The translations under genes and the position numbers were made by a program. Positions 1 to 64,000 of a DNA stretch of 64,000 nt are shown here, in pieces. Below the pieces are notes generated by a model. The model was not told the DNA's origin, ran no database searches, and worked only from the letters and a program-made list of their open reading frames with translations. Each line of letters starts with the position of its first letter. Positions within the stretch are counted from its first letter, which is position 1. Location: the NCBI GenBank assembly GCA_026393115.1, contig JAPLAU010000028.1:1-64000 (forward strand). Direction: 5' to 3'. This stretch comes from Actinomycetota bacterium (GTDB lineage: Bacteria > Actinomycetota > Actinomycetes > S36-B12 > CAIYMF01).

Positions 1-1
1 C

Positions 2-103
2 GAACTCAACTCCCGCCCCCGCAAACGCCACGGCTACCGCACCCCCGCCGAAGTCCTCGACAAGCTACTCTCCGAAACAGCAAACAAAACCGGTGTTGCG
101 TGA
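2..103 (+). pseudogene. IS30-family transposase, C-terminal end (partial at window edge)
   Basis: The frame from base 2 gives 33 residues including LNSRPRKRHGYRTPAEVLDK and a TGA stop. The 'LN.RPRKR.GYRTPAEVL' block is the characteristic C-terminus of IS30-family DDE transposases. The upstream part lies outside the window, so I cannot tell whether the gene is intact. The terminal inverted repeat would be expected just after the stop, roughly 90-120, but only one end is visible and I could not pair it. Confidence 0.8.
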
Positions 104-127
104 GTACCTAGAACCCACCGTCAAGAG

Positions 128-187
128 GTGCCCGTACGGGGATTCTTTGGTCACAAGATGCCCCCAGAGGGGCTCTTCGGTGCCAGG
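128..187 (+). repeat. Two degenerate copies of a dispersed 30-bp repeat
   Basis: The stretch starting GTGCCCGTACGGGGATTC at 128 is followed exactly 30 bases later (158) by a diverged copy containing CAGAGGGGCTCTTCGGT. The first copy matches the reverse complement of the 30-bp tandem repeat at 3664-3723 in about 24 of 26 bases. Read on the plus strand it would encode VPVRGFFG. There is no credible start codon, so I treat it as a dispersed repeat. Confidence 0.6.
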
Positions 188-198
188 GTCTGAACTGT

Positions 199-272
199 TG
201 GAGCGGGTGACCGGGATCGAACCGGCATGGCCAGCTTGGAAGGCTGGGGCTCTACCATTGAGCTACACCCGC
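199..272 (-). tRNA. tRNA-Gly (anticodon TCC)
   Basis: On the minus strand GCGGGTG pairs with CACCCGC as acceptor stem. The anticodon arm is CCAGC-CTTCCAA-GCTGG with anticodon TCC. The T-arm GCCGG-TTCGATC-CCGGT is intact, and the 3' CCA is encoded at 201-199. It sits divergently from tRNA-Pro and tig. Confidence 0.95.
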
Positions 273-374
273 GAGTGGAACGCAGATGCAGTCTAGCCAC
301 GGTTGTGCCAAGTCGTGGCACCAGTGTCAGGTCGGTGTCGAACCCTCCCCTACACTGAGCGAGCGCCAATCAGC

Positions 375-450
375 CGGGGCGTAGCGTAGTGGCTAGCGCG
401 CCTGCTTTGGGGGCAGGAGATCGGGAGTTCGACTCTCCCCGCCCCGACCA
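375..450 (+). tRNA. tRNA-Pro (anticodon TGG)
   Basis: Acceptor CGGGGCG pairs with CGCCCCG. The anticodon arm is CCTGC-TTTGGGG-GCAGG, giving anticodon TGG. The T-arm is GGGAG-TTCGACT-CTCCC, and CCA is encoded at 448-450. It lies 22 nt upstream of tig. Confidence 0.95.
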
Positions 451-472
451 ACCAACCAAGGAGACCGTCCCT

Positions 473-1834
473 GTGAAGCACGATGTCGAGACCCTGTCAC
501 CCACGCGGGTCAAGTTCACCATTGAGGTGCCGTTCGACGAGTTGCAGGGGGCGATGGATGCGGCGTACAAGCGCATCTCGTCTCAGGTCACTATTCCTGG
601 CTTCCGGAAGGGCAAGGTGCCGGCTCGCGTAATCGACCAGCGCTTTGGTCGCGGAGCCGTTCTGGAAGAGGTCGTCAACGACGCCGTTCCGATGGCGTAC
701 GAGAGCGCGGTCCGCGAGTCGGGCATCGCCGCGATTGGTCGCCCTGACATCGAGGTCACTGACATCGTTGATGGCGAGCAGTTGTCTTTCACCGCCGAGG
801 TCGACGTGCGCCCCGAGTTTGATCTGCCCGAGTACAAGGGCATCCCGGTCAGTGTCGAAGACGCTGCGGTCTCCGACGACGACGTCGCGGCCGAGGTCGA
901 TCGCCTCCGCTCGATGTTCGGCACCCTCACCTTGGTCGAGCGCGCCAGCATCGACGGCGACGTGCTGCTGGTCGATCTGGCCGGCTTCGATGGCGACGAG
1001 GCTCTCGATGACCTGTCGGCCAGTTCACTGTCGTACGAACTCGGTACCGACGGCATGCTTCCCGGCTTCGACGACGCCGTGCGTGGTGCTGCCTCTGGCG
1101 AATCCCGCGAGTTCATCTTCACCCCTGAGGTGGGCGAGTTCGACGGAAAGCCACTGCGCGTTGAGGTCACCGTCACCGGAGTTCGTGAGCGCACGTTGCC
1201 CGAACTTGATGACTCGTTCGCACAGCTGGCCAGTGAATTCGACACGGTCGACGAACTCAAGGACGATCAGCGTCGTCGCCTTGAGCGCATCGCTCTGCTG
1301 CAGCAGGGAGTCGAAGCGCGCGGAACGTTGCACGAAGCCCTCCTCGACCTCGTCGACATCCCGCTTCCTGAAGGTGTCATCGCCCAGGAAATCGAAGACC
1401 ACTTCGCCGAAGGCCACGAGGGGCACACCGACGACGACGAGCACCGCGCCGAAGTTGATAAGCAGGCCCGGTTCGCCATGAAGAGCCAGTTCATCCTCGA
1501 CCGCATCGCTGACACCGAGGAACTGTCGGTCAGCGAAGGCGAATTGTCGGCGTGGCTGGTTCAGCAGGCACCTCGCTACGGCATGCCGCCACAGGAATTT
1601 GCCGACATGCTGGTGCGCGCTGGTCAGGTGCCGCTGGCGGTTGCCGACGTGCGCCGCGGCAAGGCACTGCAGGTCGTTCTGGAAAACGCGGTCATCACTG
1701 ATGCTTCCGGAAACCCGGTCGACCTGAGCGTGCTCGATGCTCCTCTCGAACCCCCGCTTGAAGACGAGTTGCCTGACGACCAGATCGACGACGAGATCGA
1801 CGACGAGGTCACCAAGGACGAGTCCGACGACTGA
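473..1834 (+). CDS. tig: Trigger factor (ribosome-associated chaperone / prolyl isomerase)
   Basis: Trigger factor binds the ribosome at the exit tunnel and holds or folds nascent chains in the cytosol. The 453-residue product has the N-terminal ribosome-binding domain with the GFRKGKVP signature (here IPGFRKGKVPARVI), a central FKBP-like domain (residues ~150-240: DLAGFDGDEALDD, SFELG-like YELGTDGMLPGFDDAVRG) and the helical C-terminal domain, ending in an acidic tail. The GTG start at 473 follows AAGGAG with good spacing; the open frame upstream runs through tRNA-Pro and is not coding. It heads the conserved tig-clpP1-clpP2 order and is probably cotranscribed with, or just upstream of, the Clp genes. 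Confidence 0.97.
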   Translation: MKHDVETLSPTRVKFTIEVPFDELQGAMDAAYKRISSQVTIPGFRKGKVPARVIDQRFGRGAVLEEVVNDAVPMAYESAVRESGIAAIGRPDIEVTDIVDGEQLSFTAEVDVRPEFDLPEYKGIPVSVEDAAVSDDDVAAEVDRLRSMFGTLTLVERASIDGDVLLVDLAGFDGDEALDDLSASSLSYELGTDGMLPGFDDAVRGAASGESREFIFTPEVGEFDGKPLRVEVTVTGVRERTLPELDDSFAQLASEFDTVDELKDDQRRRLERIALLQQGVEARGTLHEALLDLVDIPLPEGVIAQEIEDHFAEGHEGHTDDDEHRAEVDKQARFAMKSQFILDRIADTEELSVSEGELSAWLVQQAPRYGMPPQEFADMLVRAGQVPLAVADVRRGKALQVVLENAVITDASGNPVDLSVLDAPLEPPLEDELPDDQIDDEIDDEVTKDESDD

Positions 1835-1975
1835 TCGGGCACGGCGTGGCGGCGCTTCGGGCGTTGTGCCGTGGGCGAACATTCGGGGGCTGCGGAATGT
1901 GGGGGCCGTCGTTGTTCGTTAGGGTCGGATGACAGGCCGGTGAGCCGGCCTCCTCTTACGTATCGGGAGAGCACT

Positions 1976-2581
1976 GTGAGCATTGAGCGACCGTCCCTGA
2001 TGGTTCCCGAATTGCGCGCGCCTAGTGGCAGCGGCTTCGGCTTCGGCGACATGATCGACGAGCGGCTCCTGCGCGAGCGCATCATCTGGCTCGAGGGCGA
2101 GGTGCGCGACGACAACTCCAACCGCATCGCCAAGCAGTTGCAGGTGTTGGCCGCCGATGACCCCGATAAAGAGATCACGCTGTACATCAATTCACCCGGT
2201 GGCTCGATCAGCGCCGGCATGGTGATCTACGACTCGATGCAACTCATTCCCAACAATGTCGCCACCGTCTGCATGGGTCTAGCCGCGTCAATGGGGCAGT
2301 TCCTGCTCTGCGCCGGTGCCGCCGGAAAGAGATCGGCCACCCCCAATGCGCGCATCATGATGCACCAGCCACTCGGTGGTCTCGGGGGTACGGCGTCCGA
2401 CATCAAGATTCAGGCCGAGCAGATGCTGTTCATCAAGAAGCGCATGGCCGAGCTCATCGCCGGTCACACCGGCCACACCCTCGACCAGATCGAGGCTGAC
2501 TCCGATCGTGACCGTTGGTTCACCGCTGAGCAGGCCATGGAATACGGAATCATCGACAGTGTTATTGGGGCGCAGGCATGA
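1976..2581 (+). CDS. clpP1: ATP-dependent Clp protease proteolytic subunit (ClpP1)
   Basis: Serine peptidase subunit of the Clp protease barrel; degrades substrates unfolded by ClpX or ClpC. The 201-residue product has the NSPGGS loop and a catalytic triad visible as Ser105 (GLAASMG), His130 (MMHQP) and Asp179 (DRD). I chose GTG at 1976, preceded by GGGAG; the frame is open further upstream but lacks a ribosome site. The next gene starts inside its stop codon (ATGA), which implies translational coupling. In actinobacteria ClpP1 and ClpP2 form a mixed tetradecamer, so both may be needed for activity (family knowledge). Confidence 0.95.
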
Positions 2582-3237
2582 GAAGCGAGCAGAACATGAG
2601 CATCTACACCCCGAGCAGTGCCTACGCCGCGCCCTCGTCGCGCTACATCCTGCCTGAATTCCGTGAGCGCAGCGCCAACGGCGAGCGCGTGCACAACCCC
2701 TACACCAAGCTTTTCGAAGAGCGCATCATCTTCCTCGGTGTGCAGATCGACGATGCGTCGGCCGACGACGTGATGGCGCAGTTGCTGTGCCTGGAATCAC
2801 TCGATCCCGACCGCGATATTCAGATCTACATCAACTCGCCCGGTGGCTCGTATACGGCGATGACGGCGATCTACGACACCATGCAGTTCGTCAAGCCTGA
2901 TGTGCAGACCGTGTGTCTGGGTCAGGCGGCGTCGGCTGCTGCGGTGCTGCTCGCTGCCGGTAGCCCCGGTAAGCGATTCGCGCTTCCACACGCACGCATC
3001 CTCATCCACCAGCCCTACACCGAGGGCGGCGGTCAGGCCTCCGATGTCGAGATTCAGGCCAACGAGATTCTGCGCATGCGTGCCGAGATGGAGGGCATCA
3101 TTGCCTTCCACACTGGCAAGACGCCTGAGCAGATCGAAAAGGACATCGAGCGCGACAAGATCCTCACGGCCTCCGCGGCCAAGGAGTACGGCATCATCGA
3201 CGAGGTCATCGCCTCGCGTAAGGCCAGCGCTTCCTGA
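2578..3237 (+). CDS. clpP2: ATP-dependent Clp protease proteolytic subunit (ClpP2)
   Basis: Second ClpP paralogue, 219 residues, with NSPGGSY, Ser119 (QAASAAAVL), His144 (LIHQP) and Asp193 (ERD). It overlaps the clpP1 stop by four bases. An alternative start is Met7 (MSIYTPSS), closer to typical ClpP2 N-termini. Its last five codons (KASAS) and the bases after the stop are partly duplicated 359 bp downstream (3582-3641), so the island beside it has rearranged against the clpP2 end without damaging the gene. Confidence 0.95.
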
Positions 3238-3293
3238 CCGGTTACGAGTCGAGCAGACGGTCGGCGCTGCCGGCCGCGGTCATAGTCCGTCCT

Positions 3294-3422
3294 TTACCTC
3301 GTCAAAATAGGACGGCCGCCGGAGACGATCTCAAGGTCGTCGTCGGTGAGTGCGTCGTCAGTTTGGGGGGCGGCGGGTGCGCCGGGGTAGTTGGTGGCAC
3401 CTGACTCGGGGCTAGGGCCCAT
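3294..3422 (-). CDS. RiPP-like precursor peptide A (tail RPILTR)
   Basis: A 42-residue peptide on the minus strand beginning MGPSPESGATNYPGAP and ending LTDDDLEIVSGG followed by RPILTR. The ATG at 3422 has AAGGAG 12 nt upstream. The acidic LxxxDLExVSGG end is the hallmark of double-glycine leaders of ribosomally made, modified peptides; the six residues after GG would be the core. Two paralogues follow the same plan (3785-3907 and 5065-5184), with near-identical leaders and unrelated tails. That conservation in a peptide this short is the main evidence that it is translated. The modification and final product are unknown. Confidence 0.72.
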   Translation of the reverse strand: MGPSPESGATNYPGAPAAPQTDDALTDDDLEIVSGGRPILTR

Positions 3423-3443
3423 GGTGGCTGTCTCCTTCTGTTT

Positions 3444-3516
3444 GATTCACTGGTCGAAGCGTTAGCTCACGATGGAGACGATAGACCCTGACATCGCTAA
3501 TGAATCACAGTGGAAC
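3444..3516 (-). promoter_or_regulatory. Conserved 73-bp upstream block of peptide gene A
   Basis: Nearly identical (two differences) to 3927-3999 and placed at the same distance from the start codon in both peptide genes, so it probably carries their promoter or operator. It is bracketed by an inverted 7-mer: TGATTCA (3443-3449) and TGAATCA (3501-3507). On the minus strand a TATCGT hexamer could be a -10 element. No -35 element is convincing. Confidence 0.45.
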
Positions 3517-3663
3517 TTCGGAGTAGTGTGGGAACGACCCGCTCGATAGTGCCTGCCGATGCGGTTATCGGCTCGGGTGATGCCAGCGCTTCCTGATCGG
3601 TTACGAGTCCAACTGACCGACGGCGCTGCGGGCCGCGGTCACCTCGTCGCCGCCACCGTAGGT

Positions 3664-3723
3664 CACCGATTGACCAAAGAATCCCCGGATGGGCACCGAT
3701 TGACCGAAGAATCCCCGGAATGC
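3664..3723 (-). repeat. Two tandem 30-bp repeats
   Basis: Two head-to-tail units, 3664-3693 and 3694-3723, each contain CACCGATTGACC then AAGAATCCCCGGA with one internal A/G change. On the minus strand they would read RGFFGQSVPI twice in an open frame ending LDS-stop near 3603, but there is no ATG or ribosome site. Diverged copies in the other orientation lie at 128-187, so this is a dispersed family. Confidence 0.65.
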
Positions 3724-3784
3724 AATCTCGTGAGGCTCGGGGTGGGGGTTCGTGGTGGTTGTCTTCCTTACGTTGCTGCGCCGG

Positions 3785-3907
3785 TCAGCGCGCTACAAGG
3801 CCGCCGGAGACGATCTCGAGGTCGTCGTCGGTGAGTGCGTCGTCGGCGTGGGGTGCGGCGGGTGCGCCGGGGTAGTCGGTTGCACCTGACTCGGGGCTAG
3901 GGCCCAT
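3785..3907 (-). CDS. RiPP-like precursor peptide B (tail LVAR)
   Basis: A 40-residue peptide, MGPSPESGATDYPGAP at the N-terminus and LTDDDLEIVSGG then LVAR at the C-terminus. The ATG at 3907 is preceded by GAGGAG. Its leader differs from peptide A at only a few residues (N/D, Q/H, T/A), while the tail after GG is completely different. Substitutions confined to the tail fit a precursor family with a conserved recognition leader and a variable core. It lies 135 nt downstream of the glycosyltransferase on the same strand but has its own copy of the 73-bp upstream block, so it may be independently transcribed. Confidence 0.72.
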   Translation of the reverse strand: MGPSPESGATDYPGAPAAPHADDALTDDDLEIVSGGLVAR

Positions 3908-3926
3908 GGTGGTTTTCTCCTCGGAT

Positions 3927-3999
3927 GATTCACTGGTCGAAGCGTTAGCTCACGATGGAGATGATAGACCTTGACATCGCTAATGAATCACAGTGGAAC
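3927..3999 (-). promoter_or_regulatory. Conserved 73-bp upstream block of peptide gene B
   Basis: Second copy of the block at 3444-3516. The inverted 7-mers are TGATTCA (3926-3932) and TGAATCA (3984-3990). On the minus strand TATCAT lies at the position of TATCGT in the other copy. It sits between the glycosyltransferase stop (4043) and peptide gene B. Confidence 0.45.
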
Positions 4000-4042
4000 C
4001 ACGGTGTCGTGCGAGAGGTCCCGCTTCGGTGACGAAAGTCCC

Positions 4043-5056
4043 CTAGGTCGCGCGGTGGCCCTCGTGCGGTGCCCACGCAGCCGGCGACAGCGTCGCTGAG
4101 AGTCGAGAAGATTCCAGCGGCAGCAAGGCCCTGCTTCGCCTGCTCGTGGCGATTAGGTGCTCGCATTCGCGTTCCAGCTCGTTGCGCTCCTCGTGAGTGG
4201 GCGACCAGTGTGTGAGGGCGTGATCGAGCAGCTCGCTCAGCAGTTCCTCTGGGTCGGCCGGCAGATGTGAGGAAGCGTCGAGGCCGAGGGCGGGCACCGT
4301 GGGGCCAAGCCAGCAGCCCAATCGCGAATACACGATGTGTGAGGTCAGCAGGTGCATCTCAACTAGTGCTCGCCGCCGATGCACAGCACTGCTCTGGCGG
4401 AAGTACCTGCGCCAGTCAGTGAGTGCTTCCGGCAGTATGCGCAACGCGCCGCGCTCGCTGAGTTGCCACGCCGCACTCCAGTCGTCACTGAGCGGATGTG
4501 AGTTGTCGAAGCCGCCGATGGCGCGCAGGTCGTGTGCGCGAATCATCGAGGTTGGGCCCAGCGGAGTGTCGAAGGGCAGGCGCCACTTCACGGTGAGGTC
4601 GCGCATCGGGAAAGGTGGTCGCTCATCGGGTCGAACTGGTGGTAGGGGGATGCCCCACTGATCGATGCGACGAAAGTCGCTGGCCACGAGTACGACCTCG
4701 GGGTTGTTGCGCAGCACCTCGACTTGCTGCGCCAGGCGTCCGGGACGCATGACGTCGTCGGAATCGAGTAAGGCGATCAGCGGTGCGCGGGCATGCAGCA
4801 GCGCGAGATTGCGCCCCTCAGGTGCTGACAGCGCAGTCGGGCTGGTCACAACTGTGATGCGAGAGTCGAGTGAGGCAAGGTGGGCCAGATAGTCGCCCAC
4901 ACCATCGAGGGTGCTCGAATCGGCGACGATGATTTCTAAGTCGGCTACCGACTGCCGACGCACACTGGCGAGCGCAGCGGCTAGCCATTCGAAGCGGTTG
5001 TGCACGGCGATCAGCACGCTGATCGCGGGGGGTTCTCCAAGGTCGGTTGGTTGCAC
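4043..5056 (-). CDS. Family 2 glycosyltransferase in the peptide locus
   Basis: A 337-residue GT-A type glycosyltransferase. The N-terminal ISVLIAVHNRFEWLAAALAS block is the nucleotide-sugar fold start, with ADSSTLDG, then the DxD metal site in ALLDSDDVM (about residue 100) and the acceptor-side SDDW motif. There is no signal peptide or membrane segment, so it is probably cytosolic. The GTG at 5056 lies 8 nt after the stop of peptide gene C and lacks a clear ribosome site, suggesting coupling to that peptide. The open frame extends upstream to 5581, but that part is antisense to the PqqD-like gene and overlaps peptide C. Given its neighbours I infer it could glycosylate the peptides or a product made from them; nothing in the sequence shows the acceptor. 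Confidence 0.85.
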   Translation of the reverse strand: MQPTDLGEPPAISVLIAVHNRFEWLAAALASVRRQSVADLEIIVADSSTLDGVGDYLAHLASLDSRITVVTSPTALSAPEGRNLALLHARAPLIALLDSDDVMRPGRLAQQVEVLRNNPEVVLVASDFRRIDQWGIPLPPVRPDERPPFPMRDLTVKWRLPFDTPLGPTSMIRAHDLRAIGGFDNSHPLSDDWSAAWQLSERGALRILPEALTDWRRYFRQSSAVHRRRALVEMHLLTSHIVYSRLGCWLGPTVPALGLDASSHLPADPEELLSELLDHALTHWSPTHEERNELERECEHLIATSRRSRALLPLESSRLSATLSPAAWAPHEGHRAT

Positions 5057-5064
5057 CGTGTCAG

Positions 5065-5184
5065 CTAGATTCGATAACCGCCGGAGACGATCTCGAGATC
5101 GTCGTCGGTGAGTGCGTCGTCGGTTCGCGGTGTGGCGGGTGCGCCGGGGTAGTCGGTGGCACCCTTCTGGGTCGGACCGCTCAT
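5065..5184 (-). CDS. RiPP-like precursor peptide C (tail YRI)
   Basis: A 39-residue peptide: MSGPTQKGATDYPGAP, then the shared LTDDDLEIVSGG, then only YRI before TAG. GGGAG stands upstream of the ATG at 5184. Its extreme N-terminus differs from peptides A and B, but from GATDYPGAPA onward the leader is the same, so it is an older paralogue and not part of the recent A/B duplication. It begins the glycosyltransferase transcript and is divergent from the PqqD-like gene, with 122 nt between the two starts. Confidence 0.72.
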   Translation of the reverse strand: MSGPTQKGATDYPGAPATPRTDDALTDDDLEIVSGGYRI

Positions 5185-5294
5185 GGAGTGTCTCCCTTGC
5201 GAACTGTGCCCGGAGTGGACCGCAATTCATCCTAGGCATCGTCGACGGTGACGAACACCGTGGACCCGCGGTGGTTCGGTGACGAGTACTCGTC

Positions 5295-5300
5295 GATACT
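5295..5300 (+). promoter_or_regulatory. Putative leaderless -10 element of the PqqD-like gene
   Basis: GATACT ends six bases before the ATG at 5307, the same geometry as the TANNNT elements upstream of many other genes here. It fits that pattern less well (G at the first position). No Shine-Dalgarno sequence is present. Confidence 0.4.
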
Positions 5301-5306
5301 GCTCCC

Positions 5307-5993
5307 ATGCCCAGCGAACTTCGCGCCGATTCTCGCGTGGTGGTCAGTTCCGACACGGTGACCGAGGACCTTGATGTCGGGGGAGTGGTGGTCAATCTGC
5401 ACAACCTGCGACCCACCTCGTTTGACCGTGTGGGGATGGCGATGTGGAAAGCGCTGAGCGCCGCACCCACCATCGAGGGTGCGGTCCAGATGCTGATGAA
5501 GGAATTCGCGGTCGAGCGCGAGGTACTCGAACGTGATCTCATCGCGTTCGCCCAGCAACTTGCCGAACTCGACCTTGTCACGGTTGCTGAGGGCGCCGCC
5601 CTACCGGCGAGCCGGCGAGCATCGCAGGATGCGCACGTGACCGTCGATGCCCACGCTGTGATGGGCCAGCGTCATCGCGACTGGATTGACGCCCTCATTA
5701 CGAATACCCGCGAGAGTGGCGTGCTCGGAAACGTCACGACGATCGACTCAGCGGATCAGATCGATTCCGGCGACAACCCGATCGCAGTTCTTCACGTCAC
5801 TGCGGGCTGCCCGCCTCTGGCTCGTGAAGAGTTCAGCGACCTGTGTCGTCGGGTGCCGCCGGGTGGGGTTGTGATTGTTGACGACTACAACCATCCTTCG
5901 TGGCAGCAGTTGGTCGATACCGTTCGATCCGATCGCCAGCTCACGTCGCCACTCGAACCGATGGACTGGTCGAGCGTGTGGTGGCGCATGTAA
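5307..5993 (+). CDS. PqqD-like (RiPP recognition element) protein with truncated TylF-like methyltransferase C-terminus
   Basis: 228 residues. Residues ~15-95 (GVVVNLHNLRPTSFDRVG, MWKALSAAPTIEGAV, a helical stretch, then LAELDLV) follow the PqqD fold, the winged-helix domain that binds RiPP leader peptides. Residues ~115-228 contain VPPGGVVIVDDY, typical of the C-terminal half of TylF/MacO-type SAM methyltransferases. The N-terminal SAM-binding glycine motif is missing, and the usual metal-site Asp strand reads LHVTAG. It may therefore be a degenerate methyltransferase kept as a scaffold. It is divergent from the peptide C-glycosyltransferase pair, so I infer that it recognises the shared leader. 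The domain assignments are by eye. Confidence 0.7.
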   Translation: MPSELRADSRVVVSSDTVTEDLDVGGVVVNLHNLRPTSFDRVGMAMWKALSAAPTIEGAVQMLMKEFAVEREVLERDLIAFAQQLAELDLVTVAEGAALPASRRASQDAHVTVDAHAVMGQRHRDWIDALITNTRESGVLGNVTTIDSADQIDSGDNPIAVLHVTAGCPPLAREEFSDLCRRVPPGGVVIVDDYNHPSWQQLVDTVRSDRQLTSPLEPMDWSSVWWRM

Positions 5994-6122
5994 GGGAAGC
6001 CGCAAAATCCGCCCTTGGCGAAATGACTCGGCGCGACGGTGATTCGCGCCCCATTTGACGGTCCACGCGGGTAACGTCACTCCGACGGGTACTCCCCGCC
6101 CGTCCATTACCCGGAGGTTCAC

Positions 6123-7409
6123 GTGGCGCGCATCGGCGAGAGCGGTGATCTGCTCAAGTGCTCCTTCTGCGGAAAGAGCCAGAAGCAGGTCAAAAAGCTG
6201 ATCGCCGGCCCCGGCGTCTACATCTGCGACGAATGCATCGATCTGTGTAACGAGATCATTGAAGAGGAGCTACAAGAGTCCTCCGAGGTCACATTCACTG
6301 AACTGCCCAAGCCTCGCGAAATCTACGAATTCCTCGACCAGTACGTCATCGGCCAAGATGTCGCCAAGAAGGCACTGTCAGTGGCGGTCTACAACCACTA
6401 CAAGCGAGTGCAGGCAGACGTCGGCGAGCGCACGCGCGAAGACTCCGTTGAACTGTCGAAGTCGAACATCTTGCTGCTCGGCCCCACCGGTTCGGGCAAG
6501 ACACTGCTGGCACAGACGTTGGCTCGCATGCTCAATGTTCCGTTCGCCATTGCCGACGCCACGGCATTGACCGAAGCCGGCTACGTCGGTGAAGACGTTG
6601 AGAACATTCTGCTCAAATTGATTCAGGCGGCTGACTACGACGTCAAGAAGGCCGAAACCGGAATCATCTATATCGACGAAATCGACAAGATCGCCCGCAA
6701 GAGCGAAAACCCCTCCATCACTCGCGATGTCAGTGGCGAAGGTGTGCAGCAGGCACTGCTCAAGATTCTCGAGGGAACCACGGCGTCAGTTCCGCCCCAG
6801 GGCGGGCGCAAGCACCCGCATCAGGAGTTCATCCAGATCGACACCACGAATGTGCTGTTCATCGTGGGTGGCGCTTTCGCCGGGCTCGACAAGGTGATCG
6901 AGGCGCGTATCGGCAAGAAGTCACTGGGCTTCACGGTCAACATCTCTGACGAAACCGATTCCGAGTCCAACCCACATAACATCTTCGGCCGGGTCATGCC
7001 CGAAGACATGCTCAAGTACGGCATGATCCCCGAATTCATCGGCCGCCTGCCGGTGTTCACCTCGGTGACGGCCCTTGATTCAGAGTCACTCGTGAAGGTG
7101 CTCACCGAGCCGCGCAATGCGTTGGTGCGTCAGTACCAGAAACTGTTTGACCTTGACGGTGTCGAACTCGAATTCAGCGAGGATGCGCTCGAAGCAATTG
7201 CTGCCCAGGCGCTCAAGCGTGGTACCGGCGCACGTGGACTGCGCGCGATCCTCGAAGAGGTGCTGCTCAACGTCATGTACGAGGTGCCGAGCCGCGACGA
7301 CGTGGCCCGCGTGGTCATCACCGGTGAAGTGGTCGACAACAACGTCAACCCGACGCTGGTGCCCCGTGAAACTCCGGCTCGTCGCGAACGTCGCGATAAG
7401 ACCGCCTGA
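6123..7409 (+). CDS. clpX: ATP-dependent Clp protease ATP-binding subunit ClpX
   Basis: AAA+ unfoldase that recognises tagged substrates and feeds them to ClpP. The 428-residue product has the N-terminal zinc-binding domain (C13-x2-C16 and C35-x2-C38), Walker A GPTGSGKT, Walker [11 protein letters not shown], the GYVGEDVE pore-region block, sensor sequences near FIGRLPV and the small C-terminal AAA+ subdomain ([14 protein letters not shown]). The GTG start is preceded by GGAGG. It is separated from clpP2 by the peptide island, whereas these genes are usually close together in actinobacteria, so the island probably inserted into a conserved clpP-clpX neighbourhood. Confidence 0.97.
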
Positions 7410-7413
7410 GGTA

Positions 7414-8043
7414 TTACTCGCCCGCCATTCCGGGTAGCAGCACCATCAGGTAATAGGCGGCAAGTGCGGCTACCACGATCACGAGAGCGATGAGCATCAG
7501 CAGTCGACGCTGTGAGCCAGTATCGACCGTCTCGACCGACCCAGGTGTGGAGACAACAACCGGGGTTTCAGCCTTGGCAGGTTTGGCAGGTTTCGCGGGT
7601 TTCGCGGGTTTGGCAGCCTTGGGTGCCTTGGTCGCCTTCTCAGGTTTGCGGTCGACGCGGTGTGTGGGCACGTAGGGGCCAGGCTCAGCAGGCTCAGCGG
7701 GCGCCACCGGCGCCCCTTGAGGTGCGGGCAAGGTGAGCAGCGCTGTGGGACCTGCGTTGGCAGGGGCGTAGCCGTTGGAGGACATGGCTCCCACGAGGAC
7801 CGGAGCCTTGGGCGCTGGCAGGCTGGCGAGCGTAATCGATGGCGAGGCGACCACCGGAACCGGAACGGCCGGGGCTGGCAACGTGATGAGGGCCGGCGTC
7901 GTGGCTTCGGCACGCAGTGGCGGCGGGATGACGGTCGCCGTTGTATCCGGCAGCGGAACGCCCGGAAGGATCGTGGCCGCGTTAGACATCTCTGCTGGGC
8001 GTATCCCCGACGTTTCGTCCGCCGTGGAACTCTTCCTACCCAT
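7414..8043 (-). CDS. Pro/Ala-rich tail-anchored membrane protein of unknown function
   Basis: 209 residues. The long N-terminal region is rich in Pro, Ala, Thr and Val without recognisable domains. It is followed by a lysine repeat of the type KAAKPAKPAKPAKPAK (about residues 140-160) and a single hydrophobic helix near the C-terminus (RRLLMLIALVIVVAALAAYYLMVLL). The protein would be a tail-anchored membrane protein with a basic cytoplasmic region. The ATG at 8043 has GGGAGG upstream. It is convergent with clpX, four bases from its stop. I recognise no family. Confidence 0.75.
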   Translation of the reverse strand: MGRKSSTADETSGIRPAEMSNAATILPGVPLPDTTATVIPPPLRAEATTPALITLPAPAVPVPVVASPSITLASLPAPKAPVLVGAMSSNGYAPANAGPTALLTLPAPQGAPVAPAEPAEPGPYVPTHRVDRKPEKATKAPKAAKPAKPAKPAKPAKAETPVVVSTPGSVETVDTGSQRRLLMLIALVIVVAALAAYYLMVLLPGMAGE

Positions 8044-8129
8044 TGGTCCTCCCGTACACCTCGCTACCGGGTAAATCCCGGCTCACAGGTGTTATCGGCA
8101 GATCGGGGGGAAAAACTTGAGCCTCGCGG

Positions 8130-10706
8130 CTAGTTGTCTGCGGCAGGCTCTAATTCGACCGTCACCTCGACCGATCCTTCGGCCGCACTCAACTCGAGTT
8201 GACCGATCGAACCGGCGGCCAACAGGTCGCCTCGGGCCGCCTCGACGCGCACGATCTCGTCCTGGGGGCCACGCACGGTGGCGATCAGCACGCGGTGGCG
8301 CATTGAGACCTTGGCCTCAGACTTGGTTTTGCGAACGGCGCTGAGCACCAAGGCGGCGGTTGCGAGCAGTCCCGGATCGCCATCGGCGGCCAGCGCCCGG
8401 ATTTGATCGGCCTCGGGCCACGTGGCCGTGTGCACCGAGCCTGACCGCCACCACGACCAGACCTCTTCAGTGACGAACGGCAGGAAGGGTGCGAATAGTC
8501 GCAGCAGGGTGTCGAGAGCCACTCCGAGGGTCATCAGGGCCGAACGCTGGGCGGCTTCGCCTTGGGCGCCGTACGCCCGCTCCTTCACCAGTTCGACATA
8601 GTCGTCGGTGAAGTCCCAGAAGAAGGTTTCAGTGGCCTCAAGTGCTCGCGTGTAGTCGTACGCTGCAAATGAGGTGGTGGCGTCGTTGACCACCGTGGCT
8701 AGCCGTGCCAGCAAGGCTCGGTCGAGCGGCTCGGTGATGTCAGCCGGATCGCCGGTGACTTGGGCGTTCAGGGCCAAGCCGAACTTCGAGGCGTTGAGAA
8801 TCTTGATCGCCAATCGGCGGCCGATTTTCATCTGGCCCACATCGAAGGCGGTGTCAGTTCCGGGTCGACCACTCGCCGCCCAGTAGCGCACCGCATCGGA
8901 ACCATGCTCGTCGAGCAGGCCCATGGGGGTGACGACATTGCCCTTCGACTTCGACATCTTCTTGCGGTCGGGGTCGAGAATCCAGCCGCTGATGGCCGCG
9001 TCAGTCCAGGGCAGGCACTCTTCCTCGAGATGGGCGCGCACCACGGTCGAGAAGAGCCAGGTGCGGATGATCTCGTGTGCCTGTGGACGCAGGTCATAGG
9101 GCCACACGGCGGCCCACAGTTGCGCGTCATGCTCCCAGCCGCCAGCAATCTGCGGTGACAGCGACGATGTGGCCCAGGTGTCCATGACGTCGGCGTCGCC
9201 GATGAAGCCATTCGCCTGTCCGCGCTGGGCTTCGGTGTAACCGGCCGGGCAGTCCGACGACGGGTCGATCGGAAGGTCGGCTTCGGCTGGAGTCAGCGGT
9301 GAATCCCACTGGGGCTGGCCGTGCTCGTCGAGTAGGTACCACAACGGAACCGGTACGCCGAAGAAACGCTGACGTGACACCAGCCAGTCGCCGTTGAGGC
9401 CCTCAACCCAGTTGCGGTAGCGCACCTGCATGTGGGCGGGGTGCCAGTTCAGTTCGCGCCCTCGAGCGAGGAGTTGTTCACGTAGCGGCAGGTCGCGTCC
9501 ACCGTTGCGCAGGTACCACTGACGGGTGGTCACGATCTCGAGCGGCTTGTCACCCTTTTCGAAGAACTTCACCTGGTGTGTGATGGCTCGCGGTTCGCCG
9601 ATCAGGTCGCCAGAGTCGCGCAGCATCTGTACGGTGCGCTCACTTGCAGTGAAGGCCGTCGTTCCGATGATCGATTCGTACGCAGTTTGCCCCGCGGGAT
9701 CGGAAATCCACTCGGGCACTTCCGGAAGAATGCGGCCATCCCAGCCGATGACCGGGCGAGTCGGCAACTGCAATTCGCGCCACCAAATGACGTCGGTGAG
9801 GTCACCGAACGTACAGATCATCGCGATGCCTGACCCCTTTTCGGGATCGGCGAGCGGGTGTGCCACCACGGGAACGTCGACCTTGAACACAGGCGTGGTC
9901 ACGGTGGTACCAAACAGTGCTTGGTACCGCTCGTCGTCGGGGTGGGCGACGAGTGCCACACACGCCGATAGCAGTTCCGGTCGCGTGGTCTCGATGTGTA
10001 CGGGGTCGTTGCCAGCGCGTGCAAAGGCGATGCGGTGGTAGGCGCCGGGCCGCTCCCGATCTTCCAGCTCGGCCTGGGCAACCGCTGTTCGGAAGGTGAC
10101 GTCCCAGAGGGTGGGCGCCTCAGCTTGGTAGGCCTCTCCACGCGCGAGGTTGCGCAAGAACGCACGCTGAGACACGCTGCGCGCGTTGGAGTCGATGGTT
10201 TGGTAGGTGCGGCCCCAGTCGATCGAGAGTCCGAGTCGACGGAAGAGTTGCTCGAAGGCTTGCTCGTCTTCTTCGGTGAGTTGTTCACACAGTGCGATGA
10301 AGTTGCCGCGCGAGATGGGTAACTGGTCTTTGCCCGGTTCTGCCGGGGGAGTGAAGTGCGGATCGAATGGAATCGACGGGTCGCAGCGCACTCCGTAGAA
10401 GTTCTGCACGCGGCGCTCGGTGGGAAGGCCGTTGTCATCCCAGCCGATGGGATAAAAGACGCTCTTGCCCCGCATGCGTTGGAATCGCGCGATCAGGTCG
10501 GTGTGGGTGTAGGAGAAAACGTGACCGACGTGTAGTGACCCGGAAACCGTGGGCGGGGGAGTGTCGATGGAGTAGGCGTTGACACGCGCTGTTGATGCGT
10601 CGAAGCGGTAGATGCCGGTCTCTTCCCAGGCCGCTGCCCAGCGGTCTTCAATGCCATCGATGGTGGGCTTATCCGGCAGTCCGGTCGACCGTGCGCTCTG
10701 CTCCAT
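8130..10706 (-). CDS. valS: Valyl-tRNA synthetase
   Basis: Class I aminoacyl-tRNA synthetase that charges tRNA-Val and edits misactivated threonine. The 858-residue product has the HIGH-type motif [10 protein letters not shown], the CP1 editing domain, the KMSKS motif ([10 protein letters not shown]) and the anticodon-binding domain. The C-terminus ([18 protein letters not shown] onward) lacks the long coiled coil of some bacterial ValRS. I chose ATG at 10706 because TAGGAT lies exactly 7 nt upstream, giving a leaderless transcript; an in-frame ATG at 10715 overlaps that hexamer. It is divergent from folC. Confidence 0.95.
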
Positions 10707-10713
10707 GCGGCCC

Positions 10714-10736
10714 ATCCTAGGCAGCGCCGTTAGGCT
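10714..10736. promoter_or_regulatory. Divergent leaderless -10 elements for valS and folC
   Basis: On the minus strand TAGGAT (10719-10714) is 7 nt before the valS ATG. On the plus strand TAGGCT (10731-10736) is 7 nt before the folC GTG. Neither gene has a Shine-Dalgarno sequence. Confidence 0.6.
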
Positions 10737-10743
10737 CGCTCCC

Positions 10744-12120
10744 GTGAGCGTCGATGACTTGTCCCCTCTAGAGCGTCTGCACGCCGACTTAATGTCTCGG
10801 TGGCCGGAAACCAAGATTGAGCCGAATTTGGCGCGTATTGCCCGCTTGATGGAATTGCTCGGTGATCCGCAGCGCTCGTACCGCGTCATTCACGTCACCG
10901 GCACCAACGGCAAGACGTCAACCGCGCGCATGACCGAATCGCTGCTGCGCGCATTCGGTCTGAGTACCGGTCTCTACACCAGCCCTCATTTGGCCCGCGT
11001 CACCGAACGTATTCAACTCTCCGGTGAACCCGTTTCCGATGAGCGATTCATCGAGGCATACGAAGAGCTTCAGCCCTACATCGAGATTGTCGACGCCGAG
11101 TCGGTCACCGCCGGCGGTCCGGCCATGTCGTACTTCGAAGTCATTACCGGTCTTGCCCTGGCGATGTTCGCTGATGCGCCCGTCGACGTTGCGGTCATTG
11201 AGGTCGGCATGGGTGGCACTTGGGATGCCACCAATGTCGCCGACGGTCAGGTCGCGATCGTCACGCCCATCGACCTCGACCACGCCGAATACCTTGGCCC
11301 GACGATCGCGGATGTGGCGTTGGAAAAGTCGGGCATCATCAAGCCCGAGGCCACTGCTGTCCTCGCGGCCCAGCCCATTGAGGCTGCCGAAATCCTGATT
11401 GCGCGGTGCGCGGCTGTGGGAGTTGAACCACTGCGCGAGGGAGTCGAATTCGGTGTGGTCGAGCGAGAGGTTGCTGTCGGCGGTCAACTTTTGACTCTGC
11501 AGACGTCGGGTTCTGAAGGAGTGACCATCTACTCCGAACTGCTGCTGCCGTTGCACGGCGCCCATCAAGCAGAGAATGCCGGCCTCGCGCTTGCCGCGGT
11601 GGCGGCATTCCTTTCCGACGGAACGCGCGCGCTCGATATTGACATCGTGCGCGAAGGATTCGCGTCGGTGGTGTCTCCCGGGCGACTTGAAATCGTGCGA
11701 CGTTCACCTACGGTCCTGCTCGATTCCGCGCACAATCCGCATGGCGCGCGAGCACTTGCCGATGCATTGGGCGATTCCTTCACGTTCTCGTACCTCGTGG
11801 GCGTGGTGGCGGTTCTCTCCGACAAGGACTCGCGGGCGATGTTGGAAGCGCTCGAGCCAGTGCTTGACGAAGTGATCGTCACTCGCAGCCTTTCTCCGCG
11901 AGCGACTCCGGTCGATCAACTCGCAGAAGTTGCGCGCTCGGTGTTCGGCGATGATCGGGTGAGTGTGGCTCACACCATTCCGGATGCACTCGAACTTGCG
12001 ATCGCACGCGCTGACGAGTCGGCCACCGAAACCGGTGGATCAGGCGCTGGTGTGTTGGTGACTGGATCAGTGGTCACCGCAGCAGAGGCGCGCATGCTGC
12101 TAGCGGGCAACGACGCATGA
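10744..12120 (+). CDS. folC: Folylpolyglutamate synthase / dihydrofolate synthase
   Basis: Mur-ligase-family enzyme that adds glutamate to dihydropteroate and to folates. The 458-residue product shows the P-loop [13 protein letters not shown], the TSPHL motif ([13 protein letters not shown]), [10 protein letters not shown], and the C-terminal domain with [13 protein letters not shown]. The GTG at 10744 is placed by the TAGGCT element 7 nt upstream; the frame is open further upstream but is antisense to valS there. It overlaps the next gene by four bases (ATGA), so folC, the DUF4233 gene and perhaps ndk are read in one direction. Confidence 0.95.
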
Positions 12121-12443
12121 GAGTTCTCGGATCAACAGTTCTCGCACTGGAAGCAATCATGTTGCTTCTCGCGATTCCTGTAGCACTTACGGTTACGCGT
12201 AGCCAAAGCACCACCATGGTCGTGGTGGTGTTCGTGGGGCTTGCGATTCTGTGCATTCTTGCCCTCGGCGTAGTGGCTCGGCCGCAAGGTCCTGCGGTGG
12301 GCTGGGTACTGCAAGCGTTGGTCATCGCGACCGGATTCCTCGTGCCGGTGATGTTCGTTCTCGGCGCTGTTTTCGCGTTGCTGTGGTTTGCTGCCGTGCG
12401 ACTCGGTACCCGCGCAGACGCAGAGCGCCGCGCGCCGCGATAG
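12117..12443 (+). CDS. DUF4233-like small membrane protein
   Basis: 108 residues with four hydrophobic segments (VLALEAIMLLLAIPVAL, MVVVVFVGLAILCILALGVV, VGWVLQALVIATGFLVPVMFVLG, ALLWFAAVRLG) and a short basic tail. A small integral membrane protein in exactly this position, between folC and ndk, is the actinobacterial DUF4233 family. Its function is unknown. It is translationally coupled to folC through the ATGA overlap. Confidence 0.85.
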   Translation: MRVLGSTVLALEAIMLLLAIPVALTVTRSQSTTMVVVVFVGLAILCILALGVVARPQGPAVGWVLQALVIATGFLVPVMFVLGAVFALLWFAAVRLGTRADAERRAPR

Positions 12444-12446
12444 AGT
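12441..12446 (+). promoter_or_regulatory. Leaderless -10 element of ndk
   Basis: TAGAGT lies six bases before the ndk GTG, with no ribosome-binding sequence between. Confidence 0.55.
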
Positions 12447-12452
12447 CACGCC

Positions 12453-12860
12453 GTGACTGAACGCACCCTTGTCCTTGTCAAGCCTGATGGCGTCGAGCGC
12501 GGCCTCGTAGGAGAGGTTCTGAGTCGCATTGAGCGCAAAGGCTTCGTCCTTGTTGCCCTTGAATTGCGCACCCTCACTCGTGAGGTGGCAGAAGACCACT
12601 ACGGCGAGCACGCCGGCAAGCCTTTCTTCGGTGACCTCGTCGATTTCATCACGTCGGCTCCGCTTCTCGCAGCCGTCGTTGAAGGCCCCGATGTGATCGT
12701 GTCCTGGCGCTCGATGATGGGGGCCACGAACCCGGTCAACGCCGCGCCTGGCACCATTCGTGGCGACTTGGCCAGCGAAATGCAGAACAACGTGACGCAC
12801 GGATCTGACTCGCCCGAGTCGGCCGCGCGTGAGATCGCGCTGTTCTTCCCCTCACTGTGA
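12453..12860 (+). CDS. ndk: Nucleoside diphosphate kinase
   Basis: Transfers the gamma phosphate from ATP to nucleoside diphosphates through a phosphohistidine. The 135-residue product is of normal length, opens with [24 protein letters not shown] and carries the active-site histidine in [12 protein letters not shown]. It ends with the usual EIALFF. The GTG at 12453 is placed by the upstream TAGAGT. The stop codon lies inside the first of three palindromic repeats. Confidence 0.97.
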
Positions 12861-12905
12861 GCGGCTCTTCTCCTCACAGTGAGCAGCTCTTCGCCTCACT
12901 GTGAG
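12851..12905. repeat. Three palindromes at exact 22-bp spacing after ndk
   Basis: CTCACTGTGAG (12851-12861), CTCACAGTGAG (12873-12883) and CTCACTGTGAG (12895-12905) are 11-bp palindromes whose starts are 22 bp apart. The bases between them are also repeated (CGGCTCTTC / CAGCTCTTC). They lie between ndk and mreB and could form alternative hairpins (terminator or attenuator) or a phased protein-binding array. There is no T-run. Confidence 0.7.
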
Positions 12906-12994
12906 CGGCACTGCATTCGCGGTGGAAGGTCCGAAGATGTGACCGAATTGGGAAGTTTGTTCCTTCGATGGTCGTCAGTGCCCTGCTAACTGAC

Positions 12995-13000
12995 TACGAT
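12995..13000 (+). promoter_or_regulatory. Leaderless -10 element of mreB
   Basis: TACGAT lies 7 nt before the mreB GTG at 13008. There is no Shine-Dalgarno sequence. Confidence 0.55.
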
Positions 13001-13007
13001 AGGACTC

Positions 13008-14069
13008 GTGGCTTCCCGTTCAGCAGGCTTCTTCTCGCCCATGTCCGCCAACTCGTTCATCGGCCGTGACATGGCGGTGGACCTCGGCACGGCAAACACT
13101 CTTGTCTATGTGCGTGGCCGCGGTATCGCACTGAACGAGCCCTCTGTGGTGGCCATCAACCAGACGAGTGGCGGAATCCTCGCCGTGGGCTCTGAGGCCA
13201 AGCGCATGATCGGCCGCACGCCCGGCAACATCGTGGCCATCCGTCCGCTCAAGGACGGCGTCATCGCCGACTTCGATACCACCGAGCGCATGTTGCGCTA
13301 CTTCATTCAGAAAGTGCACAAGCGCCGTCACCTTGCCAAGCCTCGACTCGTGGTGTGTGTTCCCTCGGGTATCACCGGTGTCGAACAGCGCGCCGTCAAG
13401 GACGCTGGCTACGCGGCCGGTGCGCGCAAGGTGTTCATCATCGAAGAGCCCATGGCCGCAGCGATTGGTGCCGGACTTCCCGTGCACGAACCCACCGGCA
13501 ACATGGTCGTTGACATTGGTGGCGGAACCACTGAGGTTGCAGTGATCTCGCTCGGTGGCATCGTGACGAGCCTGTCGATTCGCGTCGGTGGAGATGAACT
13601 CGACAATGCGATCATCACGTACGTCAAGAAGGAATACAGCTTGATGCTCGGTGAGCGCACTGCCGAGGAAATCAAGATGGCCATCGGATCGGCGTTCCCG
13701 ACTCCCGATGAGCCGCACGCTGAAATCCGCGGACGCGACCTCGTATCCGGCCTTCCTCGCACCATCGTGGTCACAGCCGAAGAAATTCGCCGCGCCATTG
13801 ATGAACCGGTCAGCGCCGTTGTCGACGCCGTCAAGACAACCCTCGATCGCACACCGCCAGAACTGTCGGGCGACATCATGGACCGTGGCATCGTGCTCAC
13901 GGGTGGTGGTGCACTGCTCAAGGGCCTCGATGAGCGGCTGCGTCACGAAACGGGCATGCCGATCGTCATCGCTGAATCACCCCTCGACTGCGTGGCGATG
14001 GGTTCGGGCAAGTGCGTCGAAGAGTTTGAGGCTCTCCAGCAGGTTCTCATCAGCGAGCCACGCCACTAG
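13008..14069 (+). CDS. mreB: Rod-shape-determining actin homologue MreB
   Basis: Actin-like ATPase that organises lateral wall synthesis under the membrane. The 353-residue product has phosphate-1 loop [10 protein letters not shown], the [13 protein letters not shown] block, phosphate-2 loop [18 protein letters not shown], the [10 protein letters not shown] helix and the adenosine motif [17 protein letters not shown]. The N-terminus carries a short extension ([16 protein letters not shown]) before the conserved GRDMAVDLG. The genes mreB, mreC, mreD, mrdA and rodA follow in order and form the elongasome cluster. Confidence 0.97.
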
Positions 14070-14206
14070 GCGCATCACGCCGGGCATTGCTCGGCACTCC
14101 CTGGGTTGCTCGTTCGTTCACCGGGGGGTGCTACCGGTCATGAGGGCCGGTTCGTGACAGTCTTGTGGCGCACCCGAATCGAGTTTCTTCGTCAAGGAGT
14201 CTGACC

Positions 14207-15301
14207 ATGCGCGAGAGCCGGCGCCCGAGGATCATCCTCGGTGTTCTGCTGCTCATCGCCTTCAGTTTCATTGCGATCGACCTGCGGGCTGACGCGAACG
14301 GTCCCCTCGGTGGGGTCAAGAAGATCACCGGCTCGGTGCTCGGCCCGATGGAAAACACCGCCTCGTCAGTTACCTCTCCCGTGCGCGGATTTGTTGACAA
14401 CCTCACCTCGGGTGGGTCGAAGGACGAGCAAATTGCGACTTTGGAAGCCGAGATACAGCGTTTGCGCGACAGCGGTGCGAGTGGTGATTCGCAGCATCGG
14501 ATGAGCGAACTCAACGACCTGCTGCGCATGAGTGCGGTCGGTCAGTACCGGGTGGTACCTGCCCAAGTAATCGGAATTGGATCTAGTCAGGGATTTGCGC
14601 GAACCGTCACACTCGACGTGGGCCAGCGCGATGGCATTTCCGCTGACATGACCGTGCTCGCGTCCGGTGGTCTGGCTGGTCGGGTGGTGGCAGTCTCCTC
14701 CACTTCCTGTGTTGTAGTGCTGCTTGTTGACGCCACGGCTTCCGTCGGCGGGCGGCTGGAAGGCGCGGGTGAGATCGGTTTTGTGAGCGGCACTGGAAAT
14801 GAGTCCGAGCTTGAGTTCCAACTCCTTGACCCATACGGACCGCTTAAGGCGGGCGATCGCATCGTCACCTTCGGCTCGAAAGCCGGTAAGCCGTATGTTC
14901 CCGGAGTGCCCATCGGTGAGGTCACCGAAGTGAGCGGAACTCCTGGGCAGCTCACTCGTCTTGCCAAGGTCAAGCCGTTTGTCAACGTCTCGACTCTCGA
15001 CATCGTTGCTGTTGTGGTTGAGCCGCCGCGTGACAATCCGCGCGACTCAGTTCTGGTTCCGAGGCCTGAATCGAGTCCCTCGGGCAGTCCGTCGGGTAGT
15101 CCGTCAGGTAGTCCCTCGGGCAACTCTTCAGCCCCGGCGACCATTCCTGTGCCAGCCGGTTCGCCAGCCCCGAGTGCGTCAACGAGCGCATCGGTCACTC
15201 CGTCAGCGAGATCGACGCCCACGCCGTCGACTAAGCCATCGACTAAGCCATCGACTAAGCCCACCGGTGACGGGGCCTCGCCTGCGGCGTCAGCCAGGTG
15301 A
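14207..15301 (+). CDS. mreC: Rod-shape-determining protein MreC
   Basis: Single-pass membrane protein linking MreB to PBP2 and RodA. The 364-residue product has an N-terminal membrane helix (RIILGVLLLIAFSFIAIDL), a coiled-coil region (residues ~70-100: EQIATLEAEIQRLRDS), and the paired beta-barrel domains of the extracellular MreC core (DVGQRDGISADMTVLASGGLAGRV, GDRIVTFGSKAG). The C-terminal ~75 residues are a low-complexity Ser/Pro/Thr tail with SGSP and TKPS repeats, likely wall-spanning. The ATG at 14207 follows AAGGAG. It overlaps mreD by four bases. Confidence 0.93.
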   Translation: MRESRRPRIILGVLLLIAFSFIAIDLRADANGPLGGVKKITGSVLGPMENTASSVTSPVRGFVDNLTSGGSKDEQIATLEAEIQRLRDSGASGDSQHRMSELNDLLRMSAVGQYRVVPAQVIGIGSSQGFARTVTLDVGQRDGISADMTVLASGGLAGRVVAVSSTSCVVVLLVDATASVGGRLEGAGEIGFVSGTGNESELEFQLLDPYGPLKAGDRIVTFGSKAGKPYVPGVPIGEVTEVSGTPGQLTRLAKVKPFVNVSTLDIVAVVVEPPRDNPRDSVLVPRPESSPSGSPSGSPSGSPSGNSSAPATIPVPAGSPAPSASTSASVTPSARSTPTPSTKPSTKPSTKPTGDGASPAASAR

Positions 15302-15807
15302 CGCTCGGGCGATTGATTGTCGCGGTGCTTGCCGTGGTGGGCGCGGTCTTGCTTCAGGTGACACTGTTGTCACGGCTGGGACTTCCCGGTGCCACCCCTG
15401 ACCTCGTTCTCGTGGTGGTGCTGGCATTCGGGGCTGTGCGGGGGCCTACGACGGGCGCAGGTGTGGGTTTTGCCGCGGGCTTGCTCGTTGATCTCATCCC
15501 GCCCTCGTTGGGCTACTTCGGGCTCACGGCGCTGCTCCTGGCCATCGCGGGGTACTTGATGGGCGTGGTCGCCGAGCGAACCGGCGGTGTGGTGGCCATT
15601 TCGCTGATCACGGTGGCGCTCATCAGCGTGGGTCTTGTGTTCGGCAGGGCAGCAATCGGCACCTTGCTGGGCGATCCGAGGGTCTCGTGGGGCGAGGTGC
15701 CGGGGCTTGCCCTGACCGAGGCGGTCTACACGGTGATCCTCGCGGCGCTGGTGATTCCTACTCTTGCCGCGATCGATCGATTTCTGGAACCGCGACTATC
15801 ATTGTGA
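15298..15807 (+). CDS. mreD: Rod-shape-determining membrane protein MreD
   Basis: 169 residues with five or six hydrophobic segments. The N-terminal LIVAVLAVVGAVLLQVTLLSRLGLPGATPDLVLVVVLAFGAVRGP and the GAGVGFAAGLLVDLIPP block are typical of MreD, which forms the membrane part of the MreBCD complex. The GTG start overlaps the mreC TGA (GTGA), so translation is coupled. Confidence 0.92.
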   Translation: MTLGRLIVAVLAVVGAVLLQVTLLSRLGLPGATPDLVLVVVLAFGAVRGPTTGAGVGFAAGLLVDLIPPSLGYFGLTALLLAIAGYLMGVVAERTGGVVAISLITVALISVGLVFGRAAIGTLLGDPRVSWGEVPGLALTEAVYTVILAALVIPTLAAIDRFLEPRLSL

Positions 15808-15917
15808 TTGTTCGATAATCGGATGGCCGGGGGGAACGGACAACGCCCCGTCGGTCGTCGTACCGTAGTAGAGGTAGGCCCGGCTTCGGGCCGCAACCGG
15901 GCCGGGAGCTGAACATC

Positions 15918-18020
15918 GTGACGACCACGTCGAACGTACGGCTGGTTGTGCTCTCTGTGCTCATTCTGAGTTTGTTGCTCACCGTTCTCGGACGCCTGTT
16001 TGTGATTCAGGTGGTGTCGGGTAGTTCATTCCAGGAAGCAGCTGCCAACAATCGCGTACGCGAGGCCTACACCCCTGCCGTGCGCGGTCTGATTCTCGAT
16101 CAGCAGGGTCGCCCCCTCGTGTCGAACCGCACGACGCTGGTGGTCACTGTCGATCGCACCACGGTGGTGCGGCAGAAGGACGGCGGCAAGCTGGTACTGG
16201 CCCGCCTGGCCAGTGTGCTGGGCACCACGTATCTTGACCTGCTTGATCGACTGCAGTTGTGCGGTACCCCCGATGCGAAGAAGCCGCCGATCTGTTGGAA
16301 CGGATCGCCCTACCAGCCCATCCCGGTCGCCAAGGACGTCCCCACCGATATCGCACTTCAAATCATGGAGCAGCGGGGCTTGTTTCCCGGTATCAAAGCC
16401 GAACTGAACTCGGTTCGGATCTACCCCAAGCCATTTGATGTCAACGCCGCCGCGATGCTCGGTTACCTAGGTCCGGTCAAGGACTCCGAACTCGAAGCGC
16501 TCGTTGCAGGTCAGGACGAGCAGGGACGTCAACTGTCCCGCACCGACTTGGTTGGTCGCGCAGGACTGGAAGACCAGTACGACGCCCAACTGCGAGGCAA
16601 GCCCGGCATCAAGAAACTCGCCATCGATCGCTCGGGTGCCATCACCGGTGTACTGGAGGAAAGTCAGCCTGTACCGGGCAACTTCGTAGTCACGAGTATC
16701 GACGCCAAACTGCAGAAGGTGGTCGAAGACCAACTGCGCAGTGCCGTCTTCCGGGCGCGCCAACAGGGCAAGAAGGGTGATTCGGGCGCCGCTGTCGTCA
16801 TGGATGTGACGACCGGTCAGGTGCTGGCGATGGCGTCGTTCCCCAGTTACGACCCGGAAGTGTGGTCGGGCGGGATCAACAAGAAGGAGTACCAGTCACT
16901 GACCTCGGAGGCCAGTGGTTACCCACTCGTGCCTCGCGCTACTCAGGGTCTCTATCCGCCTGCTTCGGCGTTCAAGCCGGTATCGGCGATCGCTGCGGGG
17001 GAGTCGGGCTACAAGCTCAACGGGAAGTACAACTGCGGAGCGTACTTCGAGGTGGCCAAGCAGAAGTTCAAGAACAACGAATCGCAGGCTTTCGGTCCGA
17101 TTACCGTTCAGCGGGCTATTGAGGTCTCGTGTAACACGGTGTTCTACGACCTCGCTTACCGCATGTGGCTCAAAGATGGTGGCTCGAACCCGACCCCGAA
17201 GGCGCAGGACGCCATCGAGACTGTGGCCCGCGCCGCCGGGATGGGCCGACCTTCAGGAATCGATCTGCCTAACGAGGCGGCCGGTCGTGTAGGTGGCCGC
17301 GAATTCAAGAAGGCCAACTGGGAGCGGTACAAGGACATCTGGTGCGCCCGTCGTACCGATCCCTCGCGAACACCCATTCAGCGCGCCGTCGATGAGGACA
17401 ACTGTTTCGGTGGCAACAAGTTCCGTGGTGGTGACGCGGTGAACCTCGCCATCGGACAGGGTGACACGGTCGTCACGCCGTTGCAGATGGCGGTGTTGTA
17501 CTCGGCCATCGCCAACGGCGGAACAGTGTGGCAACCGCGCGTTGCGAAGGCGATCATCAGCAGCAGCGGTGAGGTCATCGAGACCACCAAGGCGCAGGTG
17601 GCCGGAAGACTCGGCGTGCCGCCAGCTGTCTTGGCGTACGTCAAGAAGGCACTCATCGGTGTGAGTACCGAAGGCACCGCGGCCCGAGACTTCCAAGGAT
17701 TCCCGCTCGATCAAATCCCGATCGCATCCAAGACTGGGTCCGGTCAGCAGGTGGGTAAGGACCCCGCGACGTGGGTTGCTTCGTATGCGCCTGCCAATAA
17801 GCCGAAGTACGCTGTGGTGATGATGGTGAACCAGGGTGAAACCGGTTCAACCACGGTTGGGCCTAGTGTGCGCAAGATCTATGAGGCCATCTTCGGAATT
17901 CGCGGTGGCACGGTCGATCCCACTCTCAGCGTTCTGGTGGGAGGAGCACCGAACTCCAACTTGCCCAAGATCGGTAAGGACGGTTCGCTGACCTATCCCG
18001 AGAAGAGCACGTCCTCGTGA
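15918..18020 (+). CDS. mrdA: Penicillin-binding protein 2 (elongation transpeptidase)
   Basis: Class B PBP that cross-links peptidoglycan during rod elongation. The 700-residue product has an N-terminal membrane anchor (VVLSVLILSLLLTVLGRLFVI), the dimerisation/pedestal domain (RGLILDQQGRPLVSNRT, GRAGLEDQYDAQLRG) and the transpeptidase domain with SxxK (SAFK, near residue 350), SxN (SCN) and KTG (SKTGSGQ). An insert carrying four Cys (NCGAYF, SCNTVF, DIWCARR, DNCFGG) suggests extracytoplasmic disulfides. The GTG at 15918 has GGGAG upstream. It overlaps rodA by four bases. Confidence 0.95.
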   Translation: MTTTSNVRLVVLSVLILSLLLTVLGRLFVIQVVSGSSFQEAAANNRVREAYTPAVRGLILDQQGRPLVSNRTTLVVTVDRTTVVRQKDGGKLVLARLASVLGTTYLDLLDRLQLCGTPDAKKPPICWNGSPYQPIPVAKDVPTDIALQIMEQRGLFPGIKAELNSVRIYPKPFDVNAAAMLGYLGPVKDSELEALVAGQDEQGRQLSRTDLVGRAGLEDQYDAQLRGKPGIKKLAIDRSGAITGVLEESQPVPGNFVVTSIDAKLQKVVEDQLRSAVFRARQQGKKGDSGAAVVMDVTTGQVLAMASFPSYDPEVWSGGINKKEYQSLTSEASGYPLVPRATQGLYPPASAFKPVSAIAAGESGYKLNGKYNCGAYFEVAKQKFKNNESQAFGPITVQRAIEVSCNTVFYDLAYRMWLKDGGSNPTPKAQDAIETVARAAGMGRPSGIDLPNEAAGRVGGREFKKANWERYKDIWCARRTDPSRTPIQRAVDEDNCFGGNKFRGGDAVNLAIGQGDTVVTPLQMAVLYSAIANGGTVWQPRVAKAIISSSGEVIETTKAQVAGRLGVPPAVLAYVKKALIGVSTEGTAARDFQGFPLDQIPIASKTGSGQQVGKDPATWVASYAPANKPKYAVVMMVNQGETGSTTVGPSVRKIYEAIFGIRGGTVDPTLSVLVGGAPNSNLPKIGKDGSLTYPEKSTSS

Positions 18021-19186
18021 GTCTGCATCTGCCGGCAGCGGAGTCGACGCGCATGAACCCCCTGGGGTTCCGCGACTACGGCGGTTGGTGGCGCTCGTAC
18101 GACTGGATTCTGTGGGCGGCGGCGGCGGTGCTCTCTATCGCCGGCTCGGTGTTGGTGTGGTCGGCGAGCAAGGCCGACATGGCGGTCTCGGCGGGAGATC
18201 CGCTCTACTTCTTCAAGCGGCACCTGCTCAATATGGCGATTGGCATCGTGCTCGGAGTGGCCATCTCCCGAATTGCCTACCCGCAACTACGCGCCTACAC
18301 GCCCTTCCTCTACGTGCTGTCGATGCTGGGGCTGGTCGCGGTGTTGCTCGTCGGCGTGGAGATTGCGGGGGCCAAGGCGTGGATTCGACTGCCGGGTGGG
18401 TTCACCCTGCAGCCCAGTGAGTTTGCCAAGGTCGCGATTATTCTTGCCCTCGCATTCATCTTGGGCGAGAAACGCAATGCGCAAGATGAACCTCGTGGTG
18501 GCGATGTCGTGCTCGCTTTGGCGGTCGCTGCGGTTCCGGTCTTCCTCGTACTTCGCCAGAACGACACCGGAACCGTGTTGGTGATGGGTTCGATCATCAT
18601 TGCCATGGTTGCCGTGTCAGGGGCACCAGCGCGTTGGGTCGTTGGCTTGCTCGCTGGTGGGGGAATCATCGCGGTGCTGGCGTGGAAGTTTGTGCTCAAG
18701 CCGTATCAGATTGCACGCCTGACTTCTTTCATCGATCCCGAGGCCAGTGCCAAAACTGGCGGATTCAATGTGGCGCAAGCGCGCATCGCCATCGGTAATG
18801 GCGGATTCCTAGGACAGGGGCTCTTTCATGGGGCTCAAACTCAAGGAAAGTTCGTGCCGGTTAACGAAAGTGACTTCATCTTCTCGGTCGTGGGAGAAGA
18901 ACTCGGATTCCTCGGGTCGATCGTGATTATCGGCCTACTAGCCGTGGTTCTCTGGCGCGGCGTGATGATTGCTCTGCGCGCCAGCGACCTGTTCGGCCGA
19001 CTCGTCGCCACCGGAGTCGTGGCATGGATTGGCTTTCAGTCCTTTGAAAACTTGGGCATGAATGTGGGCATCATGCCGGTCACCGGTGTGCCCCTTCCTT
19101 TTATCAGTTATGGCGGAACATCGATGTTCGCCAGTTGGATCGCCATCGGGCTGCTGCAGAACGTGCATCTGCGCTCCCGCGAATGA
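18017..19186 (+). CDS. rodA: Peptidoglycan glycosyltransferase RodA (SEDS family)
   Basis: Multi-pass SEDS polymerase that builds glycan strands with PBP2. The 389-residue product has about ten membrane segments and the family signatures GAKAWIRLPGGFTLQPSEFAKVA, the periplasmic QARIAIGNGGFLGQGL...ESDFIFSVVGEELGFLG block and the terminal NVGIMPVTGVPLPFISYGGTS. The GTG start overlaps the mrdA TGA. It ends the elongasome operon; the next gene begins 18 nt later with its own -10 element. Confidence 0.96.
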   Translation: MSLHLPAAESTRMNPLGFRDYGGWWRSYDWILWAAAAVLSIAGSVLVWSASKADMAVSAGDPLYFFKRHLLNMAIGIVLGVAISRIAYPQLRAYTPFLYVLSMLGLVAVLLVGVEIAGAKAWIRLPGGFTLQPSEFAKVAIILALAFILGEKRNAQDEPRGGDVVLALAVAAVPVFLVLRQNDTGTVLVMGSIIIAMVAVSGAPARWVVGLLAGGGIIAVLAWKFVLKPYQIARLTSFIDPEASAKTGGFNVAQARIAIGNGGFLGQGLFHGAQTQGKFVPVNESDFIFSVVGEELGFLGSIVIIGLLAVVLWRGVMIALRASDLFGRLVATGVVAWIGFQSFENLGMNVGIMPVTGVPLPFISYGGTSMFASWIAIGLLQNVHLRSRE

Positions 19187-19191
19187 ACCGT

Positions 19192-19197
19192 TAGTCT
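19192..19197 (+). promoter_or_regulatory. Leaderless -10 element of the radical SAM gene
   Basis: TAGTCT stands 7 nt before the GTG at 19205; there is no ribosome-binding sequence. Confidence 0.55.
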
Positions 19198-19204
19198 CAC
19201 GGCT

Positions 19205-21175
19205 GTGACCGCAACGATTCCCGATCCCTCGTCCCCCGTCTTCGATCGACTTGAGCAATTGTTGCCGCGGGTGCAAAAGCCCGTGCAGTACGTCGGTGGT
19301 GAAGTCAATGCTCAGGTAAGTGAGTGGGGTTCCGCTGATGTGCGTTGGGCCCTCATGTACCCGGATGCCTACGAGGTCGGATTGCCCAATCAGGGGCTGC
19401 AGATTCTGTACGAAGTGCTCAACGAGCAGGAAGGCACGCTCGCTGAGCGCACGTATGCGATCTGGCCCGATCTCGCCGCGTTGATGCGCGAGAACGGGGT
19501 GCCTCAGTTCACTCTCGAATCGCACCGACCAGTGGTGGCATTCGACGTTCTCGGGGTGAGCTTCTCAACCGAACTGGGCTACACGAACATGCTTGAAGCG
19601 CTCGACCTAGCGGGCATTCCGCTGCACAGCGTTGATCGCACCGAACAGCACCCCGTGGTGGTCGCTGGAGGGCACGCGGCCTTCAACCCTGAGCCCATCT
19701 CTGACTTCATCGATGTTGCGGTTGCCGGCGATGGTGAAACGGTCGTGCTCGCGATTAGCGAGGCAGTACGTGCGTGGAAAAACGGCGGCCGACCGGGCGG
19801 GCGTGATGGTTTGTTGCTTTCTCTCGCAGCGCTCGACCACGTCTACGTGCCGCGTTTCTACGACGTCGAGTATCTGCCCGATGGCCGTATCCGCCGAGTA
19901 GTTCCCAGTCGTCCCGATGTTCCGTGGCGCGTAGCGAAGTCGACACTGACTGACCTTGACGCGTGGCCCTACCCGCGCACGCCCCTCGTTCCCATCGCAG
20001 AAACCGTGCACGAACGTGCGTCGGTTGAAATCTTCCGCGGCTGCACGCGTGGTTGTCGCTTCTGCCAAGCAGGCATGATCACTCGGCCAGTGCGCGAACG
20101 GTCGATTACGGGAATCGGCGAGATGGTTCAAGCAGCCGTGGCGGCCACTGGCTTTGAGGAAGTCGGACTGCTCTCGCTGTCGAGTGCTGATCACTCCGAG
20201 ATTCGTGAGGTCGCTAAGGGACTTGCTGACCGCTACGAAGGCACGAACACCTCGTTGTCACTTCCGAGTACGCGCGTTGATGCGTTCAATGTCGATCTTG
20301 CCAATGAGTTGTCGCGCAATGGTCGTCGCAGTGGACTCACGTTCGCGCCCGAAGGTGGCAGCGAGCGTATTCGTGCTGTCATCAACAAGATGGTCACGGA
20401 AGAAGACCTCGTGCGCACCGTCGCGACGGCCTACGCGGCCGGTTGGCGTCAGGTCAAGCTGTACTTCATGTGCGGTCTGCCGACCGAAACCGATGAGGAT
20501 GTCTTGCAGATTGCTCGCCTGGCCCGCGAAGTGATTCGGGTCGGACGCGAGGTGTCGGGCAGCCGCGACATCCGATGCACCGTGTCGATCGGCGGGTTTG
20601 TTCCCAAGCCGCACACTCCGTTCCAATGGGCCGCGCAGTTGGGGCACGAAGAAACTGACGCGCGTCTGGCGCTGCTGCGCGACGAGATTCGCGCCGATCG
20701 CCAGTTCGGGAAAGCAATCGGCGTTCGGTATCACGATGGCAAGCCTGGAATTGTCGAAGGCCTTCTGTCTCGCGGTGATCGCCGTGTGGGCCGCGTGATT
20801 GAGCAGGCCTGGCGCGACGGCGCGCGATTCGATGGATGGAGCGAGCACTTCTCGTTCGATCGTTGGATGGGGGCCGCCGAGCGCGGGCTTGAGGGAACTG
20901 GCGTCGACGTGGCGTGGTACACCACGCGCGAACGGCAGCACGACGAAGTGCTGCCCTGGGACCACATCGATGCTGGACTCGACAAGGAATGGCTTTGGCA
21001 GGACTGGCAGGACGCTCTCGATGGCGTGGAGGTCGACGATTGCCGGTGGACGCCGTGCTTCGACTGCGGAGTGTGCGACCAGATGGGAACCGCGATTGAT
21101 GTCGGACCGACCGGTCGTGTGCTGATTCCACTCGAGCCGATCAGCCCGGCGCCGCTCCTCACGACTCAGGCCTGA
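19205..21175 (+). CDS. B12-binding-domain radical SAM protein (TIGR03960 type)
   Basis: 656 residues. The N-terminal ~240 residues form a Rossmann/B12-binding-like domain (MYPDAYEVGLPNQGLQILYE, VVVAGGHAAFNPEPISDFIDVAVAGDGE). The radical SAM core follows, with the cluster motif FRGCTRGCRFCQAGM, then a C-terminal region ending in four Cys (CRWTPCFDCGVCDQMG) that may hold another metal site. This protein is consistently followed in actinobacteria by the DUF2344 protein found here three bases downstream. The pair is often linked to RNA modification near rne, but the reaction is not established. Confidence 0.9.
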   Translation: MTATIPDPSSPVFDRLEQLLPRVQKPVQYVGGEVNAQVSEWGSADVRWALMYPDAYEVGLPNQGLQILYEVLNEQEGTLAERTYAIWPDLAALMRENGVPQFTLESHRPVVAFDVLGVSFSTELGYTNMLEALDLAGIPLHSVDRTEQHPVVVAGGHAAFNPEPISDFIDVAVAGDGETVVLAISEAVRAWKNGGRPGGRDGLLLSLAALDHVYVPRFYDVEYLPDGRIRRVVPSRPDVPWRVAKSTLTDLDAWPYPRTPLVPIAETVHERASVEIFRGCTRGCRFCQAGMITRPVRERSITGIGEMVQAAVAATGFEEVGLLSLSSADHSEIREVAKGLADRYEGTNTSLSLPSTRVDAFNVDLANELSRNGRRSGLTFAPEGGSERIRAVINKMVTEEDLVRTVATAYAAGWRQVKLYFMCGLPTETDEDVLQIARLAREVIRVGREVSGSRDIRCTVSIGGFVPKPHTPFQWAAQLGHEETDARLALLRDEIRADRQFGKAIGVRYHDGKPGIVEGLLSRGDRRVGRVIEQAWRDGARFDGWSEHFSFDRWMGAAERGLEGTGVDVAWYTTRERQHDEVLPWDHIDAGLDKEWLWQDWQDALDGVEVDDCRWTPCFDCGVCDQMGTAIDVGPTGRVLIPLEPISPAPLLTTQA

Positions 21176-21178
21176 TCG

Positions 21179-21934
21179 ATGGCGCGATCACCCGGACGCG
21201 AAATCGTCCCGCCCGTGCAGAAGTTGCGGATGCGCTATGCCAAACGCGGGCGCATGCGTTTCGCCTCGCACCGCGACTGCGCCCGCTCCTTCGAACGGGC
21301 ATTGCGTCGTGTCGGGGTGCCGATGGCCTTCAGCGCTGGCTTTCACCCGCATCCCAAGATCTCGTACGCGAACGCTGTGCCGACGGGCACGAGCAGCGAA
21401 GCCGAATACCTTGAGATCGGAGTACTGCAGGAGTGCGATCCGCAGGCGCTGCAGGCCGCTCTCAACGCGACCCTGCCCGATGGCATGGAGATCATGGACG
21501 TCGTCGTGACGCGTACCAGTGATCTTGCGACGCGGCTTGAGGCGGGGGAGTGGCGCTTGGAATTGCCAGGAATCGAGCCCGATGTCGCTCGAGCGGCTGC
21601 GCAAGCCTTCCTCGCGGTCGACGAGGTCGAGGTACAGCGCATGACCAAAGGCGGGCTCCGGCGCTTTGACGCCCGCGGCCCGGTGGTCGAGCTGGCGGAG
21701 TGTTCCGGTGAAGGTGATCCAGAGGGGTGTGCGATACTGAGGTTGGTTGTACGGCACGGCACCCCGTCCGTTCGACCCGACGACATACTCGCTGCTCTCG
21801 CTGCAGTCGCCGACCTGGCGCCGCCGATTCCACCAAGGATCACCCGGCTGGCGCAGGGGCCACTCGACGAGAACGCTCGAACGGTGCAGGACCCGCTTCT
21901 GCCTGATCGAGTCGAGCCAACCGTCGGCGCCTGA
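21179..21934 (+). CDS. DUF2344 / TIGR03936-type partner of the radical SAM protein
   Basis: 251 residues with the family opening KLRMRYAKRGRMRFASHRDCARSFERALRRVGVPMAFSAGFHPHPKISYANAVPTG. In other bacteria this domain is fused to the C-terminus of the radical SAM protein upstream, so a shared function is well supported. Its biochemical role is unknown. It starts three bases after the upstream stop. Confidence 0.9.
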   Translation: MARSPGREIVPPVQKLRMRYAKRGRMRFASHRDCARSFERALRRVGVPMAFSAGFHPHPKISYANAVPTGTSSEAEYLEIGVLQECDPQALQAALNATLPDGMEIMDVVVTRTSDLATRLEAGEWRLELPGIEPDVARAAAQAFLAVDEVEVQRMTKGGLRRFDARGPVVELAECSGEGDPEGCAILRLVVRHGTPSVRPDDILAALAAVADLAPPIPPRITRLAQGPLDENARTVQDPLLPDRVEPTVGA

Positions 21935-22046
21935 TCTTCAAGGCGCGCCGAAGACTTCTGTGTCGGGGACACCCGGCACGAAAGCAGCCTGACCGAGGGG
22001 GTGCCCCGGTCCACCAGACCCGCCGCGCGAACGCCCTAGGGTGCGC

Positions 22047-24395
22047 GTGGCTGACAGGAGCATCGTGCTCGACGACGAGAACACTCCCACCTCCGATAGC
22101 GGCGACGCTGCACCCGCCGCAGCCGCACCGAGACGCCGACGAGCCGCATCCCGCCCTGCGGGACCGCCCGTTGCGGCAACGTCGGCCGAGAACGTGGTAG
22201 CTGTACCTGCTGTACCCGTTGTACCCGCTGTACCTGCCCAAGCAGCAGCGAAGTCGGCGAAGAAGACGGCCACCAAGTCCACGGCCAAGAAGACCACGGC
22301 CAAGAAGAAGGCTGCTGAGCCTGCCGAGCAGGCTCCTGAGGTGGTGGAAACACCGCCCGCGGCAAAGCGCACTCGCGCCAAGGCCACGGCGGCCGTAGCT
22401 GCGGACGCCACCGACCTGACCCCCACCGTGCCGGTGCTCTTCCAGGCTCCCGAAGCCGCTCCTGCTCCCAAGCGCAAGCGCGCCGCAGCAGCTCCCGCGG
22501 TAGCAGTTGAGGTGGAGGAAGCCTCCGCTGAATCGGCCACCGAGTCGACCTCCGATGCGAGCACAACCGGCGAGGCTTCCGAGGGTGAGGCGGCGCGTCG
22601 TCGTCGTCGCCGCGGCGGACGCGGTCGTCGCAAGAGTTCAGGTGGCGGTGACGCGGCAGCCTCAGAGACTGCTGACGACGAGTCCACCGACGAGGCGCAG
22701 TCTTCCGAGGAACCTGCTGAGGACGATGAGTCGGCCTCGACACGTCGCCGTCGCCGTCGTCGCCGTCGGGGAGCGGGTGGCGATGATGACGCCTCGACCG
22801 ATGACCCGCCGAACACGGTGGTGCGCGTGCGCGCTCCTCGCGAGGAGGTCACCGCGGTTCGCGGTTCCACGCGGCTAGAAGCCAAGAAGCAGCGTCGCCG
22901 CGATGGTCGTGAGGCCGGGCGTCGACGGGCACCGATTCTTTCTGAGGCTGAGTTCCTTGCTCGCCGCGAAGATGTCGAGCGCGTGATGGTGGTGCGCGAA
23001 AAGGACGGCCGTACCCAGATCGCGGTACTTGAGGATGGCATTCTCGTCGAGCACTACGTCGACCGTGGCTCCAGCGGGTCGATGGTGGGCAACGTCTACC
23101 TCGGTCGCGTGCAGAATGTGCTTCCGAGCATGGAAGCGGCATTCGTCGACATTGGCCGCGGTCGCAATGCCGTGCTCTACGCCGGTGAGGTCAACTGGGA
23201 TGCCGCCGCACTTGACGGTCAGCCCAAGCGCATCGAGTTTGCAATGGCATCGGGTGACCCGGTGCTCGTGCAGGTCACCAAAGACCCCATGGGCCACAAG
23301 GGGGCACGCCTCACCAGTCAGATCAGTTTGCCCGGTCGTTACCTGGTCTATGTGCCAGGCGGCGGCATGACCGGTATCTCGCGCAAGTTGCCCGACACCG
23401 AGCGTTCGCGACTGAAGCGTGTGCTCAAGGAGATCGTTCCCGGCGAAGCAGGCGTGATCGTGCGCACGGCGGCCGAAGGTGCCACTGAAGCCGAGTTGCA
23501 AAGTGATGTGTCGCGGCTCGCGGCTCAGTGGGACGACATTGCTGAGAAGTCGACCACCGTCACTCCGCCCACGTTGTTGTATGGCGAGCCCGACCTGGCC
23601 ATCCGAGTCGTGCGAGACATCTTCAACGAAGACTTCACCAAGCTCGTTGTCGCCGGAAGCGATTCGTGGGACACCTTGCAGCAGTACGTCACCTACGTCG
23701 CGCCCGATCTGGGCGAGCGCCTCGAGAAGTGGGTTGGTGTCGACGATGTGTTCGGTCACTACCGCGTTGAGGAGCAGTTGACGAAGGCGCTTGACCGCAA
23801 GGTGTGGCTGCCATCGGGTGGCTCGTTAGTCATCGACCGCACTGAGGCGATGACGGTCGTCGACGTTAACACCGGGAAGTTCACCGGCCAAGGCGGTAGC
23901 AACCTCGAAGAGACAGTAACTCGCAACAACCTTGAGGCCGCCGAAGAGATCGTTCGCCAACTGCGACTGCGCGATATCGGCGGAATCATCGTTGTCGACT
24001 TCATCGACATGGTGCTCGAGAGTAACCGCGACTCGGTGTTGCGCCGCTTGGTCGAGTGTCTCGGCCGCGACCGCACCAAGCACCAGGTAGCTGAAATTAC
24101 GTCACTGGGGCTAGTCCAGATGACCCGCAAGCGCATCGGGCAAGGCTTGCTCGAGACCTTCTCCGAGTCCTGTGAGCACTGCAATGGCCGCGGAGTGCGT
24201 GTTCAGATGGATCCGGTCACTCCTCCCGCCGAGGGTGGTGGTTCTAGCCGTCCCACCAAGGCAAGTCCGTCGCCTCGCAAGTCGAAGGCGAAGGGCAAAT
24301 CGGGGGCCGATCCGGCCGACGTCATGGCCGCGGTTTCAACGGCACCCGAACCTCAGACATCGGCTCCCGAACCCCCCGTGGAGGAGTCAGTTTGA
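22047..24395 (+). CDS. rne: Ribonuclease E/G
   Basis: Endoribonuclease for mRNA decay and rRNA/tRNA processing. The first ~270 residues are low-complexity: Ala/Lys-rich blocks ([25 protein letters not shown]), acidic stretches and [12 protein letters not shown]-type arginine patches, likely RNA-binding. The catalytic core follows with the S1 domain ([31 protein letters not shown]), RNase H-like and DNase I-like parts ([29 protein letters not shown]) and the Zn-link cysteines in CEHCNGRG. The start is uncertain. TAGGGT at 22037-22042 precedes GTG 22047; GTG 22065 has AGGAG four bases upstream; GTG 22041 overlaps the hexamer. Confidence 0.93.
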
Positions 24396-24528
24396 CCGAC
24401 CCCGAGGGGCTTGCAGTAGTCTTAACCCTCGGTGCCGTCGTCGGACCTGCATGAGTCGCGATAGCGAGTCGCTGCAGTGCCCGTCACATCCAGCATCCGA
24501 ACGAATTAGCAACCACGAGGAGTCACCG

Positions 24529-24843
24529 GTGTATGCCATTGTCCGCGCAGGCGGCCGCCAGGAAAAGGTTGAGGTAGGCGACGTCGTCGTCCTCGACCGC
24601 CTTCAGGGTGCGCCTGGTTCCACCGTTGAGTTTCCCGTGCTGCTTTTGGTCGACGGCGACGCCGTCACCACCGACAGTTCGGTACTGTCGGCTGCCACCG
24701 TCACCGCTGAGGTCGTCGGGCACAGCCGTGGTGAGAAGATCCGCATCCTCCGATACAAGAACAAGACCGGCTACCGCCGTCGTCAGGGTCACCGCCAAGA
24801 CCTGACCTCGGTGAAGGTCACCGGCATCACGACGGGAAAGTGA
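24529..24843 (+). CDS. rplU: 50S ribosomal protein L21
   Basis: 104-residue ribosomal protein of the large subunit. It opens [25 protein letters not shown] and ends [20 protein letters not shown], both typical of L21. The GTG at 24529 follows GAGGAG. The 133-nt gap after rne contains no gene and may hold a leader (24460-24528), but I see no defined structure. It is followed four bases later by rpmA. Confidence 0.96.
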
Positions 24844-24847
24844 CCTC

Positions 24848-25102
24848 ATGGCCCACAAAAAGGGTGCGTCCAGCACCAGAAACGGTCGCGACAGCAACTC
24901 CCAGCGTCTGGGAGTCAAGCGCTTCGGTGGTCAGCAGGTCAACGCTGGCGAGATCATCATTCGCCAGCGCGGCACGCACTTCCACCCGGGTGTCAACGTT
25001 GGCCGGGGCGGTGACGACACTCTGTTCGCTCTCACAGCGGGCAAGGTTGAGTTCGGCACCCACCGCGGCCGTCGCGTCATCAACATCGTCAGTTCTGACT
25101 GA
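24848..25102 (+). CDS. rpmA: 50S ribosomal protein L27
   Basis: 84 residues: [48 protein letters not shown] is textbook L27. The N-terminal tail reaches towards the peptidyl-transferase centre. The N-terminus does not need the processing seen in Firmicutes. It is cotranscribed with rplU and, by gene order, obgE. Confidence 0.97.
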
Positions 25103-25167
25103 CCAAATCTGGGGCCGCTCCACCGCCAGCGCTTCAACCGATCGCCTGGCAGCCCCGCGGAAGTTGA

Positions 25168-26650
<1,483 letters not shown>

Positions 26651-26655
26651 GTTCG

Positions 26656-27786
26656 ATGGCCGCAGCGAAATCGGTGCGAGACGCAGTCGCGTCTGCCCAA
26701 CGAATTGTGGTCAAGATCGGCTCATCGTCGCTCACGTCCCCTGAAGGGGGCGTCGATCCCGCGCGAGTGCAAACACTGGCTGATGCTGTGGCCCAGCGAC
26801 GTGCGTCCGGGGCTGAAGTGGTGCTCGTGTCGAGTGGGGCAATCGCGGCGGGCCTTCCTGCACTCGGTCTGACCCGTCGACCGAGTGACCTCGCAAGCCA
26901 GCAGGCAGCGGCCAGTGTGGGCATGGGCAAACTCATGGCCCTGTACTCGCAAGCATTTGAGACTCACGGCATCACCGTCGGACAGGTGCTGCTCACGGCG
27001 GACGATGTCACGCGCCGCGGTCACTATCGCAACGCGCAGAGCACCCTCAATCGACTGCTCGATCTGCATGTTGTTCCGATCGTCAACGAAAACGACACGG
27101 TGGCCACGAACGAGATTCGGTTCGGAGACAACGACCGACTCGCGGCGCTCGCGGCGCACCTCGTGCGCGCTGATGTGCTCGTGCTGCTCTCTGACATCGA
27201 CGGCCTCTACGACGGCCCGCCATCACGTGAGGGAAGTCGGTTAATTCCTGAGGTTCGCTCTGCGGCCGACCTTGAGCAGGTTGAGGTCGGAGGAACCGGC
27301 AGTGCGGTTGGCCTTGGTGGCATGACGACCAAGATCGAAGCGGCCCGAATCGCAACGGGCGAAGGCATTCCGGTGGTGTTGTGCCGTGCCGATGCTGTGC
27401 AAGCGGCCCTTGCGGGCGAGATCGTTGGTACCTATTTCCATCCTCAATCGCGACGCCGATCGACGAGATTGCTGTGGCTTGCGCACGCCAGCGCGCCGCA
27501 GGGTCGGGTCATTGTTGACGCCGGTGCGGTGACGGCATTGGTCGATTCTGGAAAGTCGCTGCTACCTGCTGGCATTACAGCTGTCGAAGGCGAGTTCAGT
27601 GCAGGCGATCCGGTCGACATCGTGGGCCCCTCGGGCAGCGTCATTGCGCGTGGGCTCGTGAGTTACGACAGCGTCGAGTTGCCTTCGTTGCTCGGCCGGT
27701 CAACCCGTGAGCTCGGCAGTGAGTTCGGATCTGAGTACACCCGCGAGGTTGTGCATCGCGATGACCTCGTCTTGCTGGGTCAGTAA
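26656..27786 (+). CDS. proB: Glutamate 5-kinase
   Basis: First enzyme of proline synthesis; phosphorylates glutamate. The 376-residue product has the amino-acid-kinase core ([50 protein letters not shown]) and a C-terminal PUA domain (residues ~285-376: [25 protein letters not shown]). I chose ATG at 26656. Upstream bases continue from obgE (stop 26650), so it is likely cotranscribed with it. proA follows after 32 nt with its own -10 element. Confidence 0.95.
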
Positions 27787-27805
27787 GGCCCCGTTCGTTG
27801 GGCAG

Positions 27806-27811
27806 TAGCCT
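27806..27811 (+). promoter_or_regulatory. Leaderless -10 element of proA
   Basis: TAGCCT lies 7 nt before the proA ATG at 27819; no ribosome site is seen. Confidence 0.55.
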
Positions 27812-27818
27812 TGGGCAC

Positions 27819-29096
27819 ATGGAACAGTCGGACGAGCAGCGGGCGGTACTAGCGGCGGCAGCAGGTGCGCGTGAGGCCGCCGCCGAACTTCGCCTTCTTA
27901 CTCGCGATCGCAAAGACCACGCGTTGCTCGCAGTGGCTGACGCACTGGTAGCGGCGACCGATCGCATTGTGGCGGCTAACAATGGCGATGTTGAGCGTGC
28001 TCGCGATGCGGGCACCGATGTCGCCATCATCGACCGGCTCACTCTTGACGCTGCGCGGATCGCAGTTATCGCAGATGCGGTGCGCGACGTGGCGGCCCTG
28101 CCCGATCCCGTAGGCGATGTCGTGCGAGGTTACCGGCTTCCGAACGGACTTGATGTTCGTCAGGTTCGGGTACCCCTTGGTGTGGTGGGCATGATCTACG
28201 AAGCCCGACCCAACGTGACTGTCGATGCCGCGGTGCTGTGCCTCAAGAGCGGCAATGCGGCCCTGCTGCGCGGGTCGTCGTCTGCGCGAGCCACCAATGA
28301 GGTGTTGGTCGATGTAATGCGTACGGCCGTTGTGAACCAGGGGCTCCCCGCCAACGCGATCACTCTGGTACCCGGTGATACCCACGAATCGGTCCGCTAC
28401 TTGATGACGGCGCGCGGATTGGTTGACGTTCTCATTCCACGCGGGGGAGCTGCACTCATTCGTAGCGTGGTTGAAGGGTCGACAGTGCCGGTCATTGAGA
28501 CAGGTGTCGGAAACTGCCACGTCTACGTCGATGAGAGTGCCGATATCGACATGGCGGTCGCGATCGTGCTCAATTCCAAGACACAGCGAGTGAGCGTGTG
28601 CAATGCGGCCGAGACGCTGCTCGTGCATGAAGCGATCGCTGACCGGTTCCTGCCCGCGGTGCTTGTGGCCCTCAAGGCGAAAGGGGTCACTGTTCACGGT
28701 GACGACCGAATCGCATCTGCTGTTCCGGCGTCGGGCATTGGCTTCGCACCTGTCACCGATGAGGACTGGGCGGCTGAGTACTACTCGCTCGACATTGCAG
28801 CAGGTGTGGTTGAGTCGCTCGACGCGGCGCTGGCGCATATTCGGCGATGGTCGAGTGGGCACACCGAGGCGATTGTCACGAGCTCACAATCAGCTGCCAA
28901 CCGGTTCATTGCGGGAGTCGATGCGGCGGCGGTCATGGTGAATGCTTCCACGCGGTTCACTGACGGTGGTGAATTTGGTTTTGGTGCCGAAATCGGCATC
29001 TCGACCCAGAAATTGCACGCGCGGGGTCCGATGGGGCTGGCCGAACTGACGAGCACCACCTACGTGGTGGTGGGCGATGGGCACCTGCGCCCCTAA
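27819..29096 (+). CDS. proA: Gamma-glutamyl phosphate reductase
   Basis: Second step of proline synthesis: NADPH reduction of glutamyl phosphate to the semialdehyde. The 425-residue product is an aldehyde-dehydrogenase-fold enzyme with [34 protein letters not shown], the catalytic cysteine region [13 protein letters not shown], and [34 protein letters not shown] at the end. ATG 27819 is fixed by the TAGCCT 7 nt upstream. Length and motifs look intact. Confidence 0.96.
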
Positions 29097-29117
29097 CTGA
29101 GCGCCGATCGGTGACCG

Positions 29118-29123
29118 TAGGCT
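29118..29123 (+). promoter_or_regulatory. Leaderless -10 element of nadD
   Basis: TAGGCT lies six bases before the nadD GTG at 29130. Confidence 0.55.
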
Positions 29124-29129
29124 GACCCT

Positions 29130-29741
29130 GTGACAGCCACAACGACGCGCCGTCTCGGAGTGATGGGCGGCACCTTTGACCCTGTACATCAGGGGCACCT
29201 GGTGGCTGCTTCTGAGATTGCCTACCGATTCGAACTCGACGAAGTCGTGTTCGTTCCCACCGGTGACCCGTGGCAGAAGGCAGGCGTGTCGGCCGCGGAA
29301 GATCGCTATCTGATGACCGTGATCGCGACGGCCGTCGACTCCCGATTCACTGTCAGTCGCGTCGATATCGACCGAAACGGGCCGACGTACACCGTTGACA
29401 CGCTGCGAGATATTCGAGCCGAGCGTGGCGACGACGTCGATCTGTTCTTCATCACCGGCGCCGATGCGCTCGAGCAAATCCTGACGTGGCGCGATCCCGA
29501 TGAGGTGCTCAGACTCGCGCACCTCGTCGCCGTGTCGCGCCCCGGTCACGTGTTGTCGAACCCGGGTCTCGCCGAGGGATCAGTGTCGCTCGTCGAAGTT
29601 CCAGCACTCGCTATCTCAAGTACCGACATTCGGCGCCGGGTCAACTTGGGGGAGCCGATCGCCTACCTCGTGCCCGACGGGGTTGAGCGGTACATCGCCA
29701 AGCGCGCCCTCTATCTCCAGTTTCGAGGGACCGGTGGCTGA
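29130..29741 (+). CDS. nadD: Nicotinate-nucleotide adenylyltransferase
   Basis: Makes deamido-NAD from nicotinate mononucleotide and ATP. The 203-residue product has the nucleotidyltransferase motif [15 protein letters not shown] and the C-terminal [28 protein letters not shown]. Placement between proA and the LCP/rsfS genes is the conserved actinobacterial order. The next gene starts 8 nt before its stop. Confidence 0.96.
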
Positions 29742-31035
29742 CGAGCCCGAGATTCATCATTCGCCCTGGCGCGCCGTGCTCTCGTTACTGGCGGCCATGG
29801 TTGTCGCGGCACTGCTGATCGTGGGCGGACGTGCGCTACTGACGCGCGGATCTGAGCCCACCCCGACGCCCTCGCCGCAACCGACTGCTACCGCCGCCAC
29901 TGCCACTGCCACATCGTCCTCAAGTCCGTCGCCGACGCCCGTGGGGCCTAATCAGCAGAGCCTGCTCATTCAGATTCGCGACGATGACGGGTTAGCTCAA
30001 GCCAACGCTCTGATGTCGAGCACTCTCGATCCTCAGAAGGGATCGTTTGTCACCATTGCGCCGCGCTTGTTGGTCGATGTTCCTGGTGGACCCCAGACAC
30101 TACTTGAAGCCACCTCCGCCAGCACCAACGCTTTCGCGTCGCAGGAGTTGTTGTCGAACATGGTGGGCGTGAAAATTGACGCCACGTGGGCCCTTGATCG
30201 ACTCGCGCTTGCCGGACTGGTCGACTCGATCGGCGGTATCTATCTGGACGTGCGCACGCCTGTGGTTTTCCGTGCTGACGATGGCACCGTATTGGTGCAA
30301 TTGCGGCCGGGAATTCAGCAACTCGACGGTACGACCGCTGCGGCCTATGTTCTGACTCGGCAACGAGGAGAGCCCGAGGCCGCCCGGATGGCCAGATTCA
30401 CCGAGGTGATGAGGCAGGTGCTACTCCGACTTCCTGCCGATGCCTCACATGTCGAACTGCTGCTGGGGTCGCTCGGATCGTTGTCGCGCGTGACGATCCC
30501 GATCGATGCGATGAGCGACCTGCTCTTGCGGCTGCGATCCGCAGTCGACACGAACCGAGTGGAGCGCCACGTGATGCCCGTGAATTCGGTCACGCTGGGT
30601 CCCGCACTCGCCGAGCGACTCGACTTCGTGGCGGCTGAAACGCTGATGTCGGCTGAATTCGACGAGCTTCAATTGGTGCCGAGCAAGGAGGTGCCGATCC
30701 GGGCGTTGGTAGTCAACGGGACATCGCGTGTGGGAATGGGGCCGACAGCGCGCGCGCCGCTGGAAGCTGCCGGGATGGTGTATCTCACGGGTGGAACGTT
30801 CCCCAAGGTTGGACTAGCAATCTCGACGGTCACCTATCGCGAGGGAGTCGCAGGGGCCGCTTCCTGGGCCTACGACGTTGCGAAGGCGCTGAGACTTCCG
30901 TTGACCGCGATGCGGTCTTCAAGCGGCCCACCCAACACTGCCGACGTGACCGTGGTGTTGGGCGCCGATTACCGTCCGGCTGCCGCCCCGTCACCCGAGC
31001 CCACGTTGAGCCCCGAACCCACGCCCAAGGCGTAA
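29734..31035 (+). CDS. LytR-CpsA-Psr-like membrane protein with LytR C-terminal domain
   Basis: 433 residues. A cytoplasmic N-terminus is followed by a membrane helix ([23 protein letters not shown]), a Thr/Pro/Ser linker and an LCP-like domain ([24 protein letters not shown] to about residue 250, with [26 protein letters not shown]). The C-terminal region ([26 protein letters not shown]) is a LytR_C domain. LCP enzymes attach polymers to peptidoglycan, but the DNTRP-like substrate residues are poorly conserved here, so activity is uncertain. GTG 29734 overlaps nadD. It ends in a Pro-rich tail. Confidence 0.8.
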
Positions 31036-31100
31036 TCGGCGCTGTGAGAGGCTAATTGCAGGCGCATCCGCGCCTCGATTGCCTCAGTAAGGAAACACGC

Positions 31101-31502
31101 GTGACCGCGACAGACCGCGCCCTTCTCATCACCAACCTCGCCGCTCAGGCTGCCGCAGACAAGCTGGCAACCAACATCATCGCCCTTGATGTGAGTGATC
31201 GGTTGGCCATCACCGACGTCTTCCTCGTGTGCTCGGCCGCGAGCGACCGCCAAGTGCGGGCCGTGGTCGACGGAATTGAGGGAGCGCTCGACGCGATTGA
31301 CCTCGACCCGGTGCGGCGCGAGGGTGAGCGTGACGGCCGTTGGATTCTGCTCGACTACCTCGACCTCGTTGTGCATGTCCAGCATGTCGAAGAGCGCTCG
31401 TTCTACGGCCTCGAACGCCTCTGGAAAGACTGCCCGCTGATTGAACTTCCGGGCATTGAACTACCGGCGCCGTTTGAGTCGGACCCCATCGCCGACGCAT
31501 GA
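31101..31502 (+). CDS. rsfS: Ribosome silencing factor RsfS
   Basis: Binds L14 and blocks subunit joining when nutrients are low. The 133-residue product has the family core ALDVSDRLAITDVFLVCSAASDRQVRAVVDGIEGAL and WILLDYLDLVVHVQHVEERSFYGLERLWKDCP. GTG 31101 has TAAGGA upstream. It overlaps the next gene by four bases (ATGA). Confidence 0.94.
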   Translation: MTATDRALLITNLAAQAAADKLATNIIALDVSDRLAITDVFLVCSAASDRQVRAVVDGIEGALDAIDLDPVRREGERDGRWILLDYLDLVVHVQHVEERSFYGLERLWKDCPLIELPGIELPAPFESDPIADA

Positions 31503-32146
31503 CCAGCAAGCGTGTGGTGTTCTGGCGCCACGGTCGCACCGAATGGAATGCCAGCACCCGCTTTCAGGGTCAGACTGACGTTCCCCTCGATGAAGTGGGT
31601 CGCGCTCAGGCTCTCCGTGCTGCACCGCTCTTGGCGCAGTTGGCCCCGGCCCTGTTGATTTCGAGCGATCTCTCACGTGCCCGAGAGACGGCTGAGGCGT
31701 TAGCTGTGATCGCGGACCTTCCGGTGATCACCGATGTGGGTTTGCGCGAGACCTATGCGGGCCAGTGGCAAGGTCTGGAGCGCCACGAGATCCAAGAGCA
31801 ATTCGGTGCGTCGTGGGCTGCGTGGTCAGAAGGAGACGACACCGTACGGCCAGGTGGTGATGGCGAACTTCGCGTGGAAATCGCTGATCGTGTGGTCGCG
31901 TCGCTTGAGCGTCACCTTGCTGGCGTGCCCGACGGCGCAACGGTCGTGGTGGCCACACATGGCGGTGCAGCGCGCGCGGCGATCGGTCGATTGATGGGGT
32001 TGCCCGTCTCGCATTGGGCGGCCCTAGGTGTGCTCAGTAACTGTGCGTGGAGTGTTCTCATCGAACGGCCCGAGACAGGCATGTGGCGACTGATTGAGTA
32101 CAACGCGGGCTCGCTTCCTGAGCCACCGTTGGCTGACGACCGCTGA
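31499..32146 (+). CDS. Histidine phosphatase (phosphoglycerate-mutase-like)
   Basis: 215 residues with the catalytic RHG motif at the N-terminus (VVFWRHGRTEWN), the RARETAEAL block and the second histidine in VVATHGGAARAAIG. In actinobacteria a phosphatase of this type commonly overlaps rsfS. The family includes phosphoglycerate mutases, glucosyl-3-phosphoglycerate phosphatase (GpgP) and cobalamin phosphatases. A GpgP role is possible because gpgS lies in this window, but the sequence alone does not settle it. Confidence 0.88.
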   Translation: MTSKRVVFWRHGRTEWNASTRFQGQTDVPLDEVGRAQALRAAPLLAQLAPALLISSDLSRARETAEALAVIADLPVITDVGLRETYAGQWQGLERHEIQEQFGASWAAWSEGDDTVRPGGDGELRVEIADRVVASLERHLAGVPDGATVVVATHGGAARAAIGRLMGLPVSHWAALGVLSNCAWSVLIERPETGMWRLIEYNAGSLPEPPLADDR

Positions 32147-32213
32147 CAGGTCGAGTACAGACGGCCGATTCATTCACCCACGGCGGCCTCGGGTATGCTG
32201 ACGACGCTTGTAA

Positions 32214-32286
32214 GGGGCTGTGGCGCAGCTGGTAGCGCACCTGCATGGCATGCAGGGGGTCAGGGGTTCGAGTCCCCTCAGCTCCA
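32214..32286 (+). tRNA. tRNA-Ala (anticodon GGC)
   Basis: Acceptor GGGGCTG pairs with CAGCTCC (one G-T pair). The anticodon arm is CCTGC-ATGGCAT-GCAGG with anticodon GGC. The T-arm is AGGGG-TTCGAGT-CCCCT. CCA is not encoded. An IS481-type element begins about 10 nt downstream. Confidence 0.95.
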
Positions 32287-32293
32287 CGTTGTG

Positions 32294-32340
32294 AAGTCTC
32301 GGGACATCCTTATGGGATGTCTCGGGACTTCCTTATTTTT
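32294..32340 (+). terminator. Strong intrinsic terminator after tRNA-Ala
   Basis: AAGTCTCGGGACATCC pairs over 16 positions (three G-T) with GGATGTCTCGGGACTT around a short loop, followed by CCTTATTTTTTT. It overlaps the outer end of the IS element and the 3' end of the transposase, so it could stop transcription from both sides. Confidence 0.75.
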
Positions 32341-33552
32341 TTGAACTTGTAGCCCTTGGGCATGCCGCCTTTTTTGTTGCCGGGTTTGGGTCCTGGTTTG
32401 AGGCCGCGGGGTTGGCTGTCTTTGTCGGGGTTGATGGTGAGTTCGCGGAGGATTTCTCCGGTGTCTCGGTTGATGATGATGACGTTGAGGTCGTGGATGA
32501 GCATGCGGATGGGGGTTCCGCCGAGGCTGGTGCCGAGTTGGATGTGATGCATTCGTCCGCCGCGGCGCAGGGTCACTGATCCGGTGGCGTGGACGGTGTC
32601 GTCGCGGATGCGGTAATGCCCGGTGTGGTTGTGGTCGGGGGTTGCTTTTGCGCGGGCGTGGTAGGTCTCGGCTGGTGTTCGGTTCTGTAGTGATGCGTGT
32701 GGTCTTTGGGTGTTGTAGTTGTGGGTGAATTCGTCGAGTTGTGTTTGTAGGTCGGTTAGCGTGTGTGCGCGTGGGCGGGCGGTGAGCCAGGTTTTTAGTG
32801 TCTGGTTGAGTCGTTCGACTTTGCCTTGGGTTTGGGGGTGGTTGGGGCTGCCGTTCTTTTGTTCGATGCCGCGGTTGAGTAGTTCAATTTCGAAGGCGTT
32901 GGGGCCTCCGCGGTGGCGGGTAGTGAACACGAATCCGTTGTCTGTCAACGTGGATTGGGGTGTTCCGTGTTGGGTGCATGCGTGTTGGAAGGTTGCTAGG
33001 ACGATGGCGCCGGTGACGGGTTTGTGTGTGGTGGCCGAGATCAGGTAGCGGGAGTGGTCATCGAGCCAGAGCAGGATTTCAGCGTCGTTGCCGCGTGCTA
33101 ATCGCCAGTGGGTGAAGTCTGATTGCCAGCATTCGTTGGGTAGGTCTGCTTGGAATCGAATGTAGGAGCTCTTGGGTCGTTTGGGTCTGCCCAGAGTTTG
33201 GTTGACACCTGACCTGTGAGGATTCGTCCTCGCTGGAAGGATGTCGACCATGCCGAAGCCGTATCCCCAGGAGTTCCGCGACGATGTCGTGGCCGTGGCC
33301 CGGGCCAGCGTCATGACCGTCGGCGCTCAGTGTTCGGCGCATGTGACAGATCAGAGTGACCATGTCTTCGCTGATCGCATTGGGGCTGGTGTGCGGTCGT
33401 CGGGTGCGGGGTTCCAGTGCGTCCCAGCCTCCGTGTCGCCAGGCTGCCACCAGTTGGCTCACCCGTGGTTGTGAGATGCCGTAGAGGCGGGCGACCTCGG
33501 TTTGGGACTTACCGGCCAGGACAGCTTCGACGATGACGCGTTGCTTGGACAT
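32310..33552 (-). pseudogene. IS481-family transposase, interrupted
   Basis: The N-terminal part (ATG 33552, MSKQRVIVEAVLAGKSQTEVARLYGISQPRVSQ) is a helix-turn-helix domain and runs to ...SADGHDAGP near 33300. The C-terminal part, in another frame from about 33195, has RPKRPKSSYIRFQADLPNECWQSDFTHW, the DDE core (WLDDHSRYL; TLTDNGFVF; NHPQTQGKVERLNQ) and NTQRPHASLQNRTPAETY, ending at 32310. About 35-40 residues normally joining them are replaced by an IS3-type fragment. Inactive as it stands. Confidence 0.88.
33195..33303 (+). mobile_element. IS3-type fragment inserted in the IS481 transposase
   Basis: On the plus strand ATG 33250 begins MPKPYPQEFRDDVVAVAR, the N-terminus of an IS3-family OrfA. 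Upstream bases (TGTGAGGATTCGTCCTCGC, GGAAGGA before the ATG) look like its leader. The match stops abruptly at about 33303, where IS481 sequence resumes. The boundaries are approximate. Confidence 0.7.
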
Positions 33553-33721
33553 GCGGTGAAGGATGTCCGATTTGCTCGTTATAAGGATGTCTCGAGACAG
33601 CCTATAAATATGTCCCCGAACACCACACGGGCGTCGGCTCTGGTGAGTAAAGTATGTGCACGAGGCATAGATCGTCGCGGTCAGCCACAGTGTGCCCGCA
33701 ACGGACACTTGGGGGTCAACG

Positions 33722-34138
33722 ATGAGCAAGCTCTTCCCGGCCATTGCGGTTGCCAAATCGTTCGGAGTTGAGATGCCGATCGCGCAGGCTCACGAGCGAG
33801 TACTGGCAGCACTGAACGCGAATGGTTATCACAACGTTGAGGATCTGAGCGACGAGATCAAGGCGGAGCATGGAAACACGGGACTCTTCATCTACGGAAC
33901 AGTGAGCGGCGACATTGCGGTCGCCCTTGCCGCGTCGCCCTCAGCTGAATATCCGGTGAGTGTTGATGTGCAGTTTCACGAGATCGAGGGGGGAACGCAA
34001 GTAGTAGCGAATGCCTCTTACATGCGTCCCATCACTTACATGGGATCGCCTCGCTTCGGCCCTCAGGCGCGCAAGTGGCATGAAGCGTGCGACAGCGCGA
34101 TCGCCGTTGTTGTGGCGTCGTGTGAGGTGGCTTCGTAG
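33722..34138 (+). CDS. Orphan protein of unknown function
   Basis: 138 residues beginning MSKLFPAIAVAKSFGVEMPIAQAHERVLAAL, mixed alpha/beta, no signal peptide or membrane segment. The middle (GLFIYGTVSGDIAVALAASPSAEYPVSVDVQFHEIEGGTQVVANASYM) looks like successive beta strands. I recognise no family. ATG 33722 has only a weak GGGGG upstream. It lies directly between the degraded IS element and a VapC remnant, so it is likely part of a laterally acquired patch. Confidence 0.6.
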   Translation: MSKLFPAIAVAKSFGVEMPIAQAHERVLAALNANGYHNVEDLSDEIKAEHGNTGLFIYGTVSGDIAVALAASPSAEYPVSVDVQFHEIEGGTQVVANASYMRPITYMGSPRFGPQARKWHEACDSAIAVVVASCEVAS

Positions 34139-34153
34139 CACCCCGCCCATCTC

Positions 34154-34297
34154 ATGAACCTCGCGCAAGAGTTGTCGCTGAGCGTGTACGACAGCAGTTA
34201 CCTCGCGCTGTACCTGGCTGAAGGTGTGCCCTTGGTAACGCTCGATGCGCGATTGGCTGACGCGGCACGAGGTGTCGGTATCAGCCTGCTGTCGTAA
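34154..34297 (+). pseudogene. VapC-type PIN toxin, C-terminal remnant
   Basis: A 47-codon frame, MNLAQELSLSVYDSSYLALYLAEG, then PLVTLDARLADAARGVGI, matches the final third of PIN-domain VapC toxins ('SVYDA.YLALA...G.PLVT.D.RL..AA'). The N-terminal half with the first acidic residues is absent, and no antitoxin gene lies upstream. The rest of the gap 34298-34513 holds no gene I can support. Confidence 0.7.
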
Positions 34298-34513
34298 GTT
34301 GCTGCCGACACCACCGCCACGCTGGCCGCAAGCCAGGTTGAGTTGCCGCTCGTTGTCGCGTGCATAATCGCGCGTACAAATGCCCAGTCACACCGTGCAC
34401 CATTGGCTCAATCGTCCCTTTTCATTGTCATTCGGCGCGCCTTAGCATCGAACGTAGGGGAGGCGCGGTAGCAGGCGTCACACCTTCTGTGCAGTCACTG
34501 AGAGGTGGATGTG

Positions 34514-36190
34514 ATGGCAAAGAATGGTTTGCTCGTGGGGTCTGCTTCGCGGGCGGGATTGAAAGTGATCGCCACACTGAGTGCGGCTGTGATCACCTGC
34601 GGATCGGCACTCGCGCTGGCTCCACCTGCATTCGCTGAGGGGTCGGTGTTGTCGCCGGAGACACTCATCACCCTGAAAGCCACTCCTGCAGTGCAAATAG
34701 TGCTGGCCGAGTTTTCCGCGAAGGTAACTATTCCCAGTTGGGATATCGACAAGCCGGCCTGGACGGCGGAAGCCACAGACACCGGATCCGTGCAGGGCGT
34801 CGTCAACGCAGTGGCTGCCAATCCCAGCAAGTTCTTCGTTCCTGCCGCAACGTCGCGCACCAAGAATGCCAGCGCCACGTTCCAGGGCAGTGGATTCTTC
34901 GTGACACCCGACGGATATTTGGTGACGAATGCCCACTTGGCTGCCCCCAGCGAAGCGGAGTTGAAGGTCGAGTTGGCCAAGGGAGTGCTCAAGCAGATTC
35001 AAAATGCTGATATCAGCTCAATCGTCAACAATGCCGGAACTGATGTGTTCACGGCCGCGCAGTTGAAGGTACTTGCCAAAGCAGTCGCCTCGCTTGATGA
35101 GAAATCGATGAAGGTCAGCGATGTCGTCAAGAAGTTTTCCGTTGCGGTGGGTGTCGGCATTCCCGGCCTGAGCACCGGGGCCAAGACCATTCCTGCTGAC
35201 CTCACCGTTGCGGGCGAGCCAGCCCCCGGAAAGGATGTCGCCATTCTGAAAGTGGAGGCGTCGAACCTGATCACCGTTCCTCTGGGTGACGACACCGCTC
35301 TCAATGTTGCTGACAAGGTGTACGTGGTCGGCTATCCGGGTGCTGCGGAAATTTCGCAAACGAGCATGACAACTCCAGCCCTCGCGAGCGGAGCGGTGAG
35401 CGCTCGCAAGACTTTGGACAACGGACTCTCGGTGATTCAGACCGACGCGGCCACCACGCACGGAAATAGTGGGGGCCCTGTCCTTGACGCGAACGGCAAG
35501 GTCGTCGGTATCGCCACTTTCGGTTCCGTCGATCCGACCACAGGCTCGGAATTCGCAGGAATCAACTTCTTCTATCCGGTGTCGTTGATCAAGGAATTTC
35601 TTACGCGGGCTAATGTCACTCCCGCGGAAGGGGTCACGACGCAGAAGTGGTCACAGGCCTTGACTGCGTACGACAAGAACTACTACTCCGAGGCGCTTCC
35701 GCTGTTCCAATCAGTGAACGAGTTGGTTCCCGGTGCTCCGATCGTGCAGGAGTACTTGAAGAAGACGCAGACCGCCATCGCCGAGGGTAGAGACCAGACC
35801 CCCAAGGGCATTTTCGGACTTCCCATGTGGCTGTTCGCGCTCATTGGAGTGGTGCTCGCGGGCGTAATAGTCGCGATCGTGCTGCTCGTGATGCGGGGCC
35901 GAAAGTCGGGCGGTCAGCCGGCGGTGGCTACTGCAGGGGCACCGAGTGTGTACACGCCAGCCCCCATGGGGGATCCAGTGGCGATGGCTGCTCCGCCGGT
36001 CGCAATGGCCGCTCCGGTCGCAATGCCCAACCCGCCACCTCCTGCAGTCGCGACTCCTGCATTGCCACCTGACCCACCTCATGTGGCACCGGCCACTCCC
36101 GCGGTCTCAATCGCCAGATTCTGCGCCGAATGCGGTGCTGCACATGAGGCTGATGCTCACTTCTGCCCGGAATGCGGTCACAAGTTCTGA
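34514..36190 (+). CDS. Membrane-anchored HtrA-like serine protease with C-terminal zinc ribbon
   Basis: 558 residues. A signal peptide or signal anchor (VIATLSAAVITCGSALALAPPAFA) leads into a trypsin-like domain with His in VTNAHLA, Asp in GKDVAILKV and Ser in GNSGGPV. A tetratricopeptide-like helical stretch (WSQALTAYDKNYYSEALPLFQSVNELVP) follows. Next come a membrane helix (MWLFALIGVVLAGVIVAIVLLVM), a long Pro/Ala/Met linker and a terminal double zinc knuckle (FCAECGAAHEADAHFCPECGHKF). The protease domain would be outside the cell and the zinc ribbon inside. No PDZ domain is visible. ATG 34514 has GAGAGG upstream; GTG 34505 is an alternative. Confidence 0.85.
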   Translation: MAKNGLLVGSASRAGLKVIATLSAAVITCGSALALAPPAFAEGSVLSPETLITLKATPAVQIVLAEFSAKVTIPSWDIDKPAWTAEATDTGSVQGVVNAVAANPSKFFVPAATSRTKNASATFQGSGFFVTPDGYLVTNAHLAAPSEAELKVELAKGVLKQIQNADISSIVNNAGTDVFTAAQLKVLAKAVASLDEKSMKVSDVVKKFSVAVGVGIPGLSTGAKTIPADLTVAGEPAPGKDVAILKVEASNLITVPLGDDTALNVADKVYVVGYPGAAEISQTSMTTPALASGAVSARKTLDNGLSVIQTDAATTHGNSGGPVLDANGKVVGIATFGSVDPTTGSEFAGINFFYPVSLIKEFLTRANVTPAEGVTTQKWSQALTAYDKNYYSEALPLFQSVNELVPGAPIVQEYLKKTQTAIAEGRDQTPKGIFGLPMWLFALIGVVLAGVIVAIVLLVMRGRKSGGQPAVATAGAPSVYTPAPMGDPVAMAAPPVAMAAPVAMPNPPPPAVATPALPPDPPHVAPATPAVSIARFCAECGAAHEADAHFCPECGHKF

Positions 36191-36250
36191 CCTGGTAACC
36201 GGGTATGTGTCGGGCCCCGTGTCCGTTGCGCTGTGCGCAAAGGCGAGGTA

Positions 36251-36955
36251 TTACTGCAGGTCGCGTCTGACGCGCACGCTGAGCCAATGAGTGGCCTGAA
36301 CGCCTCCGCCAACCTGAACTTTGAAGTGGTTCACCTCATTGTTGTCGTCAGGTAGCCACGTCATGACTGCGCGCCCTTGTTCGAGTTGGTGCTCCACAGC
36401 GCGAGCGTAGGTGCCCAATGCCAGCAACGTATGGCGCTTTATATCGTCAGCGAAGACGTTCTGGTCGATTCGGGTGTGGCGCACGAGGGATGTGTGTGAG
36501 GTGAGCCGCCACACGGGAATCCAGCCGATCACCTGACCCTCGAGGCGAATCAGGAGCGACTCATCGTGGTCGACTGTTGGGTCATCGTAATCCTGCGCAC
36601 TCCATCGGTGTACGTTGCGCAGGTGTTCTGGCTCGGCGTCGCGAATGCCGAACGTTATCTGCGTCGATTGGGGAAGTCGAAATAGTCGACGCTTCGAGCC
36701 GGGCAGAATGAGCGCCTCCCAGCCCAGACTCACCGGGGGAGTGGGTTGGGAGTTGAACAGCTCATCAAGGGCTGTATCGCCCACGTAATGGACTTCTACG
36801 ATCTCAGCCGGATCCGCTCCGTCGGCATCCAGGGCAGCCAGGATCTCGATCCGCATGGCGTCAACGTCGGTGAGTTGATTCTCCGCTCGAATGACGTAGC
36901 GCCCCGCGCGGGTACAACGGATCTGGAGGGACCGTGCCGCATTGTGATTCAACAC
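36251..36955 (-). CDS. Acetyltransferase-like protein next to a RiPP-type precursor
   Basis: 234 residues, no signal or membrane segment. The C-terminal ~110 residues (SLLIRLEGQVIGWIPVWRL, then a helix, then NNEVNHFKVQVGGGVQATHWLSVRV) resemble the strand-helix order of a GNAT acyltransferase, but the acetyl-CoA loop (Q/RxxGxG/A) is not clear. The N-terminal half is unassigned. The GTG start lies 27 nt after the stop of the precursor gene, so the two are almost certainly cotranscribed. I infer a role in processing that peptide. It is convergent with the protease gene. Confidence 0.65.
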   Translation of the reverse strand: MLNHNAARSLQIRCTRAGRYVIRAENQLTDVDAMRIEILAALDADGADPAEIVEVHYVGDTALDELFNSQPTPPVSLGWEALILPGSKRRLFRLPQSTQITFGIRDAEPEHLRNVHRWSAQDYDDPTVDHDESLLIRLEGQVIGWIPVWRLTSHTSLVRHTRIDQNVFADDIKRHTLLALGTYARAVEHQLEQGRAVMTWLPDDNNEVNHFKVQVGGGVQATHWLSVRVRRDLQ

Positions 36956-36982
36956 AGGTACCTGAGGTTAGGCACTCATCCG

Positions 36983-37237
36983 TTACGGTCTGGCACAGCC
37001 AGAACCACCGCTGAGGAGTTCGAGGTACTCCAGCGGCAGTTCGTCGTTGACGAACCCAAGGCTGACTGAGCCGTCGGCTGCCTCGATGGCCACGATGTTC
37101 CAGTCATCGGGCACTGTCATGCAGGTGATGGCAGTGATCGTCCCGGCTGGATCATTAATGAGTCGGTCGCGCAGGCGGGTGTCGCTGTTGGCTCGGTCGA
37201 TGAGTGCGTCGACCGCGGTGGCAAATTCGTTCGACAT
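36983..37237 (-). CDS. NHLP-type RiPP precursor peptide (tail SGCARP)
   Basis: An 84-residue peptide with a leader like the nitrile-hydratase alpha-subunit-type (NHLP) leaders: ALIDRANSDTRLRDRLINDP, a VPDDWNIVAIE strand, then ELPLEYLELLSGG at residues 66-78. After the double glycine only SGCARP remains, a six-residue core with one Cys. AGGAG stands before ATG 37237. It is followed by the acetyltransferase-like gene and preceded, 108 nt away on the same strand, by the end of the Ehr operon. It differs from the three peptides at 3294-5184 in leader type but shares the LE..SGG end and very short core. No peptidase or transporter is adjacent. Confidence 0.8.
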   Translation of the reverse strand: MSNEFATAVDALIDRANSDTRLRDRLINDPAGTITAITCMTVPDDWNIVAIEAADGSVSLGFVNDELPLEYLELLSGGSGCARP

Positions 37238-37345
37238 GGGGTCTCCTCGTGCTCGGCAGGAATGCTCGCAGCCCAATTCCGACGTCTGTCACGAGCGGGC
37301 CTGACTCACGATTCTCCCGACAGTACTGCAGGTTGGTGCCGATTA

Positions 37346-38839
37346 CTACAGGTCGTTGCCGGCGTACGACTGGTTGAAGCTCTTATTGACCAGGGGAAAG
37401 TCCGGCACGATCGTGTCAGCGAGTGACATCGACAACGCCGGCCAATTAACGAATGACGGATCGACGACTTTCACACGAGTCACCTGACCTTTGTCACCCA
37501 ACTCCACTCGGTGCACGAGAGTTCCGCGCCAGGCTTCGACGATTCCCAGTCCACTTCCGGCTGAGTAAGGCGCTGCGCGAGTGCCGCTTCCGAGCGAGCC
37601 GTTGAGTTCGCGCAGGAGGTGAGCTGTCACCTTCATCGACACTTCGAACTCACGCACACGAAGCATGTAGCGAGCCAGAACATCGCCGGTCTGCTCGGTA
37701 ACGACGGAGAAGTCGGGGCCGAGATCGACGAAGGGATGATCAACACGCGCATCGACCGATACATCCGAGGCGCGGGCGACGTAGCCCAGCGTGCCGAGGT
37801 CGAGCGACTTGTTTCGGGAAAGAACGGCCGTGTCGGTAAGGCGGTCCATCACCATCGACTGCCCGAGGGTGATTGCTGCGAGTTCGGCAACGTCGTTGGT
37901 GATGCTGAGCAGCAGCGTTTCGTCAGGAAGTTCGCGCACCTGTGTTCCACCGATGGAAACAGCGCCGCGCAGTAGACGGTGTCCGGTTACGGCACGGTTG
38001 ACGCGCAAAAGCGACTCACGAATTCGCTGTGCGTGTGCGTTGGCGATTCCGTAGCCAACGTCGTTCGCGATCATGCCCATGTCCCCGACGTGGTTGTACG
38101 CACGTTCGAGTTCGAGGAGTAGTGCCCGAAGTTGTCGATCAACGAGACCGACCTCAATGCCAGCCGCCGATTCCACGGCCATCGCATACGCCACTGAATG
38201 ACCGACGGCTGTGTCGCCACTGATGCGCTCAGCGAGCTCGATTCCGGCGGCCGGATCGCGACCCTCGAACAGGCGCTCAACTCCGCGGTGCACGAACCAC
38301 AGTCGCGCCTTCATACGCAAGATGGTTTCGCCCACCACGTAAAAGCGGAAGTGCCCTGGCTCAATCAACCCGGCGTGAACGGGTCCAACTGGAATCTCGT
38401 AGACGCCGTCACCTTCAACATCGAGGAAGGGGAAAGTGCCGGGGTGTTCGCCGAAGTCGGGATTGGGATCGGCATCGTGCAGCATCGGATACCAGCCTTG
38501 GGGCCAGTGACCATGCCGCACCAGTCGCTGTGGAAGGGGATGACCGTCTGGCCGAAGACCGAACATGTCACGCATTTCGCGTTCGAATCGGCCGGCTGTG
38601 TAGCTGAGCCCCGCGAGTGTTGGCACCCACGCGTCATCTCGTGGAACCGCGACTACTAACTCGACTCGACGGTCGGGGCTGCTCGCAGTGAACACGTAAA
38701 CCGCGCGCAGTGAGTCGCCGTCGTCGTGACAGGCGACGAGCGCAACTTTGAACCCGTCAGCCAGCAAGGCTTGGGTCTGCGCGACAAGTCGTGAGCGATC
38801 GATATGTCGTGAGTCGGTGCGCGGAATGCGAATCGTCAT
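37346..38839 (-). CDS. Ehr complex large subunit (NuoC-NuoD fusion, HyfG/HycE-like, no Ni site)
   Basis: 497 residues. Residues ~1-120 are NuoC-like (REMRDMFGLRPDGHPLPQRLVRH) and ~150-497 are NuoD/hydrogenase-large-subunit-like (GPVHAGLIEPGHFRFYVVGE, DPSFVNWPALSMSLADTIVPDFPLVNKSFNQSYAGNDL). In a [NiFe] hydrogenase CxxC pairs would stand at ERISGDTAV and DPSFVNW; here there are no cysteines, so nickel cannot be bound in the usual way. This is the mark of energy-converting hydrogenase-related (Ehr) complexes. Last gene of a seven-gene operon. Confidence 0.9.
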   Translation of the reverse strand: MTIRIPRTDSRHIDRSRLVAQTQALLADGFKVALVACHDDGDSLRAVYVFTASSPDRRVELVVAVPRDDAWVPTLAGLSYTAGRFEREMRDMFGLRPDGHPLPQRLVRHGHWPQGWYPMLHDADPNPDFGEHPGTFPFLDVEGDGVYEIPVGPVHAGLIEPGHFRFYVVGETILRMKARLWFVHRGVERLFEGRDPAAGIELAERISGDTAVGHSVAYAMAVESAAGIEVGLVDRQLRALLLELERAYNHVGDMGMIANDVGYGIANAHAQRIRESLLRVNRAVTGHRLLRGAVSIGGTQVRELPDETLLLSITNDVAELAAITLGQSMVMDRLTDTAVLSRNKSLDLGTLGYVARASDVSVDARVDHPFVDLGPDFSVVTEQTGDVLARYMLRVREFEVSMKVTAHLLRELNGSLGSGTRAAPYSAGSGLGIVEAWRGTLVHRVELGDKGQVTRVKVVDPSFVNWPALSMSLADTIVPDFPLVNKSFNQSYAGNDL

Positions 38840-40287
38840 GATCCACCGCTTAGTACCGCGACGGCGCTCAACAACAGTGAACCAAGTGGAACGGCGACGA
38901 ACGCGATAACGGCGGTTACCGAGAGCGCAATGATCAGCGGGGTACGTGGCCCGTGTGATGACCTGTCGACGGGCGAATCAACGGACTCCGATTCTTCCGG
39001 TGCGCCGAAAGCCAGTCGCGCCGTGAGTCGCGCCAATGCTGCGAACACCACGAGAAGCAGCACGAGTGCGATGGCAGTCACCCACCCCATTCCGCGCGTC
39101 CAGGCGGCAATCAAGATTCCGACCTCGCTGAAGAACAGGCTGAACGGCGGGAGTCCGAGCAGTGCAACCATCGCGATGAGGAACGGGACTCCCAGTCCGG
39201 GGCGACGAGCCAGCAAGCCGCGCACATTGGAAATGGTGGTTGTACCTTCGGCTCCTTGGATGCGCCCGGAAACCACGAACAGTGATGACTTGGTGAGGCC
39301 GTGACCGAGGATGTGCAGCAGCACGGCTGTGAGGCCGAGGACACCACCGGCGGCGGCACCGAGTGCCATCAGTCCCATGTGCTCGACCGACGAGTACGCC
39401 AGCATGCGCTTGTAGTCGCGCTGTCCGACGAGAAGGGCTGCGGCGACGGCGAGAGACAGCAGACCACCCACCGCCAGCATTCCGCGCATGAGATCAGGGC
39501 CGAGTACTGCGTCAGCGATCGATTGAATGCGCAGCACTGCATAGAACGCCACGGCGAGCAGCACTCCGGACATCAACCCAGAAACGGGGGCGGGTGCCTG
39601 GCTGTGGGCGTCGGGTAACCACGAGTGCATGGGCGCAAGGCCCGCTTTGGTGGCGAAGCCAAGCACCGCGAGTGCGGCGGCAGCCTTCACGAGCGCCGGG
39701 TTGAGCGCGAGATGACCTTGGTCTAGTTCGAGCCACGACAGAGTCGGCGAGCCCGATTCGCGCGTGGCGGCGTAGAGCAACACGATTCCGAGGAAAGCGA
39801 TTGCTACTCCGACTGATCCGAGAATTACGTACTTCCACGCCGCTTCAAGGGCGCGCCCCGTGCGCGCGTGGCCGACGAGGAATGCGGTCGCGATGGTGGT
39901 GAGTTCGATCGCGACCCACATGATGCCGAGATTGTCGGCGAGTACTGCCAGCGACATGGCGCCGAGAAACGCACAGATGAGCGCGTTGTAGACGCGCCCG
40001 CCATCGGCTGTACCCGACCCTCTGATGCCACCCCAGGTGGCGGTGAGCGCCACAGCCCCGATGACGCAGAGCATGTACGACGACAGTGCATCGGCGCGAA
40101 GCAATCCCGTCACTGAGGATTCAACGTGCGAGGCAAGCGCCACGGCCGACAGTGCGATGCCGCTTACCAGAATGGCGATGCTGGTGCCGATGCCAGTGAA
40201 TCGTCGGAATGCGGCTGGCTGGTTGAACGAACTGATGGCAGCACCGACCAGCGCGGCCACCAGAGGGACGAAGAGAAAGGCAGCCAT
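38836..40287 (-). CDS. Ehr complex membrane subunit, antiporter-like (HyfF/NuoN-like)
   Basis: 483 residues with about fourteen hydrophobic segments and the Mrp/Nuo antiporter signature: ELTTIATAFLVGHAR, the lysine region GFATKAGLAPMHSWLPDAHSQAPAPVSGLMSGVLLAVAFYAVLRI and KRMLAYSSVEHMGLMALG. It would form one proton-translocating channel of the complex. Start and stop overlap its neighbours by 1-4 bases, showing tight coupling in the operon. Confidence 0.9.
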   Translation of the reverse strand: MAAFLFVPLVAALVGAAISSFNQPAAFRRFTGIGTSIAILVSGIALSAVALASHVESSVTGLLRADALSSYMLCVIGAVALTATWGGIRGSGTADGGRVYNALICAFLGAMSLAVLADNLGIMWVAIELTTIATAFLVGHARTGRALEAAWKYVILGSVGVAIAFLGIVLLYAATRESGSPTLSWLELDQGHLALNPALVKAAAALAVLGFATKAGLAPMHSWLPDAHSQAPAPVSGLMSGVLLAVAFYAVLRIQSIADAVLGPDLMRGMLAVGGLLSLAVAAALLVGQRDYKRMLAYSSVEHMGLMALGAAAGGVLGLTAVLLHILGHGLTKSSLFVVSGRIQGAEGTTTISNVRGLLARRPGLGVPFLIAMVALLGLPPFSLFFSEVGILIAAWTRGMGWVTAIALVLLLVVFAALARLTARLAFGAPEESESVDSPVDRSSHGPRTPLIIALSVTAVIAFVAVPLGSLLLSAVAVLSGGS

Positions 40288-40943
40288 CAGTCCTTCAACT
40301 CCGTGAGGTCGTCGAGGTCCGTTCCACCGAACTTCACCTGCATGCGTCCGGTGAGAACCTGCAAGATCAGCACGACCAGCAGCACATCGAGTGAGGCACC
40401 GAGTTCGACAATGAGGGGAACGCCCGTTGCAGTGAGGAACGCAACGGTTGCGATGCCATTGTCGAGGACGAGGAAGCCGATGAGTTGGGAGGCGGCGCGG
40501 CGCCGGGTGATCAACAGCAGGAAGCCGATGAGTACCAGTGCGATTCCGATGGGAACCGCACGGGAGGTGGGGTCGTCAGTGTCACCCATCCACGGGCGGC
40601 ACACGATGTACGCGAGCATCGTCAGCAGCGCGGCAAAGATCAACGACGCCGTTGGATTCAGTCTCGGGACCTCGCGGTCGTCATCGTGATTCAGTACGTT
40701 GCGTGAGAGGACCAGCGGAAGTAAGACGGCTTTGAGGCCGAGCACGAGCAGTGAGACAAGAACGAGTTCGATTGTGCGCTCATGCCATCCGAGTACTGCC
40801 ACCAGGCCGGCGAGGGCGATGCCTTGAATTGCGAGAAGGCGCACTGAGGCGCGCAGCGAACGACGCCACACGATGAGGGCAGCGGTGAGCAGCAACGTGC
40901 CGGCCGTGAGGCTGATCAACTGTGCGTACAGGTTGTCGCTCAT
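40287..40943 (-). CDS. Ehr complex membrane subunit HyfE-like
   Basis: 218 residues, six or seven membrane segments. The DNGIATVAFLTATGVPLIVELGASLDVLLVVLILQVLTGRMQ block matches HyfE, the NuoK-related subunit. ATG 40943 follows GAGGGGAG. The gene corresponds by position to mycobacterial hycP (Rv0085). Confidence 0.88.
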   Translation of the reverse strand: MSDNLYAQLISLTAGTLLLTAALIVWRRSLRASVRLLAIQGIALAGLVAVLGWHERTIELVLVSLLVLGLKAVLLPLVLSRNVLNHDDDREVPRLNPTASLIFAALLTMLAYIVCRPWMGDTDDPTSRAVPIGIALVLIGFLLLITRRRAASQLIGFLVLDNGIATVAFLTATGVPLIVELGASLDVLLVVLILQVLTGRMQVKFGGTDLDDLTELKD

Positions 40944-40953
40944 ACTCCCCTCC

Positions 40954-41901
40954 TCATGTGACGAGATACGACGCGGTGACGGCAAGGAATGCCAGAACGA
41001 ATGAGCCGGCGAGAAGTTCAGGCACCCGGAACAGTCTCAACTTGGCGAGAAACACTTCGCCGGCGCCGAGGGCGGCGGCGAACACGGTGAGCTTGAGTAG
41101 TAGTGCGATGGTTCCGACAACGAGGGCTAGTACGGTGGCGTCGGTCGCGAGTCCCCACGGAATCATGAGGTTGGCCACGAGCCCAAGAAGGGCCGACAGT
41201 CGCAACCACGAACCAAGTTCGAGCCACGCCAGGTCGCGTCCTGAACTCTCGAGAATCATCGCCTCGTGCACCATCGTGAGTTCGAGGTGCGTCGACGGGT
41301 TATCTACCGGCAGTCGCCCGGTTTCGGCAAGGACGGCGACGAAGAGCGCCACGACTGCGAGCAGACTGACTGGCGACAAAATCACCGCAGGGGCGTCGAG
41401 GCGCGTTGCGACAATGGACGACAGAAGCGACGATCCGGCAGGAATCGAGAGCGCGTAGACCGCAACGAGCACCGTAGGTTCAACGAGTGCGGCAATCATC
41501 ATGTGGCGGCTGGAGCCCATACCGCCGAACGCCGAACCGACATCAAGTCCGATGAGGGCCACTGCCACAGTTCCGATCAAGAGCACTGAAACGACCACGA
41601 AGAGGTCGTCCGGTACAAAGGGCAACGCCACCGTGCTGATCAGAGGAAGTAGTGCCGCCACCAACAGACTGGACGCCATCACCACGATGGGCCCGATCGA
41701 GCTAATCCAACTCACACCGTTGGCCTGCAGAGTCTCCTTGCGCAGCAGTTTGCGAAGGTCGCGCCAGGGTTGCAGAATGCCTGCGCCGACGCGACCTTCC
41801 AGACGAGCCCGCGTTTGACGGGTGATGCCAATCACCAATGGCGCAACGAGCGTGGCTACGAGTACTTGTAGAAGGGCCACTGCGGTGGCGGTCCAGTTCA
41901 T
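40954..41901 (-). CDS. Ehr complex membrane subunit HycD/NuoH-like
   Basis: 315 residues with eight or so membrane helices and NuoH-family signatures: RLEGRVGAGILQPWRDLRKLLRKE, a cytoplasmic loop that contacts the soluble arm, and ETGRLPVDNPSTHLELTMVHEAMILESSGRDLA, the conserved acidic motif. It anchors the NuoB/NuoD-like subunits to the membrane. It overlaps the upstream hyfB-like gene by four bases. Confidence 0.9.
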   Translation of the reverse strand: MNWTATAVALLQVLVATLVAPLVIGITRQTRARLEGRVGAGILQPWRDLRKLLRKETLQANGVSWISSIGPIVVMASSLLVAALLPLISTVALPFVPDDLFVVVSVLLIGTVAVALIGLDVGSAFGGMGSSRHMMIAALVEPTVLVAVYALSIPAGSSLLSSIVATRLDAPAVILSPVSLLAVVALFVAVLAETGRLPVDNPSTHLELTMVHEAMILESSGRDLAWLELGSWLRLSALLGLVANLMIPWGLATDATVLALVVGTIALLLKLTVFAAALGAGEVFLAKLRLFRVPELLAGSFVLAFLAVTASYLVT

Positions 41902-43895
41902 AGCGACACCACAATCAACACCACGATGAGCGCGACAAATGAGAAGGTGAGGTAGCGGTGCACGCTGCCGTTCTGCAGGCGTCGACTCACCACACCGAGT
42001 CGGTCGACGAACTCCAGAAGGGGTCGGTAGCCGCGCACCTCAATGACGTCAGAGAGCTTCTGCCGGTAGCGCACCTGAGCGACCAGGTAGCGCGATTCCG
42101 TGGCGTGAGTGACCACGACGTCTTGTTCGGGTCGCAAGGTGTCATCGAAGACCCGCATTAACGGTTCGGCGTAGGAGGTCGCGGTGTATTGCATGCGCGG
42201 ACTCACCCGAGCACCACCGCACCCCCAGGGAAGTTCAGTTGCACGACGTGGATGGCGCCGTGCCGACAGGGCACTGACAACGACAACGGGCAGCGCGCAC
42301 ACCAATGCCGTGATCGCCAGCGCCATCGGATCGAGCAGTACTCCGAGTGACGGCAGGCTCAGCCCGCCTAAACCAATGGTGGCGACGTCGCCAATGCCGA
42401 CTGCGCTGGCGAGCACCTGTGCGACGGGACCGGGAAAGACTCCGAGCGCGATCACGGCGCCTGACCCAATCAGTGCGGCCCAGCGCATTGGATGGGACAC
42501 CTCGTGGGCATCATCGGCGCCCTGCGATCGCGGACGTGCGAGGAAACCGATTCCGTAGAGTTTGACGAACGTGACGAGGGCAAGACCGGCGGTGAGTGCC
42601 ACCACTGCGACAGCAACGGGCAACGCTACGGCTACGGAAATCGCATCGCGAGTGGCGCCGTGGATGAACGACTGGAAGAGGGTCCACTCAGCGACGAAAC
42701 CAGACGTCACGGGTAATGCAGCGGCTCCGAGTGCGGCCACGCCGAATGCGGCGGCAGTCCATGGCATGCGTACGCCCAAGCCGCCGAGACGATCGAGATT
42801 GCGCTCGCCGGTGGCCGCCACGATTGCCCCGGCTCCCAGAAACAGCGAGCACTTGAACGCGGCGTGGGAGATCGCGAGAAGAAGTGCGGCAAGGAGGGCC
42901 GCTTGGCTCGCCGCAGTGAGTTGGTAGGAAGCCAGCAGAACCGATGCGCCGATCGCGAGGAAGATGAGACCGATGTTCTCGGTCGTTGAGTACGCGAGCA
43001 GTCGCTTCACATCACTGGTGACGGAGGCCTGAAGGATTCCGTAGACCGCGGAAATGCCGCCGAGGCTGAGCAAGACGATGCCCCACCACGCGGGGCCGCC
43101 CGGCATGAAGCGCAGCACCACAAGAAGCGTTCCGTACACGCCCATCTTCACCATGGCCGCACTCATGACCGCCGAGGCGTGACTCGGGGCTTCGGGATGT
43201 GCGCGTGGTAGCCAGATGTGCAGCGGAACAAGTCCTGCTTTGGTAGCGAAGCCGAGAATGAGCAGGGTGAAGGCGAGTGCGCCGGTCGTTGATGTGGGTG
43301 ACACGGTCACAAGTGCGTCGAAGGTGGTCGCACCCGCCACTGATGCGAGCGCCGCGAATCCGGCGAGGATCAGCAGAAAACTCAACTGAGTCATCACGGC
43401 GTACCACAGCGCCGCCGAGCGTGCCTGGGGTCGAGTGCGATGGTCGGTCAGTACGAGCACACCCGATCCCAGCGCCATGAGTTCCCAGGCGAGAAGGAAG
43501 GTGATGATGTCACCGGCCGCAGGCACCATCTGAAGGCCGAAAGTGAAGAGGATGAACGCGAGCCAGGCACTGCGTGAGTCAGCGGCGCCGTGTACGTAGC
43601 CGATGGCATACAGAGCCGCGAGCAAGGTGACAGCGGAGGCGATGACGATGAACAATCCACCGAGTCGGTCAGGTGCGAGTGTCAGGTTGACCGTCGGTAA
43701 TGCGGTGGGCGCCGACAACCTGCCCGAGTGGCCTGAGAGCGCGAGTCCTCCCGCAACGATTCCGCTCGCTGCCATCGCGATTGTTGCTATTCCCGCGAGG
43801 TAGCGGCGCATCGAAGCGGGTGCCACTGCGGCCACGGCACATGCGAGTGCTGCGAGGAGCAACTCGGCGGTTAGTGCCGCTTCGACCGGGTTCAT
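41898..43895 (-). CDS. Ehr complex membrane subunit, antiporter-like (HyfB/NuoL-like)
   Basis: 665 residues with fourteen or more membrane segments. The antiporter core shows FLLAWELMALGSGVLVLTDHRT, LGFATKAGLVPLHIWLPRAHPEAPSHASAVMSAAMVKMGVYGTL and KRLLAYSTTENIGLIFLAIG. A C-terminal extension carries RGYRPLLEFVDRLG and a final helix (LTFSFVALIVVLIVV). I chose ATG 43895, which overlaps the nuoB-like stop; a longer frame upstream is not supported. Confidence 0.9.
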   Translation of the reverse strand: MNPVEAALTAELLLAALACAVAAVAPASMRRYLAGIATIAMAASGIVAGGLALSGHSGRLSAPTALPTVNLTLAPDRLGGLFIVIASAVTLLAALYAIGYVHGAADSRSAWLAFILFTFGLQMVPAAGDIITFLLAWELMALGSGVLVLTDHRTRPQARSAALWYAVMTQLSFLLILAGFAALASVAGATTFDALVTVSPTSTTGALAFTLLILGFATKAGLVPLHIWLPRAHPEAPSHASAVMSAAMVKMGVYGTLLVVLRFMPGGPAWWGIVLLSLGGISAVYGILQASVTSDVKRLLAYSTTENIGLIFLAIGASVLLASYQLTAASQAALLAALLLAISHAAFKCSLFLGAGAIVAATGERNLDRLGGLGVRMPWTAAAFGVAALGAAALPVTSGFVAEWTLFQSFIHGATRDAISVAVALPVAVAVVALTAGLALVTFVKLYGIGFLARPRSQGADDAHEVSHPMRWAALIGSGAVIALGVFPGPVAQVLASAVGIGDVATIGLGGLSLPSLGVLLDPMALAITALVCALPVVVVSALSARRHPRRATELPWGCGGARVSPRMQYTATSYAEPLMRVFDDTLRPEQDVVVTHATESRYLVAQVRYRQKLSDVIEVRGYRPLLEFVDRLGVVSRRLQNGSVHRYLTFSFVALIVVLIVVSL

Positions 43896-44380
43896 CGTCC
43901 AGTCACCGAACGCAATGCTGCGATGATCTGGTCTGGTTCGGGTGGACATCCGGCGACCTCAAGGTCAACGTCGACCACGTCACTCACCGAACCCACGACG
44001 GTGTGGCCATCGGCAAAGACTCCGCAGTTGCGCGCACAGTCGCCAACAGCGATCACCAGCCGCGGGCGAGGTGTGGCCTCGACAGTGCGCACCAGAGCTT
44101 CGGACATGTTGCGAGTCACAACACCCGTAACTAGCAACACGTCGGCGTGACGCGGTGAGGCAACAAGTCGTGCACCGTAACGTTCGGCGTCGTAGACCGG
44201 ACCAAACACCGCGCCAATCTCAATCTCGCAGCCGTTGCACGAGCCGGCGTCAACGTGGCGAATCTGAATGCTTCCGCTCAGCGCTGCAGGTACGCCATCC
44301 CACTGCTCTGGAAGTGCGGGGGCAGTCTCGGCTACGCGGCCGGTGCGACGCATGAGTTGGAGTAATCGCAGAACGCTCAC
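43892..44380 (-). CDS. Ehr complex Fe-S subunit (NuoB/HycG-like)
   Basis: 162 residues. The four cluster cysteines of the NuoB family are present: GSCNGCEIEIGAVFGP (CxxC), GDCARNCGVF and GCPPEPDQIIAAL. The N-terminal ~40 residues are a variable extension. It would hold the terminal [4Fe-4S] cluster facing the NuoD-like subunit. No HyfH/NuoI-type ferredoxin subunit is encoded in this operon, so the electron entry route is unclear. Confidence 0.9.
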   Translation of the reverse strand: MSVLRLLQLMRRTGRVAETAPALPEQWDGVPAALSGSIQIRHVDAGSCNGCEIEIGAVFGPVYDAERYGARLVASPRHADVLLVTGVVTRNMSEALVRTVEATPRPRLVIAVGDCARNCGVFADGHTVVGSVSDVVDVDLEVAGCPPEPDQIIAALRSVTGR

Positions 44381-44712
44381 GGGGAAGACTCGGGAGTCAG
44401 TTCCTGCTTCAACACACTTTGCTCCTCGAGTACACCCACGAGAATGCGGCGAGCAACAACGAGCAGTTCACGAACTTCCGGAACGCTCACCGAGTAGACC
44501 ACCTGACCGCCCTCGCGACTCTGGCGAACCAGACCCGCGCGACGCAATACTGCGAGTTGCTGCGAGAGATTGCTGGGCTCAACCGCGATCGCCGCGAGGA
44601 GTTCGTGCACGGCGTGATCTTGTTCGGACAGTAGTTCGAGAACTCGAATGCGCACGGGATGTCCGAGAGTGCGGAAGAACTCCGCCTTGGCTTGGTAGAG
44701 CGGAGTAGCCAA
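44377..44712 (-). CDS. ArsR-family transcriptional regulator of the Ehr operon
   Basis: 111 residues with the ArsR winged helix: KAEFFRTLGHPVRIRVLELLSEQDHAVHELLAAIAVEPSNLSQQLAVLRRAGLVRQSREGGQVVYSV. It lacks the CxC metal motif of classical ArsR. The TTG start at 44712 is preceded by AGGAG; the open frame extends to 44799 without a ribosome site. It overlaps the nuoB-like gene, giving the same order as M. tuberculosis Rv0081-Rv0087, where Rv0081 is the regulator. Confidence 0.87.
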   Translation of the reverse strand: MATPLYQAKAEFFRTLGHPVRIRVLELLSEQDHAVHELLAAIAVEPSNLSQQLAVLRRAGLVRQSREGGQVVYSVSVPEVRELLVVARRILVGVLEEQSVLKQELTPESSP

Positions 44713-44765
44713 CGCCGTTCTCCTGCCGCGCGGTCGACCCCCGTCGAGTATCCCGACTCTACTGT

Positions 44766-44785
44766 ACTTGAAGATGTTTGCAAGT
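44766..44785. promoter_or_regulatory. Candidate operator for the ArsR regulator
   Basis: Inverted repeat ACTTG (44766-44770) and CAAGT (44781-44785) with a 10-bp spacer. The size and symmetry suit an ArsR dimer. It lies between the divergent starts of the ArsR gene and the ATP-grasp gene, so it could control both. Confidence 0.5.
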
Positions 44786-44813
44786 GACGAGAATCTCACG
44801 TGAGAGCGCCGCT

Positions 44814-44819
44814 TAGGAT
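44814..44819 (+). promoter_or_regulatory. Leaderless -10 element of the ATP-grasp gene
   Basis: TAGGAT ends six bases before the GTG at 44826; no ribosome site. Confidence 0.5.
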
Positions 44820-44825
44820 CGATAA

Positions 44826-45686
44826 GTGATTACGCGCTTAGCTTGGGTGACCGCGATGAGTGTGCGCGGTCACGACCCGGACGAGCCGTGGGGGCCACCG
44901 GCGTTGCGTGCTGCAGGGGTTGAGGTGTCAGTGGTCGATTGGGATGACCCGTCAGTTGACTGGGCCTCGTTCGATCGGGTGTTGCCACGTTCGACCTGGG
45001 ATTACCCCGAACGCATCGAGGAGTTTCTCGCGTGGGTCGACCGCGTTGATGCCGTCACCGACCTTCGCAATCCACCGGATCTCATGCGGTGGAGTATGGA
45101 CAAGCATTACCTCCTCGACCTCGAGCGGGTGGGAGTTCCGATCACTCCCACGCAGGTAGTGGAAGTCGGTGAAGAGCCACGTTTTCCCGACGGTCCCTTC
45201 GTCGTGAAGCCTGCGATCGGTGCCGGTAGTCGCGATGCTGCGTCGTACCAAGCACATGAAACGGAATTGGCCGCGTTGCATATCGCTCGCCTCCACGCGC
45301 GCGGTGCGTCGATGCTGGTGCAACCGATGCTTGAATCCGTTGCCGTCGATGGTGAATGGCCATTGTTGTTCTTCAATGGCGAGTTCAGTCACTCGGCAAG
45401 TAAGCGAGTGTCGCTCGCAGCGGCAACGTCAATCAGCGGAATCTATGCCGAGGAAACCAACGCGCCTCACGTTGCCTCTGCCGCCCAGATTGAGGTGGGG
45501 GTCGCGGCTGTTGCCGAGGCGACAGCGCGGTTCGGAGTTCCGCTCTACGGCCGCATTGACGTGGTGCGTGACGATTCGGGTGGCTACTGCGTGCTCGAAG
45601 TCGAACTCGTTGAGCCGTCGCTATTCCTTCTTGAGGGTGGGCCCGACGCGATCGACCGTATGGTGGCGGCCTTCAGCGCCGACTGA
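44826..45686 (+). CDS. ATP-grasp family ligase (RimK/glutathione-synthetase-like)
   Basis: 286 residues. The ATP-grasp fold is seen in FVVKPAIGAGSRDAASYQ (phosphate loop region), ASMLVQPMLESVAVDGEWPLLFFNGEFSHSASK and the metal-binding end YGRIDVVRDDSGGYCVLEVELVEPSLFL. The N-terminal part (RSTWDYPERIEEFLAWVD) is typical of a subgroup of stand-alone ATP-grasp enzymes with unknown substrates. It would join a carboxylate to an amine using ATP. It is divergent from the ArsR-Ehr operon. Confidence 0.85.
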   Translation: MITRLAWVTAMSVRGHDPDEPWGPPALRAAGVEVSVVDWDDPSVDWASFDRVLPRSTWDYPERIEEFLAWVDRVDAVTDLRNPPDLMRWSMDKHYLLDLERVGVPITPTQVVEVGEEPRFPDGPFVVKPAIGAGSRDAASYQAHETELAALHIARLHARGASMLVQPMLESVAVDGEWPLLFFNGEFSHSASKRVSLAAATSISGIYAEETNAPHVASAAQIEVGVAAVAEATARFGVPLYGRIDVVRDDSGGYCVLEVELVEPSLFLLEGGPDAIDRMVAAFSAD

Positions 45687-45689
45687 CAA

Positions 45690-46352
45690 CTACTTCGCAG
45701 ACGAACGCAGCGCGGCGGCTGCAGTGGCGAACATCGTTTCCTTGATCTTCGACAGGGTTTCGACATCCTTGCCAACCAGCGGCGCGACAGTGGCGACGGC
45801 GGTGTCGAGGAGCCCAGCTTCATCGGAGGTGAAATCAACGAGTCCGACAGCCAACGCGTCTTCGCCGCCGTAGCGCTTGCCCGTCGTCATTGAAGCGACG
45901 GCAGTCTGTTGACTGACCTTGGACTGGATGAGGGCTGCCATTCCGGGCGTAAACGGAATACGAATGTCGACCTCGGGGAAGCAAAGGTAGCCGCGGTCGG
46001 TGCGCATCACTCGAAAGTCGTGGGCCATCGCCAGCATGGCGCCGGCGCCGAACGCGTGGCCGTTCATGGCCGCGATGGTCGGAACGGGCAGGGTGAGCAC
46101 GCGCGCCAGTAATCCGTGTATGCGCTCGACGTACCACTCCCATTTGTCGCTGTTGGCCATCAGCCACTCAAGGTCAAGGCCGTTGGTAAAGAACTTTCCG
46201 GTCGCGGTGGTGACCAACGCGGTCGGCTCGCCGCTCGCAACCTCGTCGAGCAGGGCGCCCACGTTTTCGAGCCACTCAGGAGACCATCGGTTCTCGTCGT
46301 CGCCGAGGTCGAGGATTGATACAGAGTCGCGGTGGGTCAGTGTCACGGCCAT
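45690..46352 (-). CDS. Enoyl-CoA hydratase/isomerase family protein
   Basis: 220 residues, short for the family. It has the oxyanion-hole region GKFFTNGLDLEWL and PVPTIAAMNGHAFGAGAMLAMAHDFRVM, then LCFPEVDIRIPFTPGMAALIQSK. The usual catalytic Glu positions read differently (GAGAMLA and VDIRIPF), closer to delta-isomerase-like relatives, so the reaction is uncertain. ATG 46352 is chosen; GTG 46367 is possible. It is convergent with the ATP-grasp gene, separated by three bases. Confidence 0.85.
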   Translation of the reverse strand: MAVTLTHRDSVSILDLGDDENRWSPEWLENVGALLDEVASGEPTALVTTATGKFFTNGLDLEWLMANSDKWEWYVERIHGLLARVLTLPVPTIAAMNGHAFGAGAMLAMAHDFRVMRTDRGYLCFPEVDIRIPFTPGMAALIQSKVSQQTAVASMTTGKRYGGEDALAVGLVDFTSDEAGLLDTAVATVAPLVGKDVETLSKIKETMFATAAAALRSSAK

Positions 46353-46399
46353 GAAGACATTGTGCACGGGGGAGTGGGTCTCCGCGTGCGGCAGCCCAC

Positions 46400-47182
46400 C
46401 TAGCTGCCCTTGATCTCCTGGATGATGTTGCCGCCATCGACGACAAAGGGCTGACCTGTCACGTAGGACGCCTCATTGCTCGCGAGGAATCCGACCACCG
46501 CCGCTACTTCGTCGGATGTACCGGCCCGACCAAGGGGGGTATGCAGTGCGGCGGCCAACTCGTCCTCGTCGGAGGATGCGGTGTGAATCCACCCCGGTGC
46601 CACCGAATTGCACGTGATCGCATGTGGGCCTTCCTCAATAGCCACCGCGCGCATGAGCCCGTCCATTGCGCCCTTGGCCGCAGAGTAGGCACTACTGCCT
46701 GACGCGGAAACAAGTGGCCCGGTGACACTCGAAACCATCACGATGCGGCCGCCGCCTTGTGCGCGCATGACCGGGATGCAGGAGCGAGTCAGGTTCACGG
46801 CTGTGAGCAACGTGATCTGCAATTGGTGTTCCCAGTCATCCGGCGGTTGCTCGGCGAGGGTGCCACCGTCGATCGACACGGAGGTCTGCACCATGCCGGC
46901 ATTGTTGACGAGGATGTCGATGCCCCCGAGATGTTCGGTTGTCGCCTCCACCAATGCCGCAACGGAAGTCCGGTCGGTGAGATCGGCGATGAATCCGTGG
47001 GCGTCAAGGGACTCCGCGCGGAGTTCCGATACGCGCGTGTGGATGCGGTCGGTGGTCGAACTGATGACCACGCGAGCTCCCATGCGGGCCAGCAGCCGGG
47101 CAGTTGCAAGGCCGATGCCGTCGGCGGATCCGGCTCCTGTGACGAGTGCGCGGCGACCGGTGAGTGCAAAGGGTGGGGTCAT
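46400..47182 (-). CDS. Short-chain dehydrogenase/reductase
   Basis: 260 residues. NAD(P)-binding TGAGSADGIGLATA, NNAGMV, catalytic Ser in VMVSSVTG, YxxxK in YSAAKGAMDG and the C-terminal SYVTGQPFVVDGG are all present, so it should be an active SDR oxidoreductase. The substrate is unknown. ATG 47182 is fixed by TAGCGT 7 nt upstream (47195-47190). That promoter overlaps the end of the nucleotidyltransferase gene. Confidence 0.92.
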   Translation of the reverse strand: MTPPFALTGRRALVTGAGSADGIGLATARLLARMGARVVISSTTDRIHTRVSELRAESLDAHGFIADLTDRTSVAALVEATTEHLGGIDILVNNAGMVQTSVSIDGGTLAEQPPDDWEHQLQITLLTAVNLTRSCIPVMRAQGGGRIVMVSSVTGPLVSASGSSAYSAAKGAMDGLMRAVAIEEGPHAITCNSVAPGWIHTASSDEDELAAALHTPLGRAGTSDEVAAVVGFLASNEASYVTGQPFVVDGGNIIQEIKGS

Positions 47183-47189
47183 GACCGCA

Positions 47190-47195
47190 ACGCTA
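47190..47195 (-). promoter_or_regulatory. Leaderless -10 element of the SDR gene
   Basis: Minus-strand TAGCGT, 7 nt before ATG 47182. Confidence 0.5.
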
Positions 47196-47954
47196 GCGGG
47201 CATCGACGGTGAGATCGCGGCCTACTCGAATGCAATTGCTCAGAGTTTCGTTGGGGGCCACTGTTCCGCCGGGCCACACCACGACTCGCTCAAGTGACCC
47301 CTCGACGACAGAGCCCGCACCGATCACGTTGTGGCCATCGCTGGCAAGCATGTTGGCCGCGAGGTAGTCATGCGGCGTTCCGCAATCAACGAATTCACCC
47401 GATGTCATGACCAACTCGAGTGACCCCTCATCCCACGCCGGCTTCCAGATGAGGTCGTAGAGACTCGCCGGCTCTGCGGCAAGCGAGAGCACGACATTCG
47501 CAGGCAGTAGGCAGGCGCCGATGTACTGCACGTTGCCGAAGTCGCTCGCGCTGTCACGTGCACGTCCCAAGAGTCGCGGTCGCTGACCATCCCAACCGTC
47601 AACTAACTCGTCGAGTCCGGCAGTGAGAAATGCATCGCTGTTGCGCACGAGAACCGCGCGTCCGTTGATCCACTCGCGAAGCAAGCCCAGTGCGCCGGCA
47701 CTTCCGAGAATGAGTGCGCGCTCATCGGAAACGGTGACGGCCACCCCGTCAAGGTGAGCGATGACCTGCTCGGCGAGGTAGTGCACGTTGACAGCGATGT
47801 CGTCGGCGAAGGGGCGCACCGAATCGAGGGCGAGGTCGAGCAGTGGCACATTATTGATGGGGCACAACGATTTGGGGCGAATCTCGGTGAGCGGTCGTAG
47901 CCGCGTGCCGTAGCCGGCAGCGAGTACCACTGCGCATAACCCTGTGTTATTCAC
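47193..47954 (-). CDS. Sugar-phosphate nucleotidyltransferase
   Basis: 253 residues. The N-terminal signature VVLAAGYGTRLRPLTEIRPKSLCPINNVPLL is the NTP-binding loop of the GlmU/RmlA family. Later parts (VNVHYLAEQVIAHL, ILGSAGALGLL, SGEFVDCGTPHDYLAAN) fit enzymes such as MurNAc-1-phosphate uridylyltransferase or mannose-1-phosphate guanylyltransferase. A short hexapeptide-like C-terminus follows. GTG 47954 has TAGCGT 7 nt upstream. Confidence 0.88.
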   Translation of the reverse strand: MNNTGLCAVVLAAGYGTRLRPLTEIRPKSLCPINNVPLLDLALDSVRPFADDIAVNVHYLAEQVIAHLDGVAVTVSDERALILGSAGALGLLREWINGRAVLVRNSDAFLTAGLDELVDGWDGQRPRLLGRARDSASDFGNVQYIGACLLPANVVLSLAAEPASLYDLIWKPAWDEGSLELVMTSGEFVDCGTPHDYLAANMLASDGHNVIGAGSVVEGSLERVVVWPGGTVAPNETLSNCIRVGRDLTVDAR

Positions 47955-47961
47955 GTGCCCC

Positions 47962-47967
47962 ACGCTA
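47962..47967 (-). promoter_or_regulatory. Leaderless -10 element of the nucleotidyltransferase gene
   Basis: Minus-strand TAGCGT, 7 nt before the GTG at 47954. Confidence 0.5.
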
Positions 47968-48006
47968 CGCTTTCGAGCCAGCGGGGGCACTGTGAGTGGA
48001 GGTCAT

Positions 48007-48978
48007 ATGAATGCGATCGATTCCGGTATCCCTCTGATCGATTTGTCGCCGTGGCTCACCGGCGATGAGGCAGCGCGTGATGCCCTTGCCGCCGATATCG
48101 ACCGAGTACTGCGCCGGGTTGGCTTTCTGGTGCTCGTCGGGCATGGTGTGCCGGCCGACTTAGTGACCCTTGTGCGTGAGCGTGGTCGAGAGTTCTTCGC
48201 TTTGCCCGACGACGTGAAGGCTCGCTATGCCTCGCGGGTTGGTGGCCGTGGATGGCTGGCCATCGGAGCTGAAGCCAATGGTTATTCCGAGGGCACCGAG
48301 ACTCCGCCGGATCTTAAGGAGACCTTCATCGTCGGGGCAGAGGACGCTTCGGTCGTTGGCCCCGACGCGGCGTGGTTCGTGCCCAATCAGTGGCCAGCAG
48401 AAGTCAACGACCTCGACGTTGTGCTCCAGCGCTATCTCGCAGCCATGCGCGAACTCGCCGACACCCTCTTATCACTGTGCTCGCGGGCGCTCGGAGAACC
48501 CGATGGCTTTTTCGGCGGATTCACCGCACACCCGAGTTGGTCTTTTCAGTACAACTGGTACCCGTCACGCGACATCACCGGGGAGCCGGCCGAGGGCCAA
48601 TACCGCATTGGCCCACACACCGACTTCGGCACGCTCACCCTGCTCGATCGCCAGCCGGGCAGTGGCGGGCTACAGGTTGACATCGACGGTGAGGGTTGGG
48701 TTGACGCTCCGCATATCCCTGGTGCACTCATCGTGAACACAGGTGACCTGCTTGCGCGCTGGACGGGAGAGCGTTGGCGGTCGAATCGGCACCGTGTGCT
48801 GCCTCCTTCTGCTGACGCGCCGCAGGAGGAACTGATGTCGCTGGTGTACTTCTTCGAAGCCGATCCCGAGGCCATCGTCGAACCGATGGAACCGCCGGTG
48901 GGACGTACGGAAAACTTGCCCGCCGTGCGCGCCGGCGACTTCATTCGAGAAAGGTATGACGCCATCACGATGATCTGA
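48007..48978 (+). CDS. 2-oxoglutarate/Fe(II)-dependent dioxygenase, isopenicillin N synthase family
   Basis: 323 residues. The N-terminal non-haem dioxygenase domain (IPLIDLSPWL...GFLVLVGHGVPADLV) precedes the double-stranded beta-helix core with iron ligands in IGPHTDFGTLTLL (HxD) and SNRHRVLPP (distal His), and the 2OG-binding Arg-x-Ser is approximated at RVLPPS. The substrate is unknown; relatives oxidise small molecules such as pyrimidines, plant hormones or amino acids. ATG 48007 follows GGAGG. Being upstream of a cytosine/nucleobase transporter, it could act on a nucleobase, but this is only an inference from position. Confidence 0.87.
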   Translation: MNAIDSGIPLIDLSPWLTGDEAARDALAADIDRVLRRVGFLVLVGHGVPADLVTLVRERGREFFALPDDVKARYASRVGGRGWLAIGAEANGYSEGTETPPDLKETFIVGAEDASVVGPDAAWFVPNQWPAEVNDLDVVLQRYLAAMRELADTLLSLCSRALGEPDGFFGGFTAHPSWSFQYNWYPSRDITGEPAEGQYRIGPHTDFGTLTLLDRQPGSGGLQVDIDGEGWVDAPHIPGALIVNTGDLLARWTGERWRSNRHRVLPPSADAPQEELMSLVYFFEADPEAIVEPMEPPVGRTENLPAVRAGDFIRERYDAITMI

Positions 48979-49075
48979 CACACTGTTGTTCACTTCCTCG
49001 ACTTTCCCCATTCATCGCCCGGCTAATCACTTGATTGTCCGGTCTCATATTCATAGTGCAGGGAAGGAATGGGAT

Positions 49076-50521
49076 ATGTCATGTAGTGACAACCCAGGGG
49101 GAGAACCGGGCGCGATTTTTGCCGAGGTTCGCGAGGGCGAGTACGGCGCGAGCATTAGAACCGTTGAACCCGGAGGAGCGGAATTCATTCCGCTGACCGA
49201 TCGCCATGGAACACCGTGGCAGTTGTTCCGAACGTGGATGTCGCCCAACCTTGAGTTCTCTACCGTCTTCATCGGCGTCATTTCCGTCTGGTTCTTCGGG
49301 CTTACGGTGACGCAGGCGATCATCGCCTGCTTCATTGGTACCGCGCTCGGCTCGTTGACACACGGATTCCTGAGTTCGCGTGGTCCGTTGTTCGGCGTGC
49401 CCGAAATGATCATCTCCCGCATCCCGTTTGGGTTCCGGGGCAATTTGTTGCCGGCCGGACTCAACGCGGTCATCGCGGGCGTCGGCTGGTTCGCCGTCAA
49501 CAGCGTCAGCGGAACGTTTGCGCTCCACTCGCTCACCGGCCTTCCCAACGTTCCCAGCCTGATCATCGTGATCTTGGCGCAGGTCGCTGTTGCCTACATG
49601 GGCCACAATTTCCTGCAGTCATTTGAGCGTTGGGTTTTCCCGCTCCTCGCGGTGGCTTTCATCCTCGCTTTCATTTGGGTGGTCCCCGCAGCTGATGTTG
49701 GTTTCACCCCCGAGACGCCAGGTGGCCTAGGCGGGATCCTCATCGTCGTTGGTGCCTCGTTCGGGTACGCCGCGGGTTGGAACCCCTTCGCTTCTGACTA
49801 CACCCGCTACCTCGCCCCCACGGTGAACCGCAAGACCACCGGACTGGCTGCGGGCCTCGGCATCCTCGTTTCCTGCGTGCTACTCGAGGCACTGGGCGCG
49901 TTTGCCGCGACGCTGGCTTTCAACCCTGATGACCCCACGGGAGTCTTCATCGAGCCGATGCCCACGCTTGTGGGCAAGTTCGTACTGTTGGCCATCATTT
50001 TGGGCTCGATCTGCGCGAATGCGATCAACCTGTACAGCGGATCGATGTCGTTCCTGTCGCTCGGATTCAACCTGCATGCGTCATTGCGTCGAACCATCAC
50101 CACGGTGGTGTTCGGCGTGCTTGGGGGCCTCCTCGCGCTGTACGGCCTTGAAAACGTTCACGTCTACGAGAACTTCCTGCTCGTGATTGCCTACTGGGTT
50201 GGCCCCTGGCTCGGTGTGGTGTTCATGGACTGGATCCTGCGCAAGGGCCACCGAGTCGATGGCTTCATGTTCGATCACAAGCACACCCCATGGGGCGGAT
50301 GGGTCGCCATGCTCGTTGCCATGGTCGTATCAATTTGGGGTTTTTCGAACCAGGTGCAGTACGTGGGTCCAGTACCGACGTCGATCCCTGCCCTCGGTGA
50401 CATTGCCTTCGAGGTCGGTTTCGTCCTCGCTGCCGTTCTGTACTTGATCTTCTTCAAGTTGCAAAAGCAGCCGACCGACGAAGTGTTGATCATTCCCGAC
50501 TCGGCTGTCGAGTCGGTTTAA
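49076..50521 (+). CDS. NCS1-family nucleobase permease (cytosine permease-like)
   Basis: 481 residues, about twelve membrane helices. NCS1 signatures include the N-terminal PWQLFRTWMSPNLEFSTVFIGV, ISRIPFGFRGNLLPAGLNAVIAGVGWFAVNS and SFGYAAGWNPFASDYTRYL. It probably imports cytosine or a related base by cation symport. ATG 49076 follows AGGGAAGG. It is convergent with a cytosine deaminase gene across a shared terminator, so the pair forms a salvage module. Confidence 0.88.
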   Translation: MSCSDNPGGEPGAIFAEVREGEYGASIRTVEPGGAEFIPLTDRHGTPWQLFRTWMSPNLEFSTVFIGVISVWFFGLTVTQAIIACFIGTALGSLTHGFLSSRGPLFGVPEMIISRIPFGFRGNLLPAGLNAVIAGVGWFAVNSVSGTFALHSLTGLPNVPSLIIVILAQVAVAYMGHNFLQSFERWVFPLLAVAFILAFIWVVPAADVGFTPETPGGLGGILIVVGASFGYAAGWNPFASDYTRYLAPTVNRKTTGLAAGLGILVSCVLLEALGAFAATLAFNPDDPTGVFIEPMPTLVGKFVLLAIILGSICANAINLYSGSMSFLSLGFNLHASLRRTITTVVFGVLGGLLALYGLENVHVYENFLLVIAYWVGPWLGVVFMDWILRKGHRVDGFMFDHKHTPWGGWVAMLVAMVVSIWGFSNQVQYVGPVPTSIPALGDIAFEVGFVLAAVLYLIFFKLQKQPTDEVLIIPDSAVESV

Positions 50522-50536
50522 CCTTCACGCACTACC

Positions 50537-50575
50537 CGAGATCCCCGTTGCGCCCTGTGCGTAACGGGGATCTCG
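50537..50575. terminator. Bidirectional terminator between permease and deaminase genes
   Basis: CGAGATCCCCGTT (50537-50549) pairs perfectly with AACGGGGATCTCG (50563-50575) around a 13-base loop. It lies between two convergent stops. There is no T-run, as is usual for actinobacterial terminators. Confidence 0.7.
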
Positions 50576-50579
50576 CGTG

Positions 50580-51857
50580 TTAGGGGCGAAGGAAGGTAAC
50601 GGGCCGCGTCTTTCCATTGATGGTGACGGTCGTTTCCGAAGGCTTGGTGCGAGCGACGATCTTGCCATCGCGCATGACCAGGAATCGAGGGGTTACGCGA
50701 CGCAGGGCGTCTTCAGGAGTGGGTGCGTCGAAAACGACGATGTCGGCGGGCCCACCCTTACGAATACCTCGCGAGTCAACGCCCAGTGCCTTCGCCGGGT
50801 TGGTCGTGATCATCTCGAACAGGTACGGCATCTCCTTGGCACCGCTCATGTGTCCGTAGTGCACCAGTACGAACGCGGCCTGCAGAGGATCTCCGTAGCC
50901 CAGCGGGTACCACGGATCCATGACCGAGTCATGTCCGATCGAGACATTCACGCCGGCGGCCCACATTTCCTTGAAGCGTGTGTGACCGCGACGGATAGGG
51001 CCGCTGTCGAAGCGGCCCTGGAGCACTGAGCTATCAAGCGGGTTGGTGATCATGTGCAAGCCCGCGCGCTGGATATTTGTGATGAGTCGGTTGGCGTACG
51101 CATTGTTGTAAGAGTGCATGGCCGTGGTGTGGCTCGCGGTAACTCGACCCGACATTCCCCGGCGGATGGTTTCAGAGACCATCACCTCAACAAAGCGGGA
51201 ATGATCGTCGTCGGTTTCGTCGCAGTGGATGTCAATCTGCAGGCCAGCCTCTTCGGCGAGGTCGAAGACAAACTTCACTGACTCGACGCCTTCGTCGCGG
51301 GTGAGTTCGAAGTGGGGAATACCTCCAACGACGTCAGCCCCGCGTTCGACGGCGGTGCGCATGAGACCCGGCCCGCCTTTGAAGCCGAAAATCCCCTGCT
51401 GAGGAAAGGCCACCAGCTGAAGATCTACAACGCCGCGCATCTCTTCACGCACAACGCACAGGCCCTCAAGGGCAGTCAGTTCGGGGTCGCACACATCAAC
51501 GTGACTTCGCACGTGTTGGACACCGCAGGCAAGCTGCCATGTCATGACCTCGCGCCCACGCTCGATCACATCGTCGACGGTCAGCGTTTTGACCCGCTCA
51601 CCCCAGATCGCAATTCCCTCAAAGAGCGTGCCCGACACGTTATTGCGGGGTTGACCCACCGTGAGAACCGCATCCATGTGAATGTGCGGCTCGACTAGCG
51701 GCCCAGTGACGAGCCGGCCTTCGAGATCGATCACCTCAGTTGCCGAGGCTCCCTTGCCTTTGGTGGCCGTGATCGAGGTGATGCGATCACCGGTGATCGC
51801 GATATCGGAGGGAGTCGATTTTCCGAGCAACATGGCATTGCGCAGCAGTAGGTCCAT
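50580..51857 (-). CDS. codA: Cytosine deaminase-like amidohydrolase
   Basis: 425 residues, amidohydrolase superfamily. Metal ligands are visible in EPHIHMDAV (HxH), the DIHCDETDDDH region, ASHTTAMHS and IGHDSVMDPWYPLG. The pattern QQGIFGFKGG and HCDETDD matches cytosine deaminase, which converts cytosine to uracil. ATG 51857 is set by TAGGCT 7 nt upstream (51870-51865); the open frame beyond is antisense or noncoding. The nearby NCS1 permease supports the substrate call. Confidence 0.88.
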   Translation of the reverse strand: MDLLLRNAMLLGKSTPSDIAITGDRITSITATKGKGASATEVIDLEGRLVTGPLVEPHIHMDAVLTVGQPRNNVSGTLFEGIAIWGERVKTLTVDDVIERGREVMTWQLACGVQHVRSHVDVCDPELTALEGLCVVREEMRGVVDLQLVAFPQQGIFGFKGGPGLMRTAVERGADVVGGIPHFELTRDEGVESVKFVFDLAEEAGLQIDIHCDETDDDHSRFVEVMVSETIRRGMSGRVTASHTTAMHSYNNAYANRLITNIQRAGLHMITNPLDSSVLQGRFDSGPIRRGHTRFKEMWAAGVNVSIGHDSVMDPWYPLGYGDPLQAAFVLVHYGHMSGAKEMPYLFEMITTNPAKALGVDSRGIRKGGPADIVVFDAPTPEDALRRVTPRFLVMRDGKIVARTKPSETTVTINGKTRPVTFLRP

Positions 51858-51864
51858 GTCGTGG

Positions 51865-51870
51865 AGCCTA
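51865..51870 (-). promoter_or_regulatory. Leaderless -10 element of the cytosine deaminase gene
   Basis: Minus-strand TAGGCT, 7 nt before ATG 51857. It overlaps the end of the upstream DsbA-like gene. Confidence 0.5.
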
Positions 51871-52518
51871 GCGAGTGGGGTCGGAGTCGCGCGCCTGTTC
51901 GAGTGCGGAAGCAAATACTTCCGGGCTCTGGGCACCTGGAACACCGAGCTTTCCATCAATGACGAAGAAGGGAACCCCGGTGATGCCGTAGGCCTGTGCT
52001 TGGGCGATATCAGCTTCAACGGCGTCGGCGTAGCGGCCGTCGTCGAGTGCATCGCGCACCTCGACAGGGTCGAGACCCACGTCACTACCGAGTTCAACGA
52101 GGTCATCGATATGGCCGATGTGTCGGCCTTCGATGAAGTAGGCGCGCATGAGTCGCTCGTTCACTGCATCCTGCAGGCCGCGTTGCTTGGCCAGATGCAG
52201 CACCTCGTGTGCTCGCGTGGTGTTGGTTTGTTGAACTGAATCAAAGTCGTACGCGAGGCCAACCTCGGCGGCTATCGCACTGACATTGCTCAGCATCTCT
52301 TCGACCTGCGACTCGGGCATTGCGAATTTGGTTGCCAAGTAATCGAGGTGCGACCCGTCGAAGTCGACGGGTGAGTCGGGGGCCAGTTGATATGAGTGGA
52401 ACTCGACCTCGACGGGTTCGCCGAATAGCTCGACGCCTCGTTCGAACTTGCGTTTACCGATGTAGCACCACGGGCATTGCACATCGGACCACACGTCGAC
52501 CTTCATCGGTTCGCTCAT
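51868..52518 (-). CDS. DsbA-family (FrnE-like) thiol oxidoreductase
   Basis: 216 residues with the thioredoxin-fold active site SDVQCPWCYIGKRKFERG (CPWC), a helical insertion, and the cis-proline loop GITGVPFFVIDGKLGVPGAQSPEVF. No signal peptide is present, so it is cytosolic like FrnE. ATG 52518 is chosen; MKVDV at 52506 is an alternative. Confidence 0.92.
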   Translation of the reverse strand: MSEPMKVDVWSDVQCPWCYIGKRKFERGVELFGEPVEVEFHSYQLAPDSPVDFDGSHLDYLATKFAMPESQVEEMLSNVSAIAAEVGLAYDFDSVQQTNTTRAHEVLHLAKQRGLQDAVNERLMRAYFIEGRHIGHIDDLVELGSDVGLDPVEVRDALDDGRYADAVEADIAQAQAYGITGVPFFVIDGKLGVPGAQSPEVFASALEQARDSDPTR

Positions 52519-52624
52519 AGGCCAATGATCCCTCACCCCAATCGCTCGTGACTTCAGTGGGTTGAGAGCGAGGCGCCGCGAGCGTGCCAAAGCCTCCATG
52601 GTGCGACGGCCGTCGACTGTGGGC

Positions 52625-52630
52625 TAGCGT
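52625..52630 (+). promoter_or_regulatory. Leaderless -10 element of the MFS gene at 52637
   Basis: TAGCGT ends six bases before the GTG at 52637. Confidence 0.5.
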
Positions 52631-52636
52631 CGAGGT

Positions 52637-53905
52637 GTGCCTCAAGCCCCCGTTGACGTCTCGCGGGTGCAGCGCACCACTCTCGGCACCCTCTCGGCGG
52701 CCCAAGTGCTGGGTGGAATCGCGATCGCCGGATCAATTCCCGCGGGGGCCTTGATTGCGGCATCGCTTGATGGTGATGGCGCTGCCGGGCTCGCTGCGAC
52801 CTCTGGGGTATTGGGTGCGGCCATCGTGGCTTTGCCACTCGCGCGCCTCGCGCTCAGTCGTGGACGTCGAATCTCGATCTCCACCGGGTACGCGACGGGC
52901 GCGATCGGTGCTCTAGTGGTGATTGCCGGCGGTGTTCATCAATCGACGGCGCTGGTCTTGATCGGCTGTCTGTTTGTGGGGGCAGCATCGGCTGCCGGGT
53001 ACCAAGCCCGCTACGGGGCTATCGATCTGGCAGTGCCCGGTCGTCGTGCGCGTGCATTGTCGATTGTTGTGTGGGCCACCACGCTGGGGGCGGTGCTCGG
53101 CCCCAATCTGCTGGAGGTCTCCGGCAACGTCGCGCTTGCTCTCGGGCTTCCGCAGTTGACGGGCGCGTATCTGCTCGCGTTCGCCGTACTGGCTCTCGCC
53201 GTGCTGTTACTGATGACTCTCCTACGACCGGATCCCTATCTGTTGTCGCGCGCCCTTGCCGATCAAGCGTCCGGCACTGTTGCTGCGACTCCTCGCCTGC
53301 GTGATGGCCTCACGCATCTGCGCGGACATCGATTGGCCGTGCTCGGAGTGATTAGCCTCTCCATCGGACATGTCGTGATGGTGATGGTCATGGTGATGAC
53401 ACCAGTTCACATGTCGCATGTCGACATCTCGCTGCAGTTGATCGGGCTGGTGATTAGCGTCCACGTTCTCGGCATGTACGCCTTGTCGCCCGTCGTGGGT
53501 TGGCTCGTCGACCGTATCGGTCGCGTTCCGATGCTGATGGTGGGGGCTGTAGTGCTTCTCGTCGCCTGCCTGGTCAGCGCGTTAGTGCCCGCCAATTCCG
53601 TTGTGGGACTTGGTATCGGCCTCTTCCTGCTGGGTTTGGGGTGGTCATGCACCTTGATCGCCGGATCGACGCTGCTGACCGAACAGGTTGAGCAAGCGGA
53701 TCGCCCGTCGGTGCAGGGTTTGGCTGATCTCGTCATGAACGTCGCCGGTGCGCTCGGCGGAGTGATCGCAGGCATCATCGTGTTGAAGTCGTCGTACACC
53801 GTCTTGTGTTTAGCCGCGATTGTTCCGGTGCTGGTGCTTGCGGCCCTCTGCCTTCCGTGGTTGCGTCGTCGTCCGGCCGCTCCTGCTGAACTCATTTCGA
53901 CCTGA
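52637..53905 (+). CDS. MFS transporter
   Basis: 422 residues with twelve predicted membrane segments. There is an N-terminal half (VLGGIAIAGSIPAGALIAASLDGDGAAGLAATSGVLGAAIVALPLARLALSRGRRISI) and, after a cytoplasmic loop (LSRALADQASGTVAATPRLRDGL), a second half with GWLVDRIGRVPMLMVGAVVLL. This is the usual MFS two-fold layout. The loop between helices 2 and 3 carries the degenerate motif SRGRR. Substrate unknown. Confidence 0.88.
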   Translation: MPQAPVDVSRVQRTTLGTLSAAQVLGGIAIAGSIPAGALIAASLDGDGAAGLAATSGVLGAAIVALPLARLALSRGRRISISTGYATGAIGALVVIAGGVHQSTALVLIGCLFVGAASAAGYQARYGAIDLAVPGRRARALSIVVWATTLGAVLGPNLLEVSGNVALALGLPQLTGAYLLAFAVLALAVLLLMTLLRPDPYLLSRALADQASGTVAATPRLRDGLTHLRGHRLAVLGVISLSIGHVVMVMVMVMTPVHMSHVDISLQLIGLVISVHVLGMYALSPVVGWLVDRIGRVPMLMVGAVVLLVACLVSALVPANSVVGLGIGLFLLGLGWSCTLIAGSTLLTEQVEQADRPSVQGLADLVMNVAGALGGVIAGIIVLKSSYTVLCLAAIVPVLVLAALCLPWLRRRPAAPAELIST

Positions 53906-53915
53906 GTAGCGCGGG

Positions 53916-53921
53916 TAACGT
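53916..53921 (+). promoter_or_regulatory. Leaderless -10 element of the GNAT gene
   Basis: TAACGT lies 7 nt before ATG 53929. Confidence 0.5.
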
Positions 53922-53928
53922 TGTCTCC

Positions 53929-54519
53929 ATGGTTCCCGTGAGACAGGCCGTCACAGTCGACCGAGCTGGCGTCATCGACACGGTGGTCAGTGCATTTCAC
54001 GGCGACCCGGCCTGGGAATTCATGCACGGTGATGAATACGCGCGGTTTGCTCCGTTGCTCGCGGGTGTGCTGTTTGATTTGCGAGTCGAGTCGGGGCAGG
54101 TGTGGGTTACCGACGACCTCACATCTGTCGCGTTGTGGGAAGCGCCGGCCGGAACGTCATTGATGTCGACAGGTGAGCGTGCGTCAGTGTGGGACCGGTA
54201 TCGGGAGGAAGCAGGCGAGGCTGTCTGGGAACTCCTGCACCGCTATGACGTCGCTGTTGAGGCCGTGATGCCGACCGAACCGTATTGGTACTTAGGCGTT
54301 CTCGCCACTCGCCCCGAGTGTCAGGGCAAGGGTCAGGCGCGTGCTGTCACGTCTCCGGTGCTCGCGGTGGCCGATCGTGACGGCATCAACTGCTGCCTCG
54401 AGACGTCGAAGCCGTCCAACAAGGCCCTCTACGCGCGGCTCGGATTCGAGCCAACTGCTGACGTCACCATTGAAGGCGGCCCTCCCACCTGGTGGCTAAC
54501 GCGAACTCCGGCCAGATGA
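53929..54519 (+). CDS. GNAT-family acetyltransferase
   Basis: 196 residues. YWYLGVLATRPECQGKGQARAVTSPVLAVADRDGINCCLETSKPSNKALYARLGFEPTAD contains the acetyl-CoA loop (QGKGQA) and the final 'N..LY..LGF' signature. The substrate is unknown. It overlaps the next gene by four bases (ATGA), so it is cotranscribed with a kinase-fold gene. Confidence 0.9.
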   Translation: MVPVRQAVTVDRAGVIDTVVSAFHGDPAWEFMHGDEYARFAPLLAGVLFDLRVESGQVWVTDDLTSVALWEAPAGTSLMSTGERASVWDRYREEAGEAVWELLHRYDVAVEAVMPTEPYWYLGVLATRPECQGKGQARAVTSPVLAVADRDGINCCLETSKPSNKALYARLGFEPTADVTIEGGPPTWWLTRTPAR

Positions 54520-55355
54520 GCGAGTTGTCGCTCCAGCAGGTCGCGCACGGGTGGGGTGTTGAGTTGATCGAACCTGCAACGAGCGGTTTCAACGATGTGT
54601 GGTTCGCGATGCGCGGAACCGAGCACGTCGTCGTCAAGCGTGGTGACTCGAAAGCGCGTGTACGTGAGGCCGCGACCTTGCGCTCGTACTGCGCGGGGGC
54701 ATCGCGACTACTGGCACATGACAAACCAACAGGAACGCTGCTGGTTGAGCGCATTCTTCTTGGCGATGACCTCATGCCGTTGTCGGTCACCGATGACGAC
54801 GCGGCCACGACTGTGATTGGAACGCTGATCAGCGTTCTCCATGGCGATCAGTTGCGTGATGGAGATGGTGAGTTGCCTCAGTTGCGAACGCTGGCCGAAG
54901 TGTTCGATGCCAAGCCTGACCCCCGACTTCCGCAAACACTGGTCGAGCAGGCACACCGCACCTTTGATGACCTCATGGTGACGCCGAGTGAGGTAGTGCT
55001 GCACGGCGACTTGCATCACACCAATGTCGTGAGGCGAGGTTTCGGTGATGTGAGCGACATGTGGGTTGCGATCGATCCTCACGGCTGGCTAGGTGATCCG
55101 GTGTTTGACACGGCGTCGATGCTTGCCAACCCGCGAGGGTTGAATTCGGCCGAGTCTGCCGACATTGCTCGCGTCATCGAGCGAGTTGAACGACGTGTCG
55201 AGATCCTGTCCGAAGTAACTGGATTCGACCGCGATCGCATTCGTGCCTGGGCATTCACCGCCGCGGTGATTGCTGAACTCTGGATGCTCGACGATCACAA
55301 CATGGTGCACGGCACTCCGTTGGCTCTGGCTCATGCGCTCGCTCCGCGGGTGTGA
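54516..55355 (+). CDS. Aminoglycoside phosphotransferase-like kinase (APH_6_hur type)
   Basis: 279 residues. The protein-kinase-like fold shows VVVKRGDSKARVREAATL (nucleotide Lys), the catalytic VVLHGDLHHTNVV and the metal-binding AIDPHGWLGDPVFDTASML. The HGDLHHTNV...DPHG.LG pattern belongs to streptomycin 6-kinase / hydroxyurea phosphotransferase relatives. It may phosphorylate an antibiotic or an endogenous small molecule. Start ATG 54516 overlaps the GNAT stop. Confidence 0.87.
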   Translation: MSELSLQQVAHGWGVELIEPATSGFNDVWFAMRGTEHVVVKRGDSKARVREAATLRSYCAGASRLLAHDKPTGTLLVERILLGDDLMPLSVTDDDAATTVIGTLISVLHGDQLRDGDGELPQLRTLAEVFDAKPDPRLPQTLVEQAHRTFDDLMVTPSEVVLHGDLHHTNVVRRGFGDVSDMWVAIDPHGWLGDPVFDTASMLANPRGLNSAESADIARVIERVERRVEILSEVTGFDRDRIRAWAFTAAVIAELWMLDDHNMVHGTPLALAHALAPRV

Positions 55356-55368
55356 AAGGGTCAGGACC

Positions 55369-56199
55369 ATGGACGAGTACTTCAAAGACAATCTCGCGTC
55401 GTGGGATGAACGTGCGCCCGCACATGCGGCGTCACCTGACTACGCCGTGCAGCAATTCGTTGACGATCCCGCCTTCCTCAGTCACGTCGTTCAGTTTGAT
55501 CTGCCGCTACTGGGCGACATCGCCGGGCTTCGCGGTGTGCACCTGCAGTGCCACATCGGTACTGACACCGTGTCGCTTGCCCGCTTGGGTGCGCGTATGA
55601 CCGGACTTGACTTCTCACCAGCATCGATTGAACAAGCACGGAACATCGCGCAACGCATTGATGCTGACGTCAACTTCGTGGTCTCCGACGTCCATGACGC
55701 AGTCGAGGCGCTCGGCGGCGAGCAGTTTGATTTTGTCTTCACGGGAATTGGTGCGCTGTGCTGGCTGCCCGACGTCGAGAAGTGGGCGCAGGTGGTCGGA
55801 GCCTTGCTTGCCCCCGGGGGCCGGTTGTTCTTGCGCGAAGGTCATCCGGTGCTCTGGTCGATCGACGAAGAACGTGCCGATGGTGCACTTCTTGTTGATT
55901 TTCCCTACTTTCAGACCGCGCAGCCGCTGACGTACGCAGAGGGCGGCACCTACGTCGCCACCGATGTTGAATTCGTCCACAACCGAAGTCACACCTGGAA
56001 TCACGGCCTTGGCGAGGTCATCACTGCGCTGATCGGTCAGGGCTTGGTAATCGACTCACTTGTTGAGCACACCAGTGTTCCGTGGGAGGCGTTGCCCGGG
56101 CGGGTGGCCAAGGGCGCTGATGGTGAGTGGCAGCTCATAGAACGACACGAACGGCTTCCCCTCACCTACACGCTGAAGGCGCACAGACCTTTGGTCTAA
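55369..56199 (+). CDS. Class I SAM-dependent methyltransferase
   Basis: 276 residues. LRGVHLQCHIGTDTVSLARLGARMTGLDFSPASIEQARNIA contains a variant motif I (LQCHIGTDT for the usual glycine-rich ExGxGxG), followed by the Asp of motif II (GLDFS) and FDFVFTGIGALCWLPDVEKWAQVVGALLAPGGRLFLREGHP. This subgroup is widespread in actinobacteria with unassigned substrates. It follows the APH-like gene by 13 nt and is likely cotranscribed. Confidence 0.9.
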   Translation: MDEYFKDNLASWDERAPAHAASPDYAVQQFVDDPAFLSHVVQFDLPLLGDIAGLRGVHLQCHIGTDTVSLARLGARMTGLDFSPASIEQARNIAQRIDADVNFVVSDVHDAVEALGGEQFDFVFTGIGALCWLPDVEKWAQVVGALLAPGGRLFLREGHPVLWSIDEERADGALLVDFPYFQTAQPLTYAEGGTYVATDVEFVHNRSHTWNHGLGEVITALIGQGLVIDSLVEHTSVPWEALPGRVAKGADGEWQLIERHERLPLTYTLKAHRPLV

Positions 56200-56202
56200 T
56201 GT
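56197..56202 (+). promoter_or_regulatory. Leaderless -10 element of the DHA2 transporter gene
   Basis: TAATGT, overlapping the upstream stop, lies 7 nt before ATG 56210. Confidence 0.5.
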
Positions 56203-56209
56203 CGCTCTC

Positions 56210-57760
56210 ATGAGTGATTCCTCCGCTGCCCACGCCAATCCGATGTACGAACGTCGCTGGTGGTCGCTGGTGGCGATCTGTCTGGTGACTTCTCTGGTGT
56301 GGTTTACCGCCAGCGACATCTCGATCGCTCTCCCGAGTATCGCCAAGGACTTCCCAGGCGTGTCGATGGACACCCTGCAGTGGGCAGTCAACGGCTACTT
56401 CCTCGCCGGCGCGCTCATCATCGTGGGTGGTCGCATCGGCGACGTGTTCGGTCGCCGGCTCGTCTTCGCGATCGGCACCATTTTGATTCTGGTGGGGTCG
56501 GTCGTTGCGGGGCTCTCGCAAAGCCCGCTCATGCTGATCATTGGTCGTGTCATCGAGGGCGTCGGTGCGGCGGCTGTCCTTCCGACCGCTCTGGCAATGG
56601 TGGTGGTGTTGTTCCACGGACGTGAGCGTGAAACCGCAATCGCGACGTGGATCGCTGTGTGTTGGGGTGCTCAGGCACTCGGCCCACTTCTGGGCGGACT
56701 GCTGATTCAACTGGGAAGTTGGCGAGGCATCTTCTGGATCAACCTGCCCATCGGCATCATTGCGCTCATTCTGATGTGGCGCACCACCCCTGAGACTCGC
56801 GAAGAAGGCGGCGACCGCTCGATCGACTACCCCGGCGCTGCCACGCTGGTGGCTGGAATCGGCCTGATTCTTTATGGACTCACGGCGGCCGACAACGTCA
56901 CCAAGCCGGTTCTCATCGGCATTTTCCTCGCCGCAATCCTGCTGTTGGTCGCATTCGTGCTGATCGAACGTCGCTCGAAGGCACCTGTGGTGGTTCTGAG
57001 CATCTTCAAGAAAGGACGCTTCGACGCGGCAGTCACTGCCAACCTCATCGCTAACTTCGTTTTCGGCGCCGTGGTGTTCTTCATGTCGCAGTACCTACAA
57101 ACGGTCATGCTTAAGACTCCACTGCAGGCCGGCCTGCTGTTACTACCGGCCACAATTCCGATTCTCTTGCTCAACCCGCTCGGAACTATTTGGGGGCGAC
57201 ACAAAGGACCGTCGTTGCCCACAGTCGTCGGCATGCTCTTCCTCATCACATCGGCTGTTCTCTTCACGCGACTCGACAGCGCCGACTACTCCCAGTTGCT
57301 TCTGCCCTTCATCCTGCTGGGTATCGGTATCGGCCTTCAGATCACTCCCTGTGCTGTGACGGCGGTCGAGGATCCAGGTGATGCCGGTGAAGGTGTCGCG
57401 TCGGGTATTTACAAGGCGTCGAGCATGATCGGCGGCGCCTTGGGTGTGGCCGTGTGCTCCGCGGTCTTCCAGATATCGTCGCGTGGCAATCTCGACACCC
57501 TCATTGCCCAGGTGCAGCCACCCATCGCGCCGACCGAAGCCCAGTACGAGTCGTTCCTGTCGGTACTGTCCGGCGGGCCAGGCATTGATGACCTCGCGAA
57601 GGCGTATCCCCAGGTGCAGCAGGCCATCGTGTACGTGTTCGATGCCGCTGTGGGAAGAGCCATGTGGCCGTGCATTGTGGCCGCTGCGATCGGGGCAGTT
57701 CTCGCGTTGTTCCTCCTGCGGGGTCGCAGTGTGGTCAACGAAGAGGCGATCGAGGCCTAA
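56210..57760 (+). CDS. DHA2-type MFS drug exporter (EmrB/QacA-like)
   Basis: 516 residues with fourteen membrane segments. LVWFTASDISIALPSIAKDFPGVSMDTLQWAVNGYFLAGALIIVGGRIGDVFGRR includes DHA2 motifs (the DIxIALPxI region, motif A GRIGDVFGRR), and WGAQALGPLLGGLL is motif C of exporters. It probably pumps out hydrophobic compounds by proton antiport. It sits after an APH-like kinase, a GNAT and another MFS gene, a grouping that hints at drug detoxification, though nothing specific can be proved. Confidence 0.91.
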   Translation: MSDSSAAHANPMYERRWWSLVAICLVTSLVWFTASDISIALPSIAKDFPGVSMDTLQWAVNGYFLAGALIIVGGRIGDVFGRRLVFAIGTILILVGSVVAGLSQSPLMLIIGRVIEGVGAAAVLPTALAMVVVLFHGRERETAIATWIAVCWGAQALGPLLGGLLIQLGSWRGIFWINLPIGIIALILMWRTTPETREEGGDRSIDYPGAATLVAGIGLILYGLTAADNVTKPVLIGIFLAAILLLVAFVLIERRSKAPVVVLSIFKKGRFDAAVTANLIANFVFGAVVFFMSQYLQTVMLKTPLQAGLLLLPATIPILLLNPLGTIWGRHKGPSLPTVVGMLFLITSAVLFTRLDSADYSQLLLPFILLGIGIGLQITPCAVTAVEDPGDAGEGVASGIYKASSMIGGALGVAVCSAVFQISSRGNLDTLIAQVQPPIAPTEAQYESFLSVLSGGPGIDDLAKAYPQVQQAIVYVFDAAVGRAMWPCIVAAAIGAVLALFLLRGRSVVNEEAIEA

Positions 57761-58140
57761 GCCGCTGCGGGCAGTTCGCAGGCGGTCGATGCTCCGGGCA
57801 GCAGGTGGCGGTTCGCGGCGACCATTCGGTAGCACCGCTCGGCAAGCTGTCGTGTGAGTGGGCGTTGCATCGCCCACGCACAAGCCGGCCACGGCGGGGG
57901 ACCGGTGGTGAGGAGGCAGGCGATGGCGGCCGCTCCTTGAGCTGCCACGTGGCCCTCGTCGACCCACTGCACGGCGTGAGAGCACTGCTCAGGGGTGACC
58001 CCGATAGCGGCAATGTCGACTGACTGCCACGGAACGAGCGGTGCGCTCGGCCGAATCCAGCGTCGGGCCCAGTGGGCCGCCCTGAGGCAAAACCCGCAGT
58101 CGCCGTCGATCAGTAGCATCGAGTCGATCGCCGGTTCCAT
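57757..58140 (-). CDS. DCC-family (DUF393) thiol-disulfide oxidoreductase-like protein
   Basis: 127 residues beginning MEPAIDSMLLIDGDCGFCLRAAHWARRW. The DGDCGFC motif defines the DUF393/DCC family, distant thioredoxin-fold proteins of unknown role. It overlaps the transporter stop by four bases, convergently. CATACT six bases before ATG 58140 resembles the leaderless -10 pattern. Confidence 0.88.
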   Translation of the reverse strand: MEPAIDSMLLIDGDCGFCLRAAHWARRWIRPSAPLVPWQSVDIAAIGVTPEQCSHAVQWVDEGHVAAQGAAAIACLLTTGPPPWPACAWAMQRPLTRQLAERCYRMVAANRHLLPGASTACELPAAA

Positions 58141-58279
58141 CTATCCAGTATGCGGGCACTGGGGAGTAAATGACATTCATGGGATTCGCCCGCTAGAGTG
58201 GGGCTGCGGGCCTGGGGAAGGGCTCGCTTTGATTGAGTGCCTCGGATGTCTGAGGGACTTGCGAGAATCGGGAGATGAG

Positions 58280-58567
58280 ATGGATCTCGCTCGGTCATTG
58301 CCTGAACTGTCAGGTGACGAGTTGACTGCACGCGACCAGCAGATCCTCGAATTTGAGCGCCAATGGTGGAAGTACTCGGGCGCTAAGGAGCAGGCAATTC
58401 GCGACCTTTTCGACCTGAGCCCCACGCGGTACTACCAGGTCCTTAACCACCTCATTGATTCCCCGGCGGCGCTGAGGGCCGACCCGATGCTCGTCAAGCG
58501 CCTGAGGCGCCTTCGCGAGTCACGGCAGCGTGCCCGCTCGGCACGCCGACTCGGAGTAGAACGCTGA
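58280..58567 (+). CDS. DUF3263 protein (helix-turn-helix-like)
   Basis: 95 residues: TARDQQILEFERQWWKYSGAKEQAIRDLFDLSPTRYYQVLNHLIDSPAALRADPMLVKRLRRLRESRQRARS. This is the actinobacterial DUF3263 family, which looks like a small helix-turn-helix protein with a basic tail. ATG 58280 has GGGAG upstream; a TAGAGT element at 58193-58198 could drive the transcript with an ~80-nt leader. It is followed by a coupled small membrane protein. Confidence 0.88.
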   Translation: MDLARSLPELSGDELTARDQQILEFERQWWKYSGAKEQAIRDLFDLSPTRYYQVLNHLIDSPAALRADPMLVKRLRRLRESRQRARSARRLGVER

Positions 58568-58782
58568 CAAAGGCAGCGCCGAACGCGGCCGGCGGCCGTA
58601 CGGTGCTCTCGATTGTGGTGGTGCTGCTTGCCCTGATTGCGGTCGGGTGGGCGTGGTCGACGTACCGCGCTAAGCCTGTGGTCACCCCAACTCCGGCCGC
58701 GACGTCGACGACCAAGCCCAAACCCACGACACCTCCAACCACCAAACCCGCGCCGACGAAGAGTGCGTCAGCCTCGCAGTAG
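58564..58782 (+). CDS. Small Thr/Pro-rich single-pass membrane protein
   Basis: The frame from CTG 58564, which overlaps the DUF3263 TGA in the same four-base manner as ATGA junctions elsewhere, gives 72 residues: a short basic start, one membrane helix (VLSIVVVLLALIAVGWAW) and an extracytoplasmic Thr/Pro/Lys tail (TPTPAATSTTKPKPTTPPTTKP). GTG 58603 is an alternative start. A membrane protein in this position next to DUF3263 is usual in actinobacteria (often with a LytR_C domain, absent here). The last 15 bases overlap the convergent gene. Confidence 0.55.
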   Translation: MTKAAPNAAGGRTVLSIVVVLLALIAVGWAWSTYRAKPVVTPTPAATSTTKPKPTTPPTTKPAPTKSASASQ

Positions 58783-59217
58783 CCGTTTGCGCTCAGACCG
58801 GGTCGGGTTGCGGTGGTACCCGCCTTCCGAAAGCCCGGCACGTCGCTCAAAGACATTGTTCGACCACCAGTCGCCAGTACGTATCCACGACCAACTGCAG
58901 GCGCCGAGGTAGAGCGGAACCATCACCGGTCCAAGACAGAACGCGAACTGCGTGGCGTGGCGGGCTTCGTGAATCATCAGTTCCGGACGCGTGGCGTCAA
59001 GAGCAAGAAGTTCGTCGTAGGTAGCGCGCACCAGCACGACGTTTCCGACCGTGAAGGCAGCCGCCGGAGGGTAGGGAAGCTGGTGGTTGGTTGCGACGGT
59101 GAGCCCGTTCTCCCACGGGTGCGTATGCGCATTGCCGAGTGCGGCAAGGCCCCGGCCGAGTGGGGTCGACAGGTTGAGCAGATTCGCCCACTGACGGATG
59201 CGATAGCGATCAAGCAT
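58768..59217 (-). CDS. Small HExxH-type putative metallopeptidase
   Basis: 149 residues. The MIHEARHATQFAFCLGPVMVPLYLGACSW stretch carries an HEARH zinc-binding motif (HExxH), followed by ERRAGL, which could supply the third ligand Glu. There is a membrane-like hydrophobic stretch next to the motif but no signal peptide. It starts three bases after the gpgS stop and is likely cotranscribed with it. The substrate is unknown, and it may be non-catalytic. Confidence 0.7.
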   Translation of the reverse strand: MLDRYRIRQWANLLNLSTPLGRGLAALGNAHTHPWENGLTVATNHQLPYPPAAAFTVGNVVLVRATYDELLALDATRPELMIHEARHATQFAFCLGPVMVPLYLGACSWSWIRTGDWWSNNVFERRAGLSEGGYHRNPTRSERKRLLRG

Positions 59218-59220
59218 GGG

Positions 59221-60222
59221 TCAGTCCGAGTTGGGCGAACGTTCCGCACGTGTTCCCGTGGCCGCCCCCGCGTATTCGGCGACGTCGATGAGGGGAGGTC
59301 GCTCGTGCCCGCTGACGGTGTGGGTCTTGGTAGTGAATCCGCCCGCGGAACGCTCGAACTGATCGAGTGTGGTTCCGAGTTCGTGGTGTAGTTGCGCTCG
59401 CCCTGAGCGCTCAAGGCGAACCATTGCGGTACGCATGATCTGTGCGGCCATGCGTCCCAGTTTCCGTTCGTCGTGATGACGATGAATGCGCACACCCAAA
59501 TCGACTTGAGCGATGGCGTCAAGGCCGTAGAGATCGAGCGTGTCGATGAGTAGTGCCAATTCGACACCGTAACCGCAGGGAAACGAAACGCGCTCGAGCA
59601 GCGTTCGGCGCGCGGCGTACTCGCCGGCTAGCGGTTGGATGACTCCGGACAGCTCGGGCCAGTGCAGATTGAGCAATGGACGGGCGACGAGTTCGGTGAC
59701 GCGGCCGCCTCCGGCCGCCACGACGGTGTCTCCATCAACGTAGGGACGCTCGTAGACCGCCTTGACCAACTGCACGTCGGGGTTGGCGAACAGTGGTCCG
59801 AGGAGTCCGGACACGTAGGTAGGTGTGAAGGAGCGCAGGTCGGCGTCGATGAAGACGACAATGTCACCGTGAGTGGCAGCGACCGCGCGCCACATTGCCT
59901 CGCCCTTGCCAACGGTGGGCACGAATCCGGGTAGTACGTCATCGCGGTGCAGCACCGTGGCACCTGCGGATTCAGCGCGGCGAGCGGTGTCGTCGGTGCT
60001 GCCAGAGTCGAGAACGACCAGTTCATTGACGAGGGGCGTGTCGTCATCCATGAGCGATGCACGGATCAACTCGACGATGGTTCCGACTGTCTCGCCTTCG
60101 TTCAGTGCGGGCAGTACGACCGACACGGTGGTGTCACCTTTGCGGGCCAGCAGGGTGTCGAGGGGCCAATCATCGGCAACCGATGAGGCGCTAGCCAGCC
60201 AGCGCTTCACATCGTCGCGCAT
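59221..60222 (-). CDS. gpgS: Glucosyl-3-phosphoglycerate synthase
   Basis: Transfers glucose from a nucleotide sugar to 3-phosphoglycerate, the first step to glucosylglycerate and, in mycobacteria, methylglucose lipopolysaccharide. The 333-residue GT-A enzyme has VSVVLPALNEGETVGTIVELI, VVLDSGSTDDTARRAESAGA, GKGEAMWRAVAATHGDIVVFIDADLRSF (metal-binding DAD), and IQPLAGEYAARRTLLERVSFPCGYGVELALLIDT with the conserved C-terminal His (IHRHHDERKLG). ATG 60222 follows GGAAGGGGG. It is divergent from the riboswitch-controlled thrC-like operon. Confidence 0.93.
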   Translation of the reverse strand: MRDDVKRWLASASSVADDWPLDTLLARKGDTTVSVVLPALNEGETVGTIVELIRASLMDDDTPLVNELVVLDSGSTDDTARRAESAGATVLHRDDVLPGFVPTVGKGEAMWRAVAATHGDIVVFIDADLRSFTPTYVSGLLGPLFANPDVQLVKAVYERPYVDGDTVVAAGGGRVTELVARPLLNLHWPELSGVIQPLAGEYAARRTLLERVSFPCGYGVELALLIDTLDLYGLDAIAQVDLGVRIHRHHDERKLGRMAAQIMRTAMVRLERSGRAQLHHELGTTLDQFERSAGGFTTKTHTVSGHERPPLIDVAEYAGAATGTRAERSPNSD

Positions 60223-60295
60223 AGTGGCCCCCTTCCGGCCTCGATTTACTGCCCCGTACCCTGCATGTAGCATGACAGCCGCTTGACTGTGTGAC

Positions 60296-60324
60296 TTGTT
60301 CGGCAGTCAGCGACAACTTAATAC
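60296..60324 (+). promoter_or_regulatory. Promoter of the SAM riboswitch operon
   Basis: TTGTTC (60296-60301), a 17-bp spacer, then TAATAC (60319-60324). The transcript would start at about the first base of the riboswitch P1 stem. Confidence 0.65.
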
Positions 60325-60459
60325 CGCTCATCCAGAGGGGCAGAGGGATACGGCCCGTTGAAGCCCCGGCAACCATTTGACTTACCTTGCGCTTGCAAGG
60401 CCCGTTAAACCGGTGCCAACTCCGTCCTAGCGTCGAACGGCGACTAGGAAAGATGAGGA
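60325..60459 (+). promoter_or_regulatory. SAM-I (S-box) riboswitch
   Basis: P1 is formed by CTCATC (60327-60332) and GATGAG (60452-60457). Between them lie the S-box landmarks: CAGAGGGGCAGAGGGA, GGCCCGTTGAAGCCCCGGCAACC, GGTGCCAACTCC and the closing GGAAAGATGAG. The order and conserved core match SAM-I riboswitches that shut off methionine/sulfur genes when SAM is abundant. The start codon of the regulated gene is 14 bases downstream, so control may act on translation. Confidence 0.93.
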
Positions 60460-60472
60460 AAGAGGCCTCGGC

Positions 60473-61753
60473 ATGTCCACTGCAATTCTTCCGTCGGTGA
60501 CGACGATCACATCCCCATTTGGCTCTGCGAGCCACCTGCAATGTCGCGAGTGTGGCGCCCGATATTCGTTGGGCGCCGAGTATGCGTGCATTGAGTGTTT
60601 TGGTCCGCTGGAAGTGGGCTACGAATTTGGAACAGTGACCCGCGAACAGATTGAGTCCGGTCCGCTCTCGATCTGGCGCTATTCAGCGCTTCTACCGGTA
60701 TCGACGACTGCGGCTCTTGAGCCCAACCTCGCGCCAGGGTTCACGAAGCTGGTGCGTGCTGACAATTTGGCCAAAGCGCTCGGAATCACCGGTGGCTTGT
60801 GGGTCAAAGATGACAGCGGAAACCCGACGCACTCGTTCAAGGACCGAGTGGTCGCGGTGGCTCAGTCCGCTGCCCGACGTTTGGGACTTTCGACGCTGTC
60901 GTGTGCTTCGACGGGCAATCTTGCGAATGCGGTGGCGGCAGCAGCAGCTCGCGGCGCGCAGCGTTCCGTCGTGCTCATTCCTTCAGACCTCGAGCCCGGC
61001 AAGGTAGTGACCACGGCTGCCTACGGAACGACCCTGATCGCTGTCGAGGGCAACTACGACGACGTCAACCGCTTATGCGGTGAACTCATTGGTGACTCGG
61101 TGACCGATGACTGGGGATTCGTCAACGTTAATTTGCGCCCCTACTACGCCGAGGGTTCGAAAACGCTGGGCTATGAGATCGCCGAGCAACTCGGCTGGCG
61201 GCTGCCGCAGCAGGTCGTGATTCCAATTGCTTCGGGCGCACTGCTCACCAAGGTCGACAAGGGTTTCCGTGAGTTCATCGATCTCGGTCTTGTTGAGCAG
61301 ACTCCTTATCGGATCTTCGGCGCGCAGGCTGTTGGCTGCTCGCCCGTTGAACAAGCGTTCCGGGCCGGCCACGATGTGGTGCGGCCCGTGCGGCCAGATA
61401 CCATCGCGAAGTCGCTCGCGATCGGAAACCCTGCTGATGGCCCCTATGCACTTGATGTGGTGCGCCGCACCGGCGGTTCCATTGGTGCTGTGACCGACGA
61501 AGAAATCGTCGAAGGCATTCGTTTGTTGGCCGAGACCGAAGGTATTTTCGCCGAGACTGCGGGTGGCGTTACCGTCGCGACTCTGCGTGCTCTTGTGCGT
61601 TCTGGCGAACTCGATCCGACAGCCGAGACTGTGTTACTCAACACCGGTGATGGCCTCAAGACTCTCGATGCTGTGTCGGCTCATGTCGGTCCGGCAGGAA
61701 CGATTTCCCCCAGTATCAGTGCCGTCGTTAACTTGCTAGGAGGTCTGGCATGA
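60473..61753 (+). CDS. Threonine synthase-like PLP enzyme under SAM riboswitch control
   Basis: 426 residues. An N-terminal zinc ribbon (LQCRECGARYSLGAEYACIECFGPLEVGY) precedes the PLP-dependent fold with NPTHSFKDRVVAVA (Lys), CASTGNLANAVAAAAARGA and LNTGDGLKTLDAV. Overall it resembles threonine synthase. Its control by SAM and its fusion-like coupling to a ThiS/MoaD protein argue that it acts in homocysteine/methionine sulfur assimilation, as proposed for similar actinobacterial pairs, and not in threonine synthesis. ATG 60473 is preceded by GAAAGAGG. Confidence 0.85.
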   Translation: MSTAILPSVTTITSPFGSASHLQCRECGARYSLGAEYACIECFGPLEVGYEFGTVTREQIESGPLSIWRYSALLPVSTTAALEPNLAPGFTKLVRADNLAKALGITGGLWVKDDSGNPTHSFKDRVVAVAQSAARRLGLSTLSCASTGNLANAVAAAAARGAQRSVVLIPSDLEPGKVVTTAAYGTTLIAVEGNYDDVNRLCGELIGDSVTDDWGFVNVNLRPYYAEGSKTLGYEIAEQLGWRLPQQVVIPIASGALLTKVDKGFREFIDLGLVEQTPYRIFGAQAVGCSPVEQAFRAGHDVVRPVRPDTIAKSLAIGNPADGPYALDVVRRTGGSIGAVTDEEIVEGIRLLAETEGIFAETAGGVTVATLRALVRSGELDPTAETVLLNTGDGLKTLDAVSAHVGPAGTISPSISAVVNLLGGLA

Positions 61754-62031
61754 GTGTCACCGTGCGAGTTCCGACCATCTTGCGCACGTACACCGACGGG
61801 CAAGCAGAAGTGTCGGTGGCGCCTGATGTTGAGACCTTGTCGGGCGTGCTGACTGCACTTGAGGTGGTGGCGCCGGGCATCAGGGCCCGCGTGCTCGACG
61901 ACGAAGGGAAGTTGCGTCGCTTCGTCAACATCTACGTCGATGACGACGATGTACGTTTCCTTGATGGGCTCGACACTCCGACACCTGACGGGACCTCGGT
62001 GTCGGTGATTCCGGCAGTCGCAGGCGGCTGA
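61750..62031 (+). CDS. ThiS/MoaD-family sulfur carrier protein
   Basis: 93 residues with the ubiquitin-like fold of sulfur carriers: SVTVRVPTILRTYTDGQAEVSVAPDVETLSGVLTALEVVAPGIRARVLDDEG, RFVNIYVDDDDVRFLDGLDTPTPDGTSVSVIPAVAGG. The C-terminal GG needed for thiocarboxylation is present. It overlaps the upstream PLP-enzyme stop (ATGA). A nearby activating E1-like enzyme or sulfur protease is not in the window. Confidence 0.92.
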   Translation: MSVTVRVPTILRTYTDGQAEVSVAPDVETLSGVLTALEVVAPGIRARVLDDEGKLRRFVNIYVDDDDVRFLDGLDTPTPDGTSVSVIPAVAGG

Positions 62032-62034
62032 GGG

Positions 62035-63400
62035 CTACATTCCGGCGAGAGTCAGCGCTGCCTGAAGTGACGTGCGGAAGGCGGGCGTGGTGGCAGACGC
62101 GCCGCTCACGTTGGTAATGAGTGTGGCCGCCGTTGTCGAAGTGGGCTGCTTGGTCAATGTCTGAGTGCACAGCTTCGGAATGGCTGACGGGTTGATGGCC
62201 CCCGAGTCACTGTTCGTCGGGTAGGTGGCCCAGCATCCGGTGGTTGTCTTGCTGGCACTGGAAGTCACGACGATGGTGACTTGGATGTAGCCGTAAGTGG
62301 TGAGGCCTCTCTTGTCGGCGACAGATGTGCCTTGATAGGCACCGGCTGTGAGGGCCGTCGAGGGCACTGACGTCGTGGCGCCCACTGCCGTCACGGTGTA
62401 GCTCGCCGTTGTATTGAGGATGGTGCTGACGGGTGTGTACGACGTGGTCAGCGAGGTGCCGAGCAGCGTGCCATCGCGGAATACCTGGTAACTCGTTGCT
62501 CCGGTAACGGCGGCCCACGAAATCTTCAATGCTCCGGTGTTGAGCGAGGTCGTGCTGTTTGCCGTGAGGCCCGTGGGAGCGGCGACTGTCGGAGTGGGGG
62601 TGGGCGTGGCGGTCGGTGTGGCGGTGGGGGTCGCAGTGGGGGTCGCAGTGGGGGTCGCAGTGGGGGTCGCAGTGGGGGTCGGTGGGGGTCGCAGTGGGGG
62701 TCGCAGTGGGGGTCGGCGTGGCGGTCGGCGTGGCGGTCGGCGTGGCGGTCGGTGTGGCGGTCGGCGTGGCGGTCGGTGTGGCGGTCGGTGTGGCGGTCGG
62801 TGTGGCGGTCGGTGTGGCGGTGGGTGTGGCGGTGGGGGTGGCGCTTGGCGTGGGTGTGGCAGTGGGTGTGGCGGTCGGTGTGGCAGTGGGGATGGCGGTC
62901 GGCGTAGGCGTCGGAACGACAACTGGTGACGTGGCATGGCTAGGGACACACACGGCGTGTGCAACGAGCACCCGAATACGCGAGCGTGTGGTGGCTCGCA
63001 CGACGCTCGTTTGCTTCACTCGGATTTGCCAGGCAGCGCGGGCCTTGTTGGTCGCGGTGTGCGTCTTGTGCATCGTGGCTACCGCAGCTCGAATCTGCAC
63101 GATCGGGGCGTGTGTCGAAAGGCGGTTGACAGCGGTGACCGCCGAAGCCTCCGTTCGGATTGCGCGTGACAGAACGGTGTGTGCCGTTTGTTGACGCTTC
63201 GCGGCTGCGACGACGGCGGGGTACGTCTCAGCAAGTCGAGCAATATCTTGCGCAGTGAGGCAGGTAGGTGCGGCTACCTCGAGTTCGATCCCAGAGTCAA
63301 GGGACAACGGTAGTGCTGCGCCTTGAGCGGCGCCCACCATGGTCACGGCGAGAGTTGATGCTCCGATCACTGCCAGCGCGGTGCGGGCTGTGCTGTCCAT
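62035..63400 (-). pseudogene. Secreted protein with Thr-Pro-Ala repeat and FMN-binding-like C-terminus, apparent frameshift
   Basis: From ATG 63400: a signal peptide ([22 protein letters not shown]), a helical domain ([24 protein letters not shown]), then a TPTATPTA repeat. Near 62690-62676 one repeat unit is 10 nt instead of 12, and the frame shifts. The other frame continues the repeat and then reads [36 protein letters not shown] (fibronectin III-like) and a C-terminal part ending VSGASATTPAFRTSLQAALTLAGM, like FMN-binding domains with their SGA(S/T) site. With the shift repaired, one protein of about 455 residues results. Real frameshift and misassembled repeat are both possible. Confidence 0.75.
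62594..62912 (-). repeat. 12-bp TPTA-encoding tandem repeat array
   Basis: A run of more than 20 copies of GGGGGTCGCAGT / GGCGGTCGGTGT-type 12-mers. On the minus strand each encodes Thr-Pro-Thr-Ala. One 10-nt variant near 62676-62690 breaks the frame. Confidence 0.85.
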
Positions 63401-63523
63401 GTTCTGCCGCCTTCATTCCGAGGTTGTTTCTTTGTCTGAATGAGGTGTCGGCAGTGGTAGGGGGGCATCGTTGCCCTAATCGGGTGAACCTTGGATTCGG
63501 TGTTGAGTTAGTCGCTGAAAAGC

Positions 63524-63565
63524 CAAGTAGCGCAGGGCATTCCGAGGAATGCCCTGCGCTACTTG
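63524..63565 (-). terminator. Intrinsic terminator of the partial secreted-protein gene
   Basis: CAAGTAGCGCAGGGCATTCC and GGAATGCCCTGCGCTACTTG form a perfect 20-bp stem with a 2-base loop, followed on the minus strand by GGCTTTTC. It stands 13 bases after the stop of the gene at 63579. Confidence 0.8.
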
Positions 63566-63578
63566 GGTGAACGAGAAG

Positions 63579-64000
63579 TCAGACCTTTGCCTTGATGAGA
63601 GCACCTTGCAGTGAGTTGTAGAACCCTTGGATGCTGTAGCTCGCAGTGGTTCCGGCTCCGGTCGGAAGCGTCGACCCGAAGACATTCACGACCTCAGTGT
63701 TGAGACGAGTGTTGATCTGTGCCTTCGTCCCACCGATGGCGGCCGTACCGATCATTCCCTTGCTGTCAAGACTCACTCCTCGGAGGACCATGTCTTGCAC
63801 GCTGAGCGAGAATGTTTCCCAACTACTGGAGGGACTTGCCGTGTTATAGGCCGCGAGCTGTGTTGCCGCATCGGCGGTGTTGTTGGTGACGTACGGCGCG
63901 CTTTCATTGACGGCGTTGCAAACGCCGCCAGCGACAACCTTTCCCGCCTTGACGTACACGCGCGTCGTGTACTTGCCCCATTGCCATGCACCCGGAAGTG
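63579..64000 (-). CDS. Secreted protein, C-terminal part (runs off the window)
   Basis: About 140 residues of an open frame that enters from the window edge (LPGAWQWGKYTTRVYVKAGKVVAGGVCNAVNES) and stops at 63579. It is Thr/Ser/Asn-rich with MVLRGVSLDSKGMIGTAAIGGTKAQINTRL and ends YSIQGFYNSLQGALIKAKV. Its end is similar in style to the SLQAALTLAGM end of the neighbour at 62035-63400, which suggests related FMN-binding-like domains in tandem. The N-terminus and secretion signal are outside the window. Confidence 0.7.
   Translation of the reverse strand, partial: LPGAWQWGKYTTRVYVKAGKVVAGGVCNAVNESAPYVTNNTADAATQLAAYNTASPSSSWETFSLSVQDMVLRGVSLDSKGMIGTAAIGGTKAQINTRLNTEVVNVFGSTLPTGAGTTASYSIQGFYNSLQGALIKAKV

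Follow-up and report, generated by a model that had tools for sequence, protein, structure and literature searches.

The clpP2 and clpX genes of an Actinomycetota bacterium flank an inserted locus of three genes of 39-42 residues together with a GT2 glycosyltransferase and an RRE protein of PqqD type, which is apparently recycled, judging from its sequence, from the lasso-peptide pathway of the same genome. We give an even chance to the reading that this locus encodes a lasso-derived, cyclase-less mini-RiPP, in which Arg-containing tails of 3-6 residues would be presented by the RRE, modified by the GT2 and freed at a double glycine. The window, that is, the whole 64,000-nucleotide stretch of DNA that was analyzed, contains the following features, with the evidence for each in brackets.

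3294..3422, minus strand: precursor 1, 42 aa, tail RPILTR (frame, alignment, ribosome site, C39 rule)
3443..3533: upstream repeat D2 of precursor 1, 91% to 3926-4016
3557..3641: repeat D3, duplicated clpP2 3' end plus flank, 84% to 3198-3282
3785..3907, minus strand: precursor 2, 40 aa, tail LVAR (frame, alignment, ribosome site, C39 rule; orthologue in the second species, G001)
3926..4016: upstream repeat D2 of precursor 2
4043..5056, minus strand: GT2 glycosyltransferase, 337 aa (PF00535, 1e-22)
5065..5184, minus strand: precursor 3, 39 aa, tail YRI (frame, alignment, ribosome site, C39 rule)
5307..5993, plus strand: RRE protein, 228 aa, PqqD domain plus TylF-type methyltransferase remnant (PF05402, 3.4e-10)
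5385..5579, plus strand: PqqD/RRE domain (LppB contact residues mapped)
5832..5987, plus strand: TylF C-terminal piece, residues 176-227 (PF05711, 1.7e-10; aligned to solved O-methyltransferases)

Composition and distribution of the locus

A sequence-only reading had placed three short genes beside a GT2 and a PqqD protein and taken leader, tail, leader-binding domain and GT2 together as a RiPP-type locus. Frames, alignment and ribosome sites confirm the former, and the latter is supported, the locus being retained in a second species of the genus (G001). The same reading had noted that no radical SAM enzyme, peptidase or transporter is adjacent, and this holds for the interval between clpP2 and clpX, in which frames and a Pfam scan revealed none of these. 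The interval likewise lacks a cyclase, which is encoded on C27 of the same genome, as well as an SpI-like peptidase, an HprK-like kinase and an NTP transferase, and the GT2 and RRE are the only maturation genes within the locus. Promoter and terminator scans found nothing.

The locus is intact in two species and persists as a truncated remnant in two more (G077 and G082), where just its two 3' ends are present. Homologous short frames, whose absence from relatives would have refuted the sequence-only reading, do occur within the genus; outside it, a sample of 394 genomes of the class gave none that was convincing. The weak matches, five elsewhere in the class (E 9e-4 to 2.6e-3) and four within the family (E 0.007-0.05), lie mostly within long frames and were treated as chance. 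A scan for GG leaders covered 26 of 36 PqqD places in the order plus 4 further loci and gave no match. Viral contigs contained no relative of the RRE protein, and a plasmid search with it returned 4 records annotated as TylF-type methyltransferases. Within one open-licence library, we found no literature on such a locus and none joining lasso peptide, TylF and glycosyltransferase.

Precursor leaders, tails and the double-glycine signature

Alignment of the three window precursors yielded 26 invariant columns, with divergence beginning after GG, so that the tails RPILTR, LVAR and YRI vary as had been proposed. The sister species contributes two further precursor frames, one of them the orthologue of precursor 2 with an identical LVAR tail, and has no copy of precursor 3 at the corresponding place. 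In all five precursors the leader is 36 residues long and a purine-rich ribosome site lies upstream. A DNA pattern for DLEIVSGG gave six matches, the three precursors at 0-1 mismatches and the other three at 3 mismatches, compared to a mean of 0.22 on shuffled sequence. That the three frames arose by chance or represent non-coding repeats is highly improbable: they do stand within a repeat-rich stretch, and the LVAR orthologues are too alike (dS 0.067) to show selection on the frame by themselves, but the five ribosome sites, the constant leader, the occurrence of two published motifs in one frame and the position beside the RRE and GT2 in both species all argue for genuine genes.

The four distinct tails seen in the two species are all 3-6 residues long. 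A tail of 3-6 codons arises at only 8% of random reading points across the window, or 18% when these are taken from intergenic DNA within the locus, so the shortness of the tails is informative. Their variability is another matter. Repeat D1, which starts at 3314, shows homology between copies that stops at the border of GG and tail, and the sequence past the tails is also unlike between copies; a variable tail alone is therefore no proof of diversified cores. Arg is present in every tail seen, Asp and Glu are absent from all five, and the LVAR and RVRL tails also lack Ser and Thr. Predicted folds of the tail regions did not improve on shuffled sequence in precursors 1 and 2 (z 0.34 and 0.38), while precursor 3 had a z of -1.8. 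As a separate observation, the first tail residue is R, L or Y in all four distinct tails (a 0.7% chance, with the residue class picked once the tails were known); a link to N-degrons or Clp proteases would be speculation.

The second half of the leader reads L-x4-L-x2-V-x-G-G. This fits the rule described for C39 substrates, namely GG with hydrophobic residues at -4, -7 and -12 (PMC10885120), which applies to five of five precursors and, among 466 window frames of 25-60 residues with a tail of at most 8, to these three alone. The precursors thereby resemble the double-glycine peptides of C39/PCAT systems, with their Nif11, NHLP and similar leaders; unlike those described in PMC10885120, they have a non-adjacent exporter, a tail of 3-6 residues and an RRE-type motif within the leader. 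One C39 exporter gene is present in the window genome (G000) and one in G001. It is closest to NHLM_micro_ABC1, scoring 775 bits, under the NHLM model cut-off of 853, and lies on C27, while the precursors are on C5. Given a C39-type leader and a single C39 exporter elsewhere in the genome, peptidase and transporter may act on the precursors in trans. Because C39 genes occur widely across the order (43 of 166), the co-occurrence of precursor and exporter is weak evidence. A GG scan of the exporter neighborhood was empty, and the small frames there, compared by eye between G000 and G001, were shadows of long genes plus one lipoyl-domain-like protein.

Kinship to the lasso cluster and to other RiPP systems

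The sequence-only reading could match the locus to no class. However, a lasso-peptide cluster in the same genome (C27/C12) carries full-length relatives of both the GT2 (35% identity over 292 aa) and the RRE protein, the latter as a full PqqD-TylF fusion, which suggests that the window locus branched off from lasso tailoring genes without taking a cyclase along. Lasso clusters are also present in G001 and G028. The shared features extend to Y...P leaders, the YPGAP part of the window leaders resembling the lasso leader motif, albeit with proline at Y+4 rather than at Y+3 as in YxxP. In contrast with the lasso clusters, the window locus has no cyclase, B2 protease, kinase or discrete RRE, its methyltransferase is truncated, and the leader end and tail of its precursors differ. 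Lasso peptide cores carry an Asp or Glu ring residue at position 7-9. The window precursors were accordingly rejected as lasso peptides, having no cyclase in the locus and tails of 3-6 residues without Asp or Glu.

The GT2 begins with a GTG codon 8 nt past the stop of precursor 3 and has no clear ribosome site of its own by eye, so its earlier description as coupled to one precursor is fair. For the RRE protein, the PqqD domain and the divergent orientation of the gene had been recognized and the C-terminal TylF piece missed. This TylF/NovP/MycF-type piece lacks the SAM-binding half and should no longer transfer methyl. The AlphaFold model of the fusion, made with one sister sequence, had a mean pLDDT of 48.9 and was not used. 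The nearest PDB relatives of the RRE are TbiB1 and LppB, and of the 11 Tyr/Pro-contact residues named for LppB, a solved relative (PMC13381572), the contacts are mostly kept in the window protein (4/11 identical and 6/11 similar, 10/11 together). The pocket residues are nearly alike in the window protein and the lasso fusions, making cross-binding possible. This bears on a decidedly unlikely alternative, in which the tail is not the product: either the tail is a cap whose removal exposes the GG of a small modified peptide, or the leader-like peptides are decoys or helpers occupying lasso RRE domains. Conservation before GG and divergence after it would suit a cap or a core-less leader; against this, the leader ends in the manner of a C39 substrate, whose post-GG part is exported, and a dedicated GT2 and RRE adjoin the peptides.

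Between the window and G001, the GT2 (dN 0.091, dS 0.378, dN/dS 0.24) and RRE (dN 0.117, dS 0.322, dN/dS 0.36) frames are under relaxed purifying selection, five neighbor genes having dN/dS values of 0.02-0.08. These raised ratios are what would be expected of a relic, in which copied lasso tailoring genes would be left with no cyclase, protease, kinase or methyltransferase function and with core-less, leader-only precursors from which little or nothing is made. The truncated TylF part, the lack of maturation genes besides GT2 and RRE, the reduction to two 3' ends in G077 and G082 and the missing precursor 3 in G001 point the same way. Nonetheless, the frames are intact in both species with an excess of third-position changes (GT2 81/142, p 6e-9; RRE 48/100, p 0.0017), the ribosome sites are good and the 36-residue leader is constant, and we regard a relic as unlikely, if a serious contender.

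In glycocins, the core contains nested disulfides and is glycosylated at Ser, Thr or Cys. The earlier judgement that a classic glycocin is unlikely stands, with no Cys in any of the five precursors and no Ser or Thr in the LVAR and RVRL tails. Mycofactocin, whose RRE is MftB and whose core is Val-Tyr, is alike in its short precursor, RRE protein and GT2-type enzyme acting on a very small core, and unlike in that the window tails differ from Val-Tyr. Mycofactocin identity was rejected, since the best match to the MftC radical SAM maturase (TIGR03962) in two genomes reached 47 bits against a cut-off of 265; the window GT2 scored 44 against the MftF model (cut-off 280). MftF itself is a GT2-type enzyme described as glycosylating a very small core (PMC7491314). 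RREs fused to PF00535 glycosyltransferases are known (PMC12710340) and show the same pairing of RRE and GT2, whereas in the window these are separate genes and the RRE is fused to a methyltransferase remnant.

The linear polyphosphorylated peptides (LPPs) of Bacillota are likewise cyclase-less, with a lasso-type RRE, a conserved leader and a variable C-terminus, and LPP genomes, like the window genome, may also carry lasso clusters (PMC13381572). As described there, LPP clusters encode an SpI-like peptidase, HprK-like kinase, NTP transferase and MsbA-like transporter, with the leader consensus YxxPxVLxHQxIxFETxxS; the window locus differs in its GT2, methyltransferase remnant, GG leader and 3-6 residue tails. 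It was rejected as an LPP locus, as kinase, peptidase and NTP transferase are missing between clpP2 and clpX and the five leaders are unlike the consensus.

Proposed pathway and significance

Starting from what the sequences establish (the genes, their lasso kinship, the mostly kept RRE contacts, the C39 rule, one C39 exporter per genome, and relaxed purifying selection on the GT2 and RRE frames), the lasso-derived, cyclase-less pathway would run as follows. Within the 228-aa protein, the RRE domain would grip the leader at Y-P-G-A-P and offer the precursor to the GT2, which would add a sugar, the action of the GT2 on these peptides, the target residue and the sugar all being conjectural. The single C39 (NHLM-like) peptidase-exporter would then cut the 36-residue leader after GG in trans and export a 3-6 residue Arg-containing peptide, the tail being the presumed product. 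The sequence-only reading had speculated that such products could be signals or cofactor-like peptides. Counting against this are the Y+4 proline, the non-adjacent exporter below its cut-off, the raised dN/dS, the likeness between copies that ends at the tail and the fact that the intact locus is known from just two species. A long shot is that the locus represents a separate RiPP class that diverged from lasso tailoring in a single non-Bacillota lineage. Its 36-residue leader would serve two unrelated machines, a lasso-type RRE at the start and a C39 exporter at the end, and the tails would be Arg-glycosylated, Arg being the sole side-chain nucleophile common to every tail seen.

On our best reading, the locus is a variation on a known kind of RiPP, conceptually near the LPPs (2026) and mycofactocin. 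Its RRE is moreover joined to a methyltransferase that is retained although it seems to have lost catalysis. If true, the proposed pathway would offer a second example, this one outside Bacillota, of a cyclase-free peptide arising from a lasso pathway, and it predicts tiny secreted glycopeptides, which at that size would escape mining by core length or by an adjacent maturase.

Genes of the locus and their occurrence among relatives

The sequence-only reading had described three short frames with a common leader beside a family 2 glycosyltransferase (GT2) and a divergent PqqD protein, here termed the RRE protein after its leader-binding domain, and this arrangement was borne out. The genes, lying between clpP2 and clpX, are as follows.

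3294-3422, minus strand: precursor 1, predicted frame of 42 aa
3785-3907, minus strand: precursor 2, predicted frame of 40 aa
4043-5056, minus strand: GT2 glycosyltransferase, starting 8 nt past precursor 3
5065-5184, minus strand: precursor 3, predicted frame of 39 aa
5307-5993, plus strand: RRE protein, divergent, in which domain search finds PqqD and, at the C-terminus, a TylF piece

Alignment of the three precursors gave 26 invariant columns, and a purine-rich ribosome site precedes all three as well as both copies in G001, a second species of the genus. A protein search of the window's own genome, G000 (3.5 Mb, 34 contigs, 95% complete), found no further precursors. Scanning of genome contigs returned one locus, L004, which has the same gene set, again flanked by clpX and clpP2; it was counted as one genome with G001:C285, since the match position agrees. 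The homologous short frames anticipated in relatives are thus present within the genus, G001 having two precursors with the tails LVAR and RVRL; no precursor was found upstream of its GT2. Among 394 genomes sampled from the class, strong precursor matches (E < 1e-24) were confined to G000 and G001, and weak ones occurred in five others (E 9e-4 to 2.6e-3).

clpX was detected in 15 of the 17 genomes of the family. The locus appears to have been inserted in this genus, because in 11 of the 13 such genomes outside it the distance from clpP2 to clpX is 147-411 nt (between matched ends) and nothing there matches GT2 or RRE; of the other two, one is interrupted by a contig end and G005 has a permease-like gene adjoining clpX (by eye). 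All that G077 and G082, from another family, have of the two genes is their ends, placed head to head (about 120 residues for GT2, 119 for RRE-TylF), and therefore the truncated TylF form predates the genus or was transferred. Between these two genomes the TylF remnant is identical across 127 codons, and dN and dS of the GT2 remnant are 0.031 and 0.097.

Constraint on the GT2 and the RRE protein is real yet relaxed. Third-position changes number 81/142 for GT2 (p 6e-9), 48/100 for RRE (p 0.0017) and 28/62 for the TylF piece (p 0.035), and comparison of G000 with G001 gives dN/dS values of 0.24 (GT2) and 0.36 (RRE protein, equal in its two halves), vs 0.02-0.08 for the neighbours trigger factor, clpP1, clpP2, clpX and valS. 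The precursor 2/LVAR pair (dS 0.067) is too alike for a selection test.

The two halves of the leader

The first half of the leader reads AT(D/N)YPGAP, and the closest PDB relative of the RRE domain is TbiB1, followed by LppB and PbaB1. The LppB residues contacting Tyr and Pro, as named in excerpts of PMC13381572, were mapped via an ungapped alignment with the offset chosen to bring all 11 letters into agreement: T30, V35, D70 and F74 are identical in the window RRE protein, L32, N33, C39, I56, Y60 and V67 become F, D, M, L, F and L, and V63 becomes E. The PqqD-TylF fusions of lasso-type clusters have almost the same contact set. The leader proline at Y+4 counts against an RRE-motif match.

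L-12, L-7, V-4, G-2 and G-1 occur in 5/5 precursors, a pattern that is the rule for C39 double-glycine peptidase-exporters in the excerpted text of PMC10885120; when the tail is also limited to 8 residues, it selects just the three precursors among 466 window frames of 25-60 aa. G000 and G001 each have one C39 gene (nearest model NHLM_micro_ABC1, 775 bits vs a cut-off of 853), that of G000 lying not on the window's contig but on contig C27, about 12 kb away from the lasso genes there; a scan of C39 loci found no GG-leader frames near it. Across the order, 43 of 166 genomes have a C39 gene; within the family the figure is 3 of 17. Of the 30 C39-gene loci scanned, several of them overlapping, 3 contain a total of five small frames whose GG leader is similar, at a distance of 4-7 kb from the C39 gene, and reversed DNA yielded none. 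Such peptides, in relatives from the order, are at L101 11986-12316, L103 890-1749 and L111 6642-6788.

Tails, repeats and the possible target of the glycosyltransferase

Repeat analysis showed joint duplication of the leader, about 90 nt ahead of it and the clpP2 3' end, similarity between copies ending at the GG/tail border. The duplicated clpP2 3' end and flank at 3557-3641 (84%) is a trace of the tandem duplication that gave precursors 1 and 2. A dispersed repeat, GGGGATTCTTTGGTCA, occurs at 138-153 (+), 3671-3686 (-) and 3701-3716 (-), three window matches at up to 2 mismatches vs 0.01 expected, and also in the G001 stretch.

All four distinct tails have 3-6 codons; from random reading points such a length arises 8% of the time across the window and 18% of the time within the intergenic DNA of this locus. 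Each of the four also includes Arg and lacks acidic residues, a post hoc observation with a chance of 4% among short tails. LVAR and RVRL lack Ser, Thr, Cys and Tyr, so that if GT2 acts on the tail, just Arg or the peptide end remains; if it acts on the leader, cleavage at GG removes the sugar. This choice of target is the weakest point of the model.

Lasso-type relatives and known systems

A lasso-type cluster on C27 of the own genome encodes an asparagine-synthetase-like protein (PF00733), a GT2 with 35% identity to the window GT2 (292 aa), a full PqqD-TylF fusion matching the window RRE protein (38% over 87 aa, 39% over 70 aa), an HPr-kinase-like protein (26.2 bits, where the Pfam cut-off is 33.3) and three precursors whose leaders carry EPYSKPAEP. 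Contig C12 has, near its end, a B2-type protease domain together with a discrete PqqD, next to a frame resembling the NTP transferase of G001 (by eye). Comparable lasso-type genes occur in G001 and G028; the G028 B2 protein exceeds its NCBIfam cut-off (67 bits vs 33), and the cyclase and kinase fall under theirs. Full-length PqqD-TylF fusions occur at four places in 3/394 class genomes. The lasso-type clusters L026-L029, each with GT2, the fusion and an HPr-kinase-like protein, have 2-4 small precursors; to the extent that the cut could be located, the usual penultimate Thr is missing from their leaders.

Among known systems, the nearest in concept are the linear polyphosphorylated peptides (LPPs) of Bacillota and, where a glycosylated mini-core is concerned, mycofactocin; excerpts of PMC12710340 describe fusions of RREs with GT2. 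At a third RRE locus, L085 (G000:C9:36000-55000) 6993-13645 with L086 (G001:C11), genes for a PqqD protein, two GT2-like proteins and an ABC exporter are accompanied by frames that by eye resemble an NTP transferase and a kinase; neither a cyclase nor a precursor was found there. It is LPP-like, outside Bacillota.

The methyltransferase part of the PqqD-TylF fusion matches both NovP and mycinamicin III 3''-O-methyltransferase. The substrates of these two enzymes are sugars of glycosylated antibiotics. In the window RRE protein the TylF middle, including the SAM-binding region, is absent, and the LDGD motif is replaced, DDY being retained. GT2 and the sugar methyltransferase would together form a tailoring pair; the window locus would retain only its sugar-transfer half. 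The RiPP-type character first proposed for the locus stands; its supposed lack of roots in any known class does not, given its lasso-cluster relatives in the own genome. The sequence points to a lasso-derived, cyclase-less RiPP-type locus whose leader joins an RRE-type motif to a C39-type end; its chemistry is inferred.
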